Shown piece after piece: positions 1 to 62,475 of a DNA stretch of 62,475 nucleotides. Numbering within the stretch: the stretch's first letter is position 1; each line of letters begins with the position of its first letter. The notes under the pieces were generated by a model. The model did not search any database. It was not told where the DNA came from and saw only the letters and a program-made list of their open reading frames with translations. The translations under genes were made by a program, and so were the position numbers. The stretch is from a virus, in IMG/VR virus record IMGVR_UViG_3300042539_000900, positions 1-62,475 of that record; one strand, written 5' to 3'.

Positions 1-161
1 ATACTAATGTTGAAGTTAATATTACCAACAACGGAACTCCAGTTAACGTAACTGCAACACCTGTAGTAAGACGTGAAAATGAAAAGATTATTGTTGATGT
101 GATACTTGAAGATATTAGAACTAACGGACCTATTCGTCAACAAATTAGGAGTATAAGATAA
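1..161 (+). CDS. C-terminal end of tail tape measure protein (partial)
   Basis: The window opens inside a rightward frame, in phase with base 3, that ends at TAA 159-161. Only about 52 residues are visible: a polar beta-like stretch, then VDVILEDIRTNGP and a short basic tail. Tape measure proteins of lambda-type tails often end with a similar D-x-x-x-N-G-P motif. The genes that follow are in M-L-K-I-J order, which is where a tape measure gene belongs. Its stop overlaps the next start (TAATG), so the tail genes are translationally coupled. The call rests on position and this motif. Confidence 0.6.
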   Translation, partial: TNVEVNITNNGTPVNVTATPVVRRENEKIIVDVILEDIRTNGPIRQQIRSIR

Positions 162-571
162 TGACCGCCTTCCCTACAGATGCTACATATAGCTACGATT
201 CTACTGTGTATTCTATGGTTAATAGACGCCCAGATAGAAACTATTCATATGTTCAGTCATTTGATAATGCTATTTTTACTTCTCAGGGTGGGTACGAGCG
301 TAGACGACAAATATCTCGTAGACGTAAGCGTACCTTTAACTTTGCATTTAACGGAATTAGAGGAGTCTACAAAGCGGCAATAGAAAATTTTTATAATTCT
401 AGGGGAGGAACCTACGAATCTTTTGAATTTGATTTGTCATATGCAGGACAATCTGGTACAATGATATCAAGATTTAGTGGAGATTTAAACATAATTCAAG
501 TGTTAACAACAGATAATCCACTTACTGATATTTACAATATAACTTTTTCAATACAGGAAGTATTTTCATAA
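161..571 (+). CDS. Minor tail protein, lambda gpM-like (DUF2460-type)
   Basis: 136 residues. The middle holds GGYERRRQISRRRKRTF, then a predicted helix and the phrase RGGTYESFEFD, and the C-terminus is beta-rich (YNITFSIQEV). This is the layout of M-type minor tail proteins, where a basic strand precedes a compact domain that packs at the distal tail. It lies between the tape measure end and an L-like gene, the canonical position of M. Start and stop overlap both neighbours by TAATG. The protein should act in tail tip assembly. The family call comes from motif shape and gene order. Confidence 0.75.
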   Translation: MTAFPTDATYSYDSTVYSMVNRRPDRNYSYVQSFDNAIFTSQGGYERRRQISRRRKRTFNFAFNGIRGVYKAAIENFYNSRGGTYESFEFDLSYAGQSGTMISRFSGDLNIIQVLTTDNPLTDIYNITFSIQEVFS

Positions 572-2304
572 TGTCTACAAGAGCGTATGACTATATAGTA
601 CAGCTATCAGATACTGCCAACTTTTCAGTTGGCAATATTGTTATAGGTCAGTCAAGCAACACTGTAGGCGAAATTATAGCTATAGAGTCATCTAATGTTA
701 AGATTAGGCTTAGCAATGTATACTTAGAATTTATTTCAGGTGAGAGGTTAATTAGTAATTCTGCTATACTATACTCTCAGAATGTGTTTATAGATCATTC
801 TGCTAGTATTAATGGGAGCACAAACGTATTTGCTACACCTGTATCTGTAGATTTACGAGATACTATAACAGTATATGTAGATGGTTTAGTAGCTCCAAGA
901 GATAGTTACAGCAGTAATTCGTCAGCAATACAGTTTCTACCGTTAGAAGTTATAGCTAATACTCAAAGTGGGGTAACAGATTTTGTTACGTTTCCAACCA
1001 CCGCAGTAAGCTCTCTGATTGTACAAGTAGTACGTGGGAATATTGAGTCTGCAAACTTTGTTGCATCTAACATAGTGTCTTATGTTGAAACAGCTAACTC
1101 AGCTATAACAGGTATTTTTAACACACCTTATATTGCAGAAAAAAATTCTTTTGAACAAACCCCACTAGTGAAACTATATTCCATATATTATCCTGGAGAG
1201 TGGTATCCTAAAAATGCTAACGGTAACCCGTCTAATTCAGGAGACAGCTTTCCTTGGCCTCATGGTTTTCCGTTGCGATATGCAGAAGTATTAGGCGAAA
1301 CTTATAGTGATTTTAATTATTCTGTTATTTTTGGCGGTAGCAGTTATAAAGCTACTGCGTTAGAAAGTGGAGACATTAGCACAGACAGTTCTGGTCAGAT
1401 TAGCGAAATATCTTTATCTATTTCTAATTTTGATGGGTATATGGCTAGCTTAGTGGATAATGCTAACGTAGCTGGATTTAATTCTACTAATTCTACTGTT
1501 GCGTATGTTAATGGAGAGCTAGTACAAAATATAGATCCTAGAACAGTACCGCCTAACGTACATTACAATTCTTCGGTTGCTGAATCTAGAGGAGTTAACG
1601 CTGCTCATAGCTATGAAACAACAGTTGCTACAGGTGCTACCTGGATACCTTTTAAGCGCGACTCTAGAGACTTATTAGGTGCTATAGTAGAAATTAAACT
1701 TACGTATGCTAAGTTTTTAGACTACTGGCCCGAGTATTCTATAGTAAAATCTACTAACGTAATAGAAAATAGCATAACAGTGTATTCATCAGGTCCATAT
1801 AGAGTTGGTGATGCTATTACTTCTAACTCTAGCCCCACTCAAACAACTATTATTTCTAGCATTGAAGGCAATAAGCTATTTTGTGATAACACAGATCTTA
1901 ATGATTCTGCTGGAGATAGAATTTATATTCGCAATCCAGAAGCAGATAAGAATGCTTATGTAGAACATGCGTTTATTATAAATAGACTAGACGAACTAGA
2001 TGAACTTAAAGCCAGTTTTAATATTAGCAATTGGTTACAGTACTTTAAGAACTCAGCGCCTAGAAAAAAGTTTTTTATTACTACATGCCCGTTTAGATAC
2101 AAAGGTGAAGAATGTAAGTATCCAGCTAACGGTAGCGGTACTATAGTAGGATCTAATCCTCCATTATCTGCCAATGGGTATTTCACTATTAATAATGCTA
2201 CTACAGCTAATTTATCTGAAGACATATGTGGAAAGACACTAACAGCCTGTTCTCTACGTAAGAACTTAATTAACTTTGGAGGATTTCCAGGTGCTTCAAA
2301 TTAA
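571..2304 (+). CDS. Minor tail protein, lambda gpL-like with Cys cluster
   Basis: 577 residues, much longer than lambda gpL (about 230), so the N-terminal two thirds is extra beta-rich sequence. The last 90 residues carry four cysteines in the pattern C-P-F-R-Y-K-G-E-E-C ... D-I-C-G-K-T-L-T-A-C, followed by NFGGFPGAS. This is the hallmark of gpL-family C-terminal domains, and lambda gpL binds an iron-sulfur cluster there. It should sit in the tail tip next to the J-like hub. The expanded N-terminus may be a sugar- or receptor-facing decoration, which is inference. Confidence 0.82.
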   Translation: MSTRAYDYIVQLSDTANFSVGNIVIGQSSNTVGEIIAIESSNVKIRLSNVYLEFISGERLISNSAILYSQNVFIDHSASINGSTNVFATPVSVDLRDTITVYVDGLVAPRDSYSSNSSAIQFLPLEVIANTQSGVTDFVTFPTTAVSSLIVQVVRGNIESANFVASNIVSYVETANSAITGIFNTPYIAEKNSFEQTPLVKLYSIYYPGEWYPKNANGNPSNSGDSFPWPHGFPLRYAEVLGETYSDFNYSVIFGGSSYKATALESGDISTDSSGQISEISLSISNFDGYMASLVDNANVAGFNSTNSTVAYVNGELVQNIDPRTVPPNVHYNSSVAESRGVNAAHSYETTVATGATWIPFKRDSRDLLGAIVEIKLTYAKFLDYWPEYSIVKSTNVIENSITVYSSGPYRVGDAITSNSSPTQTTIISSIEGNKLFCDNTDLNDSAGDRIYIRNPEADKNAYVEHAFIINRLDELDELKASFNISNWLQYFKNSAPRKKFFITTCPFRYKGEECKYPANGSGTIVGSNPPLSANGYFTINNATTANLSEDICGKTLTACSLRKNLINFGGFPGASN

Positions 2305-2668
2305 CTTTGAAAAACTACAATCTGATATGCAATCTCACTCTGTTAGGGAATATCCTAAAGAAGCTTGTGGCATTATTACTAAGAATTTTGAGTACATTCC
2401 GTGTACTAATATAAGTAGTAGACCTAAAACTAGCTTTGTGATAGATCCGCTATCAATATTAAAGCACGAAGATAACATATGGGGATTTTATCATTCTCAT
2501 CCAGGAAGCGACGACCCTATACCAAGTAAAAAAGATGTTAGCAGTACTGTGTTTGCAGAATATAAATTTTTAGTGGGCTTTGCTAATAACACTTATATAT
2601 ACTGGCTAAACGATAGTTCTGACCTATCTTTTGAGAGATTTAATGAAAGTCACTGTAAACTTCAGTAA
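2291..2668 (+). CDS. Tail tip JAB/MPN-domain metalloprotease, lambda gpK N-terminal-like
   Basis: 125 residues from a GTG start at 2291, chosen because GGAGG lies 8 bases upstream; a TTG at 2276 would put that Shine-Dalgarno inside the gene. The JAB zinc signature is clear: a glutamate in YPKEACGII, then HSHPGSDDPIPSKKD (H-x-H-P...S..D). In lambda gpK a JAB domain is fused to an NlpC/P60 peptidoglycan hydrolase. Here only the JAB half exists and no NlpC/P60 partner is visible nearby. It overlaps the end of the L-like gene. Likely a protease or assembly factor for the tail tip. Confidence 0.85.
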   Translation: MLQINFEKLQSDMQSHSVREYPKEACGIITKNFEYIPCTNISSRPKTSFVIDPLSILKHEDNIWGFYHSHPGSDDPIPSKKDVSSTVFAEYKFLVGFANNTYIYWLNDSSDLSFERFNESHCKLQ

Positions 2669-3263
2669 AACACTGCAGAAATATACTAACTGCAATGAAA
2701 TAACTATAGATGTTTTTTCATATAGAGATATATTATCTGCTTGTGTAAATTTACTACCACTATTCAAACAGCATTTATTTTCTTCTAATTTACATTCTCA
2801 ATTAACTCTAGTTGATTCTGATAGATATATTAGAGATTTTGAGTTAGACTTTAAACCTAGATCAGAAAACATATACCTAATACCTACTATTTCTGGTGGA
2901 GTTGCCACAGGATTTGATAGTTTAGGAAATTTGAATGTATTTTATGGATCTTCTAGTCCTGTTAGTAATCAAGCTATTGCTTTAAGAGGTATAGATAAGC
3001 GTATAAGAGACTCTGTTTTATTTGGTAAAGCTTCTACAGCGTTTGATGTAGCTCAGCGTAAGGTTAACAGAGAAAATGGTGTATTAGAAAATTCAGAAGA
3101 TCCTTCTAAAGGTTTTGGTTCTTTGGCTACTATGGACGCCGCTGGTAAGGCTATACCCCTACATTTTGGAATGGTTAGAACTTCAGGAGTGCTAATAAGT
3201 CAGTATATTAAACATATACAAAGAGGCGGTATAGATACTGTTAGAGTGGCTGATTATATATGA
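2643..3263 (+). CDS. Tail assembly protein, lambda gpI-like
   Basis: 206 residues from ATG 2643. A TTG four codons earlier is possible, but ATG follows an AGAG stretch at good distance. The N-terminus has alternating strands like the beta-grasp fold of gpI and reaches IYLIPTISGG, which corresponds to the family's hydrophobic P-x-I-x-G-G turn. The C-terminal half contains GKAIPLHFGMVRTSGVLISQ, matching the usual P-L-x-x-G...G...I-S segment. It overlaps the JAB gene and shares ATGA with the J-like gene. Predicted to act in tail tip assembly and probably absent from the mature virion, as in lambda. Confidence 0.78.
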   Translation: MKVTVNFSKTLQKYTNCNEITIDVFSYRDILSACVNLLPLFKQHLFSSNLHSQLTLVDSDRYIRDFELDFKPRSENIYLIPTISGGVATGFDSLGNLNVFYGSSSPVSNQAIALRGIDKRIRDSVLFGKASTAFDVAQRKVNRENGVLENSEDPSKGFGSLATMDAAGKAIPLHFGMVRTSGVLISQYIKHIQRGGIDTVRVADYI

Positions 3264-5821
3264 ATAAAAAGTATTTCTACTTAAACAATAAGCTAATTCC
3301 TTTTATTGCTGGCGGTATAGAATCAGTAGGTTCTACACTTACAGTAGATTTTCAAGGTAGTTTTAGCTATAACCCTAGTACCTCTAAAAGTACAGATATT
3401 CTTTATATGCAATTAGCTCTTGGTGAAGGCCCTATTTATAGAATAAATCCTAATGGGCCACAAGATATAGAGATTGATGGAAAATATATAGATGATTTAG
3501 TAGATTTCAGCACCAATAATACTAGACCAGAAATATTTGCTGCAAGATACGCTACTGGTACTGCTACACAAACAGCTATGCCGTCATTTTCTCAGGACAT
3601 TGTAACTCCTGTTAGATTTGTTAGCCCAGTCATATTAAAAAGTGGAATTTCTACTTTTACTAATACTCCAGCTCCCCCATCTACTAACATTTTATTCTAT
3701 CCCTCTAATTCTTCAGAAGGCTTAACTCCTATAGATTCTATAAAAATAAAATTCAATGTATTAGGGTTAAGAACCGAATTTAATGGCGGTAATGAACCCG
3801 CACAGCTATCTGTTGTAGGTTTAGTTCATGACTTTGTAGAGACATCAAACTTAAATAACTATATAGCTGGCGGTGGTTTATTAATTAACAGTATAGTTAA
3901 CGATAGCATGGCTGCTGAATTAGAACTTAAAATCCCAGAAGATAAAAGATCTAGTGAAGGCTATAATATATCCATATTAAAACTATCTGAGGATATTGCA
4001 GAAACAGGTTATGTTTCTGAAGTAGAAGTAATAGGTTTTGATGAAATTAGAAAACAAACTCACTCGTATCCAAAAACTGCGCTAGCCGGATATGCAGTTA
4101 AGTCTTCAGACTTTAGAACAGAATCTTTGCCTACATATACTAGTTTAGTTAAAGGTATGATTGTAGATGTACCATCTAATTATAATCAACCTATTTTAGC
4201 AAGCGGAGAAGTAGACTGGAGACAAATTGAAGTTCCTAATACGGGTGCCTTGAGTGCTGCAGTGTCGGGGTATAGACTACAAAAAACAGGATCTCAAATA
4301 TTAAATTCTCCAGATATTAATATTTATGATGGTATATGGGACGGGACTTACAAAAAAGACTGGACTGAAAATAGAGTATGGATAATAAGACACCTACTAG
4401 TTAACATACTAGGAGTTCCAGAGTCTTCTATAGATAAGTATAACTTTTATAATGCGGCACAGTATGTAGATGCGGTTGATGCTAAAACAGGTAATTTTAA
4501 CGGGGTAAATGGTTTTTCTGATGGCTCTTTTAGGTATAAACCTAATGGCTACCAAACTGAAATAGAGAATGTACTTTTAGGACTACCAGAAGGCACTCCA
4601 ATAAAAGAGAGACGTTTTGTATGTGGTTTATCTATTACTGACGAAACACCTATTATAGAGATTATAACTTCCTTAGCATCTAGTATGCGTGCAGTTTTTA
4701 GTAATGTAGGAAACAAGATTAGACTTATTGTAGATAAAGCAGAATCTATTCCTGTAGCTATATTCAATGAAACTAATATAGAAGCAGGATCTTTAAAAAT
4801 ATCTGGAGTAAGATCTGAAGAAGTACCTACAGGAGTAGAAGTTTCATATATAGACTTTTTAAACCATTTTGAAAAAACAACAGTAGTTATAGATAGCTCT
4901 GAGGTATTAGACTTTGAAGAGCCTAATAGAATATCAATTGATTTAGCAGGGTGTACTAGAAAGAGTGAGGCTTTAAGATTTGGTCAATATGCTCTAGATT
5001 CAGCTAGAAAACTTAAAAGAAAAATGCAATTTAATGCTTTTGCAGATGCATCAGATCTAGAAGTAGGAGATATTATTGCAGTGTCTCATACTATATCTGG
5101 AGTTTCTTATGGTTATGGAGGATTGGTACTAGCTAACTCTACTGTATCGTCCTCTAATGCATATCTAGAGCATATTACTAGTCCCTCTATTTCCGAAAGT
5201 TTATTTACTGCAAATACTAATCCTTTAGTACTAAAAATATTTAAACAAGCTAGTAATAAATTAGACTACTATATCATAAATAACAGCTCTTATAACCTAG
5301 TAGAAACAGGTAATACATCCTCTGGAATAGATTTAATAGATGTTAATATACTTAGTAAACTAAATATGTTAAATAAAACTTTTGAAGCTAACACAGCTTT
5401 TTCTACTATAACAGCTCCTACAAGAGGAGATTTGTGGGCTTTAGGAGAAATAGATCCTTCTAATATTTATAAAGATAGTAGTTATAAACTATTTAGAGTG
5501 GAGTCTATTACAATAAATAATGATGGCAAAACTTCTTTAGTAGTTACAGAATATAACTCTTCTATTATAGCTGATTCTGATTTAGCTGCAAAAAATGTAA
5601 TAGCACAAAGAAAGAGTAATCTAAATTATGTTACTCCACCACCACCACTACTATCATTAAGATCTATACCTTCTAAAACTACAGAAGGTGTTATTAATTA
5701 CAACTTACTTCTTAACGCTGTATCAGATACTACTAATTATAACGTACCAACAACAACAGTTGTAAATTATGGTACTATAGCTGTGGTTATAGAAATCGGC
5801 TCTTTTGAAGTTATAGGATAA
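3260..5821 (+). CDS. Tail tip/central hub protein, lambda gpJ-like N-terminal region
   Basis: 853 residues. Near residue 50 it has LQLALGEGPIYRI-type sequence (family: S-E-G-P-I), around residue 370 the segment ENRVWIIRHLLVNILGVPES, and near residue 470 RRFVCGLSITDETPIIEIIT followed by an inner-tube-like beta domain (GNKIRLIVDKAESIPVAIF). These are landmarks of gpJ-family hubs that close the tail tube and carry host recognition domains. In lambda J is one protein of about 1130 residues. Here the hub and the distal part appear split between this gene and the next. Translation couples to the gpI-like gene by ATGA. Confidence 0.85.
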   Translation: MNKKYFYLNNKLIPFIAGGIESVGSTLTVDFQGSFSYNPSTSKSTDILYMQLALGEGPIYRINPNGPQDIEIDGKYIDDLVDFSTNNTRPEIFAARYATGTATQTAMPSFSQDIVTPVRFVSPVILKSGISTFTNTPAPPSTNILFYPSNSSEGLTPIDSIKIKFNVLGLRTEFNGGNEPAQLSVVGLVHDFVETSNLNNYIAGGGLLINSIVNDSMAAELELKIPEDKRSSEGYNISILKLSEDIAETGYVSEVEVIGFDEIRKQTHSYPKTALAGYAVKSSDFRTESLPTYTSLVKGMIVDVPSNYNQPILASGEVDWRQIEVPNTGALSAAVSGYRLQKTGSQILNSPDINIYDGIWDGTYKKDWTENRVWIIRHLLVNILGVPESSIDKYNFYNAAQYVDAVDAKTGNFNGVNGFSDGSFRYKPNGYQTEIENVLLGLPEGTPIKERRFVCGLSITDETPIIEIITSLASSMRAVFSNVGNKIRLIVDKAESIPVAIFNETNIEAGSLKISGVRSEEVPTGVEVSYIDFLNHFEKTTVVIDSSEVLDFEEPNRISIDLAGCTRKSEALRFGQYALDSARKLKRKMQFNAFADASDLEVGDIIAVSHTISGVSYGYGGLVLANSTVSSSNAYLEHITSPSISESLFTANTNPLVLKIFKQASNKLDYYIINNSSYNLVETGNTSSGIDLIDVNILSKLNMLNKTFEANTAFSTITAPTRGDLWALGEIDPSNIYKDSSYKLFRVESITINNDGKTSLVVTEYNSSIIADSDLAAKNVIAQRKSNLNYVTPPPPLLSLRSIPSKTTEGVINYNLLLNAVSDTTNYNVPTTTVVNYGTIAVVIEIGSFEVIG

Positions 5822-5826
5822 TAAAT

Positions 5827-8800
5827 ATGGCTATATATAGAATCAATACAAGTAATACAAATTTTTTAACAGTTGGAGAAGAACTTGTATATGCAGGTAA
5901 AAATGGTTTTACCACCACACTAGGTTCTATACCAGTGTTTTGCAACTCTTACGTAGCCAATGCGTCTAGTATAGTATTTAATACTTATAACTTACACCTA
6001 CTTCAAGATGATAATTATGCTACGCACGTATTGGATGTACCAGCTTTAGAAGGCATTGCTACTACCTATGTAAAAACTCCTATATTACAGTATACTGCAA
6101 GTACAATTCAGGAAGGATCTGTAGGACATACAGAACAAGATTCTACTATAAGCTTAGATATTCAAACTTATGATATAACTGCTAATACTATTACAGTTTC
6201 TAATAAGCCTTATGGTGAGGCATCACTTATAAGTTCAATATTACCTACACCACCTTTTTATATTACAGCATACCAAACACTTACCTCTAATAACTTTTCT
6301 AATAGAACGGCGTATATATCTGGATCTACTAGATCTATAAAAAGAACTAATAACGTTGAAGGGGTAACTGGAACTTATACCTCTAATTTAGGAATACTAC
6401 CAAGAAGTAGAAATACTATTAAAGTTTATTTAGACGATACACAAACAGATAGCTTTGATCTTATAAATGATAATGTGAACGTATCTTTGAATGGTACTAC
6501 GAGTGAAGTAAAGACTGTAGTAGATCTTTATACAGTGCCGGCAATAGAAGCAAAAGATTTAGTATCATTAACTGTTTTTAATAATCTATACTCAGTTACT
6601 AATACTAGTTACGTTACTAACGACTCTATGTATAGCGCTGATCTTACTAATAGTAATTTTTATAAGATTAAATTTAATAAAGAGTTTTCAGCTAACGTAG
6701 GCGGTGTTTATTTACTAAATGTCAGCCCAGATCTAACTGGTACTGTAGGTAATTTAACTTCAACTTCTTTTACTGTTGATACGTCTTCTTCCTATCCATA
6801 CTCTTATAACTTATCAAATAGTAATATTTATTATCTATATCAAAAAAGTAAAGTTAGATATACTACTGCTAGACTTGATGAGTTTGGTAGGCTACAAGGT
6901 ACACAGCCAGCTACTTATATAGTGGAAGCAACCAATATAAACAGATACAATAGATCTAGTAATTCTATAAGAAAAGTTATAGAGGTAGAGCCTTTAAGCG
7001 TATCAAAAGTGCCTAGTGTAACTATAACCGAATCTATAATAATAGATACTGCTGGTGGTGCAGCTATTAATATAACAGCTACGTTCCCAACAATAGTTGG
7101 TAGAGATGTAACCTCATATGAAATTAAGTATAGAGTAACGTCAGCAGAAGGGGAAGTACTTCCTGGAGGTATTGCATCAATACCTCATGATGAATCTTTA
7201 GAGAATATATCTTATACAATTAATGGATTACCAAGAGGTAGAACTGCTGGGGGTAATACCTTAGAAATAACTATAACCCCAATGATAGGATTATTTAGAG
7301 GGTTTAATACTAGAATAACACATTTTATTATTGGTAAACAGGGGACTCCATCAGGAATTCAAAATTTAAACGTGGCACAACAAGGAGTTTTCCTATTATT
7401 TTCTTGGCAGTTCCAACTAACAACGGAAGGCTATATTCTAGACCTAGATACAAAAGAAGTTGAAATTAGGCAATATCCTGGATTAGTAGACATAACTTCT
7501 CCAGAATCTATTGCTGCAGCATGGGGTTTTTCTATTGTAGTGGCAAGAGTGGCATTTCCTAATACTTCCTATACATTACCTATAAGTAGTTTTGGACCAT
7601 ACACCTATCTTTTAAGAGTTAGAGATACTAGCGATATAGAAAGTGCGGATATTGCGGCTTCGGCTATTAGTACTGTTAGACCATCTACTATTAGAGTTAT
7701 TAAATCTTATAATGAAAGTGATCCAACTACCTCATACATAACACAAGATAATACTCCATTCCCTACTTCTAATGATTACCCAGAATTATCATTTACTAGT
7801 TTTAGTGAGAGTATAAATGGTGGTTTGGTATTAAGTGATAGTTCTAATACTGATAATGCTAATGGTAGTGCTACTGGATTTTCACTTTATGGTAATACTA
7901 ACTATCTAACTACCTCTACTAATCCTTTTGCCGAGTATATAACTCCTATTAGAAACATGGGAGAAGTTGTAAGAGGTACAATTAGAATGTCTCCTATTAT
8001 AGCAGCATCAACTCCTGGCATCACTTACGGAACATTTTTTACTACTGTAGTATCTGGAATTACTGATTTTCATGGTTCTGCAGGATTGTCTCCAAGCGCT
8101 AATGTGCTAGTTGATAATGCTTTTGGAGGTATAGGTTCTATATTAGGATTTAATAATGTTCAAGCCGCTCCAGTAACGTATAGTAGTGTACAAAAAACTC
8201 TTGTAAGTGGCGGTAATTTGGGAAACATTTATGCTATAAGAAATGTTGGTCAATTTACTGGTGATGCGTCTAACGCTAATAGTTTTGCGCTAATAGCCGG
8301 AGTTATTAATGCTAATGCTATAGCATTGGGAGAAGTATATTTTGCAAACGGCAGACCTTCAGGGTCTAATAGCTTTGGTAACGTTACAATATCTGGTAAC
8401 TCTTATGCCCTAATTAACTTACTACAATATGGAGATCCAGAATCTACTATCACATTTTTAGGTGAAGAGAGAAGCATATTACAAAACGTATTCGTTAGAT
8501 ATTCAACTTCTAATGTGTATTATGCAGCCAACGCTAACGGCGTTGTAGGCTATCCAGGTCACGGTAACGTAAATGGTAATACTTTTACTGGTGCCGCTAA
8601 TAATGTTGAATTTGGCTGGAAAAATTATGTACCTGGTGCTACTGATTTTCAATACTTCCAAGTAAAGATTCAGTTAATCAATCCAGATCCAGAACAAGCT
8701 GAACTTATACTTCAAGATTTAAAATATGAAGTAGACACAGAGCAAAAGACTATTAGACAAAAATTACAAATTACTTCAGTTGCCGGTGTAGTATTTGATT

Positions 8801-8982
8801 ACTCTTACGCCAATTTCTACGAGATACCAGAAGTATCTGCTATAGTAGTTGATTCTGCTACGTCACAATTTGCGCAGATTTATGATGTAACTAAGACAAG
8901 CTGCACTATTAAAGCTTTAAGCTCACAAACTGGAAACTTTAGTGATAACGCTACAATCAGTCTTATGGCTGTAGGAGGATAA
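5827..8982 (+). CDS. Large tail tip/fibre protein, distal J-like, host recognition candidate
   Basis: 1051 residues, rich in Ser, Thr and Asn with alternating strands, which fits a fibrous beta protein. A fibronectin III-like segment lies around residue 510 (TPSGIQNLNVAQQGVFLLFSW). The last 100 residues (FYEIPEVSAIVVDSATSQ to the C-terminal VGG) resemble the C-terminal beta domain of many siphophage J proteins. It follows the hub gene by 5 bases, with AGGA before ATG. Most likely the receptor-facing part of the tail tip. No trimeric coiled coil or chaperone-cleavage motif is obvious. Specificity cannot be read from sequence alone. Confidence 0.72.
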   Translation: MAIYRINTSNTNFLTVGEELVYAGKNGFTTTLGSIPVFCNSYVANASSIVFNTYNLHLLQDDNYATHVLDVPALEGIATTYVKTPILQYTASTIQEGSVGHTEQDSTISLDIQTYDITANTITVSNKPYGEASLISSILPTPPFYITAYQTLTSNNFSNRTAYISGSTRSIKRTNNVEGVTGTYTSNLGILPRSRNTIKVYLDDTQTDSFDLINDNVNVSLNGTTSEVKTVVDLYTVPAIEAKDLVSLTVFNNLYSVTNTSYVTNDSMYSADLTNSNFYKIKFNKEFSANVGGVYLLNVSPDLTGTVGNLTSTSFTVDTSSSYPYSYNLSNSNIYYLYQKSKVRYTTARLDEFGRLQGTQPATYIVEATNINRYNRSSNSIRKVIEVEPLSVSKVPSVTITESIIIDTAGGAAINITATFPTIVGRDVTSYEIKYRVTSAEGEVLPGGIASIPHDESLENISYTINGLPRGRTAGGNTLEITITPMIGLFRGFNTRITHFIIGKQGTPSGIQNLNVAQQGVFLLFSWQFQLTTEGYILDLDTKEVEIRQYPGLVDITSPESIAAAWGFSIVVARVAFPNTSYTLPISSFGPYTYLLRVRDTSDIESADIAASAISTVRPSTIRVIKSYNESDPTTSYITQDNTPFPTSNDYPELSFTSFSESINGGLVLSDSSNTDNANGSATGFSLYGNTNYLTTSTNPFAEYITPIRNMGEVVRGTIRMSPIIAASTPGITYGTFFTTVVSGITDFHGSAGLSPSANVLVDNAFGGIGSILGFNNVQAAPVTYSSVQKTLVSGGNLGNIYAIRNVGQFTGDASNANSFALIAGVINANAIALGEVYFANGRPSGSNSFGNVTISGNSYALINLLQYGDPESTITFLGEERSILQNVFVRYSTSNVYYAANANGVVGYPGHGNVNGNTFTGAANNVEFGWKNYVPGATDFQYFQVKIQLINPDPEQAELILQDLKYEVDTEQKTIRQKLQITSVAGVVFDYSYANFYEIPEVSAIVVDSATSQFAQIYDVTKTSCTIKALSSQTGNFSDNATISLMAVGG

Positions 8983-9342
8983 ATGAATAAGATTATATTA
9001 TATGCTATAATTGTATCTGCTGCTATAGGCTATTTTATATATACTCAAACTCGTATGCAATCACTAGTAAAAACTAATGCTAATTTATCTACAAGCTTAG
9101 AAGCTAGTGAAAGCAATATGAACAATTATAAAGAAGCTATAGACAGACAACAAAAACTACTAGGAGAAGTAAGCACGGCTAAAGCTGCGGCTGAACAGCA
9201 AGCCAAAGATGCACTAAAAGCTATGGAAGAAAATAATTTAGGATACTTAAGCGAGCAAAAACCTGAATTAATAGAAAAAGCAATAAATAGAGGTACTAAG
9301 AATGTATTTAAAGAAATTGAAACTATTACTGGCGGTCAGTAG
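8983..9342 (+). CDS. Inner membrane spanin subunit (i-spanin, Rz-like)
   Basis: 119 residues. One N-terminal membrane anchor (IILYAIIVSAAIGYFIY, residues 4-20, Nin-Cout expected) is followed by a long charged helix suited to a periplasmic coiled coil. The overlapping next gene is a short lipoprotein in a different frame, the classic Rz/Rz1 arrangement. Together they bridge the inner and outer membranes and fuse them in the last step of lysis. GGAGG lies 4 bases before ATG. It ends in TAG, one of few amber stops here. No endolysin is visible in the window. Confidence 0.88.
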   Translation: MNKIILYAIIVSAAIGYFIYTQTRMQSLVKTNANLSTSLEASESNMNNYKEAIDRQQKLLGEVSTAKAAAEQQAKDALKAMEENNLGYLSEQKPELIEKAINRGTKNVFKEIETITGGQ

Positions 9343-9637
9343 CGCTACATTGTTAGCTGGATGTGTTGGTGGATCAGAGCCTCCTAAGGTCTTACCCGTA
9401 CCAGACGCGCCACCAATAATAGCACCAGAAAAACCCAGAGCAGTAACTACTAAGCCTGTAAGCTTTTTAGTTATAACACAAAATAACTTAGATAAGCTAA
9501 AAAGTGAGCCAGTATGGTACGCTATTACACCAGGTAGTTATGAGAACTTAGCATTTAATACGCAAGAAATGTTAAGATTTATTAAACAGCAAAAAACTAT
9601 CATACAATATTACGAAGGTGCTACTGCACCAAAATAA
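9302..9637 (+). CDS. Outer membrane spanin lipoprotein (o-spanin, Rz1-like)
   Basis: 111 residues. A signal sequence of about 20 residues ends in the lipobox L-L-A-G-C (Cys21 would be lipidated). The mature part starts with a proline-rich stretch (PPKVLPVPDAPPIIAPEKP), typical of Rz1 proteins. The gene starts inside the i-spanin gene, overlaps it by 41 bases in another frame and runs past it, so it is the overlapped rather than fully embedded type. AGAGG precedes ATG by 8 bases. Sorting to the outer membrane implies a Gram-negative host. Confidence 0.9.
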   Translation: MYLKKLKLLLAVSSATLLAGCVGGSEPPKVLPVPDAPPIIAPEKPRAVTTKPVSFLVITQNNLDKLKSEPVWYAITPGSYENLAFNTQEMLRFIKQQKTIIQYYEGATAPK

Positions 9638-9652
9638 TTGTAAAAAATAAAA

Positions 9653-9680
9653 TTGACTTACCTATTTGGTATGCTATAAT
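9653..9680 (+). promoter_or_regulatory. Strong sigma70-like promoter with extended -10
   Basis: TTGACT (9653-9658), 16-base spacer, TATAAT (9675-9680) preceded by TGC, an extended -10. It sits just after the spanin genes and 23 bases before a well-placed AAGGAGT, so it should drive the two small genes at 9703 and 9915 separately from the tail operon. A near-identical promoter occurs at 39708-39735. Confidence 0.85.
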
Positions 9681-9702
9681 GTATATATAAGGAGTAAATC
9701 CA

Positions 9703-9900
9703 ATGATTAAAAAAGACAATCTTGTATTTCTGCCTAATACTGGAGATGAGCAATATTACCCTGTTGATAAACAAGATGTAGATGCTACTTTACTCCAGCT
9801 ATCTCGCGGAGATCATCCTAATGTCAACTCTCTAAACTACACACCTGTAAATCACGAGAGTTCAGGCATGATACCTATAAAGAATAAACCAAAACGCTAA
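9703..9900 (+). CDS. Small hypothetical protein
   Basis: 65 residues, not recognised. Soluble and polar, with no signal peptide or membrane segment; the C-terminus is basic (IPIKNKPKR). AAGGAG lies 8 bases before ATG, and a strong promoter is directly upstream. It probably forms a two-gene unit with the next gene, both ended by the terminator at 10239. The strong promoter suggests high expression, perhaps of a virion or host-takeover component. The function is unknown. Confidence 0.75.
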   Translation: MIKKDNLVFLPNTGDEQYYPVDKQDVDATLLQLSRGDHPNVNSLNYTPVNHESSGMIPIKNKPKR

Positions 9901-9914
9901 TTAGGAGATAACAT

Positions 9915-10235
9915 ATGGCAAAATTGCAAAGTATGGCTGGCGCAGATAATATTATTTCTGGAAACCCATCTGAGTATTTTACTCAAGCTTCCGGCGAGGG
10001 ATTAGTTAATCCTATTATCGCACCAATGCCCACAGCTGGCGGAACAACTGCTATGCGCGGAGTTAAGGTAAATTACCCTAATTCTAACGAAGCAGGAATT
10101 CGCAACTCTATCAATGATGGAGCAACAGTTTCAGGAGGAGTAAAAGGTAAAAAAGTAACTGCCGGCGCTCCAATGAGAAACCCTGTAAACGGTACAAACC
10201 CTGCAAAACCTGTGCAACGCAAAGGTAAAAGATAA
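9915..10235 (+). CDS. Gly/Asn/Pro-rich basic hypothetical protein
   Basis: 106 residues, low in hydrophobic core residues, rich in Gly, Asn, Pro and Ala, with a basic tail (KPVQRKGKR). This composition suggests an intrinsically disordered protein. TAGGAGA precedes the ATG. It is the last rightward gene before the bidirectional terminator and shares the 9653 promoter. Short disordered basic proteins with strong expression can be virion-associated or nucleic-acid-binding, but no family was recognised. Confidence 0.72.
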   Translation: MAKLQSMAGADNIISGNPSEYFTQASGEGLVNPIIAPMPTAGGTTAMRGVKVNYPNSNEAGIRNSINDGATVSGGVKGKKVTAGAPMRNPVNGTNPAKPVQRKGKR

Positions 10236-10238
10236 GAG

Positions 10239-10266
10239 AAAACCCCGGAAATTCCGGGGTTTTTTA
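10239..10266. terminator. Bidirectional intrinsic terminator between convergent units
   Basis: An 8-bp stem, AACCCCGG (10241-10248) with CCGGGGTT (10254-10261), has a 5-base loop. It is followed by a T run on the plus strand and preceded by an A run that becomes a U tract on the minus strand. It lies between the rightward tail block (stop 10235) and the leftward replication block (stop 10267), so it should stop transcription from both sides. Confidence 0.93.
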
Positions 10267-10617
10267 TTAAAACTGTTCTCTTTCTGAAAAGAACCAACAC
10301 TTATAGTAATTTTCTAGCTCGCCGTAACTACCAAAATAAGCTGCTCCTCTAAAAATAGCGGGGGATTTTTTAGTATTGTATTGAACAATAAGTCTACGCT
10401 GCCACTCTGGATTCATTAGAACATGCTTAAAGTTTTCTTTATGCTCTTTAAATAGGCTTACAGCTTTTTCTGTCCAAGGACAACCTTCAATACCGATAAT
10501 TGTCCATAACGCATCATCATCTACGTTACGCAATCTTTCTTCTTTTATTTCTTGTTTTACTACAGGTTTAGCTGCTACAGTAGTTGTAGCAGCTTTTGTA
10601 TTTGCATTAGTTGTCAT
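10267..10617 (-). CDS. Glutaredoxin-like thioredoxin-fold protein (CPWT)
   Basis: 116 residues. A disordered Ala/Thr/Lys N-terminus of about 35 residues is followed by a glutaredoxin-type domain: a C-P-W-T active site (single Cys, monothiol type) and the cis-proline segment KKSPAIF, then GSYGELENYY matching the G-G-x-x-E-L helix. It lies in an operon with ThyX and close to ribonucleotide reductase, so a redox or iron-sulfur role in nucleotide metabolism fits. It overlaps the ThyX start by one base. The missing second cysteine argues against being the main reductant. Confidence 0.72.
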   Translation of the reverse strand: MTTNANTKAATTTVAAKPVVKQEIKEERLRNVDDDALWTIIGIEGCPWTEKAVSLFKEHKENFKHVLMNPEWQRRLIVQYNTKKSPAIFRGAAYFGSYGELENYYKCWFFSEREQF

Positions 10618-11318
10618 TATTTATTTTCCTTTTTAGTATATTTATCTAGTAGTGGAAATATTTTTGAAATAGCTTTTCCAATTTCTTTAGCTACTAACAT
10701 ATGTTCTTTCTGAGTGCCGTTTGCTGAACGAAGTTCAACGTAGTGAATCCAAGAGCGAATAGTACCTTGCATGTATAAGCGTGATACAGTATTTCCTTCT
10801 GGGAGAACGCTTCTAGCTTGTTCCTTAGCAATACCAATTTCTTTACTTATAGCCCATTCATAAGCTTCTTTAGCGGCTTTAATTACTGTTTCTTGTTTTA
10901 GTCGCCACTCACGATCTATATTTCTATGATACTCTCGAGTTAGGTCTAGCTCAACTGAGTCTTGACGATTAGTTGGGTGTTGAAGACGGGCTTCTCGAAT
11001 AACAAAAGATTCTCCTAACGCATCAATTTCTTTGTATCGCTGAGAAAACTCTTGAAAAGAAAATGAGCGATGTCGAAGCATTTGACGTGCAATATCACGA
11101 GTAGTTTCAATTTCCATAGTTGCTGACGCCATTTCAAAAGGCGACCAGTGTTGATGATTACTCAAATAGTTAAGCAGTCGTTCTGTGGTTTCAAAATTAG
11201 CTTGGAATTGTGGGTTAGATACTTTTGCACAATACGCAATTAGATCTTGAACATCTTCTAACCCTTCAATGCCTAGATCTTCAACAGGTTGGCTATACGC
11301 AAACAGTTTAACTTTCAT
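10617..11318 (-). CDS. thyX: Flavin-dependent thymidylate synthase ThyX
   Basis: 233 residues, normal ThyX length. The diagnostic ThyX motif R-H-R-x(2)-S-x(4)-S-x-R-Y appears as RHRSFSFQEFSQRY near residue 78. The C-terminal part has RSVLPEGNT and RSWIHYVELRSA, which correspond to the FAD/dUMP-binding region. The enzyme makes dTMP from dUMP using methylene-tetrahydrofolate and NADPH. It sits with ribonucleotide reductase and glutaredoxin, giving the phage its own dNTP supply for an AT-rich genome. Confidence 0.95.
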   Translation of the reverse strand: MKVKLFAYSQPVEDLGIEGLEDVQDLIAYCAKVSNPQFQANFETTERLLNYLSNHQHWSPFEMASATMEIETTRDIARQMLRHRSFSFQEFSQRYKEIDALGESFVIREARLQHPTNRQDSVELDLTREYHRNIDREWRLKQETVIKAAKEAYEWAISKEIGIAKEQARSVLPEGNTVSRLYMQGTIRSWIHYVELRSANGTQKEHMLVAKEIGKAISKIFPLLDKYTKKENK

Positions 11319-11319
11319 T

Positions 11320-12177
11320 TTATACCTTTAGAGACTTACTTAACATATCAATTACTAAATCTTGTTTTTCTACTGAAGTTAAAACATCATCTATATAATC
11401 TAACAGATTAATAAGTTTTTCGTTTCTAGTTAGTACATCAATACTTTTATTTAGATTTTGAATATATTTAGCTTTACCAGTAATCGGTAAACTATTAATT
11501 AAGTTATCAAGTGTTTTATATTCTTTTACCAATGCAATACTACGCTTAGGACCAATGCCTTCAACTCCGCTAATATTATCACCCGAGTCTCCTTCAATCA
11601 TTCTGGCGAAGGCATACTCTTTAGGAGTTAGATCGAAGTTCTCTGTTAGATAGTTTAAATCAACTTCTTTTCTAGAATACATATTAAAAATACTTACATC
11701 TTCTTTTAGCAGCTGATACAAGTCTCTATCGCTTGATACAATCCAAGTATGGTTATATTTGCTACTAAGATGTTTAGAAAAGTATGCAATTATGTCGTCA
11801 GCTTCAATGCCTTTGAACTTAAAATGTTCAAAAGGTAATGCGTCAATAGTATCTGACAAACAGTTAAAGAACTCAGTAAAGCGTTCTTGCTCTTCTTCAG
11901 TACGTTCAACTTTTCTATTAGCTTTGTATTCTGGGAACATACTCTTTCTATATGCAGAAGCGCCAGAGTCAAAACAACAAATAATGCGTTTTGCTTCATA
12001 GCTCTTTCCCAGACTAGTAACTGTTCTAATATAATCTTCAGTAAAGTTATTATAATTTTTACGTTGTAAATATCTAAAAGCTAGATTTACTCCGTCAATA
12101 AGCAATAGATTGTTTGCATTTTCTACTGCTTTTTTAGCTTGCGTTAATTCTGCAAGATCATCCCAATTTGTTACCAC
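11320..12177 (-). CDS. 5'-3' exonuclease (FEN/T5 exonuclease, RNase H-like)
   Basis: 285 residues. The N-terminus has LLIDGVNLAFRYL (metal-binding Asp), then CFDSGASAYRKSMFPEYKANR, GIEADDIIAYF and VSSDRDLYQLL. The helix-3-turn-helix DNA-binding segment GDSGDNISGVEGIGPKRS follows. This is the full FEN/5'-3' exonuclease pattern, and it should remove RNA primers and flaps during replication. A promoter for this gene lies at 12209-12237. Without a fused polymerase domain it works alongside the separate DNA polymerase at 23403. Confidence 0.94.
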   Translation of the reverse strand: MVTNWDDLAELTQAKKAVENANNLLLIDGVNLAFRYLQRKNYNNFTEDYIRTVTSLGKSYEAKRIICCFDSGASAYRKSMFPEYKANRKVERTEEEQERFTEFFNCLSDTIDALPFEHFKFKGIEADDIIAYFSKHLSSKYNHTWIVSSDRDLYQLLKEDVSIFNMYSRKEVDLNYLTENFDLTPKEYAFARMIEGDSGDNISGVEGIGPKRSIALVKEYKTLDNLINSLPITGKAKYIQNLNKSIDVLTRNEKLINLLDYIDDVLTSVEKQDLVIDMLSKSLKV

Positions 12178-12208
12178 GATATTCCTCTTATATTAATTAT
12201 CATATGTA

Positions 12209-12237
12209 ATATTACCATATAAACTAGTGAGTAGCAA
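12209..12237 (-). promoter_or_regulatory. Leftward promoter for the exonuclease-thyX-glutaredoxin unit
   Basis: Minus strand: TTGCTA (12237-12232), 17-base spacer, TAATAT (12214-12209) with TGG before the -10 (extended). It sits in the 66-base gap upstream of the exonuclease start at 12177. Confidence 0.7.
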
Positions 12238-12243
12238 GAACAA

Positions 12244-12696
12244 TTATGAATCAACTTTAACCTTTAATTGAGCTTTTGGTAACCAGTGTTCAAGTAAACC
12301 CATTTTAAACTCGCAGTCTGCACTCTTAATAACTACGTAATTTTGTATATTTATATCTTCATCTAGCCAACATACATAATTTTTGCTTCTATCCCACCTA
12401 TAAATTAGTAGTGGTAGCTTCTTCATTACTGCAGCTTCTCTAGTAGTTTGTCTCCAAAAGTCTAGCAGTAGCGCACTTTTAGCTGTTAGCACATTATTCC
12501 AAGGAACTTCTTTGTGGTGTTTTGCTTCAATGCACCAAGGAAAATCAGGTTTCCAAGGAGCATAAACATCTCCCTTTAAATAAGAAAGAGCGCCCGATAA
12601 AGGCACTCTTTCAAATTGTGTTTTAAAAGTATCAGTAAATATGTCTCTCACAACATATTCATAACTTCTACCTTTTGTCTTACTTAAATTTGTCAT
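12244..12696 (-). CDS. Holliday junction resolvase-like PD-(D/E)XK nuclease
   Basis: 150 residues. The order of motifs is that of Hjc/resolvase-like PD-(D/E)XK enzymes: KGRSYEYVVRDIF (catalytic Glu), LSGALSYLKGDVY (G-D), then WCIEAKHH (E-x-K). The rest is a compact alpha/beta domain with tryptophans. In a replication operon it would cut branched DNA before packaging. Other PD-(D/E)XK repair nucleases of similar size cannot be excluded. AAGGAGT lies near ATG, and a promoter is at 12715-12743. Confidence 0.72.
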   Translation of the reverse strand: MTNLSKTKGRSYEYVVRDIFTDTFKTQFERVPLSGALSYLKGDVYAPWKPDFPWCIEAKHHKEVPWNNVLTAKSALLLDFWRQTTREAAVMKKLPLLIYRWDRSKNYVCWLDEDINIQNYVVIKSADCEFKMGLLEHWLPKAQLKVKVDS

Positions 12697-12714
12697 AAAT
12701 TACTCCTTGCATAA

Positions 12715-12743
12715 AACATAGCAATTTATAACCTAACAGTCAA
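12715..12743 (-). promoter_or_regulatory. Leftward promoter for the resolvase-like gene
   Basis: Minus strand: TTGACT (12743-12738), 17-base spacer, TATGTT (12720-12715) with TGC before the -10. It lies in the gap between glutaredoxin and the resolvase-like gene. Confidence 0.7.
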
Positions 12744-12752
12744 AAAAGTTTT

Positions 12753-12980
12753 TTAAAGAGTTTGCTCAAAATACCTTACCAAATCGTCATACCCGCCAAG
12801 ATGTGCAGAGTATAAATATATTTGTGGTACGGTTTTAGCTTCTGGATATCTAGCAAATAGTTCTGCTTTTAAATCTGGATCTTCTATATTCTTTTCTAGA
12901 TATTGTAGGCCTTTACTGCTTAGAAGCTGTTTTGCTTTTACGCAATATGAACAATTAGTCTTTGTGTAGATTGTATACAT
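12753..12980 (-). CDS. Glutaredoxin (dithiol, NrdH/Grx-like)
   Basis: 75 residues with the dithiol site C-S-Y-C at residues 10-13, cis-Pro segment TVPQIYL and the GGYDDL helix start. This is a minimal glutaredoxin. It lies immediately downstream of the class II ribonucleotide reductase in the same operon, so it is the likely electron donor that re-reduces the reductase cysteines. AGGAGA precedes the ATG. A second, monothiol-like paralogue lies at 10267. Confidence 0.93.
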   Translation of the reverse strand: MYTIYTKTNCSYCVKAKQLLSSKGLQYLEKNIEDPDLKAELFARYPEAKTVPQIYLYSAHLGGYDDLVRYFEQTL

Positions 12981-13014
12981 AATTTCTCCTAAAACAGTAA
13001 AGACCGTTTATCTA

Positions 13015-15138
13015 TTAGATAGCACAACCTGTGCTATCACAGAACTTGTTAGCGTTAGCATCTTCACCTTCAGTGGTCAAAGCGCTAAAATCTAGCGGTA
13101 AGAGTGTAGCTGCATAAGCTTCAATCTCTTCTCTAGGAGTAGAAATATATGGAGCTTGTGCATATCCATGATCGTCTAGCGGTAACAAGCTAACACCTTT
13201 TAATTGTTTATCGAAGCAGCTTAGCGCTCTAGCAATTTGAGACTTTTCATGGTCTCTAAAAGTTATTGTGATACTAACTTGGTTATCGCTCCACTCACGT
13301 TGCAAATCAACAGCATTAGCAAACTGTTCCCAAATACTTACATCTTTATTACTAATAGTCCCTTTTTCATGTAAAACAGGGAAGTAAACTACAGATGTTC
13401 TAATCGGGTCGCTTACCGCAGGTTCTATTCTGTAGTTAGCTGCTCTCAGAACAGGAATTAGCTCACTGGTATTAGATACTCTAACAGTTCTGTAGTAGCT
13501 TTCAGCTTCTGCATGGTGAATACCTGGAAGAGCGCCTGCAACTAGAGAAACTGTTCCACTAGGCTTTACGCTAGTCTTTTTAACTGATAAAGGAATACCT
13601 AACCACTCAGAATACTTATGATCTAAATAGTTAATATAGCTATAAGCTCTGTCACAGAATTCGTCTAGATACTTACGTCTTCCGACTTTTAGAATTGCTT
13701 CTTGAATGCCGCTCTGAGAAGTACCGATTCTGCGATTACGCTTGATAACATCATTAGTTTCTCTCCAATGTGTAGGAACTAAGGTAACTGTTTTAGCGTA
13801 TAGATAAGCAAATTTCAGTGTGCGCTGGAAATCCCAATAATCATTATGCTTAGCTGGATATGTTTCTACCAAGCAGCATAGTTCATAAGGCTCAAGCGAT
13901 TGTTCTAAGCAAGGGTTGCCACCACGAACTCTGCTATCTTTCCAATCTGCTGGATCTTTCATACGGCCATAAGCTTGCATATTCTCTAACCAAGCAAAAC
14001 CTGGCTCACCGTTTATAGCAATACTTTCAGCAGCTTTGGTATAATCCATACCAATTCTAGCGAATAATGAGTTGTTAGATGCCCAGCGCCATCCTCCAAA
14101 CTTGTAGGCCCACTCAGCATCTGAATACTTTTTAGCAATTAACGCTCTAGAGTTCCAATCGCTATTATAAGTGTTATAGTCTTCTTCGCTTAGATCTTTT
14201 AGCTCAATAGGAGCAACTGATCCAGTTTCTACTCCAAATTGTTGCCAATCTTTCATTGTCGTAAATTCTTCATCTTCTGGTTCACCAAAAGCAATTTCAG
14301 CAGTACGACGAACGTTTCCAGCTACAACAATCTTACCAATAATATTCATTATGTCGGTAATATCTACAGAAGTTAGTAGCGTATTTTCACTACGAGCGCG
14401 ATTGTCTAGAATATCTCTAATGCCATAAAATCCTTGAACTAGAGGCTCTGGTCCAGAAGCTACACCGCCAAATCCTTTAATTGGTTCTCCGTAAGCACGT
14501 ACCAAGCTAACATCAGGTTGAACAGGATTAGAACCTTCTTCTAAATAAGAGTCGATCAAGCAAGAGATAAGTTCTACCCAACCTTCACGGCTATCTTCAA
14601 CAGTAATAACTTCAAGATCACCAGTGGGTACTGATGAAGCTATCTTGCCAGCTCCTTTAGTATCAAAACCTACACCAACTCCTACCATACTCATATCCAT
14701 TAAGAATGCGAACGGCTTTGATAGTTCTGCGTCAATATTTTCGGTGCTAACAAAAGCACAGTTATTTAAACAGGCTCCACCTTTTTCCCATACAAAGTCT
14801 GTACCCATCATCCAAAGTCCGCGACCTGGAGGAGTCCATTTAAAGCTGTATAGTCTGCCAGCTGCTTCTTCTGCTAGCTTGTGAGCACGCTTTTCGTCCC
14901 AAGTATGTCCAGAAGTAATAGAATGAGTTTTTAGGATAGAAAACATTCCCTCAATAACTCTGACAACACATTCAGCCCATGTTTCCAGTTTTCCATTATC
15001 TTTTTTTCTGGCATATGTTCTGTAATAAGTGAAAGCAGATAAACCACCATATCCCCAAATTACAGGTGTAGCATTTAATTCGTCTTTAAAAGTTTGCTTT
15101 AGTTTAAAGTTAATTGGATTTTTTCCAATTGTAATCAT
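13015..15138 (-). CDS. Adenosylcobalamin-dependent (class II, monomeric) ribonucleoside-triphosphate reductase
   Basis: 707 residues, the length of the monomeric RTPR type. Key segments: GRGLWMMGT, GACLNNCAF (first redox Cys of the active site), NPCLEQSLEPYELC around residue 410 (radical Cys plus Glu), GTSQSGIQEA, KPSGTVSLVAGALPGIH, and a C-terminal CDSTGCAI tail with the exchange cysteines. It converts NTPs to dNTPs using coenzyme B12, so the host must make or import cobalamin. Monomeric class II enzymes are common in marine siphoviruses. The dithiol glutaredoxin downstream is the probable reductant. Confidence 0.95.
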   Translation of the reverse strand: MITIGKNPINFKLKQTFKDELNATPVIWGYGGLSAFTYYRTYARKKDNGKLETWAECVVRVIEGMFSILKTHSITSGHTWDEKRAHKLAEEAAGRLYSFKWTPPGRGLWMMGTDFVWEKGGACLNNCAFVSTENIDAELSKPFAFLMDMSMVGVGVGFDTKGAGKIASSVPTGDLEVITVEDSREGWVELISCLIDSYLEEGSNPVQPDVSLVRAYGEPIKGFGGVASGPEPLVQGFYGIRDILDNRARSENTLLTSVDITDIMNIIGKIVVAGNVRRTAEIAFGEPEDEEFTTMKDWQQFGVETGSVAPIELKDLSEEDYNTYNSDWNSRALIAKKYSDAEWAYKFGGWRWASNNSLFARIGMDYTKAAESIAINGEPGFAWLENMQAYGRMKDPADWKDSRVRGGNPCLEQSLEPYELCCLVETYPAKHNDYWDFQRTLKFAYLYAKTVTLVPTHWRETNDVIKRNRRIGTSQSGIQEAILKVGRRKYLDEFCDRAYSYINYLDHKYSEWLGIPLSVKKTSVKPSGTVSLVAGALPGIHHAEAESYYRTVRVSNTSELIPVLRAANYRIEPAVSDPIRTSVVYFPVLHEKGTISNKDVSIWEQFANAVDLQREWSDNQVSITITFRDHEKSQIARALSCFDKQLKGVSLLPLDDHGYAQAPYISTPREEIEAYAATLLPLDFSALTTEGEDANANKFCDSTGCAI

Positions 15139-15166
15139 TTACGTTCTCCTTACGCATAAAAGAATC

Positions 15167-15190
15167 TATCCGCTCTCTCAAGAGCGGATA
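15167..15190 (-). terminator. Intergenic hairpin between SbcC-like and reductase genes (attenuator?)
   Basis: A 10-bp perfect stem, TATCCGCTCT (15167-15176) with AGAGCGGATA (15181-15190), and a 4-base loop. On the minus strand it is followed by GATTCTTTT. The TGA stop of the SbcC-like gene lies in the loop and arm. No promoter fits between the hairpin and the reductase start, so it may be a partial terminator or mRNA processing/stability element tuning reductase expression. Confidence 0.6.
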
Positions 15191-17007
15191 GTGCTTATAT
15201 TATTCTTTTTCTCAATCTCTATTCGTGGAATTAGGGGGTGAGAGTAGTCATGTGATATTAAAAAGACATTTAAGTCTTTTTCTTCTTGAAGTACTTCAAA
15301 CAAGCGTTCTTTACCTGTTTCATCTAATACTCCAGTTATTTCATCTAAAAATAGCAGGTTTATACTTTTACCGCCTATTTTAGATAAAGTTCCTCTAACC
15401 GCTAATAAAACAGAAGTTTGTACTCTAGAAAATTCTCCGCCAGATAGAGAATCTATACTTACTTCTTCACCGTTATTAACTACAACGATATTTAGTTTAT
15501 CACCAGTTAGTCTAAATAATACTTGGAATTGTCCATCGCTAAGTAACGCTAGATAATAGTTTATACTATCTTCTAGTTGCTTTGCTATATTCTCTAGTTT
15601 ATAAGCTACAATTCCAGAAGTAGAAAAGGCTTTTCTTAAAACAGTTAAGCTACTTATCTCTTCTTGAATAATAACTATATCATCTTTTATCAGCTCTTGT
15701 CTAGCTTTAAAATCTCTAATTTGCTCTTTTAGGGCATCTATTTTAGCGTTTCTAATTTTAACACTTTCATTAAAGTTAAGAGCTTCGTCTCTACTTTTCT
15801 TTTGTGACTCATAAGTAGTTTTTAATGCTTTTAACTTATTAGATATATCATTAAAGTCCGGATACTCTTTAGGTATGCTATTATCTATAAGTTGAGATAA
15901 TTGAGTAAATCTATCTATCGCTTTAGTATTATTATCATAAGCTTTTTTATCACTAGCGTTTTTAGCTATAATATTAGATAGTTCTTTTATATTAGCTTTT
16001 CTAGACTCTATAGAAGCAGTTAGAGCTTCTACTTCCCTGCTTAATTCAGCACTTAGCTCTTTAGACCTAGAGTTATCTATTGATTGTTTACAAGCATAAC
16101 AGTGATCCGAAGTATCTAGTGCTTGTAAATCTTTTAACGCTTTTGATTTACTAGATTCTTCTTTATACGACACACTCTTTTCAATCTCTAATTGTTCTAG
16201 TATCTTAGGATCTAGATCTGCGTAAGACATTGCAACGTCAAACTTTATGCCTTGCTGCTCTTGAATGTGTAGATTATTTTTATCTATATTAGAACATATA
16301 GATTTTTGCTCATTTATTTCTGCTTGTAATCTATCTATTTCAGGAACTAGTAACTCGTCAACTGCTGGAACTTCTATAGGCTCTGCCTTTTCTGGTAACT
16401 GATTCTGAGACAGAAATTGCTGTACAGTTTTAAGTTCTCCATTTTTACCTGCTAGCTCTTTTTCTTTAGCGCTATTCAAAGTTTTTAATTCATCGCCTAT
16501 TTCTAGATATTTAGAAAAGTTAAATAGATTTACTAAAAACTTCTTTCTGTTAGTGTCAGTAGCTTTTAAGAACTCTAGTAGATCCGTACTGCTTTGGTAA
16601 GTGAGTTGACTAAATGTTTCAAAATCTCTTCCTATAGAATTAGATAGTTCTTTATAAGTATCTAGTACTTTATGCTCACTAATATCTTCACCGTTTTTGA
16701 CAATAGAAACTTTAGTAGATGCGCCTTGTCTTTTAGACGTTAATTCGTACTCATCGTCATCAATACTGAATACTAGCTTAGCTTCCCAGGTCTTTGCATT
16801 ATTATACTTATTTAATATATCAGACTTCTTTAAGCCTTTAACATTTTTATTATATAACAGTTCTTGTATTATTAGAGCTAAAGAACTTTTACCGCTACCA
16901 TTAGGAGCTGCTAGTTGTGTTATTTTATTTTGATTTAGTATTAGTTTATTATTCGGTCCATAGCTAAACATATTACTAAATTCTAATGTTTTTAATACTA
17001 CTCCCAT
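15178..17007 (-). CDS. SbcC/Rad50-like recombination ATPase (T4 gp46-like)
   Basis: 609 residues. The N-terminal Walker A APNGSGKSS is at residues 34-42. Long coiled coils flank a Rad50 zinc hook C-Y-A-C near residue 300. The C-terminus has the ABC signature LSGGEFSRVQ and Walker B LLFLDEITGVLD. With the adjacent nuclease it forms the Mre11-Rad50 type complex that resects DNA ends for recombination-dependent replication. Size is close to T4 gp46 and shorter than E. coli SbcC. Its start overlaps the nuclease stop by one base. Confidence 0.95.
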   Translation of the reverse strand: MGVVLKTLEFSNMFSYGPNNKLILNQNKITQLAAPNGSGKSSLALIIQELLYNKNVKGLKKSDILNKYNNAKTWEAKLVFSIDDDEYELTSKRQGASTKVSIVKNGEDISEHKVLDTYKELSNSIGRDFETFSQLTYQSSTDLLEFLKATDTNRKKFLVNLFNFSKYLEIGDELKTLNSAKEKELAGKNGELKTVQQFLSQNQLPEKAEPIEVPAVDELLVPEIDRLQAEINEQKSICSNIDKNNLHIQEQQGIKFDVAMSYADLDPKILEQLEIEKSVSYKEESSKSKALKDLQALDTSDHCYACKQSIDNSRSKELSAELSREVEALTASIESRKANIKELSNIIAKNASDKKAYDNNTKAIDRFTQLSQLIDNSIPKEYPDFNDISNKLKALKTTYESQKKSRDEALNFNESVKIRNAKIDALKEQIRDFKARQELIKDDIVIIQEEISSLTVLRKAFSTSGIVAYKLENIAKQLEDSINYYLALLSDGQFQVLFRLTGDKLNIVVVNNGEEVSIDSLSGGEFSRVQTSVLLAVRGTLSKIGGKSINLLFLDEITGVLDETGKERLFEVLQEEKDLNVFLISHDYSHPLIPRIEIEKKNNISTIRS

Positions 17008-17966
17008 TATTTTATACCTAATTTAGAAAATAGCTGTAGTACGCTATTTTTATTTTCTACTTTAATAAAATCTAGATACAAGCTAAGCTCTTCTTCTAAG
17101 GTTTTATCTGTTAAGTCTAGCACCGAGTTTTCTGTAGGCTTATCAGCTATCTTCTTATCTAAAAGCTCGTGATTCTTAATTTTGCTGAGATTATCAATAG
17201 TTCCAGTAACTTCATAAACAACGTGATGAAACTTGTCTGCTACTAGCTCTTTTGAAACATCTACTGTTTTTCTTATAAGCTTAGGAAGTTCTAAGTCAAC
17301 AAATTCTACTGTATAATTGTTAGGCCCAGTATAGTTTATTACGTTAACACCGTACTCTCTACTAGCATCCCTATCAAAAGTTGTATTGATAGGGCTACCA
17401 GAATAATATACATTATACTCTTTATATTTATGATTAAAATGTAAGTCTCCTAATAGTACTAATGGCCAAGGTTTTAGCTTATCGAAATCATATTCAGCTG
17501 TAATATGCGGAGGAACTTCTCCTCTGATATGCGTAACAAGTATATCACCTTCTACGTATGAAGGAGTATTACCTATTTGCATTTCCCCATAAGGAAATAA
17601 CTGAAATCCTTGACCATTAATAACTTTTCTAGCATTTTTAGTATGAAGAATGAAATTAGGATTATTTATAGCATTCTCTGTTTGAAAATGCTCTAAAAAT
17701 GTATTACCTTTTGTAGAAGCTTCATGGTTTCCAGGTATAGCAAGTGTGGGCTTTGTAACAGAATTAGCATAGCTCAGAAATACACAAATCTCATCCGGCT
17801 CTGGCTTTTTATCAAATATATCTCCAGCTAATACAACAATATCACAGTCTTGTTCTAACTGTAATAATTTTTGAAATAAAGCGTTAAATCTATTTAATTG
17901 CCACTCATATGGAATCTTCTTTTTGTGAAGATTTATATGAATATCTGCTACATGTAAAATTTTCAT
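17007..17966 (-). CDS. SbcD/Mre11-like nuclease subunit (T4 gp47-like)
   Basis: 319 residues with the calcineurin-like phosphoesterase motif series: HVADIHI (D-x-H), VLAGDIFD (G-D), GNHE, a His in VTHIRGE, and LGDLHFNH (G-D-x-H-x-x). This is the nuclease partner of the SbcC-like ATPase encoded immediately downstream, and the two genes touch. It should act at the membrane-free DNA end resection step of phage recombination. The C-terminal 90 residues are charged and would contact the ATPase. Confidence 0.94.
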   Translation of the reverse strand: MKILHVADIHINLHKKKIPYEWQLNRFNALFQKLLQLEQDCDIVVLAGDIFDKKPEPDEICVFLSYANSVTKPTLAIPGNHEASTKGNTFLEHFQTENAINNPNFILHTKNARKVINGQGFQLFPYGEMQIGNTPSYVEGDILVTHIRGEVPPHITAEYDFDKLKPWPLVLLGDLHFNHKYKEYNVYYSGSPINTTFDRDASREYGVNVINYTGPNNYTVEFVDLELPKLIRKTVDVSKELVADKFHHVVYEVTGTIDNLSKIKNHELLDKKIADKPTENSVLDLTDKTLEEELSLYLDFIKVENKNSVLQLFSKLGIK

Positions 17967-18862
17967 TATGCCCTTTGTAGTATGTTTGCTAGATTACCTT
18001 CAAAAGTGTAACTTCCAACGTGATTTAGTTTAGTATTAGGATCAACCCAAATCTCACCGCCCATGCGTTGCCATCTACGACAGAAAGCATAATCTTCAGA
18101 TAGATAGCGTCTATCTACTGGATCAATTTCAGTATCCCAGAAAGCGTAGCAGTGTGGATTAAATTTTGGATCAATAGAAGAATCGTTTTTATAGTGTAGT
18201 TCTGGGAACTCTTGTACCATACGTTCGATAACTTCACGCTTTACAATAAAGAATCCGGTAGATGCGTCTAACACTTCTACTGCTCCCATATGAGTTCTTA
18301 CTCTTCTAGTTTCTGGATCTGCTTTTAGATTAATAGCATAGTCAGCACCATAAGTAGCTATCTGCTCAGTTTTACCTGATTGAACAGCATTTTGTACCTG
18401 TCCCCAATTAATTGTTTTTTTAGGGTATGCACCTGCAATAATATCTTTATCCATAGCAAGCATTCTAATAACTGCATCGGGATCAAATTCAATATCCGCA
18501 TCAATAAACATAAGATGAGTGCAGCTTTTATCTTCTAAAAACATAGCTGTTAGAATATTTCTAGCACGAGTAACCAGACTTTCATTTCTTAATGTAGTAA
18601 TCCTAAAACGGATTCCATGCTGCATAAGCACTTGAGACATTCTAAACATACTTAAAAAGTATTGGTCGGTTACAGCACCGCCGTAGCATGGAGTGGCAAA
18701 AAAGATATTCATCTTCCTTAGAAAATTCATATCAATAGTTACTTTATCACCATCAATAGAACTAAACCCTGCTGGCAGATTATTAGTATTAGACACAGTA
18801 GAAGACGGGGCTCTTTCAAGCCCAGAATTCGCTGCTAAATCTTTTAATGATTTTTTTTTCAT
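17966..18862 (-). CDS. GT-A fold glycosyltransferase inside the replication operon
   Basis: 298 residues. From about residue 50 it reads FATPCYGGAVTDQYF, then LVTRARNILTAMFL and the metal-binding D-x-D in MFIDADIEFDPDAV, followed by AGAYPKK. This is a GT-A fold nucleotide-sugar transferase. It lies between the end-resection nucleases and the ssDNA-binding protein and overlaps both neighbours, so it is co-expressed with replication genes rather than with the main glycan cluster. That position makes DNA base glycosylation a possibility, but protein or surface glycan transfer is equally consistent with sequence. Confidence 0.82.
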   Translation of the reverse strand: MKKKSLKDLAANSGLERAPSSTVSNTNNLPAGFSSIDGDKVTIDMNFLRKMNIFFATPCYGGAVTDQYFLSMFRMSQVLMQHGIRFRITTLRNESLVTRARNILTAMFLEDKSCTHLMFIDADIEFDPDAVIRMLAMDKDIIAGAYPKKTINWGQVQNAVQSGKTEQIATYGADYAINLKADPETRRVRTHMGAVEVLDASTGFFIVKREVIERMVQEFPELHYKNDSSIDPKFNPHCYAFWDTEIDPVDRRYLSEDYAFCRRWQRMGGEIWVDPNTKLNHVGSYTFEGNLANILQRA

Positions 18863-19512
18863 AGATCTTCCATTCCCTCAGTGCTATTAAGATCTCCAGC
18901 AACTTCTTCGGTAAAGTAACTAGTATTTTTTAGCAACCATTCTTTTTGTTCTTCATATGTTTGGCGCTTGAAGATTGTGTCAAGGCTAAACAGTTCCATT
19001 TCTTTTTCAGCAGCAGTCAATGGAATAGTATTACGACTAGGCATAACTGTATACTTTACGTTTTGTGGTTGTGGGCCTGTCTTTTCTCTTTTAATAGTGA
19101 TATCATAACCATTATCAGAGTCTGCTGGGCTACCATAGTCAGGATTCATTGCATAATCTACCAATTGCTTATAAATAGTAGTTTTTAGATCTAGAAGTTT
19201 TGCTTTTCCATCTTTTCTGTCAATTACATTACAAATATATGCAAATTGAGGTTTTTCAGAATAGATGTAATCAGGCAGTTCTTTGATAGGATCTCTGCTA
19301 GAGTTGAATTGCTCAGTTTCTCTATCGAAGCTTAAGCACTCTAGAGGGTACTTTTTACCTTCATTAGTTACTACCCAGTAAACATAACGAGGCATAACAG
19401 GTCCTACGAATCGCACTCTGGTTTCAGCTCCGTCAATGCGGATTCTTTCGATATCGCGTGAGTTGTTAGATTGTGCTTGTGGTTTTTTAAGTTGTGTCCA
19501 GTCTCTTCCCAT
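18859..19512 (-). CDS. Single-stranded DNA-binding protein (gp32-like)
   Basis: 217 residues. The layout fits a phage SSB: a basic N-terminus, a beta-rich OB-type core (ETRVRFVGPVMPRYVYWVV, FAYICNVIDRKDGKAKLLDL), and an acidic C-terminal tail (EEVAGDLNSTEGMEDL) of the kind that recruits replication partners. It lies in the replication operon, next to recombination nucleases and upstream of helicase and polymerase genes in the same direction. The identification rests on layout and context, because phage SSBs diverge strongly. Confidence 0.7.
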   Translation of the reverse strand: MGRDWTQLKKPQAQSNNSRDIERIRIDGAETRVRFVGPVMPRYVYWVVTNEGKKYPLECLSFDRETEQFNSSRDPIKELPDYIYSEKPQFAYICNVIDRKDGKAKLLDLKTTIYKQLVDYAMNPDYGSPADSDNGYDITIKREKTGPQPQNVKYTVMPSRNTIPLTAAEKEMELFSLDTIFKRQTYEEQKEWLLKNTSYFTEEVAGDLNSTEGMEDL

Positions 19513-19514
19513 TT

Positions 19515-19946
19515 TTAATTCTCCAGTGGAAATATAATTTTATCTTTGATCTTACGTATCAAAGGGTTTGTGTGGTATTGCGGTTCTACGTAGTGTTCAG
19601 GTATCCAGTTGTTTTCGTTAATAATAGATCTCTGACTTAATATGTAAAGATAGTCACTTTTGTGCTTTGCAGAAAATCTCATGTGTAAAAAAGAACAATC
19701 ACGTATATAGCTTTGTGGTTCGATAGTTTTGTAGTGAGAAAATATACCGGTTCTATGAATTCCTATATACCCATAATTCATAAGAGTGCTAGGAATGGTA
19801 TCTAGAAATAGTTTTTTCTTTAATAAGTCTAAGCTGCCTGATAACGGCTTATTTAATCCTACACATAGAGCAAATATGAGGATAAGCTGTGATTCAGGTA
19901 CTTTTGTTATTGATGTTATTTCACACCAGTTGTATCGTATTACCAT
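19515..19946 (-). CDS. Hypothetical protein
   Basis: 143 residues, not recognised. It starts with a hydrophobic helical stretch (LILIFALCVGLNKP) and has a mixed alpha/beta body with many aromatic residues and His (YGYIGIHRTGIFSHY). There is no clear signal peptide. It ends 2 bases before the SSB start and lies between it and a TPR protein, so it is probably co-transcribed with replication genes. No catalytic motif is visible. Confidence 0.7.
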   Translation of the reverse strand: MVIRYNWCEITSITKVPESQLILIFALCVGLNKPLSGSLDLLKKKLFLDTIPSTLMNYGYIGIHRTGIFSHYKTIEPQSYIRDCSFLHMRFSAKHKSDYLYILSQRSIINENNWIPEHYVEPQYHTNPLIRKIKDKIIFPLEN

Positions 19947-19965
19947 AATATAATTTTAAATAGCA

Positions 19966-21642
19966 TTAGTCAATATTAATTTTACTATCAAATACTGATT
20001 TAATTTCTTGATCCAATTGATCAAACACTGAATGCCAATCTCTTAGTTGCTTTTGTCGTATATTAGTAATTGAAGGATACCAAGGACTATCTCTTCTGTC
20101 TATTAGCCATCTCCAATCAGGTGAATAGGCATGTAATATATATGTGGGTATATTAGCGCTTCCAGCTAAATGAGCTATCATAGAGTCTACAGTTATTACT
20201 ATTTTACATTTTTGTAATATTACTAGTGTATCATCTAGAGTTTTTATCTTGTCACTATGGCAGCTTATATTACTAATATCAGATAAGTCTTCATCGTTGT
20301 TTAGTTGTAAATTAATAAAGCTTAAATTACTATTGTTTTGCACAAATTGTTTTATATGTTTTATCGGAACGGATCTGTTTATATCATTGTTGTGAGATTT
20401 AGAACCTTGCCATAATATTCCGATATCGTACATTGGTAACTCTTGCACATCGCTACTAACTTCAAAAGCTTTAAAATTAGGTATAGCAGGTATAGTATCA
20501 ATACCTGTTCTAAATATTCTAGGTAAACTCATAAACGACACTTTATAAGCATACTTAGAATAGTCGTTTTTATGCCAACCTCTTACGAATGAGTCTGTTA
20601 CAAATTCACTATAGTTATTATGTAGAAAACTTCTAAAAGACTTAGGTTCAGCGGTAGCATCATCCCATTTAGCATATTGGTTAGCTATTATCTCTATATC
20701 AATATTAGCAGCTCGTGTATGCACTAAAGGTATGTATCTAGAAAATTGTAATAAATCGCCTAATCCTTGTTCTTGATAGATAAGTAATTTTTTATCTTCA
20801 GGTATAGGTTCACCATTCCAATTAGGTATATTGTAGTTTTTCAAACCTTGAAACTGTTGCGTATTTAATCTAAACTCACACAGTCTCCAACCTTTTTGAA
20901 AATCACCTTTTAGTAACTGTAACATGCCTTCTTGATAAAGAGAATCCATTACAATTTCATATTCTTCAGATTTTTGAGCTTTTTGACAAGATTGTATAGC
21001 TTCGTCAATATTCATTAAGCTAGAATGTGCAGAAGCTAAATTCTTATTTATAAGAGGATCACCAGGACTAAAATCTTCTGCTGAATTTAGTAGAGCTACA
21101 GCTTCTGAGTAGTTGTGCGTAGAAAGTAGACTAGCTCCCCAACCTGTTAGTATGTCTGTAAGCATTCGTATATGCTCACTAGAATTATCAAACTCAGCCC
21201 TAAGCATGTGGAACGCTTTAGAGAAATTGTCTGTAGCCTTTAATTGCTTTTCTAAATTTCCTTTGTATTTCTTACTTAATACTAGTGCGTATGTTAAATA
21301 ATTTTGAGGTCTTTTATTATTAAGCAGTAACAACTGTTCTGCACATTCTTCTGCTTTAGAAAATTCTCCTAGCTCTAAATAGCTAGAAGCTAAACCAGTT
21401 ATAGCATCTTCGTTAAGAGGATTCTTAATTAAAGATTGTTCAAAATAGCTAATTGCTTTTGCATGATTATTAATAGCCTGTTCCTTCCAACCTCTAATAA
21501 AAAAAGAAAAATAATGAACACTGTTAAGTTTTCGCTTTACTAAATTAATAGCCTTATCAAAGCAACCTGCATTAGCTAAATCAATGGCATTATTAATAAC
21601 GATTAATTCTCTATTGTCTCGTAGTTTTGTTTTCTGTACCAT
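19966..21642 (-). CDS. TPR-repeat protein with GT9/O-GlcNAc-transferase-like C-terminal domain
   Basis: 558 residues. About six tetratricopeptide-like helical pairs fill the first 260 residues (ALVLSKKYKGN, YFEQSLIKNPLNEDAITGLA). The C-terminal 200 residues have GILWQGSKSHNND-RS, TVDSMIAHLAGSANIPTYIL and DWRWLIDRRDSPWYP, a signature of bacterial TPR-GT9/SPINDLY-like glycosyltransferases. Such proteins transfer sugars to proteins or glycans. It overlaps the upstream helicase gene by 40 bases. A virion- or host-protein glycosylation role is possible; the substrate is unknown. Confidence 0.85.
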   Translation of the reverse strand: MVQKTKLRDNRELIVINNAIDLANAGCFDKAINLVKRKLNSVHYFSFFIRGWKEQAINNHAKAISYFEQSLIKNPLNEDAITGLASSYLELGEFSKAEECAEQLLLLNNKRPQNYLTYALVLSKKYKGNLEKQLKATDNFSKAFHMLRAEFDNSSEHIRMLTDILTGWGASLLSTHNYSEAVALLNSAEDFSPGDPLINKNLASAHSSLMNIDEAIQSCQKAQKSEEYEIVMDSLYQEGMLQLLKGDFQKGWRLCEFRLNTQQFQGLKNYNIPNWNGEPIPEDKKLLIYQEQGLGDLLQFSRYIPLVHTRAANIDIEIIANQYAKWDDATAEPKSFRSFLHNNYSEFVTDSFVRGWHKNDYSKYAYKVSFMSLPRIFRTGIDTIPAIPNFKAFEVSSDVQELPMYDIGILWQGSKSHNNDINRSVPIKHIKQFVQNNSNLSFINLQLNNDEDLSDISNISCHSDKIKTLDDTLVILQKCKIVITVDSMIAHLAGSANIPTYILHAYSPDWRWLIDRRDSPWYPSITNIRQKQLRDWHSVFDQLDQEIKSVFDSKINID

Positions 21643-22913
21643 TCTAATCTACCTTTTTGCTGGTTGTATACTATAGGACCTGTTAACCAAAAATCTATTA
21701 TAAGAGGATCTTTTTTATCAGGGTGTTTTCTTAGTATTCGACCTATTCTTTGTTCTAGTTTTGCATAGTTATTGCCGGGACACGTAAACATAAGCGTATC
21801 TAATCTATGACAACTAATACCTTCATCAAAAATCTTGGTAGATAATATAGCCGAATATTTAGTACCTGCATTTTTTAATATATCTTCTCTCTGAGCATTT
21901 TTAGTACTACCAACCAACAATACACTTCCTGGTATTCTGCTTTGAAGCTCTTCTAGCATTTCTATTCTCTCACTAACAATGAGAGGGCATCTTCCATGAC
22001 TTATTTTATCTCTTGCAGTTTTAGCTATTAAATCTAAGTACGAGCTGTTTTTAGCTAATTTTGTTAGTTGCCTAGTCCAATCTCTGTTAGGATTAATAAC
22101 TCTAAAAGGTATATCGGTCTGTATTACTTGTACGGTAGCGGATAACTTATCTACATTTTCAGCAATTATTCTATTAGGACCAAAGAAGTCTGGTAAAATT
22201 ATGTGTAAGCCATCTTTTCTAATAGGAGTGGCACTAAGCGCTATTTTAACTCTAGCATTTACGCCATTAACAGCTCTACTAAACGTCTCAGCTGGGCATA
22301 AGTGTGCTTCGTCAACAAATAAAACTTCAAACTGATCCATAACCTTATCTAATCTAGTTAGTAGTGATTTGTATATGGCTATAGTTATTGGCTTTATACT
22401 TTCTTTTCCATCACCAATAAATCCTACTTCTTCTACGTCTATTAGTTCTTTTATAGAGTCTAACCACTGATAAGCTAACAGTTTAGTATGACATATAATA
22501 ATAGTTGGTTTTTTATATGTACCAATTAAGTAAGTACCTAAATATGTTTTTCCCCAGCCGCAATCGGCTTTAACTAATCCACTGTAAAGCTTGTTATTCT
22601 GTAGTAGCTTATCAGCAACCGATTGCTGTTCTGTTTTTAGTTTACCTTTAAAAGCCCATTCTTGAACATCTGTATTAGCTCTTAGGTCTTCAAGTTCTAG
22701 TATGTCTAGCTTATGCCAAGATCCACTGGGAACGCTGCACATTCCAGTTTCTTCATCATACTCTAGAGTAGAAAAAAAGGTATCCCCTAAGTTATAGTTA
22801 AATAATACGTATCTAAAGTCATGAAAAGGTATGTCTAATATGTCTTGCTTATTAAAGTATATCTTATCTGAAATAGTTGCTTTACGTATTTTATATTTTA
22901 TTTTGCTATTCAT
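21603..22913 (-). CDS. DEAD/DEAH superfamily 2 helicase (UvsW-like)
   Basis: 436 residues with complete SF2 motifs: Walker A KADCGWGKTYLG, DEAH box LFVDEAHL, motif III ALSATP, motif V region KIFDEGISC and motif VI QRIGRILR. The arrangement resembles T4 UvsW, which unwinds recombination intermediates and R-loops and so shifts origin-dependent to recombination-dependent replication. The N-terminal 90 residues are phage-specific. It lies between polymerase and SSB genes. Another SF2 role, such as restart or repair, is possible. Confidence 0.88.
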   Translation of the reverse strand: MNSKIKYKIRKATISDKIYFNKQDILDIPFHDFRYVLFNYNLGDTFFSTLEYDEETGMCSVPSGSWHKLDILELEDLRANTDVQEWAFKGKLKTEQQSVADKLLQNNKLYSGLVKADCGWGKTYLGTYLIGTYKKPTIIICHTKLLAYQWLDSIKELIDVEEVGFIGDGKESIKPITIAIYKSLLTRLDKVMDQFEVLFVDEAHLCPAETFSRAVNGVNARVKIALSATPIRKDGLHIILPDFFGPNRIIAENVDKLSATVQVIQTDIPFRVINPNRDWTRQLTKLAKNSSYLDLIAKTARDKISHGRCPLIVSERIEMLEELQSRIPGSVLLVGSTKNAQREDILKNAGTKYSAILSTKIFDEGISCHRLDTLMFTCPGNNYAKLEQRIGRILRKHPDKKDPLIIDFWLTGPIVYNQQKGRLEWYRKQNYETIEN

Positions 22914-23419
22914 TACAAATTTATTGATTCAATGTTCACCTTAAAAGGAGTTACTTGATATATCACCCATAAATGATCTATTTTTACTATTGTTAAATAT
23001 TGATTTTTTAGTTCTTTACTATCAATCATATTTTTAGGCAGCTTAAAAGGGTAACTAACGGAAGGTACCCAGATTGCATTTTTACTTGTTTTTATTATTG
23101 GTAAGCTTTTAGCTTCAAACTTTTGTTTTTTACTAATGTCATATATTCTAGCTTTTGAGTCTATAAGCCATTTAGCTTTACTTCTAATTAACTGTGTTAA
23201 ATTTAGGCATGTAGCATCAAAATTAATATCACTAGACTTTACAGACAAATATCGTTCTAAAACTGTTTTATTTCTATCAAATCTGTCTATCATATGCCAA
23301 TCATGGAATTCCCGCTTTTGTATTTCTATAGTTTCGATACCTATACTATAATCGAAAGGTACGGCATATAGAACAAAAGCGGGAAACTGTATTCCATAAA
23401 ATTTACTTCGGAAGCTCAT
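22913..23419 (-). CDS. Hypothetical protein between polymerase and helicase
   Basis: 168 residues, not recognised. Beta-rich with a basic central part (SKAKWLIDSKARIYDISKKQK) and no membrane segment. It overlaps the polymerase stop by 17 bases and the helicase start by one, so translation is coupled to replication proteins. An accessory or DNA-binding role is plausible from position alone. Confidence 0.7.
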   Translation of the reverse strand: MSFRSKFYGIQFPAFVLYAVPFDYSIGIETIEIQKREFHDWHMIDRFDRNKTVLERYLSVKSSDINFDATCLNLTQLIRSKAKWLIDSKARIYDISKKQKFEAKSLPIIKTSKNAIWVPSVSYPFKLPKNMIDSKELKNQYLTIVKIDHLWVIYQVTPFKVNIESINL

Positions 23420-25649
23420 ATTTACTTAATTCACCCCAGGAAGGGCCTACTTCTACGTCAACTACAATAGGACATCCAGGAATAAATACTCCTCTATCTT
23501 TTTGTAGATTTGTAACTAGAGTTTTAGCGTATAAAGGTAATAGTTCATTTTTAACTTCTGCAACAACTGAGTCGTGAACAGTAGCAAATAATCTAATATC
23601 TTCTTGCAGATTATTATCTTTTACCCATTTTACAGTGTCAATCAATCCATAAATGTTGATATCACTAGCAACACTTTGAATTAGAAAGTTTAGTCCGCTA
23701 CGAGCAGCGTGTGCCGCTACTCCTTTATTATCAGAACCTACTTCTGGAAGTCGACGCTTTCTACCGAAGGCACTATAGATGAAGTAGTTAGTTTCGATTG
23801 TAGACAAGCATGCATCAATCCACTTACGTAGGCTGCTAGCTTCTCTAAAGTACTTTTTAATAAAGTCTTTAGCTTCTTCCATAGTAACATTAGCTGTTTC
23901 ACTAATTTTAGAAGGTCCAGCTCCATACAGAATACCGAAAGTAATAGCTTTGGCATATTGACGCTCATCTGGATAAGTATTTTTTACATCGTTAACTGCA
24001 CAATCTAGCTTAAACATGTTTTTAGCTACATAAGAGTGGAAGTCTAGCTTTTCAATAAAAGCTTGCTGTAAAAACTTATCATTAGACAAAGCTGCCGCAA
24101 CATAAACTTCTGCAGTACCTAAGTCGGCCTGCACAATACTATAACCTTCTCTAGCTTTAAAGATCTTTTTAATACCTGCATCTTTGTCTCTAGGTAAGTT
24201 TTGATAGTTAAGTACACCACTAGAACTTAATCTACCGGAAGTAGTACCAGTTAAGTTAAAACTAGAACGCAGACGAGAGTCTGAATCTACTCCATCTTTG
24301 ATATTTTTTAGATAGGTTTGACTTAGTTTTACCTTTTTACGTAAGTCTAAGATTGCTTCGGTAATAGGATGCTTTAGTTGTTCCAACACTTCGGCATCGG
24401 TACTGAAGGCTCCAGTATCAGTTTTCTTAATTGGCTTTAGCTTTAGAATATCGAACAGCACTTGTCTTAGATGGTATACGCTATTAGGATTAAAGGTTTT
24501 ACCAGTAACCTCTTCAAATTCTTGAATAGCGGGATCAAAAGCTAACTCATTCATAGTTTCTTCAATATCAATTCTATAGTCTTGAATAAGATCATCTAGA
24601 ATATCGATATTAATAGGTCCGCCATTGGACTCTAAGTGAATAATAGACATGATCGCTGGTTTTAGTAAATCATTATAAAGACTACTAAAATGAGTATTTT
24701 TATCAATAAGAGGCTTAAACTTTTTATAAAGCTGCATAGTAGCATCACCATCTTTACAGCCGTATGGAGCTAGAATTTCAGGAGGAAGCATTCCATAATT
24801 AAATTCTTCTAGCTTTATTTTGTGCTGTCTGCACCATGTCTTTTTATAGTCGTCAAGCTCTTTTTCATAGTCGCCAAGATCAGTAAATTTCATAGCAAGT
24901 TGCTTTAGACCATGACTACCAACACTTTCATCTAAGCAATAATGCATTAGCAGTGTATCTTCAAAGTCTGGAAACTCAAATCCATACTCATAGCTAATAA
25001 ACTGAATATCGAACTTAGCGTTATGAAATACGCACTTAGTTGTTCTAAAGATTTCTTCTATTTCATCATAGTAGTGTTCAATAATATCTGCATCTACATA
25101 TACGCCCTCATGTGGTTCCGTACTAAATACGAAACCCAAAATATTACCTTTTCTAGGGGATAAGCTAGTGGTCTCAGTGTCGACAGAGATAACGTCTGCT
25201 TGTCGCAGTTTGTCTAAATACTTAAGAAAGTCTAGTTCGTCGGTATAGTGTGTATAGCTTTTATTATGTACTAAAGGTTGTTCGCCAGAAACGATGCTTG
25301 ATATTTTAGCAAAAGCTTTTTTAATATCATCAGCATATTGAGGCTTGATGAACACCATATTAGGGTCTAATATGGGAATAAACTTGTCATTTAACACATG
25401 ACCATTATATTTAGTAATACCTGTGACACCACAAGTATATTTAAGAGACTCAGCTCCTACAGGACAAACAATATCATACTCATCGAAAATAGACATATCA
25501 AGATCCACATCTTTCTTGAGAATCTTATCTTTAGGCTCTGAGCTTAGATATGCAGTTTCAAATTTAATTTTAGCGTTATATTCTTTTAGCAGAGTTGGTA
25601 CGGCATTTTTCAGTGGGGAAGGTAAGACTAATAGAAATTTTTGTGTCAT
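23403..25649 (-). CDS. DNA polymerase, family A, with 3'-5' exonuclease
   Basis: 748 residues. The proofreading exonuclease shows Exo I SVDTETTSL (residues 155-163), Exo II FHNAKFDI and Exo III YGCKDGDAT. The polymerase domain shows motif A QADLGTAEVYVAAAL, motif B KAITFGILYG and motif C TVHDSVVAE. The residue aligned with E. coli Phe762 in motif B is Phe. Motif A is unusual, D-L-G-T-A-E instead of D-Y-S-Q-I-E, but keeps the metal Asp and the Glu. The 5' nuclease is a separate gene at 11320. Promoter at 25685-25713. Confidence 0.96.
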   Translation of the reverse strand: MTQKFLLVLPSPLKNAVPTLLKEYNAKIKFETAYLSSEPKDKILKKDVDLDMSIFDEYDIVCPVGAESLKYTCGVTGITKYNGHVLNDKFIPILDPNMVFIKPQYADDIKKAFAKISSIVSGEQPLVHNKSYTHYTDELDFLKYLDKLRQADVISVDTETTSLSPRKGNILGFVFSTEPHEGVYVDADIIEHYYDEIEEIFRTTKCVFHNAKFDIQFISYEYGFEFPDFEDTLLMHYCLDESVGSHGLKQLAMKFTDLGDYEKELDDYKKTWCRQHKIKLEEFNYGMLPPEILAPYGCKDGDATMQLYKKFKPLIDKNTHFSSLYNDLLKPAIMSIIHLESNGGPINIDILDDLIQDYRIDIEETMNELAFDPAIQEFEEVTGKTFNPNSVYHLRQVLFDILKLKPIKKTDTGAFSTDAEVLEQLKHPITEAILDLRKKVKLSQTYLKNIKDGVDSDSRLRSSFNLTGTTSGRLSSSGVLNYQNLPRDKDAGIKKIFKAREGYSIVQADLGTAEVYVAAALSNDKFLQQAFIEKLDFHSYVAKNMFKLDCAVNDVKNTYPDERQYAKAITFGILYGAGPSKISETANVTMEEAKDFIKKYFREASSLRKWIDACLSTIETNYFIYSAFGRKRRLPEVGSDNKGVAAHAARSGLNFLIQSVASDINIYGLIDTVKWVKDNNLQEDIRLFATVHDSVVAEVKNELLPLYAKTLVTNLQKDRGVFIPGCPIVVDVEVGPSWGELSKYELPK

Positions 25650-25684
25650 GGATTCTCTTTACAGTTATAGATGGGATATTAGTT

Positions 25685-25713
25685 ATAATATTTTAATTTT
25701 AAGCATTCGTCAA
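25685..25713 (-). promoter_or_regulatory. Leftward promoter for the DNA polymerase unit
   Basis: Minus strand: TTGACG (25713-25708), 17-base spacer, TATTAT (25690-25685), in the gap between the primase stop and polymerase start. It would give polymerase its own transcript in addition to readthrough from primase. Confidence 0.7.
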
Positions 25714-26601
25714 TTATAAATTGTCTTCAATATTGCCTAAAAAGTATTCTGCTGTTTCTTTATTAAAACTACCTGGATCAAGACCTTCAGACAATACTAT
25801 GTTATTAGTTTCTATATTACGCTGTTCTAACAGTTTTTCTATTTTAGCGGCTGCTTGTTTTCCCGCGGAATCACCATCCATAAGTATAGTAACCTTTCTA
25901 CATCCGTATTCATCTAGTAGCTTAGCTTTTTGAGCTGTAAAATTTTGAGTTCCAAAAATACACAGACTATTGGTATAACCTAGATCGTGTAGTTTTAGCA
26001 TATCAAACATTCCTTCTACTAATATTACATGTGAAAAGTCTGTAATCTTATCTAGCGGAAACAAAATATCGCTAACTGACGCACCAGCAGGCTTTCTTAA
26101 ATACTTAGGAAAACTTCCTGAGTTACTGAGAACCTTATAACGACCTTCTATAAACTTTAATTTCTTATGTTGATATACTGGTATACAGGCATAGTCGCTT
26201 AATCCGCTAGCGTCGGTAAAAAATGCACCAAAATTCTTTAAAGTTTTTGCTGATATTCCTTTAAAATCATGATTAATAGCAATTGTTGGCTCAGGCAGTC
26301 TAACTTCTCCCTGATACTTAATATTATCTAGTTTGCTTTTAAGCTTTTTAATTTTAAAAGACATTTTAGAAGCAATTTGTACTGTAGACTTAATGCCTAA
26401 AGAGTCCAGAAATTGTTGAGTATTACCTCTATGACCGCATGCAAAACAATGGAAAGCGCCTTTCTCTAGATTTAGAGAAAGGCTAGGATTCGTATCAACA
26501 TGTAAGCCACTAAAGCATCTTACAGTAAGTTCAGACGGCTTATTAGGATTAATAACATAATTAATGCCACTATCCTTAAGCACATCTTCAACGCTCTGCA
26601 T
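25714..26601 (-). CDS. DNA primase (CHC2 zinc finger plus TOPRIM)
   Basis: 295 residues. The N-terminal zinc ribbon has C-F-S-G-L-H ... F-H-C-F-A-C (residues about 28-55). The TOPRIM domain has VILVEGMFDMLKL (Glu) and ILMDGDSAGK (D-x-D). This is a DnaG/gp4-type primase without a fused helicase; the DnaB-like helicase is encoded two genes upstream in the same operon. It is shorter than DnaG (about 580 residues), lacking the helicase-binding C-terminal domain. It overlaps the cupin gene by 14 bases. Confidence 0.92.
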   Translation of the reverse strand: MQSVEDVLKDSGINYVINPNKPSELTVRCFSGLHVDTNPSLSLNLEKGAFHCFACGHRGNTQQFLDSLGIKSTVQIASKMSFKIKKLKSKLDNIKYQGEVRLPEPTIAINHDFKGISAKTLKNFGAFFTDASGLSDYACIPVYQHKKLKFIEGRYKVLSNSGSFPKYLRKPAGASVSDILFPLDKITDFSHVILVEGMFDMLKLHDLGYTNSLCIFGTQNFTAQKAKLLDEYGCRKVTILMDGDSAGKQAAAKIEKLLEQRNIETNNIVLSEGLDPGSFNKETAEYFLGNIEDNL

Positions 26602-26971
26602 TCTGATTATCTCCTGGCATTACTCTAAAGTTATCTTCTGCAGAATCAGCAGTGCTAACTTCAATAATTTCACTATCATCTTCTAAAGCAATTAGCTGAT
26701 GTACTACTAGAGGTAAAATTCTAATAGCGTCACCCTTATTCAGTGGCTGTTCGGTAATAGATCCATTTTCAGTGTTAATCAATCTTAGAGTAAAACTACC
26801 GTGCTGAACATACCAAGTTTCGTCTTTTTCTCTATGAAAGTGCATAGAGAACTTATTTCCTACTTTAGCAAAGTGCAATAACTTACCGCAGTATAATTCA
26901 TTTGTTGCAAATATGTATTCATATCCCCAACCCTTTTTTACGTATCCACTAAATCTCGTTACGTTTGACAT
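26588..26971 (-). CDS. Cupin, mannose-6-phosphate isomerase/GMP C-terminal type
   Basis: 127 residues, a single cupin. The metal motif is H-F-H-R-E-K-D-E-T-W-Y-V and the second motif P-L-V-V-H-Q-L, framed by KKGWGYEYIF, GKLLHF and IEVSTA. This matches the stand-alone cupin related to type II phosphomannose isomerase, which interconverts fructose-6-P and mannose-6-P. It is translationally coupled to the HldA-like sugar kinase (23-base overlap), so the pair is a small sugar-phosphate cassette placed inside the replication operon. Its exact sugar substrate is not shown by sequence. Confidence 0.8.
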   Translation of the reverse strand: MSNVTRFSGYVKKGWGYEYIFATNELYCGKLLHFAKVGNKFSMHFHREKDETWYVQHGSFTLRLINTENGSITEQPLNKGDAIRILPLVVHQLIALEDDSEIIEVSTADSAEDNFRVMPGDNQNAER

Positions 26972-27842
26972 ATGCTGTACCTTTCTTTGTTACGGCAATA
27001 CCTGCAATCTTAATTGCAAACTCTATTGCCTTGGTTATACTTTTTCCTTCGTGTAATGCTACAGTTAATCCGGCCATAAAGCTATCTCCAGCCCCTGTAA
27101 CATCAATTGCTTTTACTTGAAAAGCTTCAAATCTTTTTATCAATCCTGATTTTGTAGCTAATATACATCCTTCAGATCCTAGAGTAACTATTAAGTTGTC
27201 TACCTTTAGCGTTTGCACAGCATCGCTAAGTATTGATGGAGTTAAACAATTTATGCCTTCATCTGAATAATCTATTTCATCCCACTCAAGCCATTCACAA
27301 AACTCTTTAAAGTTAGGTTTCAATACGAAAGCTCCAGTATAGTTGTGCAGATTCTTTTTAGGATCTACTAATACCGGTATATTTTTGTTATTAGCTTTTT
27401 CTATAAACTTTGAGGGATTTAATATTGTTCCTTTATCATAATCGCTAAATACAATTAAATCAGGGTTGTAAGTAAATAGCGTATCACATAATTCATCCTC
27501 AGAACAATCTATTTCGTAATCGTAATCTAATCTAGCTAAGTATTGCCCATTGCTGTATAGCCTAGTTTTAATAACATCATTGTTATAGTTAGATACGTAA
27601 TGGCAGCTAAGATCCTCATTCCTTATTAAGTTTTTTAATTCCGAGTTTTTATTAATAGCGCAAAATAAAGTAACAGTGGATTGTAAGTTTTTAATATTAA
27701 GAGCTGTGTTCCCTGCTCCGCCTACATATACTTCAGTAGTATACTCTTTTACTACTGGAGCGCTTAGACACTCAGGAGACATCCGAGTACTACTTCCATA
27801 AATATACTTATCTAACATGATATCACCAATAACTGCTATCAT
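26949..27842 (-). CDS. Heptose-7-phosphate kinase-like PfkB protein (HldE N-terminal half, HldA-like)
   Basis: 297 residues, close to the isolated kinase domain of HldE. Diagnostic points: VIGDIMLDKYIYG, the substrate segment R-M-S-P-E at residues 20-24, YVGGAGNTALNI, VDPKKNLHNY, LKPNFKEF and the PfkB anion-hole DVTGAGDS at 247-254. In host LPS synthesis HldE/HldA makes heptose-1,7-bisphosphate. The nucleotidyltransferase half is missing here, but a matching protein occurs at 52156-52599. A different seven-carbon or hexose substrate is possible. Confidence 0.88.
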   Translation of the reverse strand: MIAVIGDIMLDKYIYGSSTRMSPECLSAPVVKEYTTEVYVGGAGNTALNIKNLQSTVTLFCAINKNSELKNLIRNEDLSCHYVSNYNNDVIKTRLYSNGQYLARLDYDYEIDCSEDELCDTLFTYNPDLIVFSDYDKGTILNPSKFIEKANNKNIPVLVDPKKNLHNYTGAFVLKPNFKEFCEWLEWDEIDYSDEGINCLTPSILSDAVQTLKVDNLIVTLGSEGCILATKSGLIKRFEAFQVKAIDVTGAGDSFMAGLTVALHEGKSITKAIEFAIKIAGIAVTKKGTAYVKRNEI

Positions 27843-29215
27843 CCTAAATCACCTGCAAACTCTTTCTGATCGTTACCATACTTATTTAAAATCTTGCCTT
27901 CAATAACCTTACTGCTTTCAGGAACAATCTTTAAACATTCCCAGTCCATATGCACATTAAACTTCATAGACTTACCATTACGAATCTTAGTAATTTCAAA
28001 AGGTAAAACACTAGGATCTTCATTTAAGTCTGCGGGCGTAAATCTAAAGCTTCTATCGGCGGAGTCTAACACACCCTTAGCAAAACGAGCTTCACCTGTA
28101 GCATCAATCTGATAAGGAGAAACCATCATAACTTTGTATTTACGGCTAAGAGTTTTTAGCTGATCGGCAATAGCAATCTGAGACTTCCAATCCATGCGAT
28201 CTTCTACCTTAACAATATTAAGATAGTCGATGACGCACATTTTCACATCATACTTTTTAGTCATTAAGTTAAGATAGTGATCAATTTTAGCTAAAGATAA
28301 GTTCACATCATCTACAATATGAAAACGCTTTTCTTTAAATTTAGCTTTACCAGTCTTTAAACCATAATCAAATTCTTTTAGATTTCCAGTTTTTACTAAG
28401 TCTGAGTATAGCTGGGAGGCTTCTTCAGTAGCTTCATAGAAAGTTTCTAGTTTAGTTTTGGCTAATAATAGTTTATCGGCAGTGTTAAGATCATTCTTAA
28501 TAAACCGCATAAAAGAAACGCCAGAAAGCATACTCATCAATCGGTAATACACTTCTACATAACGCATTTCAATACTCATAAATAGTACTGAGTTGTTATT
28601 TTTTTCAAACTGATGTTTAGCTGTATTTAGTGTGATAATAGACTTACCGCTACCGCGACGACCACCAAGCATGATTAGTTCTTCTAAACCGAACCCGCCG
28701 TTAACAACATCGTATTCAGTAGATAACCCACTAGAATACATAACAAATTGTTCTTCACCTAAGAAAGAATCAATTGTTGCAACGTCAAATAGTTCCTCGC
28801 CTTCTGGCAGAAACTTATGTAGCTCTAAAATATGATTCTGAATACTATCAATTATTTCAAGACGTTCTAAGTGTTCTAGCTGATCCATGAACTTATCTAA
28901 CCAGTTGATAGTTTCTTCACGGATGAAATAGTCTTGTAGTTGATCTGCAATAAACTGGCTAGATAGGTATTGCTCTTCAGGAATTTCTGCGTATATCTGA
29001 GAGCTTAAATAGTCTTTTATGTTTTCAATTTTTTGAGACTCATAAAACTCTTGCATAGTAGGTATGCGCATGTTCTTCTCGTAAAACTTTACAATTTTAC
29101 GAAATATAATCAGATTAGTATCGTTAAAAAACTTACTAACCAGCTTATTATAAAAGTCTGTACTCTGCGTAGACAGCAGCCTACGCAGAGCAATTTTTTG
29201 TATATCTACAGTCAT
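27839..29215 (-). CDS. Replicative DNA helicase, DnaB/gp41-like
   Basis: 458 residues. RecA-type core: Walker A GGRRGSGKSIITLNT, then FMSIEMRYVEVYYR (motif 1a region), Walker B CVIDYLNIV and motif 3 VSPYQIDATGE, ending with an arginine-rich sensor region (DSADRSFRF). The N-terminal half is helical, as in DnaB/T4 gp41 loading domains. It should form the hexamer that unwinds the fork together with the separate primase. It overlaps the HldA-like gene by 4 bases and the upstream gene by one. Confidence 0.93.
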   Translation of the reverse strand: MTVDIQKIALRRLLSTQSTDFYNKLVSKFFNDTNLIIFRKIVKFYEKNMRIPTMQEFYESQKIENIKDYLSSQIYAEIPEEQYLSSQFIADQLQDYFIREETINWLDKFMDQLEHLERLEIIDSIQNHILELHKFLPEGEELFDVATIDSFLGEEQFVMYSSGLSTEYDVVNGGFGLEELIMLGGRRGSGKSIITLNTAKHQFEKNNNSVLFMSIEMRYVEVYYRLMSMLSGVSFMRFIKNDLNTADKLLLAKTKLETFYEATEEASQLYSDLVKTGNLKEFDYGLKTGKAKFKEKRFHIVDDVNLSLAKIDHYLNLMTKKYDVKMCVIDYLNIVKVEDRMDWKSQIAIADQLKTLSRKYKVMMVSPYQIDATGEARFAKGVLDSADRSFRFTPADLNEDPSVLPFEITKIRNGKSMKFNVHMDWECLKIVPESSKVIEGKILNKYGNDQKEFAGDLG

Positions 29216-29985
29216 TATTTATTTACCACTGGGAATAATTCTGCTCTAGGAACAAACATCTTTCTGAACGCAGATTCATTTTCAATCCACACTTCATAAG
29301 TTTCTCTGCCCGTTTCTTCAATTAATGTTTCCACTCTTCTTACATGATTTTTTAAGGAGTTAAGTTTCCAAGAGCTACCATCTTCTAGCTCCCAATAGAT
29401 TTCATAATGAATACCTATTCTAGGTTCTGAGTATCTACTTGTTTCTTTCCACGGATAAAGCTCAATCCATCTTTGTCTGCCTTGACGTAAAGATTCTGCA
29501 TATTCTTCATCAAATACTTTTTGTATAGTTACAAAAGAATTTTCAGGACCAGAAAACGCTCTGTCTCCTACCTTAAACTTAATATCTAAATCTTGAACAA
29601 TATGTTCTGTTTTGGCTTCGGCATTTTTACCTCTAGCTCTTAGAGGAATATTAGCTTCCATAAGCACCTTTTTAACTCTAGGCGCAGAAATATAGTACAA
29701 CTTGGCGATAGCTGTTTGAGCCTCACCATTTAAATATGATTTGATAATCTCTTTCTTAACGGCGTCGGTTAACTCAGTATTTTTAGCTTTTTCTTTTAAC
29801 TGTTTTTCACGCAGTTCTTTAGCTTTAAAATCTTCAATAATCTTATCAAGTCGCTTGGTGTTATATGCAATACCTAAAAATTCACAGATAAACTTTTTAG
29901 TCTTACCTGTCTTGATATACCATATAGCATTTCTGATCTTAGCTTCTGAAATCTCAGTTGAAGGTTGTTCTTGTTTTTTTGCCAT
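29215..29985 (-). CDS. Putative HTH DNA-binding protein upstream of the helicase
   Basis: 256 residues. Residues 70-120 form a helix-turn-helix-like stretch (VKKEIIKSYLNGEAQTAIAKLYYISAPRVKKVL) that resembles resolvase/Tc-type HTH. The C-terminal half is beta-rich with a KFKVGDRAFSG-type start. Whether it is a regulator or helicase loader cannot be decided. A promoter and a hairpin covering its ribosome site lie directly upstream (29992-30045), so expression appears specially controlled. It overlaps the helicase start by one base. Confidence 0.72.
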   Translation of the reverse strand: MAKKQEQPSTEISEAKIRNAIWYIKTGKTKKFICEFLGIAYNTKRLDKIIEDFKAKELREKQLKEKAKNTELTDAVKKEIIKSYLNGEAQTAIAKLYYISAPRVKKVLMEANIPLRARGKNAEAKTEHIVQDLDIKFKVGDRAFSGPENSFVTIQKVFDEEYAESLRQGRQRWIELYPWKETSRYSEPRIGIHYEIYWELEDGSSWKLNSLKNHVRRVETLIEETGRETYEVWIENESAFRKMFVPRAELFPVVNK

Positions 29986-29991
29986 AAAAAA

Positions 29992-30015
29992 ATCCTATCA
30001 ATTAGTTGATAGGAT
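29992..30015 (-). promoter_or_regulatory. Hairpin that masks the ribosome site of the 29985 gene
   Basis: Minus strand: 10-bp stem ATCCTATCAA / TTGATAGGAT with a 4-base loop, then six U, then ATG 29985. The only Shine-Dalgarno (AGGA) is inside the 3' arm. The promoter just upstream (30017-30045) should start transcription about 30010, inside the 5' arm, so its own transcript would lack part of the masking arm, while readthrough RNA would have it. Confidence 0.7.
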
Positions 30016-30016
30016 C

Positions 30017-30045
30017 ATATTACCAAAAAATATAGTAATAGTCAA
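30017..30045 (-). promoter_or_regulatory. Leftward promoter for the helicase unit
   Basis: Minus strand: TTGACT (30045-30040), 17-base spacer, TAATAT (30022-30017) preceded by TGG (extended -10). It lies in the gap upstream of the HTH-like gene at 29985. Confidence 0.8.
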
Positions 30046-30054
30046 GACAAATTT

Positions 30055-30387
30055 TTAATTAATTACTACCTTTTCCGGACCTATTCCATATATGTCTAGA
30101 ACTAGCTCTCGTAGTAATCCTGTTTTTGTATATATAGCCGTATAATTTTTATTTATAAGCGGATTAACTCTATATAGCTTTTCTGTTGCAAAACTAGCTT
30201 TATAACTATGACGAAGCTCTATTATATCTTTTGGTTCTTTATCAGAAAGATCACCGTAGAAACGACTAATTAGAGCTGAGACATACTTGTCTAGCTCGTC
30301 ATAAGGTAATTCTAATATAAAATCTAAGGTACTATCGTCTAGGTCGTATAAATATAGATGGGAATCTGGATTCAATACTTCTCTCAA
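30055..30387 (-). CDS. Hypothetical protein, TTG start likely
   Basis: An open frame extends up to 30537, but that would run through a hairpin and overlap the regulator gene. The protein-like part begins at TTG 30387-30385 and gives 110 residues without internal Met (starting with Arg-Glu-Val after the initiator). It is acidic at first (YLYDLDDSTLDFILELPYDELDKY) and basic later. No family recognised. No strong Shine-Dalgarno is seen at this TTG, so the start is uncertain. It follows the 30428 regulator gene in the same direction. Confidence 0.55.
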   Translation of the reverse strand: MREVLNPDSHLYLYDLDDSTLDFILELPYDELDKYVSALISRFYGDLSDKEPKDIIELRHSYKASFATEKLYRVNPLINKNYTAIYTKTGLLRELVLDIYGIGPEKVVIN

Positions 30388-30390
30388 GGT

Positions 30391-30414
30391 AAGGGCGGCA
30401 TAACTGCCGCCCTT
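30391..30414. promoter_or_regulatory. Strong intergenic stem-loop without a U tract
   Basis: AAGGGCGGCA (30391-30400) pairs perfectly with TGCCGCCCTT (30405-30414) around a 4-base loop. It is a GC-rich island in AT-rich DNA just after the stop of the 228-residue regulator. On the minus strand the T-rich run precedes it rather than follows it, so it is not a normal terminator. It may protect the 3' end of the regulator mRNA or mark processing. Confidence 0.7.
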
Positions 30415-30427
30415 TATAATAAAAAAA

Positions 30428-31114
30428 TTACTCTTTAGCTGCTTTAGGAGTGTAGTCGGTAGCAGAAAGACCACGACGGCTAAGAACAGTCTTGACACCG
30501 CGATCAGTTTTACCGTAGTGCTCAGCAAGTTCAGCAACAGTCATACGAGTAGCAAGTTCTTCGATCCCCTCATAAGAATCGCTACGGGCAACTTTCTTAT
30601 CACGCTGAGGTGCTTTAAGTTGCATAGAAAGAAGCTTACCACGAATGCTTTGAACGCTTTTGCCAAGAGCATCAGCGATATCTTCGATGAACGAACCGCT
30701 TTCAGCCATTTTAGCAATTTGAGCTTCTTCGGCTTCAGTGTAAGAACGTGGAGCCACTTTCTTGTCGGCTGGCTTAATAGCGCCAGTCATTTCAAGGCTA
30801 AGAGCCTTACCATTAATTTGACGGGCGTTGAATTTGCCGTCAGCAATACGCTCAGCAATTTCTTCTGCAGTGAAAGCACCGTCATTTGCTTCCAAGAAGT
30901 CACGAAGTTCATTAGTTTCTTCGTCAGAGAAGGTTGGAGCTGCCTTTGGCTTGTGTGGGACGTCAAAACCCTGCTTGCGTAGTTTAGCAGTTACGCTACG
31001 ACGAGGGAATTCAAACTCATCGCAGAGCTGAGAGATAATATCTTCAGTCACCCCGCTTCCGCAAAGCTCTTCCATGCGAGCTACCATTTCTTCTGTGTAT
31101 TCAAATTTAGCCAT
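30428..31114 (-). CDS. Regulator with four tandem HTH-like units, GC-rich gene
   Basis: 228 residues built of about four related helical units of 50-55 residues. They start near residues 5, 60, 120 and 180 (YTEEMVARMEEL, FSDEETNELRDFL, YTEAEEAQIAKM, GIEELATRMTV), and each contains a phrase like R-S-V-x-x-K-L. Single-unit relatives occur at 31327 and 55798. This looks like a multi-HTH DNA-binding protein. Its coding sequence is clearly GC-richer than its neighbours, with host-like codons, suggesting very high expression or a distinct origin. Two tandem promoters and a 70-base leader lie upstream. Confidence 0.8.
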   Translation of the reverse strand: MAKFEYTEEMVARMEELCGSGVTEDIISQLCDEFEFPRRSVTAKLRKQGFDVPHKPKAAPTFSDEETNELRDFLEANDGAFTAEEIAERIADGKFNARQINGKALSLEMTGAIKPADKKVAPRSYTEAEEAQIAKMAESGSFIEDIADALGKSVQSIRGKLLSMQLKAPQRDKKVARSDSYEGIEELATRMTVAELAEHYGKTDRGVKTVLSRRGLSATDYTPKAAKE

Positions 31115-31189
31115 ATTTTTGTTTCCTCTTTATAATAATATGTATTTTGGTTTGGTTGTCATTATGTTGTTTTTCTCAACAACTAAAGT

Positions 31190-31218
31190 ATCTTAACAAA
31201 CTTTTTTATGACAAGCAA
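31190..31218 (-). promoter_or_regulatory. Proximal leftward promoter of the multi-HTH regulator
   Basis: Minus strand: TTGCTT (31218-31213), 17-base spacer, TAAGAT (31195-31190). Downstream leader of about 70 bases contains a small GTTGTT/AACAAC hairpin and AAGAGG before ATG 31114. Confidence 0.6.
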
Positions 31219-31289
31219 GAGAAATATTACTTTTTTAGTTACTCTTGTCTTATGTAGTCGTTAATTACTTTTATTGTTTCGATAAAATA

Positions 31290-31318
31290 ACTATAACTCT
31301 TTTCAACACGGTATGCAA
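31290..31318 (-). promoter_or_regulatory. Distal leftward promoter of the multi-HTH regulator
   Basis: Minus strand: TTGCAT (31318-31313), 17-base spacer, TATAGT (31295-31290), just after the stop of the 31327 gene. With the proximal promoter it makes a tandem pair in the 212-base gap 31115-31326, which otherwise holds only AT-rich sequence. Confidence 0.6.
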
Positions 31319-31326
31319 ATGTAATT

Positions 31327-31647
31327 TTACTTTAAATTACCGCTTTCCTGTATTTTAAGTTTTATGCCGTCTACTACCTTTTCTAGGTTAGACTTTTTAG
31401 TAAGGTTCAAACCTTCTATATCTATACCTAGTATATTCTCTAGTTCAATGACCATGCTCTTAACACTTCTCTTACTAGTCTTTTCGTCTTCCGGTTTTCT
31501 ATATATCTTAAGCTGTACTAACTTACTAATAATACTTCTGGTTTTTTTACCAAAATGATCAGCAATATCTTGAATATCTAGTTCATCTTCTGTGTATAGT
31601 TTAATTAGTTCAACTTCTTCTTCATCGCTCCAAGCTTTTCCGTTCAT
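31327..31647 (-). CDS. Single-unit HTH protein, paralogue of 55798 gene
   Basis: 106 residues. The N-terminal unit WSDEEEVELIKLYTEDELDI followed by DIADHFGKKTRSIISKLVQL is a Myb/homeodomain-like HTH with a K-x-x-R-S-I-x-x-K-L recognition helix. The C-terminal 45 residues (ELENILGIDIEGLNLTKKSN) form a second conserved domain. The protein at 55798-56121 has the same two-part layout, and the 30428 protein repeats the first part four times. Likely a DNA-binding regulator of phage transcription. It overlaps the PC4-like gene by 4 bases. Confidence 0.78.
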   Translation of the reverse strand: MNGKAWSDEEEVELIKLYTEDELDIQDIADHFGKKTRSIISKLVQLKIYRKPEDEKTSKRSVKSMVIELENILGIDIEGLNLTKKSNLEKVVDGIKLKIQESGNLK

Positions 31648-31949
31648 TCTGTGGTGTCCTCATTTTGTGTTTTTCCTTCATCTATTAAGGTAGTAACACG
31701 CTGTTTCCAAATATGGGCAACTAGATCAGACGCTTCATCTAATAAGTTTTTCCAAGTGTCTACATGTTCTTCGCCTATAGATATTCCATTTTTAGTTGGG
31801 AACCATTCTCCTGTATCCCCATCTTGATAATATTCCCTAGTGTGCACCTTTATACTAGTACCAAATTCACTAACAGTTACTTTAAAACCTCTAGTTCCTA
31901 TTGGTGGAGCAATAAAGCCTAAATCATAAGAAAATCCTTCACTTTTCAT
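31644..31949 (-). CDS. PC4-like ssDNA-binding/transcription coactivator
   Basis: 101 residues. The core VTVSEFGTSIKVHTREYYQD followed by GEWFPTKNGISIGEEHVDTW matches the PC4/p15 pattern (beta strand, I-R-E-Y-Y, P-x-x-K-G-I-S-L, helix). PC4-like proteins bind melted or single-stranded DNA, and phage members of this fold are known. It is cotranscribed with an HTH regulator, so a role in transcription or replication initiation is reasonable. The acidic C-terminus (EGKTQNEDTTE) may regulate binding. Confidence 0.75.
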   Translation of the reverse strand: MKSEGFSYDLGFIAPPIGTRGFKVTVSEFGTSIKVHTREYYQDGDTGEWFPTKNGISIGEEHVDTWKNLLDEASDLVAHIWKQRVTTLIDEGKTQNEDTTE

Positions 31950-31951
31950 TT

Positions 31952-33061
31952 TTAACCTCTAACAGTTACTTCTCTTTGCGTAACTGTTCTTTCTATAGCA
32001 TTATAGTATGCATTACCTACAGATTCCCAAGTATTTAACCTTGATTTATCTACTTTAATAGATTTTATATTGTTTATTACGTGATGTAGTTGTTTTGCTA
32101 AATCGTTTTGATTAGGCTCCAGAACCCACTTATGACCTCCCATTTGAGTCATAGCATCTTCTGCTTTTAGGCCAAAAATTTCATACATATTAACAATTCT
32201 TTTTGAGCTTTCTACTTTAAAGTTATCAACAAACTCATCAGTGGGTCCGCCTTTAGTAACAATAGGAATACAACCACAAGCCATAGCTTCTTGTATGTGC
32301 ATACCAAAACCTTCTCCTCTATAAGGGTGGACTATGATATGGGCTTGTCTATATAAATCTGCCATTTCTTTTTCGCTTCTAACACTATCGTCATATACAA
32401 TAGAAGCACATTTTGTTTTATATTGCAGCTTAACTATATCTTCTTGAGTATTAGAAGCTCCATAAACTTGAGGAGTATCTTTAATTATTAGCTCTATAGG
32501 AGTGCCTTGCTTGGTTATTTGACTCCACACACTTAATAGTACGTCTAATCCTTTTCTAAATTGATGACAGCCTACATATAATACAGTTATCTTGTTATCA
32601 GCTTTATCTGCTGGATAGAATATACCTGGATTATAACCGTTAGGTATTGTAAGTACACGATCTGGATTCATTCCACTATTTAAGTATACCTCTCTAGTCC
32701 AATCACTAGGAGTTATAAGTAAATCCGCAAAAGTTTCAAACTTATACTGCCATTCAAATGGCACAGCCATATACTCCCACGGTTGAATAAATATAACTTT
32801 AGTTTTATTATCAACCGGCCATCGCCACATTGGAGGATAAGAATGTCTAATCTGCACGTCTACACGGTCTAAAGGCTTGTTAACTATACTACTTACTGTC
32901 TCAGCATCTTCTTTAGTTAGTTTGTGCTCTTGCGAATACGTGTCCAATGCAGAAATGCTTAGATTAACTTTATCTTTTAACTGTAATGCAATATTTCTAT
33001 TAACTATTGCTAACGAATGATTATCAAATACTTTTCCTATTAGCTCTACATTAATTGCCAT
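31952..33061 (-). CDS. Glycosyltransferase family 4 (GT-B)
   Basis: 369 residues. The C-terminal half holds the GT4 landmarks VLYVGCHQFRKGLDVLLSVW, IVHPYRGEGFGMHIQEAMAC (E-x(7)-E type) and PIVTKGGPTDEF. The N-terminal half is a variable Rossmann domain (IFIQPWEYMAVPFEW). It should transfer a sugar from a nucleotide donor. It begins the glycan cluster that runs to 38528 and overlaps the next gene by 11 bases. Acceptor and sugar are unknown. Confidence 0.9.
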   Translation of the reverse strand: MAINVELIGKVFDNHSLAIVNRNIALQLKDKVNLSISALDTYSQEHKLTKEDAETVSSIVNKPLDRVDVQIRHSYPPMWRWPVDNKTKVIFIQPWEYMAVPFEWQYKFETFADLLITPSDWTREVYLNSGMNPDRVLTIPNGYNPGIFYPADKADNKITVLYVGCHQFRKGLDVLLSVWSQITKQGTPIELIIKDTPQVYGASNTQEDIVKLQYKTKCASIVYDDSVRSEKEMADLYRQAHIIVHPYRGEGFGMHIQEAMACGCIPIVTKGGPTDEFVDNFKVESSKRIVNMYEIFGLKAEDAMTQMGGHKWVLEPNQNDLAKQLHHVINNIKSIKVDKSRLNTWESVGNAYYNAIERTVTQREVTVRG

Positions 33062-33884
33062 ATAATAACCTCGCCTCTTCTTTACAATAGCTTTCTAATT
33101 CATTTTTTGGTATTAGTTTTAGCGTAGGCCATTGTGGGCCCATATTACTTGTTTTAAAGTTTCTCATATTTAAATAATTAGAAGCGTTTACTGTTTTTTG
33201 TATGTCATAAAACGGATCTCGCTTACTTTCAATAGAGTGGCCAAAGTTATTTACTTTAACGCTTAGATCTTTATCAGGTCTGCAAAAGCTGTAGTGCAGT
33301 ATTCCTAGTGGTGATCTTAGTTTCTTAGGAGCATTAGTCCATCTACAATAAGTATAGGTGTGTAAGTCTTTACGCGCAGTAAATCCTTGTATGTCTTTAT
33401 TAAATACGTGTTCTCTGTTTTCATCAGCTATTATTAGATATCCTTCATCTAGTTCTTTATATAGTAAAAACCAAGTAAACATTAACTCTACGTCTTTATA
33501 AGACTCTACTAACGGGCAAAAATCAACAAAGAACTCTTTTGCGTTTATTAGTATTTCGTCAGCGTCAAAAGAAAAAATCCAGTCATTACTGCATTGTTCT
33601 TTTAAAAAGTTACGTTCATGAGTATCATTTTCTATTGGTATAGTACTGCGATGAAAGTTTTCTTCTACAACTGTAATTTTGTTATCAACATCTAGTTTAG
33701 ATAATGCTTCCCACAGCTCAGACTCATTAAAGCTGAATCGGTTATTACTCCAACTAATTCTATCTTTGTCTAATCCCAAAACTATTTCATCAACATAGTT
33801 ATAATAACTTTTGATACTTTCTGGTAAATAATGCGCATCATAGCTTATCAGACTTATCACGCTCTTCTTTTGTGTAGACTTCAT
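33051..33884 (-). CDS. Glycosyltransferase, GT2-like with DADE motif
   Basis: 277 residues. VISLISYDAHYLPESIKSYY and VDEIVLGLDKD form a GT-A nucleotide-binding start, and FSFDADEILI supplies the D-x-D. The remaining part has aromatic and basic residues suited to an acceptor site. It is similar in plan to glycosyltransferases that act on surface glycans. It is the second of five transferases in a row. Confidence 0.8.
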   Translation of the reverse strand: MKSTQKKSVISLISYDAHYLPESIKSYYNYVDEIVLGLDKDRISWSNNRFSFNESELWEALSKLDVDNKITVVEENFHRSTIPIENDTHERNFLKEQCSNDWIFSFDADEILINAKEFFVDFCPLVESYKDVELMFTWFLLYKELDEGYLIIADENREHVFNKDIQGFTARKDLHTYTYCRWTNAPKKLRSPLGILHYSFCRPDKDLSVKVNNFGHSIESKRDPFYDIQKTVNASNYLNMRNFKTSNMGPQWPTLKLIPKNELESYCKEEARLLYGN

Positions 33885-34002
33885 ATAATCCTATTCCTCT
33901 ATCCCATAAATGTTTTTGCTGAGCATAAGCCTTACGTCTTTTTGACGCTTTTAGTGCTCTTTTTTGTGCTCTGATATCTGTTTGATTCTTTATTTTCTTC
34001 AT
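33838..34002 (-). CDS. Possible small basic ORF overlapping two glycosyltransferase genes
   Basis: 54 residues, very basic (KKIKNQTDIRAQKRALKASK...). It would fill the 47-base gap between two glycosyltransferase genes but overlaps the upstream gene by 71 bases and the downstream by 47 in other frames. The Shine-Dalgarno is weak (GAG). It could be a real small protein or chance in A-rich sequence. Confidence 0.3.
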   Translation of the reverse strand: MKKIKNQTDIRAQKRALKASKRRKAYAQQKHLWDRGIGLYEVYTKEERDKSDKL

Positions 34003-34753
34003 ATACAATCTCATCAATAGACTTAATTAAATCACTGTCTTTCCATTTTTCGGTGAATATATTATGATTTATTCGCCACTTATCTTTTTTTGCTGGATTT
34101 TCTGATTGGATTCTTTTGTTGTCTTTACCTTCAAAGTGAAGTAGTTTAACTGGCGTTTGATATATCTTCCAGCCAAGACTGCGGGCAGAAAGACAATAAT
34201 CCACATCGCGATAGTAAGTCCAATGATAAAGGGGGTCAAAATTGCCAACAGCAACAAGAGCGGACCTACGCAAATATACACCGCCAAAGGTAACCCAGGA
34301 TACGTTTCTGACTTTTTTGTCGTACTGTCCTTTATCTGACTCCACTTTTCTAGATGCGCTTCCGCTAGAGAGATCAAGCCCTCCTCCGTAATGTATTGCC
34401 TCGCCATTTTCAAACCTTCCTCCAGCGTGTTGTATATAGAAGTTTCCTTCTTCATCTTTAGCTGGGTATAATAAAGTTGTTCCTAATATTCCTGCTTCTG
34501 GGAATTTATTAGCATAATCACATAATTGCTTATACCAATTATTATTTGTATCGTCAGGCATTGGAATCATATCTGCGTGTAGAAGTATTATATCTCTATC
34601 ACTGTAGGTATTCCACAGGGTTTGATAAGCTAGATCACTACCTATTCTACCTTTATCTTCCCAAAATACTATAGGAGCATCCCATTTTATAGCTGATTTT
34701 AAAGCCTGTATTTCATTAGGATTTACATAGGGTACTACAATTAACGGTTCCAT
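33932..34753 (-). CDS. Glycosyltransferase family 2
   Basis: 273 residues. Starts PLIVVPYVNPNEIQALKSAI, carries LLHADMIPMPDD, ILGTTLLYP, the GGVYLRRSALVAVGNFDPLY segment and DVDYCLSARSLGWKIYQTP, which are standard in GT2 proteins of O-antigen and rhamnosyl transferase type. The C-terminus is a lysine/serine-rich tail. A 128-codon open frame nests inside it on the same strand (34069-34455). Coupled to the upstream GT9-like gene by a 13-base overlap. Confidence 0.88.
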   Translation of the reverse strand: MEPLIVVPYVNPNEIQALKSAIKWDAPIVFWEDKGRIGSDLAYQTLWNTYSDRDIILLHADMIPMPDDTNNNWYKQLCDYANKFPEAGILGTTLLYPAKDEEGNFYIQHAGGRFENGEAIHYGGGLDLSSGSASRKVESDKGQYDKKVRNVSWVTFGGVYLRRSALVAVGNFDPLYHWTYYRDVDYCLSARSLGWKIYQTPVKLLHFEGKDNKRIQSENPAKKDKWRINHNIFTEKWKDSDLIKSIDEIVYEENKESNRYQSTKKSTKSVKKT

Positions 34754-35721
34754 AGATCTTTACCTTTTTGAATATACCAGTCTGCGAACAGTTCCATAAT
34801 AGCCTCTGGACTTACATTATGAACACAAGAAAATCCATTCTCAGTTTCATCACACATTTTTGGCCAAAATCCCATAGTAGTTCCTGGACCTTCAGGAAAC
34901 TTATTTTCTGCACTATAATTTTTAGGCTTTACGCATTGATAGTTTCCACAATGAATAGCTGGCTTTATAGTTTTATGCCAGCCACTGTGATAATACTCAG
35001 GACTATCATAATGTGCAGGGAATACTGATGGAATTGTAATAGTATCTACTCCAAGACCTGCCGCTACATGAGAGTGTATACCCATAGGCCCAATAAATAT
35101 ATGGCTATTGTTTAGCTTTCTCAAAGAATCTAATAACGACCCGTATTCTACGTCTCTACCTAGTAGCGATATTTTAGCACTAACTTTATTTTGCTCTAAA
35201 AAGTATTTTAACTTTGATAAAAACGTTAAGCGCATAGCTTCATTTTTAGTTTTTCTATTCCAATCTAGCGGCCCAACAGTTGAGATTACTATATGATCGC
35301 TAGGTAAGTTTTTTTGGCTGCCAACATTAAAACTAGTTTCAGTATCCCAAAAATCTGTTTCTCCATGTTTTGTAAATAGAGAAGCTGATTGACTACGAAC
35401 TATTCCAATATCACCAAACCAAGCATGTTGCTCAATTATCTCGTTAAATTCTATAGGTTTATCAGATCCGAATAGCTTTACGCTTGGGCCATTTACAGTA
35501 CGTACTATTTGCCCTACACCAGCTATTCCTTGCTGTAGCGATAGAACCTGTAAAATATCAATATTTTCTTGTTCACCTTCAGAAGTTGTTGGTACTAGGT
35601 TTTCTCTAGTACAAAAGTAAATATTAGTATCAGGAAACTTTTGTTTATACAACCTAGCCGTATGAGTTCCTAGTATGCAGTCTCCAACTGCTTGAGAGTT
35701 GTATATTAGTACATTTTTCAT
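34741..35721 (-). CDS. GT9/heptosyltransferase-like protein
   Basis: 326 residues. Begins KNVLIYNSQAVGDCILGTHT (family: G-D-x-x-L-x-T-P), then YKQKFPDTNIYF, and near residue 220 has FIGPMGIHSHVAAGLGVDTI (family: D-S-x-x-x-H-L-A-A-A-L-G-V). GT9 enzymes include ADP-heptose:LPS heptosyltransferases. This is notable because the phage also encodes HldA- and HldC-like steps. The C-terminal 80 residues contain six cysteines and are unusual for the family. Donor specificity is inference. Confidence 0.75.
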   Translation of the reverse strand: MKNVLIYNSQAVGDCILGTHTARLYKQKFPDTNIYFCTRENLVPTTSEGEQENIDILQVLSLQQGIAGVGQIVRTVNGPSVKLFGSDKPIEFNEIIEQHAWFGDIGIVRSQSASLFTKHGETDFWDTETSFNVGSQKNLPSDHIVISTVGPLDWNRKTKNEAMRLTFLSKLKYFLEQNKVSAKISLLGRDVEYGSLLDSLRKLNNSHIFIGPMGIHSHVAAGLGVDTITIPSVFPAHYDSPEYYHSGWHKTIKPAIHCGNYQCVKPKNYSAENKFPEGPGTTMGFWPKMCDETENGFSCVHNVSPEAIMELFADWYIQKGKDLWNR

Positions 35722-35730
35722 ATATTTTCC

Positions 35731-36768
35731 TTATGCGTTAAACAGCTTGTCAGTCCAAGTCTTAGGAGTTTGATCTGTAATAATTTCTAGCTCTAAGTGA
35801 TACTTAAAATCTCTATTAGGCTGATCTTTCATCCAATGCACTGTGTCTCTAATAGTATCGTCTGTGGAATTATTAGTAGCATAGTTTAGCACGCTTTTAG
35901 CTTTTGCAGTAGAAACCCAAGCATCTTTTACTTCTCTAGGTCTCTCAGGCAAATGAGTTATATTAGGATCAACATTAAAGTATCTACTAACTTTAACTGC
36001 TAGTTCTTTTACCGTTATCTCAGTTCCATCATCTGGACCTATATTAAACACTTCTCCAGACTTAATAGCATCTCTAGTGTTATAAGCTGTTACATAAGCC
36101 GCTACACAATCAGTAACGTGTGAGAACGAACGTTTTTGTGATCCGTCACCGTATATGTATATTGGTTTACTACGTTTTAACTGATTAGCAAAAATGCTCA
36201 TAACATTTCTAAATGGATCGCTATAGCACTGATGCGGGCCGCATACGTTGTGCGGAACCATTGTAATAATCTTAATGCCATATATGTCACTCATTAGTTT
36301 TAAGTGCTGTTCTGCGTGTAGCTTAGCAAGACCATACGGATCAATAGGAGTTGGAATAGTTTCATCTTCAATAAATGGAGGTTGTTGTGCTCCGTATCTA
36401 GCCATAGAACTAGTATTAATAAAGGTTGCAACTTTGTTTGCACAAGCGGCGCTGGCTACAGAAGCAGTCCCCGCATATATATTTTCAACTATTGTTTTAG
36501 GTGCAAATACGCTTAATCCTTCATGCGCTAGCGCTGCACAATGAATAACGGCTTCTGGTTTATGAAACTTAAAAACTTCTGATAACTTAGCTGTATTTAG
36601 AATATCTATATTATAGTAGTAAAAAGTTCTGCCCTGTTCAGGCATGTTAGAAGCATAACCACCAATTAGATTGTCAACTCCAATTACTGTGTATCCAAGT
36701 TCAATAAACTTGTAGCAAAGATGACTTCCAATAAGACCAGCACTTCCAGTAATTACTATGCTTTTCAT
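35731..36768 (-). CDS. NAD-dependent sugar epimerase/dehydratase (extended SDR)
   Basis: 345 residues. Rossmann GSAGLIGSHLC at the N-terminus, NTSSMARYG (catalytic Ser region), Y-G-L-A-K (Tyr-x-x-x-Lys) near residue 147, GDGSQKRSFSHVTD and VFNIGPDDGTEITVKEL. This matches UDP-glucose 4-epimerase-like and related nucleotide-sugar enzymes. It presumably supplies a sugar for the transferases around it. The exact reaction (4-epimerase, dehydratase or uronate epimerase) cannot be told. Confidence 0.9.
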   Translation of the reverse strand: MKSIVITGSAGLIGSHLCYKFIELGYTVIGVDNLIGGYASNMPEQGRTFYYYNIDILNTAKLSEVFKFHKPEAVIHCAALAHEGLSVFAPKTIVENIYAGTASVASAACANKVATFINTSSMARYGAQQPPFIEDETIPTPIDPYGLAKLHAEQHLKLMSDIYGIKIITMVPHNVCGPHQCYSDPFRNVMSIFANQLKRSKPIYIYGDGSQKRSFSHVTDCVAAYVTAYNTRDAIKSGEVFNIGPDDGTEITVKELAVKVSRYFNVDPNITHLPERPREVKDAWVSTAKAKSVLNYATNNSTDDTIRDTVHWMKDQPNRDFKYHLELEIITDQTPKTWTDKLFNA

Positions 36769-37274
36769 GGCTTTTCACCATACACACAAAAGCTAAATGC
36801 GGAATCTCTTTGAGACGCAAACACATTTTTAAAACCTAGTACAAAACGTAAATAATATTCTATTTGCTGAGGAGTAAAGTTATTCACATGTCTTTTAGTA
36901 GGCATGAATATAGTATCCCAATATTCACAATCTGTATGAGGTAAATATAAAAATAATACACCGCCTGATACGAGAGAGTTCTTCCAATATGCTAGTGTTT
37001 CTTCCCAATTTTCAATATGTTCTAAACAGTGAGAAGAAAATATATATTCTAGATTACCTGATTCTGGTAGGTTATTAGCGTGCCATTCATCTGGTAAATC
37101 TAAATCTACTAGTAACGCTCCTGGATACGCCCATTCTGGTTTTTTACAACCTACATCTACTCCTAGACTTTTGTCTTTTAGCACATGCTTAGCTACTGGC
37201 AATATAAACTGAGCATGGTTTCCCTGACTTATATAATCAGGATAGTTTTTGCTTTGAAAATTATTTAGTTTCAT
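36765..37274 (-). CDS. Class I SAM-dependent methyltransferase
   Basis: 169 residues. LGVDVGCKKP and LLVDLDLPDEW form the SAM-binding motif I/II pair, then YIFSSHCLEHIENWEETLAYW and GGVLFLYLPH are typical of methyltransferase type 11 proteins. It lies in the glycan cluster and shares overlaps with the epimerase and the next methyltransferase, so a sugar O- or N-methylation role is likely. Confidence 0.82.
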   Translation of the reverse strand: MKLNNFQSKNYPDYISQGNHAQFILPVAKHVLKDKSLGVDVGCKKPEWAYPGALLVDLDLPDEWHANNLPESGNLEYIFSSHCLEHIENWEETLAYWKNSLVSGGVLFLYLPHTDCEYWDTIFMPTKRHVNNFTPQQIEYYLRFVLGFKNVFASQRDSAFSFCVYGEKP

Positions 37275-37834
37275 TATAATACCTTTGCTAATACTACGTA
37301 CCCTTGTTCAGTCCATGTCATAGGCCAAGACTGCACTAATTCAATAAGTCCTTGTTCTTCTAGTTTGCTTATAGCTTTATGAATTCCATTAGAGTGATTT
37401 TCTATTACATCATCGTAAGCTAACCATTTAGCGCCTTTTTCTATTGATAGCATACTGTCAGACATAGTAGCTTCATATGTATGCTCTCCATCAATAAAAG
37501 CTATATCTACTGCTGGAATATTCCAATCTCTTGCTACTTGATGAGTTGAATTAGCTAGTAACCATTCTACTGTAGCATCTGAGAAAGTTTCTTTCGTTGC
37601 GTGCAAGGCTTTTTCTGTATCTGCATGATAGTTTATATCAATTATATACAAAGTTTTTATACCAGACTGTAGCCAGGTGGCTGCGCTATATCCAATATTA
37701 AAACCTATTTCTAACATAGAGCTAGCTTTTGTTATTGATATAATACTATTAGCTACTGTTATGCAGTCTATAGTAGACCAATATCCTTCTGAACTAGTAA
37801 AGTGTCTTAAGTGATCGTATTGTAGTTTATACAT
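37274..37834 (-). CDS. SAM-dependent O-methyltransferase (methyltransferase_24 type)
   Basis: 186 residues. SSMLEIGFNIGYSAATWL is motif I, LYIIDINYHADTEK motif II, and DIAFIDGEHTYEATMSD contains the metal-linked D-G-x-H-x-Y found in class I small-molecule O-methyltransferases. It probably modifies a sugar in the same pathway as its neighbours. It overlaps the upstream gene by 8 bases and the downstream by one. Confidence 0.85.
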   Translation of the reverse strand: MYKLQYDHLRHFTSSEGYWSTIDCITVANSIISITKASSMLEIGFNIGYSAATWLQSGIKTLYIIDINYHADTEKALHATKETFSDATVEWLLANSTHQVARDWNIPAVDIAFIDGEHTYEATMSDSMLSIEKGAKWLAYDDVIENHSNGIHKAISKLEEQGLIELVQSWPMTWTEQGYVVLAKVL

Positions 37835-38528
37835 TTATATTCTCCCATATTTGATTCCAGTTTACTAGCGGAGTATGGTGCTTGTCTGTCATATGACTTG
37901 CTACTCCCGGTAATGGGTTAATACATGGAACTTTTGAGTATATTTCTTCAAATACTTTATCGTTACTAGTTGGAGCTGCTTCTTTTAGCGCACTCATATA
38001 AGTTAACCATGTTTTACCTTTTGCTATTGCAGTCATTGTGCCACTGTCTATAGTTCTCCAATGCCTATCTTTCCCTACTAATACGTTACAAGGTTTTGGA
38101 GGATTATATCTATCTGGATAATCATAGGGAACTGCAAAATAGTTCCATGAAAATAAAGTATCCCGAAGCACATTTAGTGCGTCGGGAGTATGTAGATAAT
38201 CATCCTCTACAATATAGTGTAACTCTTCTGGAAATTGTTCTGAGAATTGTGCTAGTGCTTCTACTAGAGTTACTGTGTGCTGGTGAAATTCCCAAGAATG
38301 ATTAGGAACTGAAACTTTTACAATTTCTGTTTTACTATTGGCATATAACCAATTTAAAGTATCTGAAGATAAAGAATCTTCAATTAAGATTACTTTATCT
38401 TCAGATGAAATACTATTTTGAATTGACAACCAGCATTTTTTCAGTATAATTGTTTTATTAATATTATTAAAACGAGTTACGTAGGAAATAGTATTTTGTT
38501 TTTCGCAAGCTCTAAAGTAAATTAGCAT
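37827..38528 (-). CDS. Glycosyltransferase-like protein (GT-A, EDD motif)
   Basis: 233 residues from ATG 38528. A GTG at 38573 is possible, but GGAT lies 6 bases before the ATG. VILIEDSLSSDTLNWLY and YIVEDDYLHTPDALNVL (E-D-D in the D-x-D place) suggest a GT-A transferase. GVASHMTDKHHTPLVNW closes the protein. It is at the head of the leftward glycan run and has its own promoter at 38586-38614. The family assignment is moderate. Confidence 0.65.
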   Translation of the reverse strand: MLIYFRACEKQNTISYVTRFNNINKTIILKKCWLSIQNSISSEDKVILIEDSLSSDTLNWLYANSKTEIVKVSVPNHSWEFHQHTVTLVEALAQFSEQFPEELHYIVEDDYLHTPDALNVLRDTLFSWNYFAVPYDYPDRYNPPKPCNVLVGKDRHWRTIDSGTMTAIAKGKTWLTYMSALKEAAPTSNDKVFEEIYSKVPCINPLPGVASHMTDKHHTPLVNWNQIWENINV

Positions 38529-38585
38529 ATAATATCCGATATAAAAACTAGTGCTAAAAGTTAAATAAAGCACTTTCTTAATATA

Positions 38586-38614
38586 AGAATATATAACTTA
38601 CTCCTATAATGCAA
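38586..38614 (-). promoter_or_regulatory. Leftward promoter of the glycan cluster
   Basis: Minus strand: TTGCAT (38614-38609), 17-base spacer, TATTCT (38591-38586). It sits between the bS21-like gene stop and the first glycan gene; a GTGCT/AGCAC hairpin follows in the leader. Confidence 0.55.
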
Positions 38615-38622
38615 GCTTAATT

Positions 38623-38880
38623 TTACTTTTTTTGCTTAAAGGGTTTTGGTTTAGGTTTTACTATAGGCAATTCTTTAGCTAAGTGTTCCATTCTAAGGCG
38701 CTGTTTTTTTGCTACTCTTAAAGTTCCTTGAACTTTTTCTTCTCTTTTTCTTTGGCCTTTACTTTTAAAGAACTCTCGTTCTTTAAGTTCCTGATAGAGA
38801 CCTTCTCTGCTCAATTTTCTCATTAAAGCTTTATAACTTCTAAGAGCATCTCCACCATATTTTTTTGTGTTTACTTGCAT
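38623..38880 (-). CDS. rpsU: Ribosomal protein bS21 homologue
   Basis: 85 residues from ATG 38880, chosen because AGG lies 6 bases upstream; the ATG at 38904 has no ribosome site. The pattern GGDALRSYKALMRKLSREG, then L-K-E-R-E-F-F-K-S-K-G-Q-R-K-R-E-E-K, is the bS21 signature (A-L-x-x-F-K-x-x...R-x-R-E-F-Y-E-K-P-x-x-x-R-x-R). The basic tail is longer than in E. coli bS21 (71 residues). bS21 sits on the 30S subunit near the anti-Shine-Dalgarno, so a phage copy could bias initiation to phage mRNA. Confidence 0.85.
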   Translation of the reverse strand: MQVNTKKYGGDALRSYKALMRKLSREGLYQELKEREFFKSKGQRKREEKVQGTLRVAKKQRLRMEHLAKELPIVKPKPKPFKQKK

Positions 38881-39119
38881 ACTATACCTGAATTCTTTAC
38901 CCATTGTAAAATTTTTGTGAAATCGTGTTTTCCGTTTAGCGCATAACCAAACTTGTCATTTTTTATTAAAAAGAAACTAGGAGTACTAATGCTATCTAAA
39001 TAGTTTTTAGCTTCTTCTACTGTAATAGCGTCTGCTTCATAACCAAGTTGTTTTAACTCGGTTACCTGTTTGTTTACGTATTTTTCCGTAACACTATTGT
39101 ATACGCCTATTATTTTCAT
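38871..39119 (-). CDS. Thioredoxin-fold protein without redox cysteines
   Basis: 82 residues. MKIIGVYNS and the cis-proline segment ISTPSFFLI give a thioredoxin/glutaredoxin fold outline, but the C-x-x-C position reads SVTEKY, so no dithiol chemistry is expected. The only cysteine is at the extreme C-terminus. It is the first gene of the leftward operon and is coupled to bS21 by a 10-base overlap. It may be a structural or regulatory partner. A consensus promoter lies directly upstream. Confidence 0.65.
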   Translation of the reverse strand: MKIIGVYNSVTEKYVNKQVTELKQLGYEADAITVEEAKNYLDSISTPSFFLIKNDKFGYALNGKHDFTKILQWVKNSGIVCK

Positions 39120-39137
39120 ATTCCACCTCTAAAATAA

Positions 39138-39165
39138 ATTATACACTAAAGCCTAGCAAAGTCAA
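39138..39165 (-). promoter_or_regulatory. Leftward consensus promoter in the divergent region
   Basis: Minus strand: TTGACT (39165-39160), 16-base spacer, TATAAT (39143-39138). It drives the thioredoxin-fold and bS21 genes and probably, by readthrough, the glycan cluster. AGAGGTGG precedes the ATG at 39119. Confidence 0.82.
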
Positions 39166-39257
39166 AACAAAAATTAAATAGAATAATAATATACATATCC
39201 TAAAACGAATAAATTTAGAATATTGGTAGCTAAGCAGCATTAACTATAAAATTATTA

Positions 39258-39286
39258 TTGATTATTGCTATTTTAAAGTCTATATT
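39258..39286 (+). promoter_or_regulatory. Rightward promoter in the divergent region
   Basis: TTGATT (39258-39263), 17-base spacer, TATATT (39281-39286), 63 bases before ATG 39349. The whole 229-base gap 39120-39348 is very AT-rich and holds only the two divergent promoters that I can support; an origin here is possible but not shown. Confidence 0.6.
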
Positions 39287-39348
39287 TAACTTAACAACCA
39301 ATAAATATTGTTGTTATTAATTACAGATTTAGCAGAATAAGGTAACAA

Positions 39349-39672
39349 ATGAAACTAACAGCTTTTGATATTGAATTTTTTGAAATTGCTTTACAGTTAA
39401 AAAATCAAATGTCTCAACCCATTATCGACTCTATTAAGAAAACTCTACTAAAATTAAATAATCCAACTTATTACTCTAAACATACTTGTAAACATCCTGC
39501 AAATAAGCATGGATATTACAATAATAAAACTATTAATCCAATTCTTATTTCTATTAACGAAATGCTTAATATTATTAAAGAAGATTCTTCTTTAGAGCAT
39601 AAAAAAACTAAGCTTCAAGTTTCTTATTCTTGGGCCTTTAATAATTATCCTTATTTTTCTAGCTTAGTATAA
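39349..39672 (+). CDS. Hypothetical protein
   Basis: 107 residues, not recognised. Mainly helical with a Cys/His-containing middle (SKHTCKHPANKHGYY) that could bind metal. No membrane segment. First rightward gene after the divergent promoter region, ahead of its own strong promoter-separated neighbour. Early host-takeover genes often occupy such a position, but there is no motif to support a function. Confidence 0.7.
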   Translation: MKLTAFDIEFFEIALQLKNQMSQPIIDSIKKTLLKLNNPTYYSKHTCKHPANKHGYYNNKTINPILISINEMLNIIKEDSSLEHKKTKLQVSYSWAFNNYPYFSSLV

Positions 39673-39707
39673 TATACACTTATATTTAAATTTATAAAAA
39701 ATTCCTT

Positions 39708-39735
39708 TTGACTATTAGGTCTTATCTGCTATAAT
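39708..39735 (+). promoter_or_regulatory. Strong rightward promoter with extended -10
   Basis: TTGACT (39708-39713), 16-base spacer, TATAAT (39730-39735) preceded by TGC. Same design as 9653-9680. An inverted repeat TAATAGTA/TACTATTA (39732-39739, 39751-39758) overlaps the -10 and could be an operator or leader hairpin. Confidence 0.85.
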
Positions 39736-39774
39736 AGTATTATTAAGCATTACTATTATATCAGGAGATATTAA

Positions 39775-40092
39775 TTGGAAGAGATTCAGTATATAAAAAG
39801 AGAAATAGACGATATATCTAAGAGACTTCAGTCTGCTGAATCAGCCATATTAGTTGCTGATGCTTTAAGAGCAGAAAGACATCAGTACATGATAGATAGA
39901 TTTGAAAGATTAGAGCAAAGAATATCTACGTTAGAATCTAAAATAGCAAAAGATATGGAATTACTACTATCTAGAATCACTGAGTTACAAGATTTGGCTT
40001 CTCAAGGAAAAACAAGTTTAAAAACTCTATGGGTTTTAGGTGGGATGGTAGCAGGAGCATTAGCTTTATTAGCAGCATGGTTTAAGGGATAG
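39775..40092 (+). CDS. Coiled-coil protein with C-terminal membrane anchor (XhlA-like)
   Basis: 105 residues from a TTG start with AGGAG 7 bases upstream. Residues 1-75 form a heptad-type coiled coil (IKREIDDISKRLQSAE, IESRITELQDL). Residues 82-104 are one membrane helix (LWVLGGMVAGALALLAAWF) ending KG. This is the plan of the XhlA/haemolysin-type phage membrane proteins associated with lysis cassettes, though also of other membrane-anchored coiled coils. It is the first gene after a strong promoter, far from the spanins. Confidence 0.7.
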   Translation: MEEIQYIKREIDDISKRLQSAESAILVADALRAERHQYMIDRFERLEQRISTLESKIAKDMELLLSRITELQDLASQGKTSLKTLWVLGGMVAGALALLAAWFKG

Positions 40093-40093
40093 T

Positions 40094-40492
40094 ATGATTT
40101 CTAATAAATTAAGAGAGTATATTAAAGAGGTGCTATCTTCTAGGCCTTTAGACATATACTCAGAAGAAGAAGAAACTGTAAGCCATTCTGCATATGAATT
40201 ATTAACTTCAAGAAAAGATGTTAGTTATATTAAAGATGAAGATGACTACTTTGATGAAGAAGGCAATGATTTAACAAAAACAATAGGCAGTGCTAATTTA
40301 TTTGTAGCTGCTACTTTAGTATGTAAAGAATCAACTGATAAATATTATACATCAGACTTAACTGATGAAGAAAAAATTTCATTCGATAACGAATGGGAGA
40401 ATTTCTTGCAAAGTCTAATAGACGAAAGATTTATGCGAGAAATAAAACTAGTAGCTCAAAGTAAAATTAAGCTAATAGTTAATAACGAGTGA
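40094..40492 (+). CDS. Acidic hypothetical protein
   Basis: 132 residues, acidic (EEEETVSH, KDEDDYFDEEGND) and predicted mostly helical. Not recognised. It follows the coiled-coil membrane protein by one base and precedes the Hsp20 gene, whose leader hairpin begins at its TGA stop. It might be a small regulatory or anti-host protein; the sequence gives no direct clue. Confidence 0.7.
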   Translation: MISNKLREYIKEVLSSRPLDIYSEEEETVSHSAYELLTSRKDVSYIKDEDDYFDEEGNDLTKTIGSANLFVAATLVCKESTDKYYTSDLTDEEKISFDNEWENFLQSLIDERFMREIKLVAQSKIKLIVNNE

Positions 40493-40542
40493 GCTGCCTT
40501 TTAGGGGCTCAAAAATTCTTGCTTGTGAAAAGGAGAAAAAAT
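40490..40542 (+). promoter_or_regulatory. ROSE-like RNA thermometer in the Hsp20 leader
   Basis: Two hairpins fill the 50-base leader. Hairpin I: GAGC (40491-40494) with GCTC (40507-40510) plus CCT/AGG. Hairpin II (40516-40537): TTCTT-G-CTT pairs with AAGGAGAA, with G40521 left unpaired and U-G at the centre, closing on the Shine-Dalgarno AGGAG. The UUGCU anti-Shine-Dalgarno with a bulged G is the hallmark of ROSE thermometers, which open on heating and control small heat-shock genes of proteobacteria. Confidence 0.65.
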
Positions 40543-41028
40543 ATGACAGGCGTACAACAACTATTCCCCAGAGCATCGTTTGTGGGATTCGATCATCTAC
40601 TAAATGAATTGGATAGCGCAGTTCGACATGCGAACGACCACTATCCCCCACACAATATTATAAGAACAGGCGAAAGCGATTATTTAATCGAGCTTGCAGT
40701 AGCCGGATTCCCAGCTGATGCGCTAACAATAGAAGTTAAAGATCGCACATTAACAATTACTGGCGATTTTGATACTAATAAGCGTGAATATATTCATCGT
40801 GGTATATCTACGAAGAAATTTAAACGTACTTTTAGGCTGTCTGAACATGTAAAAGTACACGGAGCAGATCTTAAAGATGGAGTATTGTCAGTTGAACTGA
40901 AATATGTAGTCCCAGAAGAAATGCGTTCTCGTCTTATCCCAATTGGAAAAAACGAGGAGATCTTAAATGACACACATAGCACTAACACTAAGCAACTATC
41001 TACACAGTCCAATCGCAGAATTGATTAA
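40543..41028 (+). CDS. Small heat-shock protein Hsp20 (IbpA-like)
   Basis: 161 residues from ATG 40543 (AAGGAG 7 bases before); an upstream frame from 40489 has no ribosome site. The alpha-crystallin core runs from YPPHNIIRTGESDYLIELAV to the G-x-L segment DGVLSVEL, with FKRTFRLSEHVKV in between, and the C-terminal I-x-I motif is in RLIPIGKN. Hsp20 holds unfolding proteins as oligomers. Phage copies are known in marine myoviruses. Its end overlaps the DUF1127 gene by 62 bases. Likely heat-controlled through the leader. Confidence 0.94.
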   Translation: MTGVQQLFPRASFVGFDHLLNELDSAVRHANDHYPPHNIIRTGESDYLIELAVAGFPADALTIEVKDRTLTITGDFDTNKREYIHRGISTKKFKRTFRLSEHVKVHGADLKDGVLSVELKYVVPEEMRSRLIPIGKNEEILNDTHSTNTKQLSTQSNRRID

Positions 41029-41221
41029 AATGATTCGCGCGCTATTTTCTAAAACTGTAAATGTTTTAGATGAAAGTAGCGAAGAATATATTAAACGCAG
41101 AGACATTAAAGTTACTATTAAACAATTAGAAGCTTTAAGCGATGAAGAACTAAGAGATGTAGGTATTTGTAGAGGCGATATCGAAGATATAGCTCATGGT
41201 AGAGTTGATCGTCGATGGTAA
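40967..41221 (+). CDS. DUF1127 (YjiS-like) protein
   Basis: 84 residues. The C-terminal 45 residues hold the DUF1127 signature: L-x-x-L-S-D-E-E-L-R-D-V-G-I-C-R-G-D-I. In host bacteria such small Arg-rich proteins affect RNA turnover, phosphate/carbon balance and stress. Here it overlaps the Hsp20 gene, with GAGGAG 7 bases before ATG. DUF1127 proteins are mainly proteobacterial, so this supports the host assignment and recent transfer from a bacterium. Confidence 0.85.
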   Translation: MTHIALTLSNYLHSPIAELIKMIRALFSKTVNVLDESSEEYIKRRDIKVTIKQLEALSDEELRDVGICRGDIEDIAHGRVDRRW

Positions 41222-41245
41222 ACGGGTAGTTACGTAATAAACTCG

Positions 41246-41268
41246 TGAGGGCCTACGGTTAGCCCTCA
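41246..41268 (+). promoter_or_regulatory. Intergenic stem-loop after DUF1127
   Basis: TGAGGGC (41246-41252) pairs with GCCCTCA (41262-41268) around a 9-base loop. No U tract follows, so it is more likely an mRNA stability or processing element than a terminator. Confidence 0.55.
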
Positions 41269-41298
41269 ACCAATCACACACAACACAGGAGATAGAAA

Positions 41299-41577
41299 AT
41301 GTCACACATTCCATATTATGGACAACCGGAATTTGTACCTACTCCCTGCGGTAACATCAAAAGGAGTAAGGATATGATTACTAATTACAAACAAATGCTA
41401 GAGCACAATAAGAAGTTTTGGGATTCTTTTATAGATCTAAAAACTGTAGGTTGGAACTCTTACAGCAAAGCTTTCAATGCTTATACTATGAACTTTTTTA
41501 AAGATCAAATAGCTACTATGGACGAAGCAGTAGAAAAGTCAGCTAAACTTATGAAAGGCAATACCAATGGCAAATAA
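41299..41577 (+). CDS. Phasin-like helical protein with two good starts
   Basis: 92 residues from 41299 (AGGAG 7 bases before) or 67 from the in-frame ATG 41374 (AAGGAG 7 bases before). The 25-residue leader is proline-rich with one Cys and unlike the rest. The core KKFWDSFIDLKTVGWNSYSKAF and MNFFKDQIATMDEAVEKSAKLM is amphipathic helix like phasins, which coat polyhydroxyalkanoate granules. Phasin membership is suggestive only. It sits with Hsp20 and DUF1127 and overlaps the next helical gene. Confidence 0.62.
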   Translation: MSHIPYYGQPEFVPTPCGNIKRSKDMITNYKQMLEHNKKFWDSFIDLKTVGWNSYSKAFNAYTMNFFKDQIATMDEAVEKSAKLMKGNTNGK

Positions 41578-41788
41578 GAATCCCTTTGAAATTCGTGCAG
41601 AGATCCTTCAGCTTGCAAAAGACTATATGGATCAGAGCTATCATATGAATATGACTTTCATGCAAAAAGCTATGGATGAAGGTAGAAAAACTTTTGAAGA
41701 GTATCAAGAAGCTGTAAAGATGTACTCTACTGAAGATCTTATGAGTAAAGCAAAAGAAATGTATTCTTTTGTGTCTACAAAAGATTAA
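41567..41788 (+). CDS. Small helical protein, phasin-like neighbour
   Basis: 73 residues. Starts NPFEIRAEILQLAKDYMDQ and continues as amphipathic helices with aromatic residues (EEYQEAVKMYS). Proteins opening with K-N-P-F-E-I-R-x-x-x-L are common in marine phages and have no known function. It overlaps the preceding gene by 11 bases and is ended by the terminator at 41818. It may partner the preceding protein. Confidence 0.75.
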   Translation: MANKNPFEIRAEILQLAKDYMDQSYHMNMTFMQKAMDEGRKTFEEYQEAVKMYSTEDLMSKAKEMYSFVSTKD

Positions 41789-41817
41789 TTATGAGCTTGT
41801 ATATATAAATTATAGTA

Positions 41818-41860
41818 AACCAAGGAGCGTATAATAACCTCCTTGGTTTTTAAATTTTTT
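41818..41860 (+). terminator. Intrinsic terminator after the stress module
   Basis: 10-bp stem AACCAAGGAG (41818-41827) / CTCCTTGGTT (41839-41848) with an 11-base loop, followed by TTTAAATTTTTT. It closes the Hsp20-DUF1127-phasin-like unit before the exonuclease gene. Confidence 0.9.
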
Positions 41861-41881
41861 AATTGCCAAATCTAGGACAAT

Positions 41882-42580
41882 ATGTTAACATATAATCAGT
41901 GTAAAGAAATAAAAAATATAGATAGCGAATCTGGTAGAGTATACAATACGCCTACTGGAACTTATCCTAGTATTACAACAGTTTTAGGTGCTACTGCTAA
42001 TAAAGCATGGTTACAAAAATGGATTGAATCTGTAGGACAAGAAGAAGCCGATAGAATTAAAAATGCAGCTGCTGAGCGTGGGACAATACTTCACAACTAT
42101 TTAGAACGTTTTTACGAAGAGTATGATAGCCCCACAAAAGAGCAAGCACGTAGTTTTATCCAATCTTCTGGTCTAACAGAAGAAAAACCATTTATTAAGA
42201 CTATGACAGTAGAGCTAATGAAGCATTTACTAGTTAATAATTTTCGTTCAGTTTCTCAAGAATTTGTAGTTTGGGATGATGAACTTAAAGTTGCTGGAAG
42301 ATGTGATGGTGTAGGATACTGGAATGATAGCCTAGTGGTTATCGATTATAAAACGTCTAGAAAAAAGAAATCAGTTTCTCAAATTAAAGACTATTATTTG
42401 CAAGCTACATTTTATTGTAACGCGCACAATAAACAATTTAATTCTTCTGTAAATCGTTTTATAATACTAATGGCAGTAGAAGATGGAAGCTCCCAAGTAT
42501 TTACAGGTAGTCCTTCAGTATATGCACCTGAACTTAAATTCAGAGTAAAGAAATTTTATGACGAAAAAACCCTACTCTGA
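41882..42580 (+). CDS. RecB-family PD-(D/E)XK exonuclease
   Basis: 232 residues. YPSITTVLGATANKAWLQKW, then AAERGTILHNYLERF, the metal site GRCDGVGYW...VVIDYKTS (G-x-x-D...I-D-Y-K-T) and the Q-x-x-x-Y helix LQATFYCNAHN. This is the MGME1/RecB-like exonuclease layout, widespread in phages. It likely trims ssDNA ends during replication, recombination or packaging. AGGA precedes ATG 41882. It overlaps the FkbM gene by 23 bases. Confidence 0.88.
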   Translation: MLTYNQCKEIKNIDSESGRVYNTPTGTYPSITTVLGATANKAWLQKWIESVGQEEADRIKNAAAERGTILHNYLERFYEEYDSPTKEQARSFIQSSGLTEEKPFIKTMTVELMKHLLVNNFRSVSQEFVVWDDELKVAGRCDGVGYWNDSLVVIDYKTSRKKKSVSQIKDYYLQATFYCNAHNKQFNSSVNRFIILMAVEDGSSQVFTGSPSVYAPELKFRVKKFYDEKTLL

Positions 42581-43271
42581 AGTACTAGAAACACATTTTG
42601 GTAAGATTTTGATTCTTACTGCAGATGTTAATCAAGGTTTGTATTATAAAAAACATAAAAAACATATAGATCAAAAACATATAGATAGATTAGTATCTAT
42701 AGTAAAAAATATAGATAATCCAGTTATAGTAGATGTAGGTGCTAATTTAGGTTGGTTTTCTTTTGAATTAAGAAATGCTAATCCATCTGCAACTGTTTTT
42801 GCCTTTGAACCGCAAAAAACGTTATATAATATGATATGTGATTCTATTGTTTTAAATTCTTTTAATAATGTATATGTATCTCATACAGCTATAGGGGATA
42901 TTAATTCGAGTATAAAAGTACCGATATTTAATTATTCGTTAACTTCAAATTTCGGCGGGGTTGAGCTTGAGCATAGAGGATCTAATAAAGAATATATCGG
43001 ACAACGTGCTATTAAGTTTGAATCAGTAAATTTACGTACTTTAGATTACTTTACTTTTTCTAAACTAGACTTGTTGAAAATTGATGTTGAAGGAATGGAA
43101 GAAAAAGTATTGCTTGGAGCTACTGAAACTATAAAAAGATGTAAACCAGTAATATTCATTGAGTTTTTAAAATCAGACTCTAAGAAACTTAAAAAACAAA
43201 TAGAAGAACTAGGTTATGAAATTAAAGAAATATTAACCGAAAACTTTTTATGTTTTCCAATAGATAGGTAA
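42558..43271 (+). CDS. FkbM-family methyltransferase
   Basis: 237 residues. IVDVGANLGWFSFELRNANP, VFAFEPQKTLYNMI, the mid segment VSHTAIGD and the end segment DLLKIDVEGMEEKVLLGA are the FkbM hallmarks. These enzymes O-methylate sugars or small molecules, often surface glycans. It sits between two DNA/RNA genes but probably serves the glycan programme of the phage. The first 70 residues have lysine-rich insertions. Confidence 0.93.
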   Translation: MTKKPYSEVLETHFGKILILTADVNQGLYYKKHKKHIDQKHIDRLVSIVKNIDNPVIVDVGANLGWFSFELRNANPSATVFAFEPQKTLYNMICDSIVLNSFNNVYVSHTAIGDINSSIKVPIFNYSLTSNFGGVELEHRGSNKEYIGQRAIKFESVNLRTLDYFTFSKLDLLKIDVEGMEEKVLLGATETIKRCKPVIFIEFLKSDSKKLKKQIEELGYEIKEILTENFLCFPIDR

Positions 43272-43274
43272 TTA

Positions 43275-43991
43275 ATGACCAGAAAAAAGAGCAGTAACGT
43301 TAGCAGAGTAGAGCCTAAGAATCACTTACAAAAAGACTTTATTAATGCTGTAACAAATAAAAACGTAGTTTTTGCAACAGGATCAGCAGGATCAGGAAAA
43401 ACATTTTTAGCAGCAGCAAAAGCTTTAGAATACTTAGATTTTGCATTTGTAGATAGAATAATTATTGTTAGGCCGGTAGTAGCTACAGAACAGATAGGCT
43501 TCTTACCAGGTGATATGAAAGAAAAGCTTGACCCATATTTATTACCACTAATGGATGCTTTTATTTCTTTATCAAATCCAAAAAGAATACAAGATTTAAC
43601 TCAAACTGGTGAGATAGAAATAGCTCCTTTAGCCTTTATGCGTGGTAGAACTTTTTCAGATGCTTTTATAATCTTAGACGAAGCACAGAATACTACTATC
43701 GATCAAATGAGAATGTTTCTAACTAGGTTTGGTGAAAATGTTAAGGTTGTTATAACTGGAGACTTAAGTCAAAGTGATATTCCAGGAGAAAACGGTTTAT
43801 CTTGGGCACTTAAAGTATTAGAAAACTGTGATGAAATTGCTAAGATTAAGTACTCTAACGATCATGTTGTTAGGAGCGGATTAGTTAAAACCCTATTGAA
43901 ATTTATAGAGCTTCACGATGATAAAAGTAAGAAGATTGCCAAAAGAAACATTTCAGAATTTACTAGACCAGCCGTTGTCGGAGAAGGATAA
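43275..43991 (+). CDS. phoH: PhoH-like P-loop ATPase
   Basis: 238 residues. Walker A GSAGSGKTFLAAAKAL, RIIIVRPVVATEQIGFLPGD, LAFMRGRTF, Walker B FIILDEAQNTT and ITGDLSQSDI are diagnostic for PhoH. PhoH is a common auxiliary gene of marine phages. Its cellular role is debated (RNA metabolism or phosphate stress). The C-terminus is overlapped by a small ORF starting at 43918. Confidence 0.96.
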   Translation: MTRKKSSNVSRVEPKNHLQKDFINAVTNKNVVFATGSAGSGKTFLAAAKALEYLDFAFVDRIIIVRPVVATEQIGFLPGDMKEKLDPYLLPLMDAFISLSNPKRIQDLTQTGEIEIAPLAFMRGRTFSDAFIILDEAQNTTIDQMRMFLTRFGENVKVVITGDLSQSDIPGENGLSWALKVLENCDEIAKIKYSNDHVVRSGLVKTLLKFIELHDDKSKKIAKRNISEFTRPAVVGEG

Positions 43992-44100
43992 GGCAGTAGT
44001 AATGAGTTTATATAAGGCTCAAAAAGAATACCCACTTCTTACATATGGAAAATATTTATTGTTTTGGTCTATACACAATAAGTATATAACGCAGAAGTGA
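43918..44100 (+). CDS. Small hypothetical protein overlapping phoH
   Basis: 60 residues from ATG 43918, overlapping phoH by 74 bases in another frame. An internal ATG at 44002 has AAGG 8 bases before it and would give 32 residues (SLYKAQKEYPLLTYGKYLLF). The sequence after residue 20 is protein-like, with aromatic residues. Start undecided and function unknown. Confidence 0.5.
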   Translation: MIKVRRLPKETFQNLLDQPLSEKDKAVVMSLYKAQKEYPLLTYGKYLLFWSIHNKYITQK

Positions 44101-44115
44101 GTTAGGAGAAACTAT

Positions 44116-44307
44116 ATGCCTCTTAAGTCAGGCTCTTCGCAGAAAACAATATCTGCTAATATTAAAGAATTAATGAAAAAACCAGGTAAAACTCGTTCTA
44201 AAGGCGTAAAAGCACTAGCAAAGAGTTCTGGATTAAGTTTAGATGAAGCTCAACGCAAACAAGCTGTTGCTATTGCTTTATCAAAAGCTGGAAAAACTAA
44301 AAAATAA
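44116..44307 (+). CDS. Small basic conserved phage protein (MPLKSGSS type)
   Basis: 63 residues, strongly basic. It starts PLKSGSSQKTISANIKELMK and ends KQAVAIALSKAGKTKK. Both ends match a short protein seen in very many phages, usually MPLKKGSSKK...QAVAIALSKAGKS. Function is unknown; DNA-binding or virion packing are possible. Here a 20-residue insertion (RSKGVKALAKSSGLSLDEAQ) separates the two conserved ends. AGGAGA precedes the ATG. Confidence 0.85.
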   Translation: MPLKSGSSQKTISANIKELMKKPGKTRSKGVKALAKSSGLSLDEAQRKQAVAIALSKAGKTKK

Positions 44308-44318
44308 GGAGATAGCGT

Positions 44319-44636
44319 ATGAACGCTAAGACGCTAGAAACAGGCTCTGCTTATGCAAAATTCGATGTTGACGGTGATGGAGTAGTTACCGACGAAGAAA
44401 TGATAAAAGCACAATCTATGATAGAAACTGAGAATAGGGATAGAAAAGAAGATCAACTAAGACAAATGGCATGGGTTGCAATGTTATCTATGGTTGGTTT
44501 TACTATAATGTTGTTTTTACCTTTTATAACTATTGATAGATTAGCAGCATTAGACAATATACTATCAATGTTTTACATAGCCCAAGCAGGAACTGTTGCA
44601 ACCTTTTTTGGGGCTAGTGCTTATATGAGCAAATAA
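44319..44636 (+). CDS. EF-hand membrane protein
   Basis: 105 residues. One canonical EF-hand loop, D-V-D-G-D-G-V-V-T-D-E-E (residues 16-27), then a charged helix and two membrane helices (AWVAMLSMVGFTIMLFLPF and MFYIAQAGTVATFFGASAY). A calcium-binding cytoplasmic or periplasmic head on a membrane anchor is predicted. It is directly followed by another two-helix membrane protein and a secreted nuclease, all with good ribosome sites, suggesting an envelope-located module. Confidence 0.82.
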   Translation: MNAKTLETGSAYAKFDVDGDGVVTDEEMIKAQSMIETENRDRKEDQLRQMAWVAMLSMVGFTIMLFLPFITIDRLAALDNILSMFYIAQAGTVATFFGASAYMSK

Positions 44637-44647
44637 GGAGTTATTTT

Positions 44648-44911
44648 ATGACAGAAGATAATGCGCACGAACAACTAATAAAGAAAGGCGATGAAATGGC
44701 ATCTAAATTTGTATATATTTTTGCATGGTTTTGGTCTATAGTAAGCTCTATTTATTTCTTTGCAGTAACATTCTTACCAATACACGCTGCTGCGGAAGGC
44801 TTTGCTAATATCATTTTAGGATTTCTATTAGGTACTTGTGTATCGACTGTAATAGGGTATTTTTATGGTTCAAGCGGAAATGAAATAAATGGAAAAGGCA
44901 AAGGTAATTAA
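44648..44911 (+). CDS. Two-helix membrane protein, holin-like candidate
   Basis: 87 residues. A charged N-terminus, membrane helices about 22-44 (FVYIFAWFWSIVSSIYFFAV) and 53-75 (FANIILGFLLGTCVSTVIGY), and a polar Gly/Lys C-terminus. This size and plan fit a class II holin, but also any small membrane partner of the EF-hand protein before it. The spanins are 35 kb away, so a lysis role would be unlinked. Confidence 0.68.
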   Translation: MTEDNAHEQLIKKGDEMASKFVYIFAWFWSIVSSIYFFAVTFLPIHAAAEGFANIILGFLLGTCVSTVIGYFYGSSGNEINGKGKGN

Positions 44912-44916
44912 TTATA

Positions 44917-45336
44917 ATGTATAAGTTTATTTTAGCACTACTACTTATTATACCTACAGCAGCTTTTGCTGACTGGGTGCAGATGAGGGAATTTAGAGGA
45001 AATTTATGTTATGATGGAGATACTTGCTATGTAACAGTGCCCTCATTACCCGAAGAACTACAAAGTATGAGTATTAGAATTTTAGGTATTGACACTCCAG
45101 AAATTAGAGGTGAGTGCGAAACTGAAAAAGAACTAGCTAAAAAAGCTAGAGAATTAGCTAACTCTCTTTTTAAATCAGCTACAGTAATTGAATTTAAAGA
45201 TATAGATTGGGATAAGTATGGCGGTCGTATATTAACTAATGTATACTTAGACGGACAGTTATACTCTGAAAAACTAATAGCTTCTGGATTAGCAAAGCCG
45301 TATTTCGGCGATAAAAAAGAATCTTGGTGTGAATAA
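44917..45336 (+). CDS. Secreted staphylococcal-nuclease-like (thermonuclease) protein
   Basis: 139 residues. Signal peptide FILALLLIIPTAAFA, cut near residue 18. The SNase core has YDGDTCYVTV, the active-site segment IRILGIDTPEIRG (Arg, Asp, Glu) and YGGRILTNVYLDG (Arg). This places a Ca-dependent nuclease in the periplasm or outside. It could degrade released host DNA or extracellular DNA, or exclude incoming phage. Extra cysteines suggest disulfides. It follows two membrane protein genes. Confidence 0.93.
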   Translation: MYKFILALLLIIPTAAFADWVQMREFRGNLCYDGDTCYVTVPSLPEELQSMSIRILGIDTPEIRGECETEKELAKKARELANSLFKSATVIEFKDIDWDKYGGRILTNVYLDGQLYSEKLIASGLAKPYFGDKKESWCE

Positions 45337-45363
45337 TTATTAACAAATTAAGTTAGGCATAAA

Positions 45364-45936
45364 ATGGATGATATTAATAAATACTTTAGCATTAATAAAT
45401 ATGTTACTTTAGAAGGTGTATTATCTAAAGAACACTGTAAAAAGTTTTCTGATAGATTATTTCAATTAAAAAACGAAAATAAAACAACTATAGATGACCA
45501 ATGCAATAAGTCAGATGCAATTTACGGGGATCCAGTATTAGAGTCTTTATTAGAATCTTTAAAACCTATACTTGAAAAAGCAACCGATAAATCATTAGCT
45601 CCTACCTATGCATATGCTAGAATATATAGACCTGGAGAGGTTTTAAAACCTCATATAGACAGACACGCTTGCGAATACAGTGCAACACTTACATTAGGTA
45701 TGGACTCTAAAAATTGTTGGCCTATTTATGTTTGGGAAAATGGTGGAAAAATTAATGAAGTGCTTCTTGATGTTGGAGACTTAGTAGTATATAAAGGCTG
45801 TGAAGTAATTCATTGGAGAAATGCTTTTGCAGGACAATGGCAAACACAAGTATTTTTACATTATGTAGATGTAAATGGGCCATACTCTGATGAAGCAGAG
45901 AAAGAATCTGCTAGAAAACAATCTAAGGTAGAATAA
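45364..45936 (+). CDS. 2-oxoglutarate/Fe(II) dioxygenase
   Basis: 190 residues. RIYRPGEVLKPHIDRHACEY supplies the H-x-D of the iron site, ATLTLGM the core strand, and DLVVYKGCEVIHWR the distal His; the Arg/Lys for 2-oxoglutarate is expected after it. Prolyl/lysyl hydroxylase-like proteins of this kind are common in marine phages, with unknown targets. It may modify a virion or host protein. AAGTTAGGC precedes the ATG. Confidence 0.88.
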   Translation: MDDINKYFSINKYVTLEGVLSKEHCKKFSDRLFQLKNENKTTIDDQCNKSDAIYGDPVLESLLESLKPILEKATDKSLAPTYAYARIYRPGEVLKPHIDRHACEYSATLTLGMDSKNCWPIYVWENGGKINEVLLDVGDLVVYKGCEVIHWRNAFAGQWQTQVFLHYVDVNGPYSDEAEKESARKQSKVE

Positions 45937-45938
45937 TA

Positions 45939-46058
45939 ATGACTATAGCACCTGCGTTTCAATCTACAATTTTAACTAAAAAACCAAAAATAATAAAACC
46001 AAAAAAGGTGGAATCTAATGGTGGAAAAACCAAAAAGCCGAGTAAACGAAGCAGGTAA
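45939..46058 (+). CDS. Very small basic protein (39 residues)
   Basis: 39 residues, starting TIAPAFQSTILTKKPKIIKP and with Lys/Arg making up about a third of the chain. ATG is 2 bases after the dioxygenase stop and the 3' end overlaps the next gene by 41 bases in another frame. It is the first of a string of tiny basic proteins (45939-47185). The ribosome site is weak, so translation may be coupled to the preceding gene. Confidence 0.5.
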   Translation: MTIAPAFQSTILTKKPKIIKPKKVESNGGKTKKPSKRSR

Positions 46059-46203
46059 TTATACTAAACCTACGCTACGAAAGAGATTATTTGAAAGCAT
46101 TAAAGCTGGCTCAAAAGGCGGTTCTCCGGGTGAGTGGAGCGCAAGAAAAGCACAGTTGTTAGCTGTAGAATATAAAAAAGCCGGAGGAGGCTATAAAAAC
46201 TAA
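46018..46203 (+). CDS. Small basic conserved protein (NYTKP...RKRLF...AGGGY type)
   Basis: 61 residues. NYTKPTLRKRLFESIKAGSK, then PGEWSARKAQLLAVEYKKAGGGY, is a short, highly conserved phrase shared by many marine phages and some giant viruses. Function unknown. High charge and small size suggest nucleic-acid or capsid packing. AAAGGTGG precedes the ATG by about 8 bases. Confidence 0.82.
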   Translation: MVEKPKSRVNEAGNYTKPTLRKRLFESIKAGSKGGSPGEWSARKAQLLAVEYKKAGGGYKN

Positions 46204-46214
46204 GGAGAGTATTA

Positions 46215-46364
46215 ATGGCTAAAAAACCTATGATGAAAGATAAAGAAGAAAAGATGAAAGGTAAAGAAGAAAAGATGCCTAGCAACGGTAATGGGCTTTC
46301 TGCTGGTCAGAAAAAATTACCTCCTGCGCTACAAGCAGCTATTCTTAAGAAGAAGAAAAAGTAA
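46215..46364 (+). CDS. Very small Lys/Glu/Met-rich protein (49 residues)
   Basis: 49 residues. The N-terminus is a repeated K-x-K-E-E-K-M-K unit (KDKEEKMKGKEEKMPSNGNG), the C-terminus PPALQAAILKKKKK. AAGGAGAG precedes ATG, and the stop overlaps the next start (TAATG), so the gene is part of the tiny-protein string. Sequence resembles short phage proteins of unknown role ending in a lysine run. Confidence 0.72.
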   Translation: MAKKPMMKDKEEKMKGKEEKMPSNGNGLSAGQKKLPPALQAAILKKKKK

Positions 46365-46615
46365 TGGCACTAAAAGAGCCACAAGAGTCACTTAAAAAGT
46401 GGACTAAGCAAAAATGGGGATATTCTTCTGAAAAAGAAAGTGATAAACCTAAATCTGATAGAGGTAGATATTTACCAGAAAAAGCTTGGAAGTCTCTGAG
46501 CAGCGGTGAAAAAGCTGCAACCAATAGAGCCAAAAGACAAGGTTCTAAATCAGGAGAACAGTTTGTGGCTCAGCCTGAAAAAATAGCAAAAAAAGTAAGA
46601 AAGTTTCGTAAGTAA
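46364..46615 (+). CDS. Small basic conserved protein (KKWTKQKW...YLPEKA type)
   Basis: 83 residues. ESLKKWTKQKWGYSSEK, GRYLPEKAWKSLSSGEKAA and FVAQPEKIAKKVRKFRK match a conserved phrase found in marine phages and nucleocytoplasmic large DNA viruses. Function unknown; very basic. Joined to both neighbours by TAATG overlaps, so it is translated as part of a chain. Confidence 0.82.
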   Translation: MALKEPQESLKKWTKQKWGYSSEKESDKPKSDRGRYLPEKAWKSLSSGEKAATNRAKRQGSKSGEQFVAQPEKIAKKVRKFRK

Positions 46616-46845
46616 TGGCTACCCAGTATCAGATTAAAGAAGCTAACAGATACTATTGGATAGTAAAGGGTATGTTAATACCTACTTCTTGGTCTGAAAA
46701 AGATGTAATAGAAATATATAATTCTTACATACAAAGAATTTGGCATAACCATGAAGCTACCTCTGTGCATAATATAGGGTTTGAAGCTGCTTGGAAAGCC
46801 AGAGAAGCTGAGGAAATTAATAATGGTAAAAGCAAAAGACGTTAA
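46615..46845 (+). CDS. Small hypothetical protein
   Basis: 76 residues, not recognised. Aromatic-rich (NRYYWIVKGMLIPTSWSEKD), C-terminus ending in a lysine/arginine stretch. ATG overlaps the previous stop. The end overlaps the next gene by 23 bases in another frame. No motif suggests a function. Confidence 0.65.
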   Translation: MATQYQIKEANRYYWIVKGMLIPTSWSEKDVIEIYNSYIQRIWHNHEATSVHNIGFEAAWKAREAEEINNGKSKRR

Positions 46846-47185
46846 AAGGCTACCTAGTGGTAAAATAGAATATAGAGGTGAACAGTTTGAGGGCTTTAAT
46901 AAGCCTAAACGTAATACTTCTGGTTCCAAACACAAACAAGTAGTTTTAGCAAAAAAAGGTGATGAAGCTAAATTAGTTAGATTTGGTCACAAAGATTACG
47001 GGCATAATTATAGTACAGAAGCTAGAAGCAATTACTTGGATAGAAGTGCAGGTATTAGGGACGCTAGTGGCAATCTTACTAAAGATGATAAGTTTAGTGC
47101 TAATTACTGGGCTAGAAAAAAATTATGGGCAGGAGCTGGCGGGTCTGTAGCTAGACCTAAACCCGGTGGTCCTAGAAAGAAATAA
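46823..47185 (+). CDS. Small basic conserved phage protein (FGHKDYGHNYS...ANYWARKKLW type)
   Basis: 120 residues from ATG 46823, which has GAGG 9 bases before; an upstream in-frame ATG lacks a site. KLVRFGHKDYGHNYSTEARS and SANYWARKKLW match a motif often seen in marine phage proteins related to a conserved R-x-x-H...W-x-x-x-x-W plan. The function is unknown; it may be virion-linked. It ends the string of small proteins. Confidence 0.7.
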   Translation: MVKAKDVKRLPSGKIEYRGEQFEGFNKPKRNTSGSKHKQVVLAKKGDEAKLVRFGHKDYGHNYSTEARSNYLDRSAGIRDASGNLTKDDKFSANYWARKKLWAGAGGSVARPKPGGPRKK

Positions 47186-47195
47186 GGAGTAAGAA

Positions 47196-47849
47196 ATGAG
47201 TTATGAAGGAAAAATGGCAAGAAATAGTCTTAGAAAAGCAATAGCTTATTCTACTGAACTGCTATCTATGATAAGTGCTACAGATGAATTAGAGCCTTGG
47301 ATACAAGCAAAAATTAATGATATGGATCATTATATAGAAGCTGTGTATGGTTATTATAAGTTCGGTGAAGATATGGATGAACCTGTTGAGTCAATTAAAG
47401 AATATGAAAATCAGACTTATGCAGATTCTGATGGTCAAATTACTGTAGGAGACTACAAAACTAAGCATTTTGATATTTGCCCTTCTGCTCAAAAACTTTA
47501 TTCCACTATTAAAGATAAAACAGTTATGATTCATTTAATTGTAGAAACAATGATGCTACAAGACTTATTGTTTAGACTTGAAAAACAAGCTATAGCTCAA
47601 GGTTCCATTGATGAAGACGACTTAGAAAAAGCTGAAGAATTTGCAGAACTTATTATGAATAACGCAGAGCAGATGAATCTTTTAGAAGAGCATTCTTATA
47701 TAGAAGACGTACATTTAGCTAAATTTAAAGAACTAGCTGGAGTTTCTAATTCCGAAGAAAATGAAGAGTTAGAAGATGAAATGTCTGAAGACTATATGGA
47801 AATGGCCCAAAACTCACTATTCGTAACAATAAAACACGAAGTAAATTAA
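47196..47849 (+). CDS. Acidic helical conserved protein
   Basis: 217 residues. The N-terminus, NSLRKAIAYSTELLSMISAT to AKINDMDHYIEAVYGYYKF, resembles short conserved regions in marine phages (L-x-x-I...E-L-L...W-V-Q-A-K-I...D-Y-I-x-A-V). The rest is acidic helix (SNSEENEELEDEMSEDYME). Function unknown; an acidic scaffold-like or regulatory role fits. GGAG precedes ATG. No promoter separates it from the small-protein string. Confidence 0.72.
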   Translation: MSYEGKMARNSLRKAIAYSTELLSMISATDELEPWIQAKINDMDHYIEAVYGYYKFGEDMDEPVESIKEYENQTYADSDGQITVGDYKTKHFDICPSAQKLYSTIKDKTVMIHLIVETMMLQDLLFRLEKQAIAQGSIDEDDLEKAEEFAELIMNNAEQMNLLEEHSYIEDVHLAKFKELAGVSNSEENEELEDEMSEDYMEMAQNSLFVTIKHEVN

Positions 47850-47857
47850 TTTTATTA

Positions 47858-47886
47858 TTGCAATAACGTTCATAAGCTGATATAAA
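47858..47886 (+). promoter_or_regulatory. Promoter for the UV endonuclease gene
   Basis: TTGCAA (47858-47863), 17-base spacer, TATAAA (47881-47886) with TGA before the -10. AGGAAT precedes ATG 47918. Confidence 0.7.
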
Positions 47887-47917
47887 TTAGTTATCACACC
47901 TAACAACAGGAATAATT

Positions 47918-48997
47918 ATGAACGAATACTTTAATGTTGGCTCTACTGACTGGAGAATTTCTCAATGCTGTCAGTTTATTGATAAACAAAAAGCCAAACG
48001 CTATAACTTTGGAACTACCACTAAAACTTACGCATTGAAAGATGGGGGTAAGCAAAAAGTGCAATCTAAAGCGTTAGAGAATTGCAATAAACTAGTAGAT
48101 ATTCTAGAAACCTGGTTCCCTACTAGACCCATTAATCTTCGTAGTTTCAGGATCTCTTCTGAAATGTTTCCGTGCTATACACTAGATTTTACTCATGATT
48201 GGTATTCAGAAATCTGGGGCGATATTTCTAGAGTCTTAGCTAAAGCTGGAGAAGCTGCTAAAAAGCATAATGTCAGACTTAGCGTTCATCCCGGCCAATA
48301 TACGGTATTAGGCTCTAACAATGAAGAAGTTGTCAAGAGTTCTATTAAAGATCTAGAGTATCATGCGTTATATGGTATTCTAATGAATATTCCTGCCGAA
48401 GAATTTGTTATGAATATTCATTTACAAGGTTTGTACGGTGGTAAACACGAAGATGGTATTAAACGTTTCGCATCGAACTTTCACTACTTATCCGATTACG
48501 CGCAAAAGTGTCTTGCAGTCGAAAACGAAGATAAGCCCAACGGATACGACATTGAACACACAGTTGAACTTGCGCAGAGAATTCCTGTACGATGCACTCT
48601 CGACACGCATCACTATGCCTGCCACCGAATGGTACAAACTGAGAAAGTAAAAAATTCTGTAGGCGCAGTTGTTAATAAAAAGATTAGAGACGTAAAACAT
48701 ATAACAGCTAACGATTCTTTATTTAAAGAAGCTGTAAAAACTTGGAAGAATAATAGGCCGCTATTTCATACTAGCCATCCTTTTGAAGAATCAAATGAAG
48801 ATTATTGGATGAAGCCTAACGCTCATGCAGAGTTTTTGTGGGATGAAGAACTTTTAGCACTAACAGTACCAATGCTTCAGTTTGCTGACTTCGATATTGA
48901 AGCAAAAAACAAAGAAGAATCTGTTGATGCGTTTTACAAATATATTAAAGACGAAGAAACATATGCAGGTGAACAAATTACTTGCAGTTCTTTATAG
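47918..48997 (+). CDS. uvsE: UV damage endonuclease (UVDE/UvsE)
   Basis: 359 residues. RISSEMFPCYTLDFTHDWY, VRLSVHPGQYTVLGSNNEEV, the metal-site segments MNIHLQGLYGGKHEDGIKRF and LAVENEDKPNGYDIEHTVEL, and RCTLDTHHYACH are all diagnostic of the TIM-barrel UVDE family, which nicks DNA 5' of UV photoproducts. A phage copy can repair UV damage during infection of sunlit water. It ends in TAG. AGGAAT lies before the ATG and a separate promoter controls it. Confidence 0.95.
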   Translation: MNEYFNVGSTDWRISQCCQFIDKQKAKRYNFGTTTKTYALKDGGKQKVQSKALENCNKLVDILETWFPTRPINLRSFRISSEMFPCYTLDFTHDWYSEIWGDISRVLAKAGEAAKKHNVRLSVHPGQYTVLGSNNEEVVKSSIKDLEYHALYGILMNIPAEEFVMNIHLQGLYGGKHEDGIKRFASNFHYLSDYAQKCLAVENEDKPNGYDIEHTVELAQRIPVRCTLDTHHYACHRMVQTEKVKNSVGAVVNKKIRDVKHITANDSLFKEAVKTWKNNRPLFHTSHPFEESNEDYWMKPNAHAEFLWDEELLALTVPMLQFADFDIEAKNKEESVDAFYKYIKDEETYAGEQITCSSL

Positions 48998-49008
48998 GAG
49001 AATTACTA

Positions 49009-49293
49009 ATGGATTATACTCCAGTAAGAGTAGATAAAAATACAGGTAATGTATGGAAGTGGCAAAGAAATTTTGATGAAGCAGTAGCTGTAGTTCCAGA
49101 ACATTTATGGAAACATAAAGATGATTGGTCAGAAGAAGAAATTTTTGCACTATTTGATGGTACTTCTATAGAAGTCCAGGTTAAAGCGTCTGAGTCAGAA
49201 TACACGCCGTCAGAAGATGATGATGAGAATTTTAACCCTAATATAGACGATGATACTGAAGAAACTTGGTTCCCCACTACACCAACTACTTAA
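49009..49293 (+). CDS. Small protein with strongly acidic C-terminus
   Basis: 94 residues from ATG 49009 (AGGAG 8 bases before), not from the upstream ATG at 48982. The body is aromatic (NVWKWQRNFDEAVAVVPEHL) and the tail is very acidic (EDDDENFNPNIDDDTEETWF). Not recognised. Acidic tails occur in DNA mimics and in phage proteins that bind nucleic-acid-binding partners; this is only a hint. Confidence 0.7.
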   Translation: MDYTPVRVDKNTGNVWKWQRNFDEAVAVVPEHLWKHKDDWSEEEIFALFDGTSIEVQVKASESEYTPSEDDDENFNPNIDDDTEETWFPTTPTT

Positions 49294-49304
49294 TGTAACC
49301 TAAA

Positions 49305-50027
49305 ATGAATATATTTTTATTTGACGTAGATGGAACACTAACTCCAAGCAGAAGAAAAATAAACTCTATGTTTAGAGATTTCTTTTTAGATTTTTGCAAT
49401 ACTAACTACGTATGCTTAGTAACTGGTTCTGACTATTCTAAAACCCTAGAGCAATTAGATGCAGAAATACTTGATAAAGTAGAGTACGTATTTAATTGTT
49501 CTGGTAATGATGTCCGTAAAAAAGATAAAAACATATATACAAACTCTTGGACTATCTCGCAAGAAGCGCAAAATTGGTTAGAACAAGAGTTAGCTAAAAG
49601 TAGCTTTAGTATAAGATCAGGTAATCATTTAGAAACAAGACCGGGATCACTTAATTTTAGCGTTGTTGGACGTAATGCAAATGAGTTTCAACGACTAGAG
49701 TATGTTAAGTATGACGAAGTTGCTAAAGAGCGAGAAGATATTTCTAATAGATTTAACAATCTATTTCCTGACTTATACGCTTGTATAGGTGGCGAAACCG
49801 GAATTGATATTTTTGAAAAAGGCAATGATAAAAGCCAGATAGTAAAATACTTTTCTAAACAAGATAAGTTGTATTTTTTTGGTGATAAAATGAATCCTGG
49901 AGGCAATGATTATCCTTTAGGAAAAGTAATAACAGAATCTAAATTAGGTGATGTTTTTGCAGTTAACGACTGGAAACATACTTATAAAATTCTAAACATT
50001 CTTAGTAACGTAGTGAAAGTAATATAA
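49305..50027 (+). CDS. Phosphomannomutase, eukaryotic-type HAD family (PMM-like)
   Basis: 240 residues. The HAD nucleophile FLFDVDGTLTPSRR is followed by the PMM-specific ETRPGSLNFSVVGR (eukaryotic PMM: R-x-G-M-L-N-x-S-P-I-G-R) and FFGDKMNPGGNDYPLG (PMM: F-G-D-K-T-x-P-G-G-N-D-Y). The eukaryotic and algal PMM2 family converts mannose-6-P to mannose-1-P. This is not the bacterial ManB/AlgC fold. It precedes a nucleotide-sugar dehydrogenase by one base overlap, so mannose activation is likely. No strong Shine-Dalgarno precedes the ATG. Confidence 0.88.
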   Translation: MNIFLFDVDGTLTPSRRKINSMFRDFFLDFCNTNYVCLVTGSDYSKTLEQLDAEILDKVEYVFNCSGNDVRKKDKNIYTNSWTISQEAQNWLEQELAKSSFSIRSGNHLETRPGSLNFSVVGRNANEFQRLEYVKYDEVAKEREDISNRFNNLFPDLYACIGGETGIDIFEKGNDKSQIVKYFSKQDKLYFFGDKMNPGGNDYPLGKVITESKLGDVFAVNDWKHTYKILNILSNVVKVI

Positions 50028-50788
50028 TGAGTAGTATAATACTTGCAGGATTTGGCTTTGTAGGAAAAGCCTATCATAATGCTTTTAAAAATCATCACAA
50101 TATTAGTGTAGTAGATCCTAAACTAGACTCCCACACGGTTAAGGATTTTTTAGATTATGAAGGGATTATAGTGTGTGTTCCAACTCCTCAATCAGATGAT
50201 GGAAGTTGTGATATGTCTTACGTATTTTCAGTTATAAAACAAGTACCTGAAGATATGCCTATTATGATAAAAAGTACTATTAGTTTAGAAGGTTGGGAAG
50301 AGCTATCTATTAGATTTCCAAATCATGCTATCACATTTAGTCCTGAGTTCTTAAGAGCTGCCACAGCTAATGAAGATGTGTTAGCTACTAAAAACATAAT
50401 TGTAGCTGGCGGTAACGTAGACTTCTGGAAAAGAGTTTATAGCGCTGTTTTTCATAAAGCTTCAATTTATGAAACTTCAGTAGAAGAGGCAATACTAATT
50501 AAGTATTTTAGAAATTCTTTTCTAGCTACTAAGGTGTCTTACTTTAATCAAGTATTTGATTTTTGTAATGAACTTGGAGCTGATTTTAGTAAAGTAAGAC
50601 TTGGAATTGCTTTAGACGATAGAATTGGTGATAGCCATACTTACGTGTCTTCATCTGACAGAGGTTTTGGTGGGTATTGTTTTCCAAAAGATACTGCCGC
50701 AATTCTATCAACGTCTGAATTATTTAATGTAGATTTAAGTGTGATTGAAGCCGCAGTAGAGTATAATAATAGGATAAGAAATGACTAA
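50027..50788 (+). CDS. Short nucleotide-sugar dehydrogenase (UDP-Glc/GDP-Man dehydrogenase-like)
   Basis: 253 residues against about 390-450 for full Ugd/AlgD. It has the N-terminal NAD domain (ILAGFGFVGKAYHNAF, VCVPTPQSDDGSCD), KSTIS, SPEFLRAA and the catalytic Cys segment GFGGYCFPKDTAA. It stops after NNRIRND, so the C-terminal nucleotide-binding domain is absent. Either a reduced variant or one acting with another protein. Product could be a uronic acid. It couples PMM with a glycosyltransferase that starts inside its last codons. Confidence 0.85.
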   Translation: MSSIILAGFGFVGKAYHNAFKNHHNISVVDPKLDSHTVKDFLDYEGIIVCVPTPQSDDGSCDMSYVFSVIKQVPEDMPIMIKSTISLEGWEELSIRFPNHAITFSPEFLRAATANEDVLATKNIIVAGGNVDFWKRVYSAVFHKASIYETSVEEAILIKYFRNSFLATKVSYFNQVFDFCNELGADFSKVRLGIALDDRIGDSHTYVSSSDRGFGGYCFPKDTAAILSTSELFNVDLSVIEAAVEYNNRIRND

Positions 50789-51575
50789 TCATGTGTTTGT
50801 TCTTAGCTATTGCGGTGCTCAAGAATTTTTTGACTCTATAGATATATCTAAGTTTTCTAATACTAAGTTTTACTTTATAGACAATGGACAACAGCACTAT
50901 TCTACTAATGACCTTGAATGTTTTATATACACTACATCTAAAAATTTAGGTTGTGCTGGTGGCTGGAATTTGATATGTGATATAGCTTTTGATAGTCTTA
51001 ACCTAGAAAAAATCATAATAACTCAAGATGATGCTACCTTTACGGAAGAACAGTTAGAAGATGCACTAGCCGAAACAAATTCTAATTGTTTAACGGGAGT
51101 ATATCAACCATATTTTGAGTTTAGCTGTTTTGCGCTACACAAAGATATATGGAAAACTGTTGGAAGATTTGATGAAAACTTTATATATGTATATAGTGAA
51201 GATGCAGATTATAAACAACGTTGTATATTAAGTAACATAATAGTAAGTTCACTTATGATTCCATCTAAAGATTCTAATAAAAGCTTAACTATTGCAAAAA
51301 ACCCTGATATGAATAGAATCTTATATAACAGAGAGTATTTAAGATTTAAATGGGGGGATAGTATTCATCCTTCTCAACACGCCAGGAATGATATGCAAGC
51401 TCCTTTTGAGTACAAGCTACCATTTAAAGATCGTAGTATAGACTATATACCTATAAGTCCAAGAATACGTAAAATTTATTATGCAAATACTCCTAGCGAA
51501 TTGATTTCTCAGTTTCCAAGTGAAGAAGAGTATGTTATATTTAATAGAAAGATAATAGAAAATGCAATTACTTAA
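50781..51575 (+). CDS. Glycosyltransferase family 2
   Basis: 264 residues. VFVLSYCGAQEFFDSIDIS, then SKNLGCAGGWNLICDIAF (family: N-x-G-x-A-G-G-x-N), IITQDDATFTEEQLED (D-D for D-x-D), GRFDENFIYVYSEDADYKQR and RFKWG are standard GT2 landmarks. It overlaps the dehydrogenase end by 8 bases. With PMM and the dehydrogenase it forms a compact sugar-activation and transfer cassette. Confidence 0.88.
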   Translation: MTNHVFVLSYCGAQEFFDSIDISKFSNTKFYFIDNGQQHYSTNDLECFIYTTSKNLGCAGGWNLICDIAFDSLNLEKIIITQDDATFTEEQLEDALAETNSNCLTGVYQPYFEFSCFALHKDIWKTVGRFDENFIYVYSEDADYKQRCILSNIIVSSLMIPSKDSNKSLTIAKNPDMNRILYNREYLRFKWGDSIHPSQHARNDMQAPFEYKLPFKDRSIDYIPISPRIRKIYYANTPSELISQFPSEEEYVIFNRKIIENAIT

Positions 51576-51903
51576 TGAACTGCCTAGAGAAGTACCTGTA
51601 AACGAGCTACAAGGTAGAAAATTTTTTAGAGACTTAATCAAGTGGTTTCCAGAAATAAGTTTATCAGACGATACTCCGCACGAAGATCAATATTGGGCTG
51701 CTTATACTATTGTTACTCCTAAGCTAGTTGATACAAATAACTTAAGTGATGAAAGTATTACTGTTAGTAGCTTTAGTGATAAAGACAAGCACTATATGGT
51801 ATTATCTTTTAAAGATCAAGACTCAAATAATACAGATTTACCTATAAAATCTAGAACACTATTACAAAACATATTACAGCAATTAAGAGTGGAAAATGAA
51901 TAA
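51562..51903 (+). CDS. Hypothetical protein
   Basis: 113 residues, not recognised. N-terminal helix NELPREVPVNELQGRKFFRD, acidic middle, and a last helix RTLLQNILQQLRVENE. It is coupled to the glycosyltransferase (14-base overlap) and to the next gene (8-base overlap). In T4-like phages small acidic proteins here can bind RNA polymerase, but no motif supports that. Confidence 0.68.
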   Translation: MQLLNELPREVPVNELQGRKFFRDLIKWFPEISLSDDTPHEDQYWAAYTIVTPKLVDTNNLSDESITVSSFSDKDKHYMVLSFKDQDSNNTDLPIKSRTLLQNILQQLRVENE

Positions 51904-52165
51904 TAAAAAAGAAAAAGAGCCAAAACAAATTACGGCAATTGATCCTGAAGATGTATCAAAAACAATTGACACAATAGTAAGCCTTATGGAAAGTATGGAT
52001 GCTTCTAGAGAGTTAATTACCACAAAAATTAAACATCTTAGTGATACCTACGGCTTAAATAAGTCAGATGTTCGCACAGCTGCAACTATTTTAAAGAAGC
52101 AGAATGCAGACGAATTAGACGAAAAAACTAAGCGAGTTCAGGAGATTATTGATCTATGCCTATAG
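51896..52165 (+). CDS. Small helical DNA-binding-like protein (DsbA-type candidate)
   Basis: 89 residues. The N-terminus is polar and lysine-rich; the rest is helical (ITTKIKHLSDTYGLNKSDVR, then ILKKQNADELDEKTKRVQEI). Size and helical plan resemble the small DNA-binding transcription modulator DsbA of T4-like phages, but identity cannot be claimed. It ends in TAG. It overlaps both neighbours by 8-10 bases. Confidence 0.55.
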   Translation: MNNKKEKEPKQITAIDPEDVSKTIDTIVSLMESMDASRELITTKIKHLSDTYGLNKSDVRTAATILKKQNADELDEKTKRVQEIIDLCL

Positions 52166-52599
52166 TTTTGTTTACTGGTGGTTTTGACCCTATTCACTCT
52201 GGACATATTAATGCAATGGAGCAAGCTAGTAATCTTGGTAAACTTATAGTAGCTCCTAACTCTGATGAATGGCTATCTAAAAAGAAAGGATCTTTTTTCC
52301 AGCCTTTAGAAGAGCGAGTAAACATTATTAGAAGTATTAAATATGTACATGATGTATTAACTAATTGGGATGATTCAAATGGAACAGCTTGCGGGGCAAT
52401 TACTAAATTTCACGAGCTATATGAGCGCTCGGACGATCTTTTACTATTCGCAAATGGAGGCGATCGCACTCCTGACAATGTTAGTAATTTCGAAATAGAA
52501 CATTGTATAGCTTTAGGTATCATGCCTATATTCAATGTTGGCGGAGCTAAGACACAAAGTAGTTCTACATTTCTTAATGATTGGATGAATAAAAAGTAA
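52156..52599 (+). CDS. Cytidylyltransferase-fold enzyme (HldE C-terminal half, HldC-like)
   Basis: 147 residues. LFTGGFDPIHSGHINAMEQA holds the H-x-G-H nucleotidyltransferase motif, with LGKLIVAPNSDEWLSKKKG and PLEERVNIIRSIKYVHDVLT after it, as in HldE adenylyltransferase domains (V-A-V-N-S-D...K-G...R-P...R). The usual product is ADP-heptose. It lies 24 kb from the HldA-like kinase. A GC-rich 5'-cgatcg segment is seen in the C-terminal half. Other sugar-1-P nucleotidyl transfers (e.g. glycerol-P) are possible. Confidence 0.82.
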   Translation: MPIVLFTGGFDPIHSGHINAMEQASNLGKLIVAPNSDEWLSKKKGSFFQPLEERVNIIRSIKYVHDVLTNWDDSNGTACGAITKFHELYERSDDLLLFANGGDRTPDNVSNFEIEHCIALGIMPIFNVGGAKTQSSSTFLNDWMNKK

Positions 52600-52607
52600 T
52601 ATGACTA

Positions 52608-52636
52608 TTGCGTATTCTTATTATATATGATAATAT
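52608..52636 (+). promoter_or_regulatory. Promoter for the SprT-like gene
   Basis: TTGCGT (52608-52613), 17-base spacer, TAATAT (52631-52636) with TGA before the -10. TSS would fall just before a hairpin at 52645. Confidence 0.6.
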
Positions 52637-52644
52637 TTAATATA

Positions 52645-52673
52645 ACCCAAAGCTACTTAGTTAGTCTTTGGGT
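52645..52673 (+). terminator. Leader hairpin/terminator before the SprT-like gene
   Basis: ACCCAAAG (52645-52652) with CTTTGGGT (52666-52673), 13-base loop, followed by ATATTTATTCT. It can end readthrough from upstream or attenuate the transcript from the promoter at 52608. Confidence 0.55.
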
Positions 52674-52696
52674 ATATTTATTCTATAGGACGTGTG

Positions 52697-53251
52697 ATGA
52701 ACTCTAAAGAAAAAAATAGAACAGAAGTTCTTGCTTATAAATGGGTAAGCGCCTGTGAAGACGTAATTACTAGTTGGGCTGATTGCAAAGATTTTTCTCT
52801 TCATCACTGCGTATTAGATTGGTCTCCTAGACGACGAAGCAGTAGAGGTGGCTGGTATTCTAGCGGTCCTGGTATTAATATAGCTATGAACATTGCTACT
52901 AAGCCTAAAACTAATATTTATCGTATGTATGAATATCCTAGTTTTGATGAATCCCCTATTATTGGCGGATTTTATGCTGAAGATCCTGATCTTGTACTAG
53001 GTATGACTGTTTGCCATGAAATGGCACATGCGGTGCAGTTCTATAGAGTAGCAGCTTTAGGCCACCAACGAGGTAAGCCTCATGGACCTGACTTTAAAAC
53101 TCCGTATGCTAATATTAGAGCTGCTATTTTTAATAAGCTACTTCCCAATCAAGTTACGGCTAAAAAGCAATATGAAGAGTTATTAAAAGATACAATCAAG
53201 CCTTATAAGATGGCTTCTACAAAAGAACTTAATCACTTGTTTGGAATTTAA
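52697..53251 (+). CDS. SprT-like zinc metalloprotease
   Basis: 184 residues from ATG 52697 (AGGA 6 bases before); the GTG one codon earlier is less likely. The zinc site is MTVCHEMAHAVQFY (H-E-x-x-H) and the third ligand is in GKPHGPDFK (H-G-x-x-F-K/W). These are SprT/Spartan signatures. Spartan digests DNA-protein crosslinks. A phage copy may clear crosslinks or modify a capsid. A separate promoter lies upstream. Confidence 0.85.
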   Translation: MNSKEKNRTEVLAYKWVSACEDVITSWADCKDFSLHHCVLDWSPRRRSSRGGWYSSGPGINIAMNIATKPKTNIYRMYEYPSFDESPIIGGFYAEDPDLVLGMTVCHEMAHAVQFYRVAALGHQRGKPHGPDFKTPYANIRAAIFNKLLPNQVTAKKQYEELLKDTIKPYKMASTKELNHLFGI

Positions 53252-53256
53252 TTTAT

Positions 53257-53499
53257 ATGACAAATAGTTTTGGACTTATGGGTGTAAGCCTAGTTGTACT
53301 ACATATTCTAGGTTATACTGATACTACAGGGCTAGTAATAGGTGGATCTATTATTTTGCTTGACTTATACTTAACTAGATTGTATTATAGAGATATACAC
53401 AACATCAAAACACTTTTGATTTCGCTATTGCAATATCTAGAAGCTGATGATTACATTGAAGAATATGAAGAAGAGGAAGAGGATTCTCGTGGATTATAA
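53257..53499 (+). CDS. Small membrane protein
   Basis: 80 residues. Residues 5-35 form two hydrophobic helices (LMGVSLVVLHILGY, GLVIGGSIILLDLYL) and the C-terminal 25 are a coiled acidic stretch (EEYEEEEEDSRGL). Not recognised. Its stop overlaps the ligase start region by 11 bases. Confidence 0.65.
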   Translation: MTNSFGLMGVSLVVLHILGYTDTTGLVIGGSIILLDLYLTRLYYRDIHNIKTLLISLLQYLEADDYIEEYEEEEEDSRGL

Positions 53500-55198
53500 A
53501 TCATTAAAAACTATTGTTCTACATCACGATAAACTTTACTATGACGCAGGCAAGCCTGTTTTATCTGATGCAGAATATGATGGTTTGTATGACCAATTAG
53601 TAGAAATGGAAAAGCTGCAGGGATGGAAAGATCCTGACAGCCCTACTATACGTATTGCTTCTAGTGCAGGTAAAATTAAGCATCCTCACAAACTTTATTC
53701 ACTTAAGAAAGTGTATGATAAGCTAGATATTGATAGCGAGTTTATTGTTGTAACTCCTAAGTTAGACGGAGTTAATCTATCTATTACTTATGCTAATAAT
53801 AGTTTAGCTAATATGCTAACACGAGGTGATGGTGAATATGGCGAGAATGTCATTCACTTATCTAAAGTTATCAAAGGTATTCCGGCTAGTGTAACTGAGA
53901 ATGTTACTTTTGTAGGCGAAGTTGTAACTGATAATGAAGATGTAGATAATTTCCGTAACTATGTTGCGGGAGCTCTCGGGCTTAAGAGTGCTAAAGATGC
54001 TCAAGATAGAAATCTACGATTCATTGTTCACGACGTGTATGGAGTTGAAAAAGACTATTTAGATAGAATTGCACTTGCTCGTTCTATGGGCTTTGCAACT
54101 GTAACAGATAGTGATTATACACAATATCCTCAAGATGGTATTGTGTATCGTGTTAACTCTTATCAAAAAGAAGTTAACATGGGTCACACTTCTAAGCATC
54201 CTAGATTTGCCGTAGCTTTAAAACAAAAAGAGCATTTTACCGCTGCAACTAATCTTAAAGATATTGCTTGGACTGCTGGTCGTAGTGGCGTTGTTACTCC
54301 TGTGGGTATTGTAGATCCTGTTGTGCTAGACGGTGCAACAGTATCTCGTGTTATTCTGCACAATTTAGATTTCGTTCTGGAGAACGATTTGCGGCCTGGG
54401 GACTCTATTCTCATTGAGCGTAGAATCACTCCTCAGTTTGTTAGAGTGTTGAAACATTCTAACTACGAACCGTTTAGTATTCAAGATGCCGAAAGAAGTG
54501 TAGGTTCTAAACTAAAGCGTATTGGCCCTAAGATTTATATGGATAAACAAGATGGCAAGCGTTTAGTAGAACACTTTGTCAAAACTATGGGCATTAAAGG
54601 ATTGGGTCCGGCTTCTATTGAAAAACTAGATATTTCTCACCCTTCTGAACTTTACGATAAAGTTTATTGGGATGTGCTAGGTAGAAACGGGGAAAAGGTT
54701 AGAGACGAAGTCTCTAGACCAAAAGATTATCCTACAGTTTTAGCAGCACTAGGTATTCCTGGTGTTGGTAAGTCTACAGCTTTACTTATCACTAAACATC
54801 TTCCTAAATTCGATCAACTACATAAGATTGCTCAAACACCAATCAAAGGTATTGGACCTACTACTGTAGAAAATATTCTTAGCTGGCTTGAAGTTAATGA
54901 AGATTGGGTACAGAAACTGCCTTATGACTTAGAGACTGACACTGACACCTATAAGTCTGAGGATTTAGCAGATTATAAAAAAATCTGTATCACCGGCAAG
55001 TTAGATATGACTAAAGCTCAGCTTGCTGAACATCTTCAAAAATTTGGTTTCGAAGTGACAGACTCACTAACTAAAGATTGTTATGCCCTAATCACAGCTG
55101 GAGAAGAATCTATAAAAACAAAACAAGCGACAAAGCACGGTATTCCGATTTTTAACTATTGGAATAATCGTTCTTTGATCCTGAAGGGTATGTTCTAA
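53489..55198 (+). CDS. ligA: NAD-dependent DNA ligase, LigA-like, lacking the zinc finger
   Basis: 569 residues from GTG 53489 (AAGAGG 6 bases before); the longer ATG starts at 53447 and 53465 have no ribosome site. Domain Ia (DAEYDGLYDQLVEM), the adenylation motif K-L-D-G in VVTPKLDGVNLSIT, OB fold, helix-hairpin-helix segments (MGIKGLGPASIEKL, GIPGVGKSTALLI) and a C-terminal BRCT domain (CITGKLDMTKAQL) are present. The four-Cys zinc finger expected between OB and HhH is missing. Bacterial-type ligase is shorter than E. coli LigA (671). Confidence 0.92.
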   Translation: MDYKSLKTIVLHHDKLYYDAGKPVLSDAEYDGLYDQLVEMEKLQGWKDPDSPTIRIASSAGKIKHPHKLYSLKKVYDKLDIDSEFIVVTPKLDGVNLSITYANNSLANMLTRGDGEYGENVIHLSKVIKGIPASVTENVTFVGEVVTDNEDVDNFRNYVAGALGLKSAKDAQDRNLRFIVHDVYGVEKDYLDRIALARSMGFATVTDSDYTQYPQDGIVYRVNSYQKEVNMGHTSKHPRFAVALKQKEHFTAATNLKDIAWTAGRSGVVTPVGIVDPVVLDGATVSRVILHNLDFVLENDLRPGDSILIERRITPQFVRVLKHSNYEPFSIQDAERSVGSKLKRIGPKIYMDKQDGKRLVEHFVKTMGIKGLGPASIEKLDISHPSELYDKVYWDVLGRNGEKVRDEVSRPKDYPTVLAALGIPGVGKSTALLITKHLPKFDQLHKIAQTPIKGIGPTTVENILSWLEVNEDWVQKLPYDLETDTDTYKSEDLADYKKICITGKLDMTKAQLAEHLQKFGFEVTDSLTKDCYALITAGEESIKTKQATKHGIPIFNYWNNRSLILKGMF

Positions 55199-55465
55199 AT
55201 GACAGTAATAAATTTTCAAGAATATTTTGAAAAGCGTACAGCAGCAGTAGTAAAAGACAATGTTACTCAACGAATTCTAGAAGCATTTACAGATAGTTAT
55301 ATGTATAATCTAGTAGCTCACGATGTAAACATAAATAATGAGGATATTGCTTTTGATATTGCAACTATTCAGTTTTTAATGAGAGGTATGGCTCATCGCT
55401 CTCAAGGAGAATCTCACCCTAGCCAAATTCTTTTAGACAAGCTAAAGCATAGCGTTGTAGGATGA
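55199..55465 (+). CDS. Hypothetical protein
   Basis: 88 residues, helical, polar; starts TVINFQEYFEKRTAAVV and ends LDKLKHSVVG. Not recognised. Immediately after the ligase stop, so it is probably co-translated. The plan is like small accessory proteins of DNA replication units, but no motif supports that. Confidence 0.65.
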   Translation: MTVINFQEYFEKRTAAVVKDNVTQRILEAFTDSYMYNLVAHDVNINNEDIAFDIATIQFLMRGMAHRSQGESHPSQILLDKLKHSVVG

Positions 55466-55471
55466 AAATGT

Positions 55472-55717
55472 ATGTTAATAAAAATAACTTGTGGTACTCA
55501 AGAGGTTGCTAGCACAGTAGAAGCTTACTCAGAACAAGGCTTTGTACTAGAAAAGAAAACTAGTTTAGGGTTTGAAACTGATCTATGGTTTACTTGCCCT
55601 GATAGCTATAGCGGCTATCAAGCTATTTCAGACTATGGTGCACAAGGCTTTTTAGAATTTAGAGATGGTACGCTATCTCCTCTGTACGTAAGGCGATCTC
55701 ACAACTTTGATGACTAA
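55472..55717 (+). CDS. Hypothetical protein
   Basis: 81 residues, alpha/beta (CGTQEVASTVEAYSEQGFVL, YSGYQAISDYGAQGFLEF). Not recognised. Ends with a basic-aromatic tail. AGGA lies about 9 bases before ATG. Likely the last gene of the ligase unit before a promoter at 55741. Confidence 0.62.
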   Translation: MLIKITCGTQEVASTVEAYSEQGFVLEKKTSLGFETDLWFTCPDSYSGYQAISDYGAQGFLEFRDGTLSPLYVRRSHNFDD

Positions 55718-55740
55718 CTTTTTATTTTTGAAAATTATAC

Positions 55741-55769
55741 TTGCACACTGCTCAAACATGGGTTAATAT
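55741..55769 (+). promoter_or_regulatory. Promoter for the HTH gene 55798
   Basis: TTGCAC (55741-55746), 17-base spacer, TAATAT (55764-55769). GAGGG precedes the ATG at 55798. Confidence 0.6.
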
Positions 55770-55797
55770 ATAAATATGTTTTAACGAGGGTACATAA

Positions 55798-56121
55798 ATG
55801 ACAGCCGCACAACAAAATTACACAGAAGAACAAACAGAACAACTACTTGAGCTATATCACAAACTAGGAACAGACAAAATTGAGGATATTGCAGATCAAC
55901 TTGGCAAGCCGGTTAGATCTGTCCGCTCTAAGCTAGTTAGAGAGGGCGTATACGTCCCACCTCAAAAGCTTCCAGATCGCAAGAATGGGCCTTCCAAAAA
56001 AGAAATGCTTAACACTCTTCAAGAACTTGTAGGATTCGACACTACTGGATTTAACGGTTCAACCAAAGAAGCACTTACAACTCTAATTGTATACTTAAAA
56101 AATACTGATCCCTCTAGCTAA
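55798..56121 (+). CDS. Single-unit HTH protein, paralogue of 31327 gene
   Basis: 107 residues. YTEEQTEQLLELYHKLGTDK, EDIADQLGKPVRSVRSKLVR and the C-terminal block KKEMLNTLQELVGFDTTGFN align with 31327 and with units in 30428. The recognition helix is K-P-V-R-S-V-R-S-K-L-V. A phage-specific DNA-binding regulator is likely. It has its own promoter and is followed at once by a structured RNA and terminator. Confidence 0.8.
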   Translation: MTAAQQNYTEEQTEQLLELYHKLGTDKIEDIADQLGKPVRSVRSKLVREGVYVPPQKLPDRKNGPSKKEMLNTLQELVGFDTTGFNGSTKEALTTLIVYLKNTDPSS

Positions 56122-56306
56122 ATAATATTTTGCGGTGAGGGGCCTGTTAAAGGTAATCAGGTAAACAAGAAAACCTTTTTAGGTGACTAAACTAACCTAG
56201 CACAAAACTAGTTTAGGAGATTTGGTCGCTCTCTGAGCCAAGTCCAACTTGTGCAGTTGGCATGACTAATAAAGGCGTAGCGATTTCTCACTACGCCTTT
56301 ATTTTT
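56122..56306 (+). ncRNA. Structured non-coding RNA candidate ending in a terminator
   Basis: No convincing ORF. Successive stems: CTAAACTA (56187-56194) with TAGTTTAG (56209-56216); CCAACT (56244-56249) with AGTTGG (56255-56260); and a terminator AAAGGCGTAG (56271-56280) with CTACGCCTTT (56291-56300) then ATTTTT. Shorter CCTG/CAGG and GCTC/GAGC hairpins lie upstream. It may be a 3' UTR-derived sRNA of the HTH gene, or an independent RNA. Confidence 0.55.
56271..56306 (+). terminator. Intrinsic terminator
   Basis: 10-bp stem AAAGGCGTAG / CTACGCCTTT with a 10-base loop, then ATTTTTC. It ends the HTH gene/structured RNA transcript. Confidence 0.9.
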
Positions 56307-56309
56307 CTC

Positions 56310-56338
56310 TTGCTGACATACTGTTTATATGCTATATT
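56310..56338 (+). promoter_or_regulatory. Promoter for the SWIM-domain gene and tRNA region
   Basis: TTGCTG (56310-56315), 17-base spacer, TATATT (56333-56338) with TGC before the -10. It begins right after the terminator and precedes the SWIM gene, the membrane gene and the first tRNA genes. Confidence 0.65.
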
Positions 56339-56363
56339 GTTTATAACAAATGAGGAATATAGC

Positions 56364-56600
56364 ATGTATACCATCAAACAGCTTTCTAAAGAACGATTTG
56401 AGATTGCATCTTTCGACGACTATAAAGAGCCTACCGCTATTTACTATATTAATGCAAAACGTTGCTCATGCCCTGCTCGTAACCCTTGCAAGCATCAAAA
56501 GATTGTAAACGCTTTCAAGGAACTTGAACATGGGGCCTGGGGTTTTGAGTTTATTGGGACTGAGGTTCAGCCTTTCTCACTGAGGCTTATGGAGATTTAA
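56364..56600 (+). CDS. Small SWIM-type zinc finger protein
   Basis: 78 residues from ATG 56364 (GAGG 8 bases before). A longer frame from 56262 would run through the terminator and is rejected. The sequence INAKRCSCPARNPCKHQKIV has C-x-C...C-x-H, the SWIM zinc finger pattern, thought to bind DNA or proteins. A short free-standing SWIM protein is uncommon. Function unknown. Confidence 0.75.
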   Translation: MYTIKQLSKERFEIASFDDYKEPTAIYYINAKRCSCPARNPCKHQKIVNAFKELEHGAWGFEFIGTEVQPFSLRLMEI

Positions 56601-56601
56601 T

Positions 56602-56799
56602 TTGACTACCAAAGAATTAGACAGAGTATTGTTTGTAGCCTTCTTGTACGCATTAACTATACTGTTTATTGCTTTAAAACTCACTAGCTTTATAGCTTGG
56701 AACTGGTTGTTAATCTTAAGTCCTATTCTAGTTCCTGCAGCTATAGGTTTCGCAATTAACTTTGTTACAGGCTTTAAAAAAGCGTATAATAGTAAATAA
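56602..56799 (+). CDS. Small two-helix membrane protein, TTG start
   Basis: 65 residues from TTG 56602 with GGAG 7 bases before. Two hydrophobic helices (LFVAFLYALTILFIALKL and LILSPILVPAAIGFAINFVT). It could be a membrane-active or holin-like protein. No family recognised. It directly precedes tRNA-Arg. Confidence 0.65.
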   Translation: MTTKELDRVLFVAFLYALTILFIALKLTSFIAWNWLLILSPILVPAAIGFAINFVTGFKKAYNSK

Positions 56800-56807
56800 C
56801 AGAATTA

Positions 56808-56884
<77 letters not shown>

Positions 56885-56889
56885 ATATT

Positions 56890-56966
56890 GTCCTCGTAGG
56901 CCAATAGGTAGAGTCAGCAGACTTAAAATCTGCGTAGTGTCGGTTCGAGTCCGACCGGGGACACCA
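56890..56966 (+). tRNA. tRNA with UAA anticodon (Leu UUA) but short variable loop
   Basis: 77 bases. Acceptor GTCCTCG/CGGGGAC, anticodon stem GCAGA/TCTGC, loop CTTAAAA (anticodon TAA), variable region of 5 bases (GTAGT), T arm GTCGG-TTCGAGT-CCGAC, ACCA end. A normal bacterial tRNA-Leu has a long variable arm; this one is class I. D-stem is also irregular (GGCC...GAGTC). Confidence 0.85.
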
Positions 56967-56982
56967 ATAAATGGAGTAAGAT

Positions 56983-57135
56983 ATGAAAAAATGGCCTTCT
57001 AACTATTATGCTACAGAACAAGAGTGCAAGAATCCTTTTTACAAATCTGCTACTCCTAAAAAGGCACAAAAAGCAGGTATCTATGGCTGGAGATCTTTCA
57101 GTAAAGAAAGTTTAGTCAAACCTGAAAACAAATAA
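56983..57135 (+). CDS. Small ORF between tRNA genes (50 residues)
   Basis: 50 residues, beginning KKWPSNYYATEQECKNPFYK and ending KESLVKPENK. GGAG precedes ATG by 6 bases. Not recognised; helical and basic. Reading frame with a proper ribosome site in the tRNA cluster suggests a real small protein. Confidence 0.7.
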   Translation: MKKWPSNYYATEQECKNPFYKSATPKKAQKAGIYGWRSFSKESLVKPENK

Positions 57136-57140
57136 TATAT

Positions 57141-57217
57141 CCGGGTGTAGCTCAGTTTGGTAGAGCGCTTGCTTTGGGAGCAAGATGTCGTGGGTTCAAA
57201 TCCTGCCACCCGGACCA
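57141..57217 (+). tRNA. tRNA-Pro (UGG)
   Basis: 77 bases. Acceptor CCGGGTG/CACCCGG, D arm GCTC...GAGC, anticodon loop TTTGGGA (TGG), T arm GTGGG-TTCAAAT-CCTGC, ACCA. Reads CCA. Confidence 0.96.
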
Positions 57218-57239
57218 ATAACTAAAAACAAAATATAGC

Positions 57240-57268
57240 TTGACTATCGATGAGTTATATACTATTAT
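57240..57268 (+). promoter_or_regulatory. Promoter inside the tRNA cluster
   Basis: TTGACT (57240-57245), 17-base spacer, TATTAT (57263-57268). It precedes a small ORF at 57293 and the tRNA genes that follow. Confidence 0.72.
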
Positions 57269-57292
57269 ATTAATATAGAATAGAGATTTTGT

Positions 57293-57433
57293 ATGAGTAA
57301 GAAAAGTAGTATTGATTATTCTGAATTAAATGGGTTAATGACAGCACTATCCCGTGCTAATTTGGATTCTACTACTCCTTATGAAGTACTAGCATGGCTA
57401 AAAGCTAGAATAGAATATTTGACTAAGAAATAA
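57293..57433 (+). CDS. Small ORF in the tRNA cluster (46 residues)
   Basis: 46 residues, starting SKKSSIDYSELNGLMTALSR and ending EYLTKK; helical, soluble. ATG is 25 bases after a consensus promoter but has only weak upstream purines (GAG). Not recognised. Confidence 0.6.
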   Translation: MSKKSSIDYSELNGLMTALSRANLDSTTPYEVLAWLKARIEYLTKK

Positions 57434-57434
57434 T

Positions 57435-57525
57435 GGAAGTGAGACTTGGTAGTCAGAGGAGTCTTATAAGCTCTTTGCGCCAGATTAGCGCCTTTGAGGT
57501 GGTTCGAATCCACCCACTTCTACCA
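57435..57525 (+). tRNA. tRNA-like gene, UAU anticodon with long variable arm
   Basis: 91 bases. Acceptor GGAAGTG/CACTTCT, anticodon stem GGAGT/GCTCT with loop CTTATAA (anticodon TAT, Ile by position), a long variable arm with GCGC/GCGC stem, T arm GGTGG-TTCGAAT-CCACC, ACCA. Ile tRNAs are class I, so a class II body is discordant; the D arm is also short (GACT-TGGT-AGTC). Confidence 0.75.
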
Positions 57526-57530
57526 ATAAT

Positions 57531-57607
57531 GCCCTAATAGCTCAGCTGGCCAGAGCAACCGCCTTGTAAGCGGTAGGTCCGCGGTTCGAATCCGTGTTGG
57601 GGCACCA
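57531..57607 (+). tRNA. tRNA-Thr (UGU)
   Basis: 77 bases. Acceptor GCCCTAA/TTGGGGC, D arm GCTC...GAGC, anticodon loop CTTGTAA (TGT), T arm CGCGG-TTCGAAT-CCGTG, ACCA. Reads ACA. Confidence 0.96.
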
Positions 57608-57634
57608 TAAACAATAAACTTTTAAGAGTAATTA

Positions 57635-58060
57635 ATGGATTTTATTTTTGATATTGACAGCACTATAAGTAACGATAATCACCGTTCTCACTACTTAAAT
57701 CAAGAGCGCAAAGATTGGGATAGTCACTATAAAGAGCTGGTTAATGATCCTACTATACCGCCCTCAGTAGCAGTTCTAGAAGCTCTGTACAATGATGGTC
57801 ACAATATTATTTTGTGTACGGGTCGTCCAGAGCAATACAGAAACCTAACTGTACAATGGTTAGAGAAACATAATGTACCCGCACACGATTTATTCATGAG
57901 ACAACCGCAAGACGGTTATGTAAAAAATGCGGAAGTCAAACGAATTATGATTGAAAGAATTAAAGAAAAAGGTTATAATCCAGTAGCCGTGTACGAAGAT
58001 AACCCGTACTCCGTGGAAATGTGGCGATCCTTGGGTCTAGTAGTTTACCAAGTTATATAG
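57635..58060 (+). CDS. Polynucleotide 3'-phosphatase-like HAD protein (Pnkp phosphatase domain type)
   Basis: 141 residues. FIFDIDSTISNDNHRSHYL has the HAD nucleophile D-x-D, IILCTGRPEQYRNLTVQWLE and HDLFMRQPQDGYVKNAEVKR match the T4 Pnkp 3'-phosphatase domain plan. Such enzymes heal cut RNA ends, for example host-cleaved tRNA. It lies among tRNA genes. It ends in TAG 58058, and the same frame stays open to 58255 through the next ORF, so amber readthrough would give a 206-residue protein. Confidence 0.8.
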   Translation: MDFIFDIDSTISNDNHRSHYLNQERKDWDSHYKELVNDPTIPPSVAVLEALYNDGHNIILCTGRPEQYRNLTVQWLEKHNVPAHDLFMRQPQDGYVKNAEVKRIMIERIKEKGYNPVAVYEDNPYSVEMWRSLGLVVYQVI

Positions 58061-58081
58061 CGCCTATTAAAGAGATTAGTA

Positions 58082-58255
58082 GTGAAATCAGTATTACAAC
58101 CCATACTCGACAGTTATTTAAAAAGATTTGCTAAAGCTGTAATAGCACGCAACTCTAAAGAAGAACAAATTTGTTTAAGTATGCTATCAGTATTGAGTCC
58201 AGATCATTATGCAGCGGCTATAAGAGTAAAAAAGAGACACACAGGAAATAAATAA
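58082..58255 (+). CDS. Small ORF in frame with the phosphatase (57 residues, GTG start)
   Basis: 57 residues from GTG 58082, helical and basic (DSYLKRFAKAVIARNSKEEQ). AGAG lies 7 bases before, so independent start is possible. It is exactly in frame with the phosphatase after TAG, separated by 7 sense codons, which allows a readthrough product. Its stop overlaps the HNH gene (TAATG). Confidence 0.6.
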   Translation: MKSVLQPILDSYLKRFAKAVIARNSKEEQICLSMLSVLSPDHYAAAIRVKKRHTGNK

Positions 58256-58776
58256 TGTCTGATACTTTAGTTTTAAATGCCGATGGACTACCAGTTAGTG
58301 TAGTGCCTTTGAGCGCAGTGAGCTGGCGAGAAGCTATTCTATATATGTATCACGACAAATGTGATGTATTAGAATGGTATGATGATTGGGTTGTGCATTC
58401 AGCCAATTGGGAAACTCGTGTTCCTGCAGTTATTATGCTTAAAGATTATTTAAAGCGTAAAACGTCAGTTAGATTTTCTAGAAGTAATGTGTACTTACGA
58501 GATGAGTATAAGTGTTTATATTGTAATTCTCAACTAAGCAATAAAACTGCTACAATGGATCATGTGTTACCGCTATCTCTAGGTGGTAAAACAAATTGGA
58601 CTAATATTGCTACTGCATGTGGTCCTTGTAATCATAAAAAAAGCAATAAAACAAAAATTAAACCAAGATATGCTCCTTATCAACCTAGCTATTTTGAATT
58701 AGTAGAAAAACGTAAGAAGTTACCTTTCTATGCTATAAAGCATGATAGTTGGAATAATTGGATATACTCAAATTAA
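58255..58776 (+). CDS. HNH endonuclease
   Basis: 173 residues. Y-K-C-L-Y-C-N-S-Q, then TATMDHVLPLSLGGKTNWTN and TACGPCNHKKSNKT, is the complete Cys-x-x-Cys...D-H...N...C-x-x-C-N-x-x-K HNH module. The first 90 residues are another domain (WREAILYMYHDKCDVLEW). It may be a homing-type, restriction-like or host-DNA-degrading nuclease. Position among tRNA genes is typical for mobile HNH genes. Confidence 0.92.
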   Translation: MSDTLVLNADGLPVSVVPLSAVSWREAILYMYHDKCDVLEWYDDWVVHSANWETRVPAVIMLKDYLKRKTSVRFSRSNVYLRDEYKCLYCNSQLSNKTATMDHVLPLSLGGKTNWTNIATACGPCNHKKSNKTKIKPRYAPYQPSYFELVEKRKKLPFYAIKHDSWNNWIYSN

Positions 58777-58823
58777 AAATTAGCTTGCTAGTTTAATTGT
58801 TATTTGTTATTATAAATAGTATT

Positions 58824-58915
58824 GGTGAGGTGCCTGAGAGGCCGAAAGGAGCGGTTTGCTAAACCGTCGTACCAGTAAAATGGTACCCAGGGTTCGAATC
58901 CCTGTCTCACCGCCA
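58824..58915 (+). tRNA. tRNA-Ser (GCU)
   Basis: 92 bases. Acceptor GGTGAGG/CTCACC region, anticodon loop TTGCTAA (GCT), long variable arm TACC/GGTA type, T arm CAGGG-TTCGAAT-CCCTG, GCCA. Class II body with Ser anticodon, as expected. TATAAATA occurs 6 bases upstream. Confidence 0.95.
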
Positions 58916-58932
58916 TTATTAGGATATAGTTT

Positions 58933-59103
58933 ATGGCTCTTTTAGTAAAAGAACAAAAAGCATTGGCTCAACTAGAACAAGCTTTTAAGAATTATTATGC
59001 TATTATTGTAGGTGAAGATCCTGAAGATTTAGGTATTGAACCAACTAAAACGCCAGAAGAACGTATGTTATACTTAGCTTCCTGGTTAAATACAAGTTAT
59101 TGA
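58933..59103 (+). CDS. Small ORF in the tRNA cluster (56 residues)
   Basis: 56 residues, starting ALLVKEQKALAQLEQAFKNY and ending YLASWLNTSY. It has a helix followed by an acidic turn (GEDPEDLGIEP). AGGATATAG precedes the ATG. Not recognised. Spacing to the tRNA genes is tight, so it is probably part of the same transcript. Confidence 0.65.
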   Translation: MALLVKEQKALAQLEQAFKNYYAIIVGEDPEDLGIEPTKTPEERMLYLASWLNTSY

Positions 59104-59108
59104 ATAAT

Positions 59109-59183
59109 GCGGAATTAGCTCAGTGGTAGAGCCCCTCGTTTACACCGAGATTGTCGGGAGTTCGAATCTCTCATTCCGCACCA
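59109..59183 (+). tRNA. tRNA-Val (UAC)
   Basis: 75 bases. Acceptor GCGGAAT/ATTCCGC, D arm GCTC-AGTGGTA-GAGC, anticodon stem CTCG/CGAG with loop TTTACAC (TAC), T arm GGGAG-TTCGAAT-CTCTC, ACCA. Reads GUA. Confidence 0.95.
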
Positions 59184-59189
59184 TAATAC

Positions 59190-59264
59190 GCGGGTGTAGC
59201 TCAGTGGTAGAGCGTCTGCCTTCCAAGCAGAATGTCGAGGGTCCGATCCCCTTCACCCGCTCCA
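59190..59264 (+). tRNA. tRNA-Gly (UCC)
   Basis: 75 bases. Acceptor GCGGGTG/CACCCGC, anticodon loop CTTCCAA (TCC), T arm GAGGG with loop TCCGATC (not the usual TTCGATC), end TCCA. Reads GGA. Confidence 0.95.
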
Positions 59265-59607
59265 ATTTACCGGTTTTCGGTTAAGTCCGGTCTACTACTG
59301 GCAAGCTGCTTGGCTCGATTAAGTTGCGGTATGAAAGTTAGCCCAAGGGTAAGATGTAGATAAAAACCGTATTAGTTTTATTCATCCTGTATCAGGATGA
59401 TAAGATAGAGGACTTAGGCTGTTGTAAATCTATCTGATCGAGAATTAACTCGAAATTAGTAATAGTCTATCTTCACATTGGATGTCGGTGTGAAAAGAAA
59501 TAAAATAGTTTCTGCGTAGCGGTGGCTATAGGGCATCCCGTATTTTAGGATCAGTTCAGCAACTAAAAAAGCTTGGATGTAGCAAAAAGATGATCCTGTA
59601 TAAATCT
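59265..59607 (+). ncRNA. Unexplained structured non-coding RNA, about 340 bases
   Basis: No ORF is supported. Predicted pairs: ACCGG/CCGGT near 59270-59297; AAGTCC/GGACTT (long range); TCATCCTG/CAGGATGA hairpin with a 3-base loop near 59385; AAGATAGA/TCTATCTT; TCGAG/CTCGA; TTCACA/TGTGAA; AGGATCA/TGATCCT closing the 3' end. It sits between two tRNA genes and is followed directly by a tRNA. Large ornate RNAs of GOLLD/ROOL type occur in phage tRNA regions, but I cannot match it to one. Confidence 0.6.
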
Positions 59608-59682
59608 GGTCCTAGAGCATGATGGCTATGCACGCGCCTCTAAAACGCTGAAATGCAGGTTCAATTCCTGTTAGGACCACCA
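59608..59682 (+). tRNA. tRNA-like gene with CUA (amber) anticodon
   Basis: 75 bases with full geometry: acceptor GGTCCTA/TAGGACC, D arm GCAT-GATGGCT-ATGC, 7-base anticodon loop CTCTAAA (anticodon CTA), variable GAAAT, T arm GCAGG-TTCAATT-CCTGT, ACCA. The anticodon stem CGCGC/ACGCT has only three pairs with mismatches at both ends. It reads UAG if charged. Confidence 0.7.
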
Positions 59683-59743
59683 ACAAAAAGAGGGAGACTT
59701 ACAAATGAAAGAGTTTCATTCGTAGATAAAAAAGCCACCTTAA

Positions 59744-59787
59744 CCTTGATTACAGCTTAATTATAATTTATATTAACTTAATCAAGG
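59744..59787 (+). promoter_or_regulatory. Promoter overlapping a ribosome-site-masking inverted repeat
   Basis: Promoter: TTGATT (59746-59751), 17-base spacer, TATATT (59769-59774). Inverted repeat CCTTGATTA (59744-59752) / TAATCAAGG (59779-59787) spans 26 bases; its right arm covers the AAGGAG ribosome site of the gene at 59796 and its left arm covers the -35. Readthrough RNA would mask the site, promoter RNA would not. Confidence 0.65.
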
Positions 59788-59795
59788 AGAAAATA

Positions 59796-60257
59796 ATGTC
59801 TATAGAACTAAAAATCAAATCAAAGCACCTTTCAGAAGAAGCTCGTATCATTCGTTTTGAAGAGCGCAAGCTACTCAAGCAGCATCAGTGGTCTCTCAGC
59901 AAATATAGAGAAGCTGGACACAACGACATATACCCACGCTGGCATGATAAAGCGTTTATTAGTTATAATTCGCTCAATCGCCATCGTCGTTGGGATGTTC
60001 GTAACGAGAATCGTGCTACCTTCCTTGCTCGTGCTTATCTCGCTGGCAAATCATATAAGTCTGTTGAGAATAAGTGCAATGATACATCTGTACTTCGTGC
60101 TCATATACTTCCTCGTGTTTGCGAGATGATAAACAAGTATGGACCTGCTGCTGATAAACTGAGCAAGAAGTGGAACAACGAGCGTAAGCGTTATGAGTAC
60201 GACGCAGAACCTTGGAAGGCTCACTGCGAAAAAGTAAAGACTTGGATTGAAAGCTGA
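59796..60257 (+). CDS. Conserved hypothetical protein in the tRNA region
   Basis: 153 residues, basic, Arg-rich. ARIIRFEERKLLKQHQWSLS, SLNRHRRWDVRNENRATFLA and YLAGKSYKSVENKC form a recurring phage pattern (H-R...D-V-R-x-E-x-R-A...A-x-A-x-x-x-G-x-x-Y). Coding sequence is GC-richer and more host-like than nearby genes. Probably highly expressed and nucleic-acid-binding. Expression appears hairpin controlled (see 59744-59787). Confidence 0.75.
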   Translation: MSIELKIKSKHLSEEARIIRFEERKLLKQHQWSLSKYREAGHNDIYPRWHDKAFISYNSLNRHRRWDVRNENRATFLARAYLAGKSYKSVENKCNDTSVLRAHILPRVCEMINKYGPAADKLSKKWNNERKRYEYDAEPWKAHCEKVKTWIES

Positions 60258-60470
60258 TATATACTATTTGGATGGATACTGCAACCAAGCAAGTAAGGTA
60301 ACTTACATGTTCATGCGGTTATGATAGTATCATCGAGGTCCACAGACCATCCAGTTATTAATTTGTGGATAGTACGTGATATGAGTCTAACCCACGTTAC
60401 ACTAGCGTGAAGTGATCCTTGGCTCCGGCTCTATGGATCGGTGTGACAGCTCGGAGAGACGAGCGCTTAT
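60258..60470 (+). ncRNA. Second structured non-coding stretch before tRNA-Leu
   Basis: No ORF is supported in this 213-base gap. Pairs: TGGATGG (60269-60275) with CCATCCA (60347-60353); GTAAG (60293-60297) with CTTAC (60302-60306); GGTCC...; GATCC/GGATC near 60415-60440; GCTC/GAGC near 60450-60463. Dense complementarity suggests one or two folded RNAs, possibly part of the tRNA transcript. Confidence 0.5.
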
Positions 60471-60555
60471 GCGGGTATGGCGAAATTGGCAGACGCACTA
60501 GATTTAGGTTCTAGCGCCGCAAGGCGTGGGGGTTCAAGTCCCTCTACCCGCACCA
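60471..60555 (+). tRNA. tRNA-Leu (UAG)
   Basis: 85 bases. Acceptor GCGGGTA/TACCCGC, anticodon stem CTAGA/TCTAG with loop TTTAGGT (anticodon TAG), long variable arm CGCC-GCAA-GGCG, T arm GGGGG-TTCAAGT-CCCTC, ACCA. Class II body as expected. Reads CUA/CUN. Confidence 0.96.
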
Positions 60556-60571
60556 ACTATATTGAGGAATT

Positions 60572-61057
60572 ATGTCACACAAAGAATGGCTTGAAGAGTT
60601 CTATAAAAACAGCGATCCGTGGGGTTACAAAGGTAATCCAGATGATGAATATAGAAAACAAGTGCTATTAAGCATTATAGAAGAATTTGGCCCTTTTGAT
60701 AAAGCTCTAGATATAGGTTGTGGCGAAGGTTTTATAACTAAAGATATAGCAGCAAAAACTATACATGGTATTGAAATATCGGACTTAGCTGCATCTAGAC
60801 TTCCCGCTAATGTACAAAGAGTGCTAAGTCCTGAAGGCAAATACGATTTAGTTATGACTACTGGCACTTTGTACAAAGAATACAACAGTAAGCAAATAAT
60901 AGATTGGATTAATGAGTCAGCTAGCAAAATAGTTTTAGTAGCAGGAATCAAACAATGGTTCGTGCCTTTTAGCTTCGGTACGTTAGTGAAGACTGTTGAA
61001 TTTAATTATCGAGATATTTTAGGACAACAGGTATTGGTATATGAAGTTAGCTCATAA
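60572..61057 (+). CDS. SAM-dependent methyltransferase (sugar/small molecule)
   Basis: 161 residues. Starts SHKEWLEEFYKNSDPWGYKG and has ALDIGCGEGFITKDIA (motif I), IHGIEISDLAASRL and YDLVMTTGTLYKEY. It is of NodS/methyltransferase type 11 size. It begins a new modification block with polysaccharide deacetylase and dioxygenase genes. Likely sugar methylation. Confidence 0.8.
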   Translation: MSHKEWLEEFYKNSDPWGYKGNPDDEYRKQVLLSIIEEFGPFDKALDIGCGEGFITKDIAAKTIHGIEISDLAASRLPANVQRVLSPEGKYDLVMTTGTLYKEYNSKQIIDWINESASKIVLVAGIKQWFVPFSFGTLVKTVEFNYRDILGQQVLVYEVSS

Positions 61058-61565
61058 TATCGGAAATCATAAACATTCTAATTACCATACTAGAGAAGAA
61101 ATTCTAGCTTGCACAGATGAAATAGGTTTTGATGGTATATACTTAAATGTATATGAAAATCAAGATGTGTTAGCCAACAAATCTGGTATTATGTTTATTA
61201 TGGGTAATTATCTAGGTAAAGATAACTCATTTGATTTACAATATGTACCTGCTTTAGAACGTTACTGCACTCTAGAACAAGTTCAGGAGCTTTGCGAACT
61301 CTATAACTTTGAATTAGGTTGGCATACTTGGAGCCATCCCGACTTAACCCAAATATCTATTGCACAATTAGAGCAAGAACTAAAAGCTCCTTTTGATTGT
61401 AAATACTTTGCTTATCCATATGGCTCATTTAATGATACTGTTGTGCAAGCAGTAAAAGATGCAGGATACGAGCGTGCTTGGAGCGTTCATCAAGGAACTT
61501 GGGATGCTTCTACAAAAGACTGGCAGTATAAAATAAATAGGAGCTATATATCATGGATAAAATAG
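61041..61565 (+). CDS. Polysaccharide deacetylase (NodB-like)
   Basis: 174 residues. ELGWHTWSHPDLTQ is the metal motif H-x-x-x-H in NodB proteins, preceded by a conserved core and followed by YFAYPYGSFNDTVVQAVKDA (Y-P-x-G). The first motif T-F-D-D is less clear (DEIGFDGIYLNVYEN). It removes acetyl groups from sugars. It overlaps the methyltransferase by 17 bases. Ends with two adjacent TAG codons. Confidence 0.85.
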   Translation: MKLAHNIGNHKHSNYHTREEILACTDEIGFDGIYLNVYENQDVLANKSGIMFIMGNYLGKDNSFDLQYVPALERYCTLEQVQELCELYNFELGWHTWSHPDLTQISIAQLEQELKAPFDCKYFAYPYGSFNDTVVQAVKDAGYERAWSVHQGTWDASTKDWQYKINRSYISWIK

Positions 61566-62275
61566 TAGAATACTTAGATAAAGGAGTTATATTAATTCCT
61601 AATGTTTTTACAAAAGAAGAATGCTTAAATATTAAAAAAGAAGCATATTCTATTGTAGACAAAGATATATCAGATTCTGGATATAATCATGCTCCTGCAG
61701 AGTACAAAAATAATAAAAGATCTTTAGTTTTCTTTCCAGCATTGTCTAATGAATATATAAATTCAATTAGAATTGATAGTAGATTGATTAAATTAGTTAA
61801 GCAATTTATAGGTAATGATGTAAAGCAAATTAATAATCAAATTTATTTTAGAGAATCGGGAGATGGAGATCAATTTGCTTGGCATAGAGATTCCATGTTT
61901 AGAGAATCTAATAATTTCAAAGATACAGTAGCAGAAGACTATTTTCAAACTATAATTGCTATAGATGACATAACAGAAGACAGCGGGGCAATAGAATTTA
62001 TTGAAGGCTCTCATAAGTGGGATAATTTTTCTTCTCCCCCTAACTTAAGAGTATTTGAGAGAAACAATTTAACTGGCACTAAATATAAAGCTAAAGCTGG
62101 AGATGTACTAATTTGGTCTGTAAATATTGTTCATGGAAGCGAACAAAATACTTCTAATTCTAACAGAATGACTTATATGAATGGGTTTTGCAGAGCTAAG
62201 TCTGTAATAGGGTATCCTGATTATTTAGTAAATGGATCAATAGTACCCAAAATAAATATAGGTCAATTAGTATGA
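61553..62275 (+). CDS. PhyH-type Fe(II)/2-oxoglutarate dioxygenase
   Basis: 240 residues. QFAWHRDSMFRES supplies the H-x-D of the metal site, FQTIIAIDDITEDSGAIEFI is the PhyH strand, and VNIVHGSEQNTSNSNRMTYM holds the distal His and Arg. PhyH-like enzymes hydroxylate small molecules, including sugars and lipids. It overlaps the deacetylase by 13 bases and continues the modification block. Confidence 0.88.
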   Translation: MDKIVEYLDKGVILIPNVFTKEECLNIKKEAYSIVDKDISDSGYNHAPAEYKNNKRSLVFFPALSNEYINSIRIDSRLIKLVKQFIGNDVKQINNQIYFRESGDGDQFAWHRDSMFRESNNFKDTVAEDYFQTIIAIDDITEDSGAIEFIEGSHKWDNFSSPPNLRVFERNNLTGTKYKAKAGDVLIWSVNIVHGSEQNTSNSNRMTYMNGFCRAKSVIGYPDYLVNGSIVPKINIGQLV

Positions 62276-62475
62276 TTACTGTAGTAGTAGCTTCTTATAA
62301 GTATGGACATTTAGCAGCCCACTGCATTGAGTCTATTTTAAGTCAGACTGTTCAACCAGCTCACATAATGTTTGTTGATGATGGTGTTGGCGATTGTACT
62401 CATTTGCCTAGCTTATACCCTGAAGTAGAGTATATTTTTAGAGATAAAAACTTAGGTACTGTAAGCAATTTTCAA
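62272..62475 (+). CDS. Glycosyltransferase family 2 (partial)
   Basis: ATG 62272 overlaps the previous stop (ATGA) and the frame is open to the window end (68 residues). ITVVVASYKYGHLAAHCIES, IMFVDDGVGD and FRDKNLGTVSN are a standard GT2 start. The rest lies outside. Confidence 0.85.
   Translation, partial: MITVVVASYKYGHLAAHCIESILSQTVQPAHIMFVDDGVGDCTHLPSLYPEVEYIFRDKNLGTVSNFQ

Follow-up and report, generated by a model that had tools for sequence, protein, structure and literature searches.

RNA thermometers of the ROSE type are defined by a U(U/C)GCU motif (PMC3669281). The closest described systems to the one reported here are the two-hairpin ROSE elements of Pseudomonas, which repress at 25 °C and open at 42 °C: on warming hairpin 2 melts and hairpin 1 stays closed, and once the P. 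aeruginosa element is deprived of its unpaired G, expression is repressed (PMC3669281). In the crystal structure solved for another ROSE-like element, a U.G pair, a bulged G and a C-G pair are arranged in the same geometry (PMC11342760). Bradyrhizobium ROSE1 and the E. coli ibpA ROSE element (RF00435) have three to four hairpins (PMC3669281), and the cyanobacterial hsp17 thermometer, which also controls a small heat-shock gene, consists of a single hairpin with a 1x3 internal bulge (PMC4477652). Only a few RNA thermometers have been described in phages (PMC11182007); lambda cIII and the fourU elements of SPbeta blyA and sigma70 work with other motifs and on other genes, and none of the three is of the ROSE type or sits on a chaperone gene. 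We found no ROSE-type thermometer in phages in the open literature.

The window, by which we mean the whole 62,475-nucleotide stretch of DNA analysed here, comes from a marine phage and carries a small heat-shock gene, hsp20, behind a leader that closely follows the Pseudomonas ibpA plan (PMC3669281; RF02523 lineage). Both elements span about 60 bases, precede a class-A small heat-shock protein (sHSP) gene and fold into two hairpins, of which hairpin 2 pairs U(U/C)GCU, with its unpaired G, to the Shine-Dalgarno (SD) sequence; the unpaired-G module of Pseudomonas hairpin 1, GGGAUGCCGAAGACGGGUUCC, is likewise common to the phage leader. The phage element differs in being A+U-rich, in lying in phage genomes, in a hairpin 2 that is predicted to be somewhat weaker and in scoring below the Rfam cut-off, and many of its phage relatives have a T4-like late promoter and not a heat-shock promoter. 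With Bradyrhizobium ROSE1 and E. coli ibpA it shares the anti-SD core and the class of target gene, but it has two hairpins. Like the phage thermometers named above it would place translation in a phage genome under temperature control, and like the hsp17 thermometer it precedes a small heat-shock gene, but cyanophages have the ROSE type instead of the hsp17 type. We put at roughly 0.8 the probability that the leader is a two-hairpin RNA thermometer of the ROSE_3 lineage that moves with the class-A sHSP gene in phages. The features of the locus are as follows.

40490..40511, + strand: hairpin 1, UGAGC-U(G)CC paired with GG-G-GCUCA; seen in the sequence, the fold and the covariation, and in 233 of 239 distinct leaders
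40493-40542, + strand: hsp20 leader, 50 bases with two hairpins
40516..40537, + strand: hairpin 2, the presumed sensing hairpin, which hides the SD; seen in the folds and conserved in essentially all phage hsp20 leaders
40519..40523, + strand: UUGCU anti-SD core with unpaired G40521, the ROSE-defining motif, read from the sequence
40530..40535, + strand: SD sequence of hsp20, AAGGAG, read from the sequence
40543..41028, + strand: hsp20, class-A sHSP of 161 aa (PF00011, E 4.5e-14; phrog_432 Hsp20)
40546..40551, + strand: ACAGGC, codons 2-3, complementary to the anti-SD arm GCUUGU (40521-40526); a hypothetical pairing, found in the window clade only

The hsp20 gene starts with the ATG at 40543; 50 bases separate it from the stop codon (40490-40492) of the ORF before it. 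Its product belongs to the class-A (IbpA-like) sHSPs, having an alpha-crystallin domain with the PPxN and AG signatures; these read YPPHN and AVAGF in the window protein, the majority of other Hsp20s having YPPYN. The 3' end of hsp20 is overlapped by an ORF (40967-41221) for a DUF1127 protein (PF06568, E 3e-9), and a DUF1127-like motif follows hsp20 in 34 of the 73 window-clade loci with enough sequence. DUF1127 is frequent in alphaproteobacteria, which gives a hint at the host of the window phage. Elsewhere in the window ten predicted tRNA genes are clustered (56808-60555), one of which ARAGORN calls as tRNA-Pyl with anticodon CTA (59608-59682), possibly an amber-reading tRNA.

When the leader was folded alone, exactly hairpins 1 and 2 were obtained at 15, 25 and 37 °C, in agreement with the two-hairpin leader of 50 bases that the earlier note had described. 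Its account of the second hairpin also held: UUCUU(G)CUU (40516-40524) and AAGGAGAA (40530-40537) enclose a 5-base loop (40525-40529), so that the UUGCU core, with one unpaired G (G40521, next to a U.G pair), faces the SD. Hairpin 1, in whose stem the upstream gene's UGA stop (40490-40492) is embedded, repeats this module of U.G pair, unpaired G and C-G pair, with unpaired G40496 adjoining the pair U40495.G40506; the earlier note does not mention that repeat. The predicted stability of hairpin 2 at 37 °C is -3.5 kcal/mol in the window against -4.4 for P. aeruginosa ibpA, and removal of the unpaired G from the window hairpin lowers the prediction to -7.3 kcal/mol. Melting is predicted, crudely, near 56 °C. 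In leader-only folds across phage clades the SD is on average unpaired with a probability of 0.03–0.16 at 20 °C, compared with 0.46 for 100 control genes, and this probability climbs with temperature.

Hsp20 relatives are present in 507 phage-collection records, and we assembled 407 hsp20 loci, comprising phage isolates and viral relatives drawn in by five protein queries. A core pattern, T[TC]GC[TA]...GGA at most 45 bases from the start, was found in 394 of the 403 leaders that could be scored, from viral contigs and phage isolates alike. Eight of the nine misses read AUAACGCUUAACGGAGGUUAU, that is, the plan is kept by compensatory changes such as the earlier note had said should be sought in related phages. 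In the ninth, L229, the entire element stands ahead of a small gene that precedes hsp20; the same is true of L220, where the pattern before hsp20 itself is a chance match. All nine misses are thus accounted for, and relatives that keep Hsp20 but lose the pairing, which the earlier note had named as fatal to its proposal, did not turn up. Among 145 other AGGAG-preceded ORFs of the same loci 10 match the pattern, two of them being the relocated elements of L220 and L229. The hairpin-1 module is present in 233 of 239 distinct leaders, about 7.5 being expected from shuffles. Ten further named isolates all have two hairpins of the ROSE plan. Eight fit the pattern as it stands; in S-CREM2 CUUGCCU goes with AGGGAG, so that a U-A pair of the core has become C-G, and the Callisto leader is a near variant with UUGCG. 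The element is found on hsp20 of T4-like cyanophages, SAR11 and OM43 phages, a Sinorhizobium jumbo phage and uncultured relatives. As nearly every phage Hsp20 gene examined has it, chaperone and switch were apparently acquired together.

The two relocated elements (L220:1248-1487 and L229:1239-1454) precede a short gene placed directly ahead of hsp20, which suggests that the switch has been shifted to head a two-gene unit. The short-gene product of L220 is weakly phasin-like (PF09361, E 0.014). In two jumbo phages, L496 (Callisto) and L086 (Phosso), a clpS-like gene follows shortly after hsp20.

Covariation gave the same picture. Among 48 window-clade leaders aligned by MAFFT without fitting, 93% of cells were paired, and the covariation score was 0.324, against 0.130 for shuffles that leave sequence relatedness in place and 0.03–0.07 when the partners were slid. 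Model-fitted alignments reaching other phages and bacteria scored 0.461 and 0.507, values that the fitting biases towards the structure. Also without fitting, hairpin 2 had its innermost pair (U-A or A-U) formed in 95.8% of cases versus 73.7% in shuffles, and the second flanking pair in 74.5% versus 43.5%. A covariance model of the window clade made 82 matches in 382 kb, all of which fall on hsp20 leaders or head an hsp20 gene pair. A model built without any window-clade sequence still recovered the window leader with 46.5 bits (E 2.1e-8); this leave-clade-out model also finds the P. aeruginosa ibpA leader (34.9 bits) and makes one match per genome in six small marine bacterial genomes, whose hsp20 leaders are among those of the bacterial scan described below. 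The record of Pseudomonas phage Y7, marked UNVERIFIED and with an hsp20 region resembling the P. aeruginosa chromosome, served solely as the Pseudomonas ibpA reference. Two weaker hits were set aside: 59745-59798, the next-best hit in the window after the leader (15.3 bits, E 0.25), is probably chance and no second ROSE copy, and a weak match in HTVC115P (11391-11442) lies inside the DNA polymerase gene and was taken as chance. The former ends at the start of an ORF (59796-60257).

The curated Rfam models were more reserved. Searched at gathering and at E 10, the Rfam ROSE models gave no ROSE match in the window, and RF00435 gave none on 11 records, with the control genomes silent too. ROSE_3 (RF02523) finds phage leaders at full length and in the correct place, best on L118 (35.8 bits, E 0.001 over all of Rfam), followed by L352 (34.7) and Melnitz (34.1), and within the window clade on L024 (29.4 bits). 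Its curated cut-off of 43 bits was reached by no phage leader and the window leader was not matched, so that by score the phage element is no formal ROSE_3 member, though anatomically related: the ROSE_3 consensus has a hairpin 1, GGGAUGCCGAA..UCGGGUCCC, with the matching unpaired-G module, and hairpin 2 is also shared. The Rfam search proposed earlier therefore succeeded for relatives, below the cut-off, and failed for the window itself.

Judged by the sequence, we consider the leader a genuine ROSE-type element and a relative of the bacterial ROSE switch on the same gene. In the 3'-most hairpin U(U/C)GCU, with its unpaired G, pairs with the SD (40519-40523 with 40530-40535), a further hairpin lies 5' of the sensing hairpin, and an sHSP gene follows, with model matches restricted to hsp20 leaders. 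The ROSE identity first suggested for this leader is thus backed by the covariation, the ROSE_3 matches on relatives, the Pseudomonas ibpA anatomy and the leaders of bacterial class-A genes. As to the last, one genome scan found the core in 63 of 63 distinct bacterial hsp20 leaders, mostly from SAR11, SAR86 and PS1-type bacteria.

Where the gene came from is less simple. In the protein tree the window and C48C1 fall in a phage-only clade (100%) with no well-resolved bacterial sister, which speaks against a recent host origin of the window hsp20; phages form several groups, with 8 changes against 24 when shuffled, and the deep branches are unresolved. Some "bacterial" relatives nested among the phages (L415, L425, L426, L434 and L437) may be phage contigs in metagenome bins. 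In a published phylogeny cyanophage sHSPs are nearer to bacterial class A than to cyanobacterial sHSPs, and no sHSP was reported from 13 Prochlorococcus genomes (PMC3827213), so the cyanophage gene apparently does not come from the present host. The description of the chaperone as host-derived is therefore partly right but too strong, given this phylogeny and the deep phage-only clades. Taken with the tree and PMC3827213, the presence of the element on bacterial relatives suggests that gene and switch travelled together.

In 119 distinct leaders hairpin 1 is preceded, at a distance of 9–14 bases, by a T4-late-promoter-like TATAnATA, and upstream of the L003-L080 hsp20 leaders the late-promoter-like TATAAATA keeps a tight spacing to hairpin 1 (mode 13 bases), suggesting that the mRNA begins at hairpin 1. 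By the T4 rule, TATAnATA at 9–14 bases would start the message about there. The window has no clear copy of TATAnATA before hairpin 1, and its hsp20 may be read through from the preceding gene.

In the proposed mechanism, hairpin 2 would hide the SD at low temperature or low stress; on warming its weak core, a U.G pair beside an unpaired G, would open and allow ribosomes to start Hsp20 synthesis. Hairpin 1, at or close to the mRNA 5' end, would be a stable module that aids folding or protects the mRNA. The structure is conserved, it covaries, it is specific to hsp20 and its anatomy is that of a tested thermometer. By homology temperature control of phage hsp20 is likely, and we infer that the hairpin would open with temperature in the phage's host, within the relevant range. 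The main point against a thermometer is a predicted fold: once at least 15 coding bases are added to the window sequence, GCUUGU is predicted to pair with ACAGGC and the SD is free at every temperature. On whether the SD is single-stranded at low temperature, the other finding that the earlier note had named as fatal, the folds hence disagree, as the leader alone hides it and the window fold with coding bases frees it. Further points against are the failure of the Rfam ROSE models on the window and of every phage leader to reach the ROSE_3 cut-off, the unexceptional folding energy of the leader on its own, the crudeness of the predicted melting and a sea temperature that hardly changes over a single infection.

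A serious addition or alternative to the thermometer is feedback by the protein itself. The leader could be mainly an Hsp20-binding site, through which Hsp20 would block translation of its own message and release it only when misfolded protein titrates the chaperone away; temperature would then be secondary. We hold this to be possible, though tentatively, as the principal function. In E. coli, IbpA binds the ROSE-bearing message from which it is made and represses it, for which R93 is required (PMC10474464). Apart from the window and C48C1 clades, almost every phage Hsp20 that could be scored retains this arginine, and so do 38 of the 39 bacterial relatives (the pattern did not score the remaining one); the bacterial relatives also have the same leader. 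The window Hsp20, however, lacks the arginine of self-repressing IbpA: K replaces R93 there and is fixed in its clade (54 of 54 distinct proteins), as it is in the C48C1 clade (40 of 40), and R93K is repression-defective in E. coli IbpA (PMC10474464). If the leader is an sHSP-binding site, the Hsp20 of either partner, host or phage, could also act on the message of the other.

The window fold with coding bases also raises a two-state switch, in which the anti-SD arm GCUUGU would pair alternatively with ACAGGC and free the SD, with the state selected otherwise than by simple melting. All 48 distinct genes of the window clade have ACA GGC, although GGC accounts for about 20% of their Gly codons, and the duplex is stronger in that clade than in synonymous shuffles (-6.94 versus -4.50). 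Per sequence the signal is weak, however, with about 11% of shuffles equally strong and the sequences closely related, and some other hsp20 codons are equally invariant. The helix may be a genuine second state or a coincidence arising from a conserved gene start; as a general mechanism the pairing was rejected, since the excess is seen in the window clade only and in no other clade, and for the leader as a whole we think a two-state switch unlikely. We give similarly little weight to a combined scheme in which the shared ROSE sensor and the kept Arg would let phage and host Hsp20 control each other, while in the window clade the Arg is lost and the anti-SD:coding helix may have assumed some of that role. 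The scheme builds on the common ROSE switch and on R93 being kept outside the window and C48C1 clades, and the mutual control of translation would take place during infection.

Somewhat less probable still is that the leader acts as a fixed translation brake or as a protein-binding hairpin (for example for the phage repressor RegA) and is no thermometer. In several cyanophages hsp20 lies beside regA, and the TATAnATA of the 119 leaders stands so close before hairpin 1 that selection may act on structure at the start of the mRNA as such. Yet what is conserved is precisely the core of ROSE elements, before precisely the gene that they control, and it is common to bacteria and to phages of quite different gene order. 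Finally, a chance hairpin in an AT-rich leader, with which the unremarkable folding energy of the leader region on its own (z -0.91) would agree, is ruled out for practical purposes by the conservation, the covariation and the specificity of the model.

As far as the open literature shows, a ROSE-type element is new to viruses, and it is widespread on phage hsp20 genes. The cultured phages P-SSM2, S-CAM1, Melnitz and HTVC115P make the thermometer question directly testable. Altogether, the results indicate that phages carry a chaperone gene together with its RNA switch, and that both are apparently brought to hosts like Prochlorococcus, where no sHSP gene was found (PMC3827213).

Follow-up and report, generated by a model that had tools for sequence, protein, structure and literature searches.

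The function of the structured RNAs that are found in phage tRNA islands is an open question. Two such structured phage RNAs of unknown function, GOLLD and ROOL, often lie in or near tRNA islands and contain pseudoknots (PMC12286853). The question is raised anew by the IMG/VR viral contig IMGVR_UViG_3300042539_000900 (62,475 nt, analysed over its whole length and referred to below as the window), which carries ten plus-strand tRNA genes in an array at 56.8-60.6 kb. Within this array, positions 59265-59607 fill the exact gap between the genes for tRNA-Gly(UCC) and for a tRNA-CUA. A sequence-only reading of the contig had described this region as a single long structured RNA without an open reading frame, directly joined to a tRNA gene, had likened it to giant RNAs of the GOLLD/ROOL type, and had suggested that it could regulate tRNA processing, packaging or virion assembly. 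What, then, does the gap encode? We find that it holds three small structured RNAs between tRNAs, rather than one giant RNA, and that a single tRNA island here carries several uncatalogued RNA families together:

59190-59264, plus strand: tRNA-Gly(UCC), whose CCA end abuts RNA A
59265-59373, plus strand: RNA A, ~109 nt, with homologues in L223=L269 and L303 (covariance model R3)
59377-59543, plus strand: RNA B, ~168 nt, a double pseudoknot, based on covariance models R1 and R2, pair counts and ten lineages
59547-59599, plus strand: RNA C, a frame element of ~55 nt, belonging to the frame family, with same-place relatives in L169, L174 and L208
59608-59682, plus strand: tRNA-CUA, an amber suppressor (tRNA-Pyl in the naming of ARAGORN)

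The descriptive part of the sequence-only reading was borne out. No ORF of at least 40 aa lies inside 59265-59607 (the overlapping frames begin in upstream tRNA genes), the region is flush both with the end of tRNA-Gly(UCC) at 59264 and with the start of tRNA-CUA at 59608, and the two stems that had been singled out, TCATCCTG/CAGGATGA and AGGATCA/TGATCCT, are present at 59382-59389/59393-59400 and 59547-59553/59591-59597, respectively. That no known family could be matched by eye agrees with Rfam 15, in which no family reached its gathering score and no credible match appeared down to E = 5. Judged by energy alone, the fold of the region is only a little better than would be expected by chance (-89.6 kcal/mol, z -2.25, equalled by 1 of 100 shuffles); the comparison with relatives provides far stronger evidence.

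A homology search with the whole region returned only a near-identical longer contig, plus ~60 nt of C, and the same query against the phage GenBank collection gave a single 34-base match, located at the tRNA end of the query. Since the whole-region search was nearly empty, ~146 loci (designated by L numbers) were fetched via two neighbouring proteins and were then searched segment by segment. The region proved to consist of three segments, A, B and C, each of which has its own relatives in other phage tRNA arrays. The notion of a single long RNA had to be abandoned, as the three segments each occur separately in other phages. A and B are RNA families absent from the public catalogue (Rfam 15 being the catalogue that was searched), and in a full-text literature search, of incomplete coverage, neither A nor B nor the frame family was found to be described.

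The fold of B is the best documented by covariation. The loci L013, L019 and L074 were connected mutually by nhmmer, and alignment of the window with them revealed common hairpins. In the first four B sequences 19 of 28 pairs had changed on both sides, and 94.6% of the cells were paired, versus 31-44% when the partners were slid. Model R1 added further lineages and a signature scan added more. The resulting structure contains the following elements:

59382-59400, plus strand: hairpin P1, TCATCCTG/CAGGATGA, in 8 of 8 aligned sequences, with differing stems
59403-59435, plus strand: hairpin P2, AGATAGA/TCTATCT, double-sided change in 6 of 7 pairs; its loop contains the 5' side of pseudoknot a
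59418-59423/59461-59466, plus strand: pseudoknot a, GCTGTT/AATAGT, six pairs in 8 of 8 aligned sequences and seven in L288
59438-59453, plus strand: hairpin P3, TCGAG/CTCGA, with conserved loop AATTAA, double-sided change in 4 of 5 pairs
59472-59494, plus strand: hairpin P5, TTCACA/TGTGAA, double-sided change in 5 of 6 pairs; its loop enters pseudoknot b
59480-59486/59532-59538, plus strand: pseudoknot b, GGATGTC/GGCATCC, seven pairs in ten lineages
59505-59529, plus strand: hairpin P6, ATAGT/GCTAT, with inner CTGC/GCGG, 97.5% and 87.5% of cells paired

Over the eight aligned lineages 92.2% of the helix cells pair, versus 31-43% when the partners are slid. Of the 37 pairs, 25 have changed on both sides (11.9 in shuffles, with none of 500 reaching 25). 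Covariation among homologues, on which the earlier claim of structure had been made to depend, is thus present in segment B. It extends to the pseudoknots. Five of the seven pairs of pseudoknot b changed on both sides in the eight aligned lineages, and the variants GCCCGTC/GGCGGGC, GTCCGTC/GGCGGAC and GCCGCGC/GCGCGGC form seven pairs each time. Pseudoknot a, for which the variants GCTGTT/AACAGT, GTTGCT/AGCAAC, GTTTGA/TCAAAC and AGCACT/AGTGTT were found, keeps 6/6 or 7/7 pairs in nine lineages, with none of 2000 shuffles as good. L288 (E 1e-9) and L289 (E 1e-6) were picked up by model R2, in which neither pseudoknot is encoded as a helix; pseudoknot b is kept in both lineages and pseudoknot a in L288. 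Judged by these substitutions, both pseudoknots are maintained by compensatory change and B is a new RNA family, which gains a covariation-supported fold with two pseudoknots. We consider B to be, very probably, a genuine structured RNA. Three weaker matches, L290 (E 0.04) and L156 and L157 (E 0.04-0.1), were left out of the homologues. The phage GenBank collection, searched for B, contained none, and a scan of bacterial genomes with the B signature gave ten matches, none of which was supported by model R2.

The surroundings of B are variable. It starts 0-2 nt behind a tRNA-Pro in L283 and L272, and it ends 10 nt before a tRNA-Leu in L272, immediately (0 nt) before a tRNA-Leu in L288 and 1 nt before a tRNA-Met in L289. 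It is also close to tRNAs in the window, L013 and L019, and is not tRNA-adjacent in three lineages (L277=L282, L281 and L024). Since the tRNA beside it varies between phages, B does not belong to any particular tRNA gene.

Homologues of A were identified in L223 and L269, which are identical, and then, via model R3, in L303 (E 1.7e-13). In all three lineages A begins 0-3 nt behind a tRNA, the tRNAs concerned being Gly, Phe, Lys and Val. The elements of the fold in the window are:

59271-59277/59363-59369, plus strand: helix P1, CGGTTTT/AAAACCG
59278-59280/59287-59289, plus strand: small hairpin CGG..CCG
59291-59295/59356-59360, plus strand: helix P2, TCTAC/GTAGA, two double-sided changes between the window and L223
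59316-59328, plus strand: conserved apical CGATTAAGTTGCG

By inspection, an inner helix that surrounds the conserved CGATT(A/C)AGTTGCG shows concerted change (CTTGG..CCAAG in the window, TTATAAGA/TCTTATAA in L223 and CATATA/TATATG in L303). As A is represented by only three lineages, its fold is less secure than the fold of B; A is probably a real structured RNA. By-eye guesses of a group I intron, an HDV-like or a hammerhead core for A and B were rejected, the conserved cores being lacking; Rfam was the sole resource otherwise tried for such cores.

RNA C belongs to a much larger family, whose members share a frame around a variable insert. The layout is a stem [A/G]GGNNNN, the core TTCAGCAA (also TACAGCAA or TACTGCAA), the insert, which is often A-rich, the second stem arm, and TGTT. 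In the window its parts are located as follows:

59547-59553/59591-59597, plus strand: outer stem AGGATCA/TGATCCT
59555-59562, plus strand: core TTCAGCAA
59571-59583, plus strand: inner hairpin GCT-TGGATGT-AGC

C thus has the outer stem, the TTCAGCAA core, a tail and the same-strand tRNA neighbours of the family, with TGTA in place of TGTT as its tail, and a close relative occupies the same place before tRNA-CUA in L169, L174 and L208. Among the loci collected, the family counts 303 distinct copies in 108 loci. A perfect stem was part of the score by which these copies were chosen; the evidence for the stem was therefore taken solely from an unbiased test, in which viral contigs were scanned with just the 5' half. 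Here, ATCCTG was found within 150 nt in 117 of the 124 distinct 5' halves, versus 3.75 expected, and the free stem positions were complementary in 115 of those 117, versus about 48-51 in shuffles. Copies that start at most 10 nt behind a tRNA number 137 of 301 (1.7% at random), and the tRNAs that neighbour frame copies lie on the same strand by 2676 to 1. A possible mutual pairing between the TGTT tail and the core is nearly invariant across copies. There is little doubt that the frame family is real.

In L044 (3414-3803), three frame elements follow one another in the gap from tRNA-Leu to tRNA-CUA; the insert of the first is well over 100 nt long, and the third has the outer stem AGGTTGTA/TACAACCT. 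A further conserved non-coding block of ~240 nt, in which no resemblance to A or B was detected, occurs in L061 (3577-3816) and ~25 other loci, and lies directly upstream of tRNA-CUA in several phages.

The frame of C recurs in hundreds of elements, and a large proportion of these imitate an anticodon arm or an entire tRNA body that lacks a usable acceptor end. Anticodon-arm hairpins, defined by five pairs and a seven-base loop (C/T)T-NNN-A(A/T), were found in 123 of the 303 copies versus 3.7 in shuffles, about 11 of them being T-loops; the commonest loop triplets in the inserts are UUU, UGU, UCU, GGA, GUU, GUA, UGA and GCA. Other members contain an anticodon arm, a T-arm, a capped acceptor and a D-arm in circularly permuted order, and 15 of 16 such elements were called tRNAs by ARAGORN when rotated back. 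The anticodons of the rotated elements include Tyr GUA, Ser GGA, Cys GCA and Arg ACG, and differ among closely similar elements. Permuted bodies with a capped acceptor are located, for instance, at L041 4465-4579, L050 4543-4657, L153 2346, L175 3697, L163 4312 and L264 1806; closely similar permuted copies in different phages carry GUA, GGA, GCA, ACG and UAG. By inspection, the acceptor-closing loop includes CCA in a few permuted members, and these may be processed to a true tRNA. For C in the window, no recognisable anticodon or T-arm mimic, tRNA-like module or permuted tRNA was found. A GAU anticodon in the hairpin GCT-TGGATGT-AGC was considered and rejected, as it has no U33 and a stem of three pairs. 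Its hairpin being without anticodon features, C belongs to the family by its frame and not by mimicry.

How do these RNAs relate to those already known? GOLLD (RF02032) and ROOL (RF03087) are closest in setting, but they are several hundred nt long, whereas A, B and C measure ~109, ~168 and ~55 nt, and 59265-59607 had no match to either covariance model, down to E 5. The GOLLD model does detect RNAs in L019 (7688-8146, in an array with B) and in L303 (2235-2693, in an array with A); the one in L303 overlaps a tRNA-Pro gene. Neither the YrlA model (RF02553, gathering score 69 bits) nor the tmRNA models (standard and permuted) nor the tmRNA search of ARAGORN matched the region. None of the three RNAs is GOLLD, ROOL, tmRNA or a proven Y RNA. 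The permuted tmRNA (RF04321) shares the tRNA-array neighbourhood in L034 (3225-3690) and L067 (2506-2928), where it is located upstream of a conserved ORF discussed below and, in L034, also of tRNA-CUA. A likeness to YrlA is limited to the permuted frame elements of other phages, which score 27-40 bits on the model and align over its tRNA-like part; C in the window lacks such a module. The frame elements differ from YrlA in having their own outer frame (AGGAT..TTCAGCAA..ATCCTGTT) and varying anticodons, and no Ro60 gene was found.

These comparisons bear directly on the alternatives. The whole of 59265-59607 could be one ornate RNA of the GOLLD/ROOL kind, ~343 nt or longer, that assembles into a particle, and its position in a tRNA array, extensive structure and pseudoknots do recall GOLLD and ROOL (PMC12286853). 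However, the region has no Rfam match, A, B and C are found without one another in other phages, and a separate GOLLD exists in the arrays that hold B (L019) and A (L303); we regard this kinship, to which the sequence-only reading had pointed, as very improbable. It is also improbable that the elements are YrlA-like Y RNAs, which would bind a Ro60/Rsr-type protein and tether RNases. Permuted frame members match YrlA (L028 39.7 bits, L026 39.5 bits, E about 3e-5), and Y RNAs have been reported in mycobacteriophages (cited in PMC12282133), but every match is well below the gathering score of 69, a TROVE/Ro60 gene was found in 0 of 24 records, and A, B and the frame members with only an anticodon loop are without Y RNA features.

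A more modest role would be that of spacers or punctuation, in which compact folds between tRNAs aid processing or pre-tRNA stability and have no function in trans. The flush placement and strand bias of the frame copies and the flush joints of A and B are what one would expect of such spacers, but B also occurs away from tRNAs (L277, L281), and two conserved pseudoknots and the exchange of anticodons in near-identical elements exceed the needs of spacing, which makes this explanation unlikely. For B, there is in addition the proposal of a cis-regulatory, riboswitch-like leader of a downstream gene. It lies just upstream of an ORF in L281 and L024, but elsewhere the next gene is mostly a tRNA, different each time, and no common downstream gene was seen, so that we give this proposal little credence.

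Given the observed structure, conservation and location of the three RNAs, and the mimicry of tRNAs by some frame-family members, our preferred reading is that of three trans-acting RNAs freed by tRNA processing, with the frame family serving as decoys. A, B and C would probably be co-transcribed with the tRNA array and would be released by the enzymes that trim the adjacent tRNAs, namely by 3' maturation of tRNA-Gly and by RNase P at tRNA-CUA. Judging from the flush joints, these RNAs are more likely to be products of tRNA processing than its regulators. Once freed, they may act in trans as stable structured RNAs. Frame members would occupy host enzymes that bind or cut tRNAs, anticodon nucleases above all, and would be neither charged nor used in translation. 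A capped or absent acceptor end would block charging, which makes a role as extra tRNA unlikely, and decoys for anticodon-specific enzymes would be expected to vary in their anticodon while keeping the frame constant, as is seen in these elements. For A and B, it is solely their shared location that points to a possible trans-acting, host-directed role. As a whole, this explanation is tentative and stands at somewhat less than an even chance.

Phage-encoded tRNAs are a countermeasure to tRNA-cutting defence. The frame elements share with them the same arrays and the same presumed opponents; unlike phage tRNAs, they could not be aminoacylated, the acceptor being absent or capped. An earlier proposal assigns such a task to bacterial YrlA, whose tRNA-like domain would serve as a decoy for an anticodon nuclease (PMC7790460). 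It is conceivable, though this goes a step further and is more doubtful, that tRNA islands are RNA arsenals of modular, non-chargeable decoys with anticodons matched to host defences, plus A and B. If true, real tRNAs would be accompanied by decoys that exchange their anticodons within a shared stem-and-TTCAGCAA frame. In any case, whether phages produce tRNA decoys to counter tRNA-cutting defences becomes a question that can be tested.

The tRNA array of the window also contains, at 57635-58060, a polynucleotide-kinase-type 3' phosphatase (HAD_PNKP), possibly a tRNA repair gene. Such a phosphatase is as expected if tRNAs are damaged in infection. The scarcity of T4 Rnl1-type RNA ligase, found in 6 of 24 phage records and not in the window, and the absence of RtcB (0 of 24) and of a Ro60/Rsr (TROVE) gene (0 of 24, with a positive control genome; many records may be incomplete) count against the decoy explanation, as do the want of mimicry in C and the occurrence of B away from tRNAs in three lineages.

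On the 3' side of tRNA-CUA, at about 59706-59744, a leader reading MKEFHS-UAG-IKKPP-stop is found, followed by a conserved ORF (59796-60257) of unknown family, for which no Pfam or PHROG match was obtained. A leader with an amber codon and Pro-Pro-stop is present in the 220 nt before this ORF in 31 of 51 related loci, versus 1 of 1020 shuffles, and a tRNA-CUA is located just upstream of most such leaders. In the window, the hairpin CCTTGATTA/TAATCAAGG would make the ribosome-binding site of the ORF inaccessible. Likewise, the ribosome-binding region of the ORF has a possible pairing partner around or behind Pro-Pro-stop in 34 of 42 distinct loci, the sequences differing between phages. Leader and hairpin could possibly form a translational attenuator that opens only on UAG readthrough. 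TAG is an ordinary stop in the window phage, where it ends 6 of 69 long ORFs. In L018 and L022 (around 3900-4000) the leader has, by inspection, no stop after the amber codon and apparently continues in frame into the ORF, so that readthrough would yield an extended protein instead.

Finally, a second structured non-coding stretch of the window, 60257-60470, extends from the 3' end of the conserved ORF to tRNA-Leu. It is a frame-like element, TGGATGG-ATACTGCAACC...CCATCCA-GTTA, and is conserved in L003-L010, L012 and L019.
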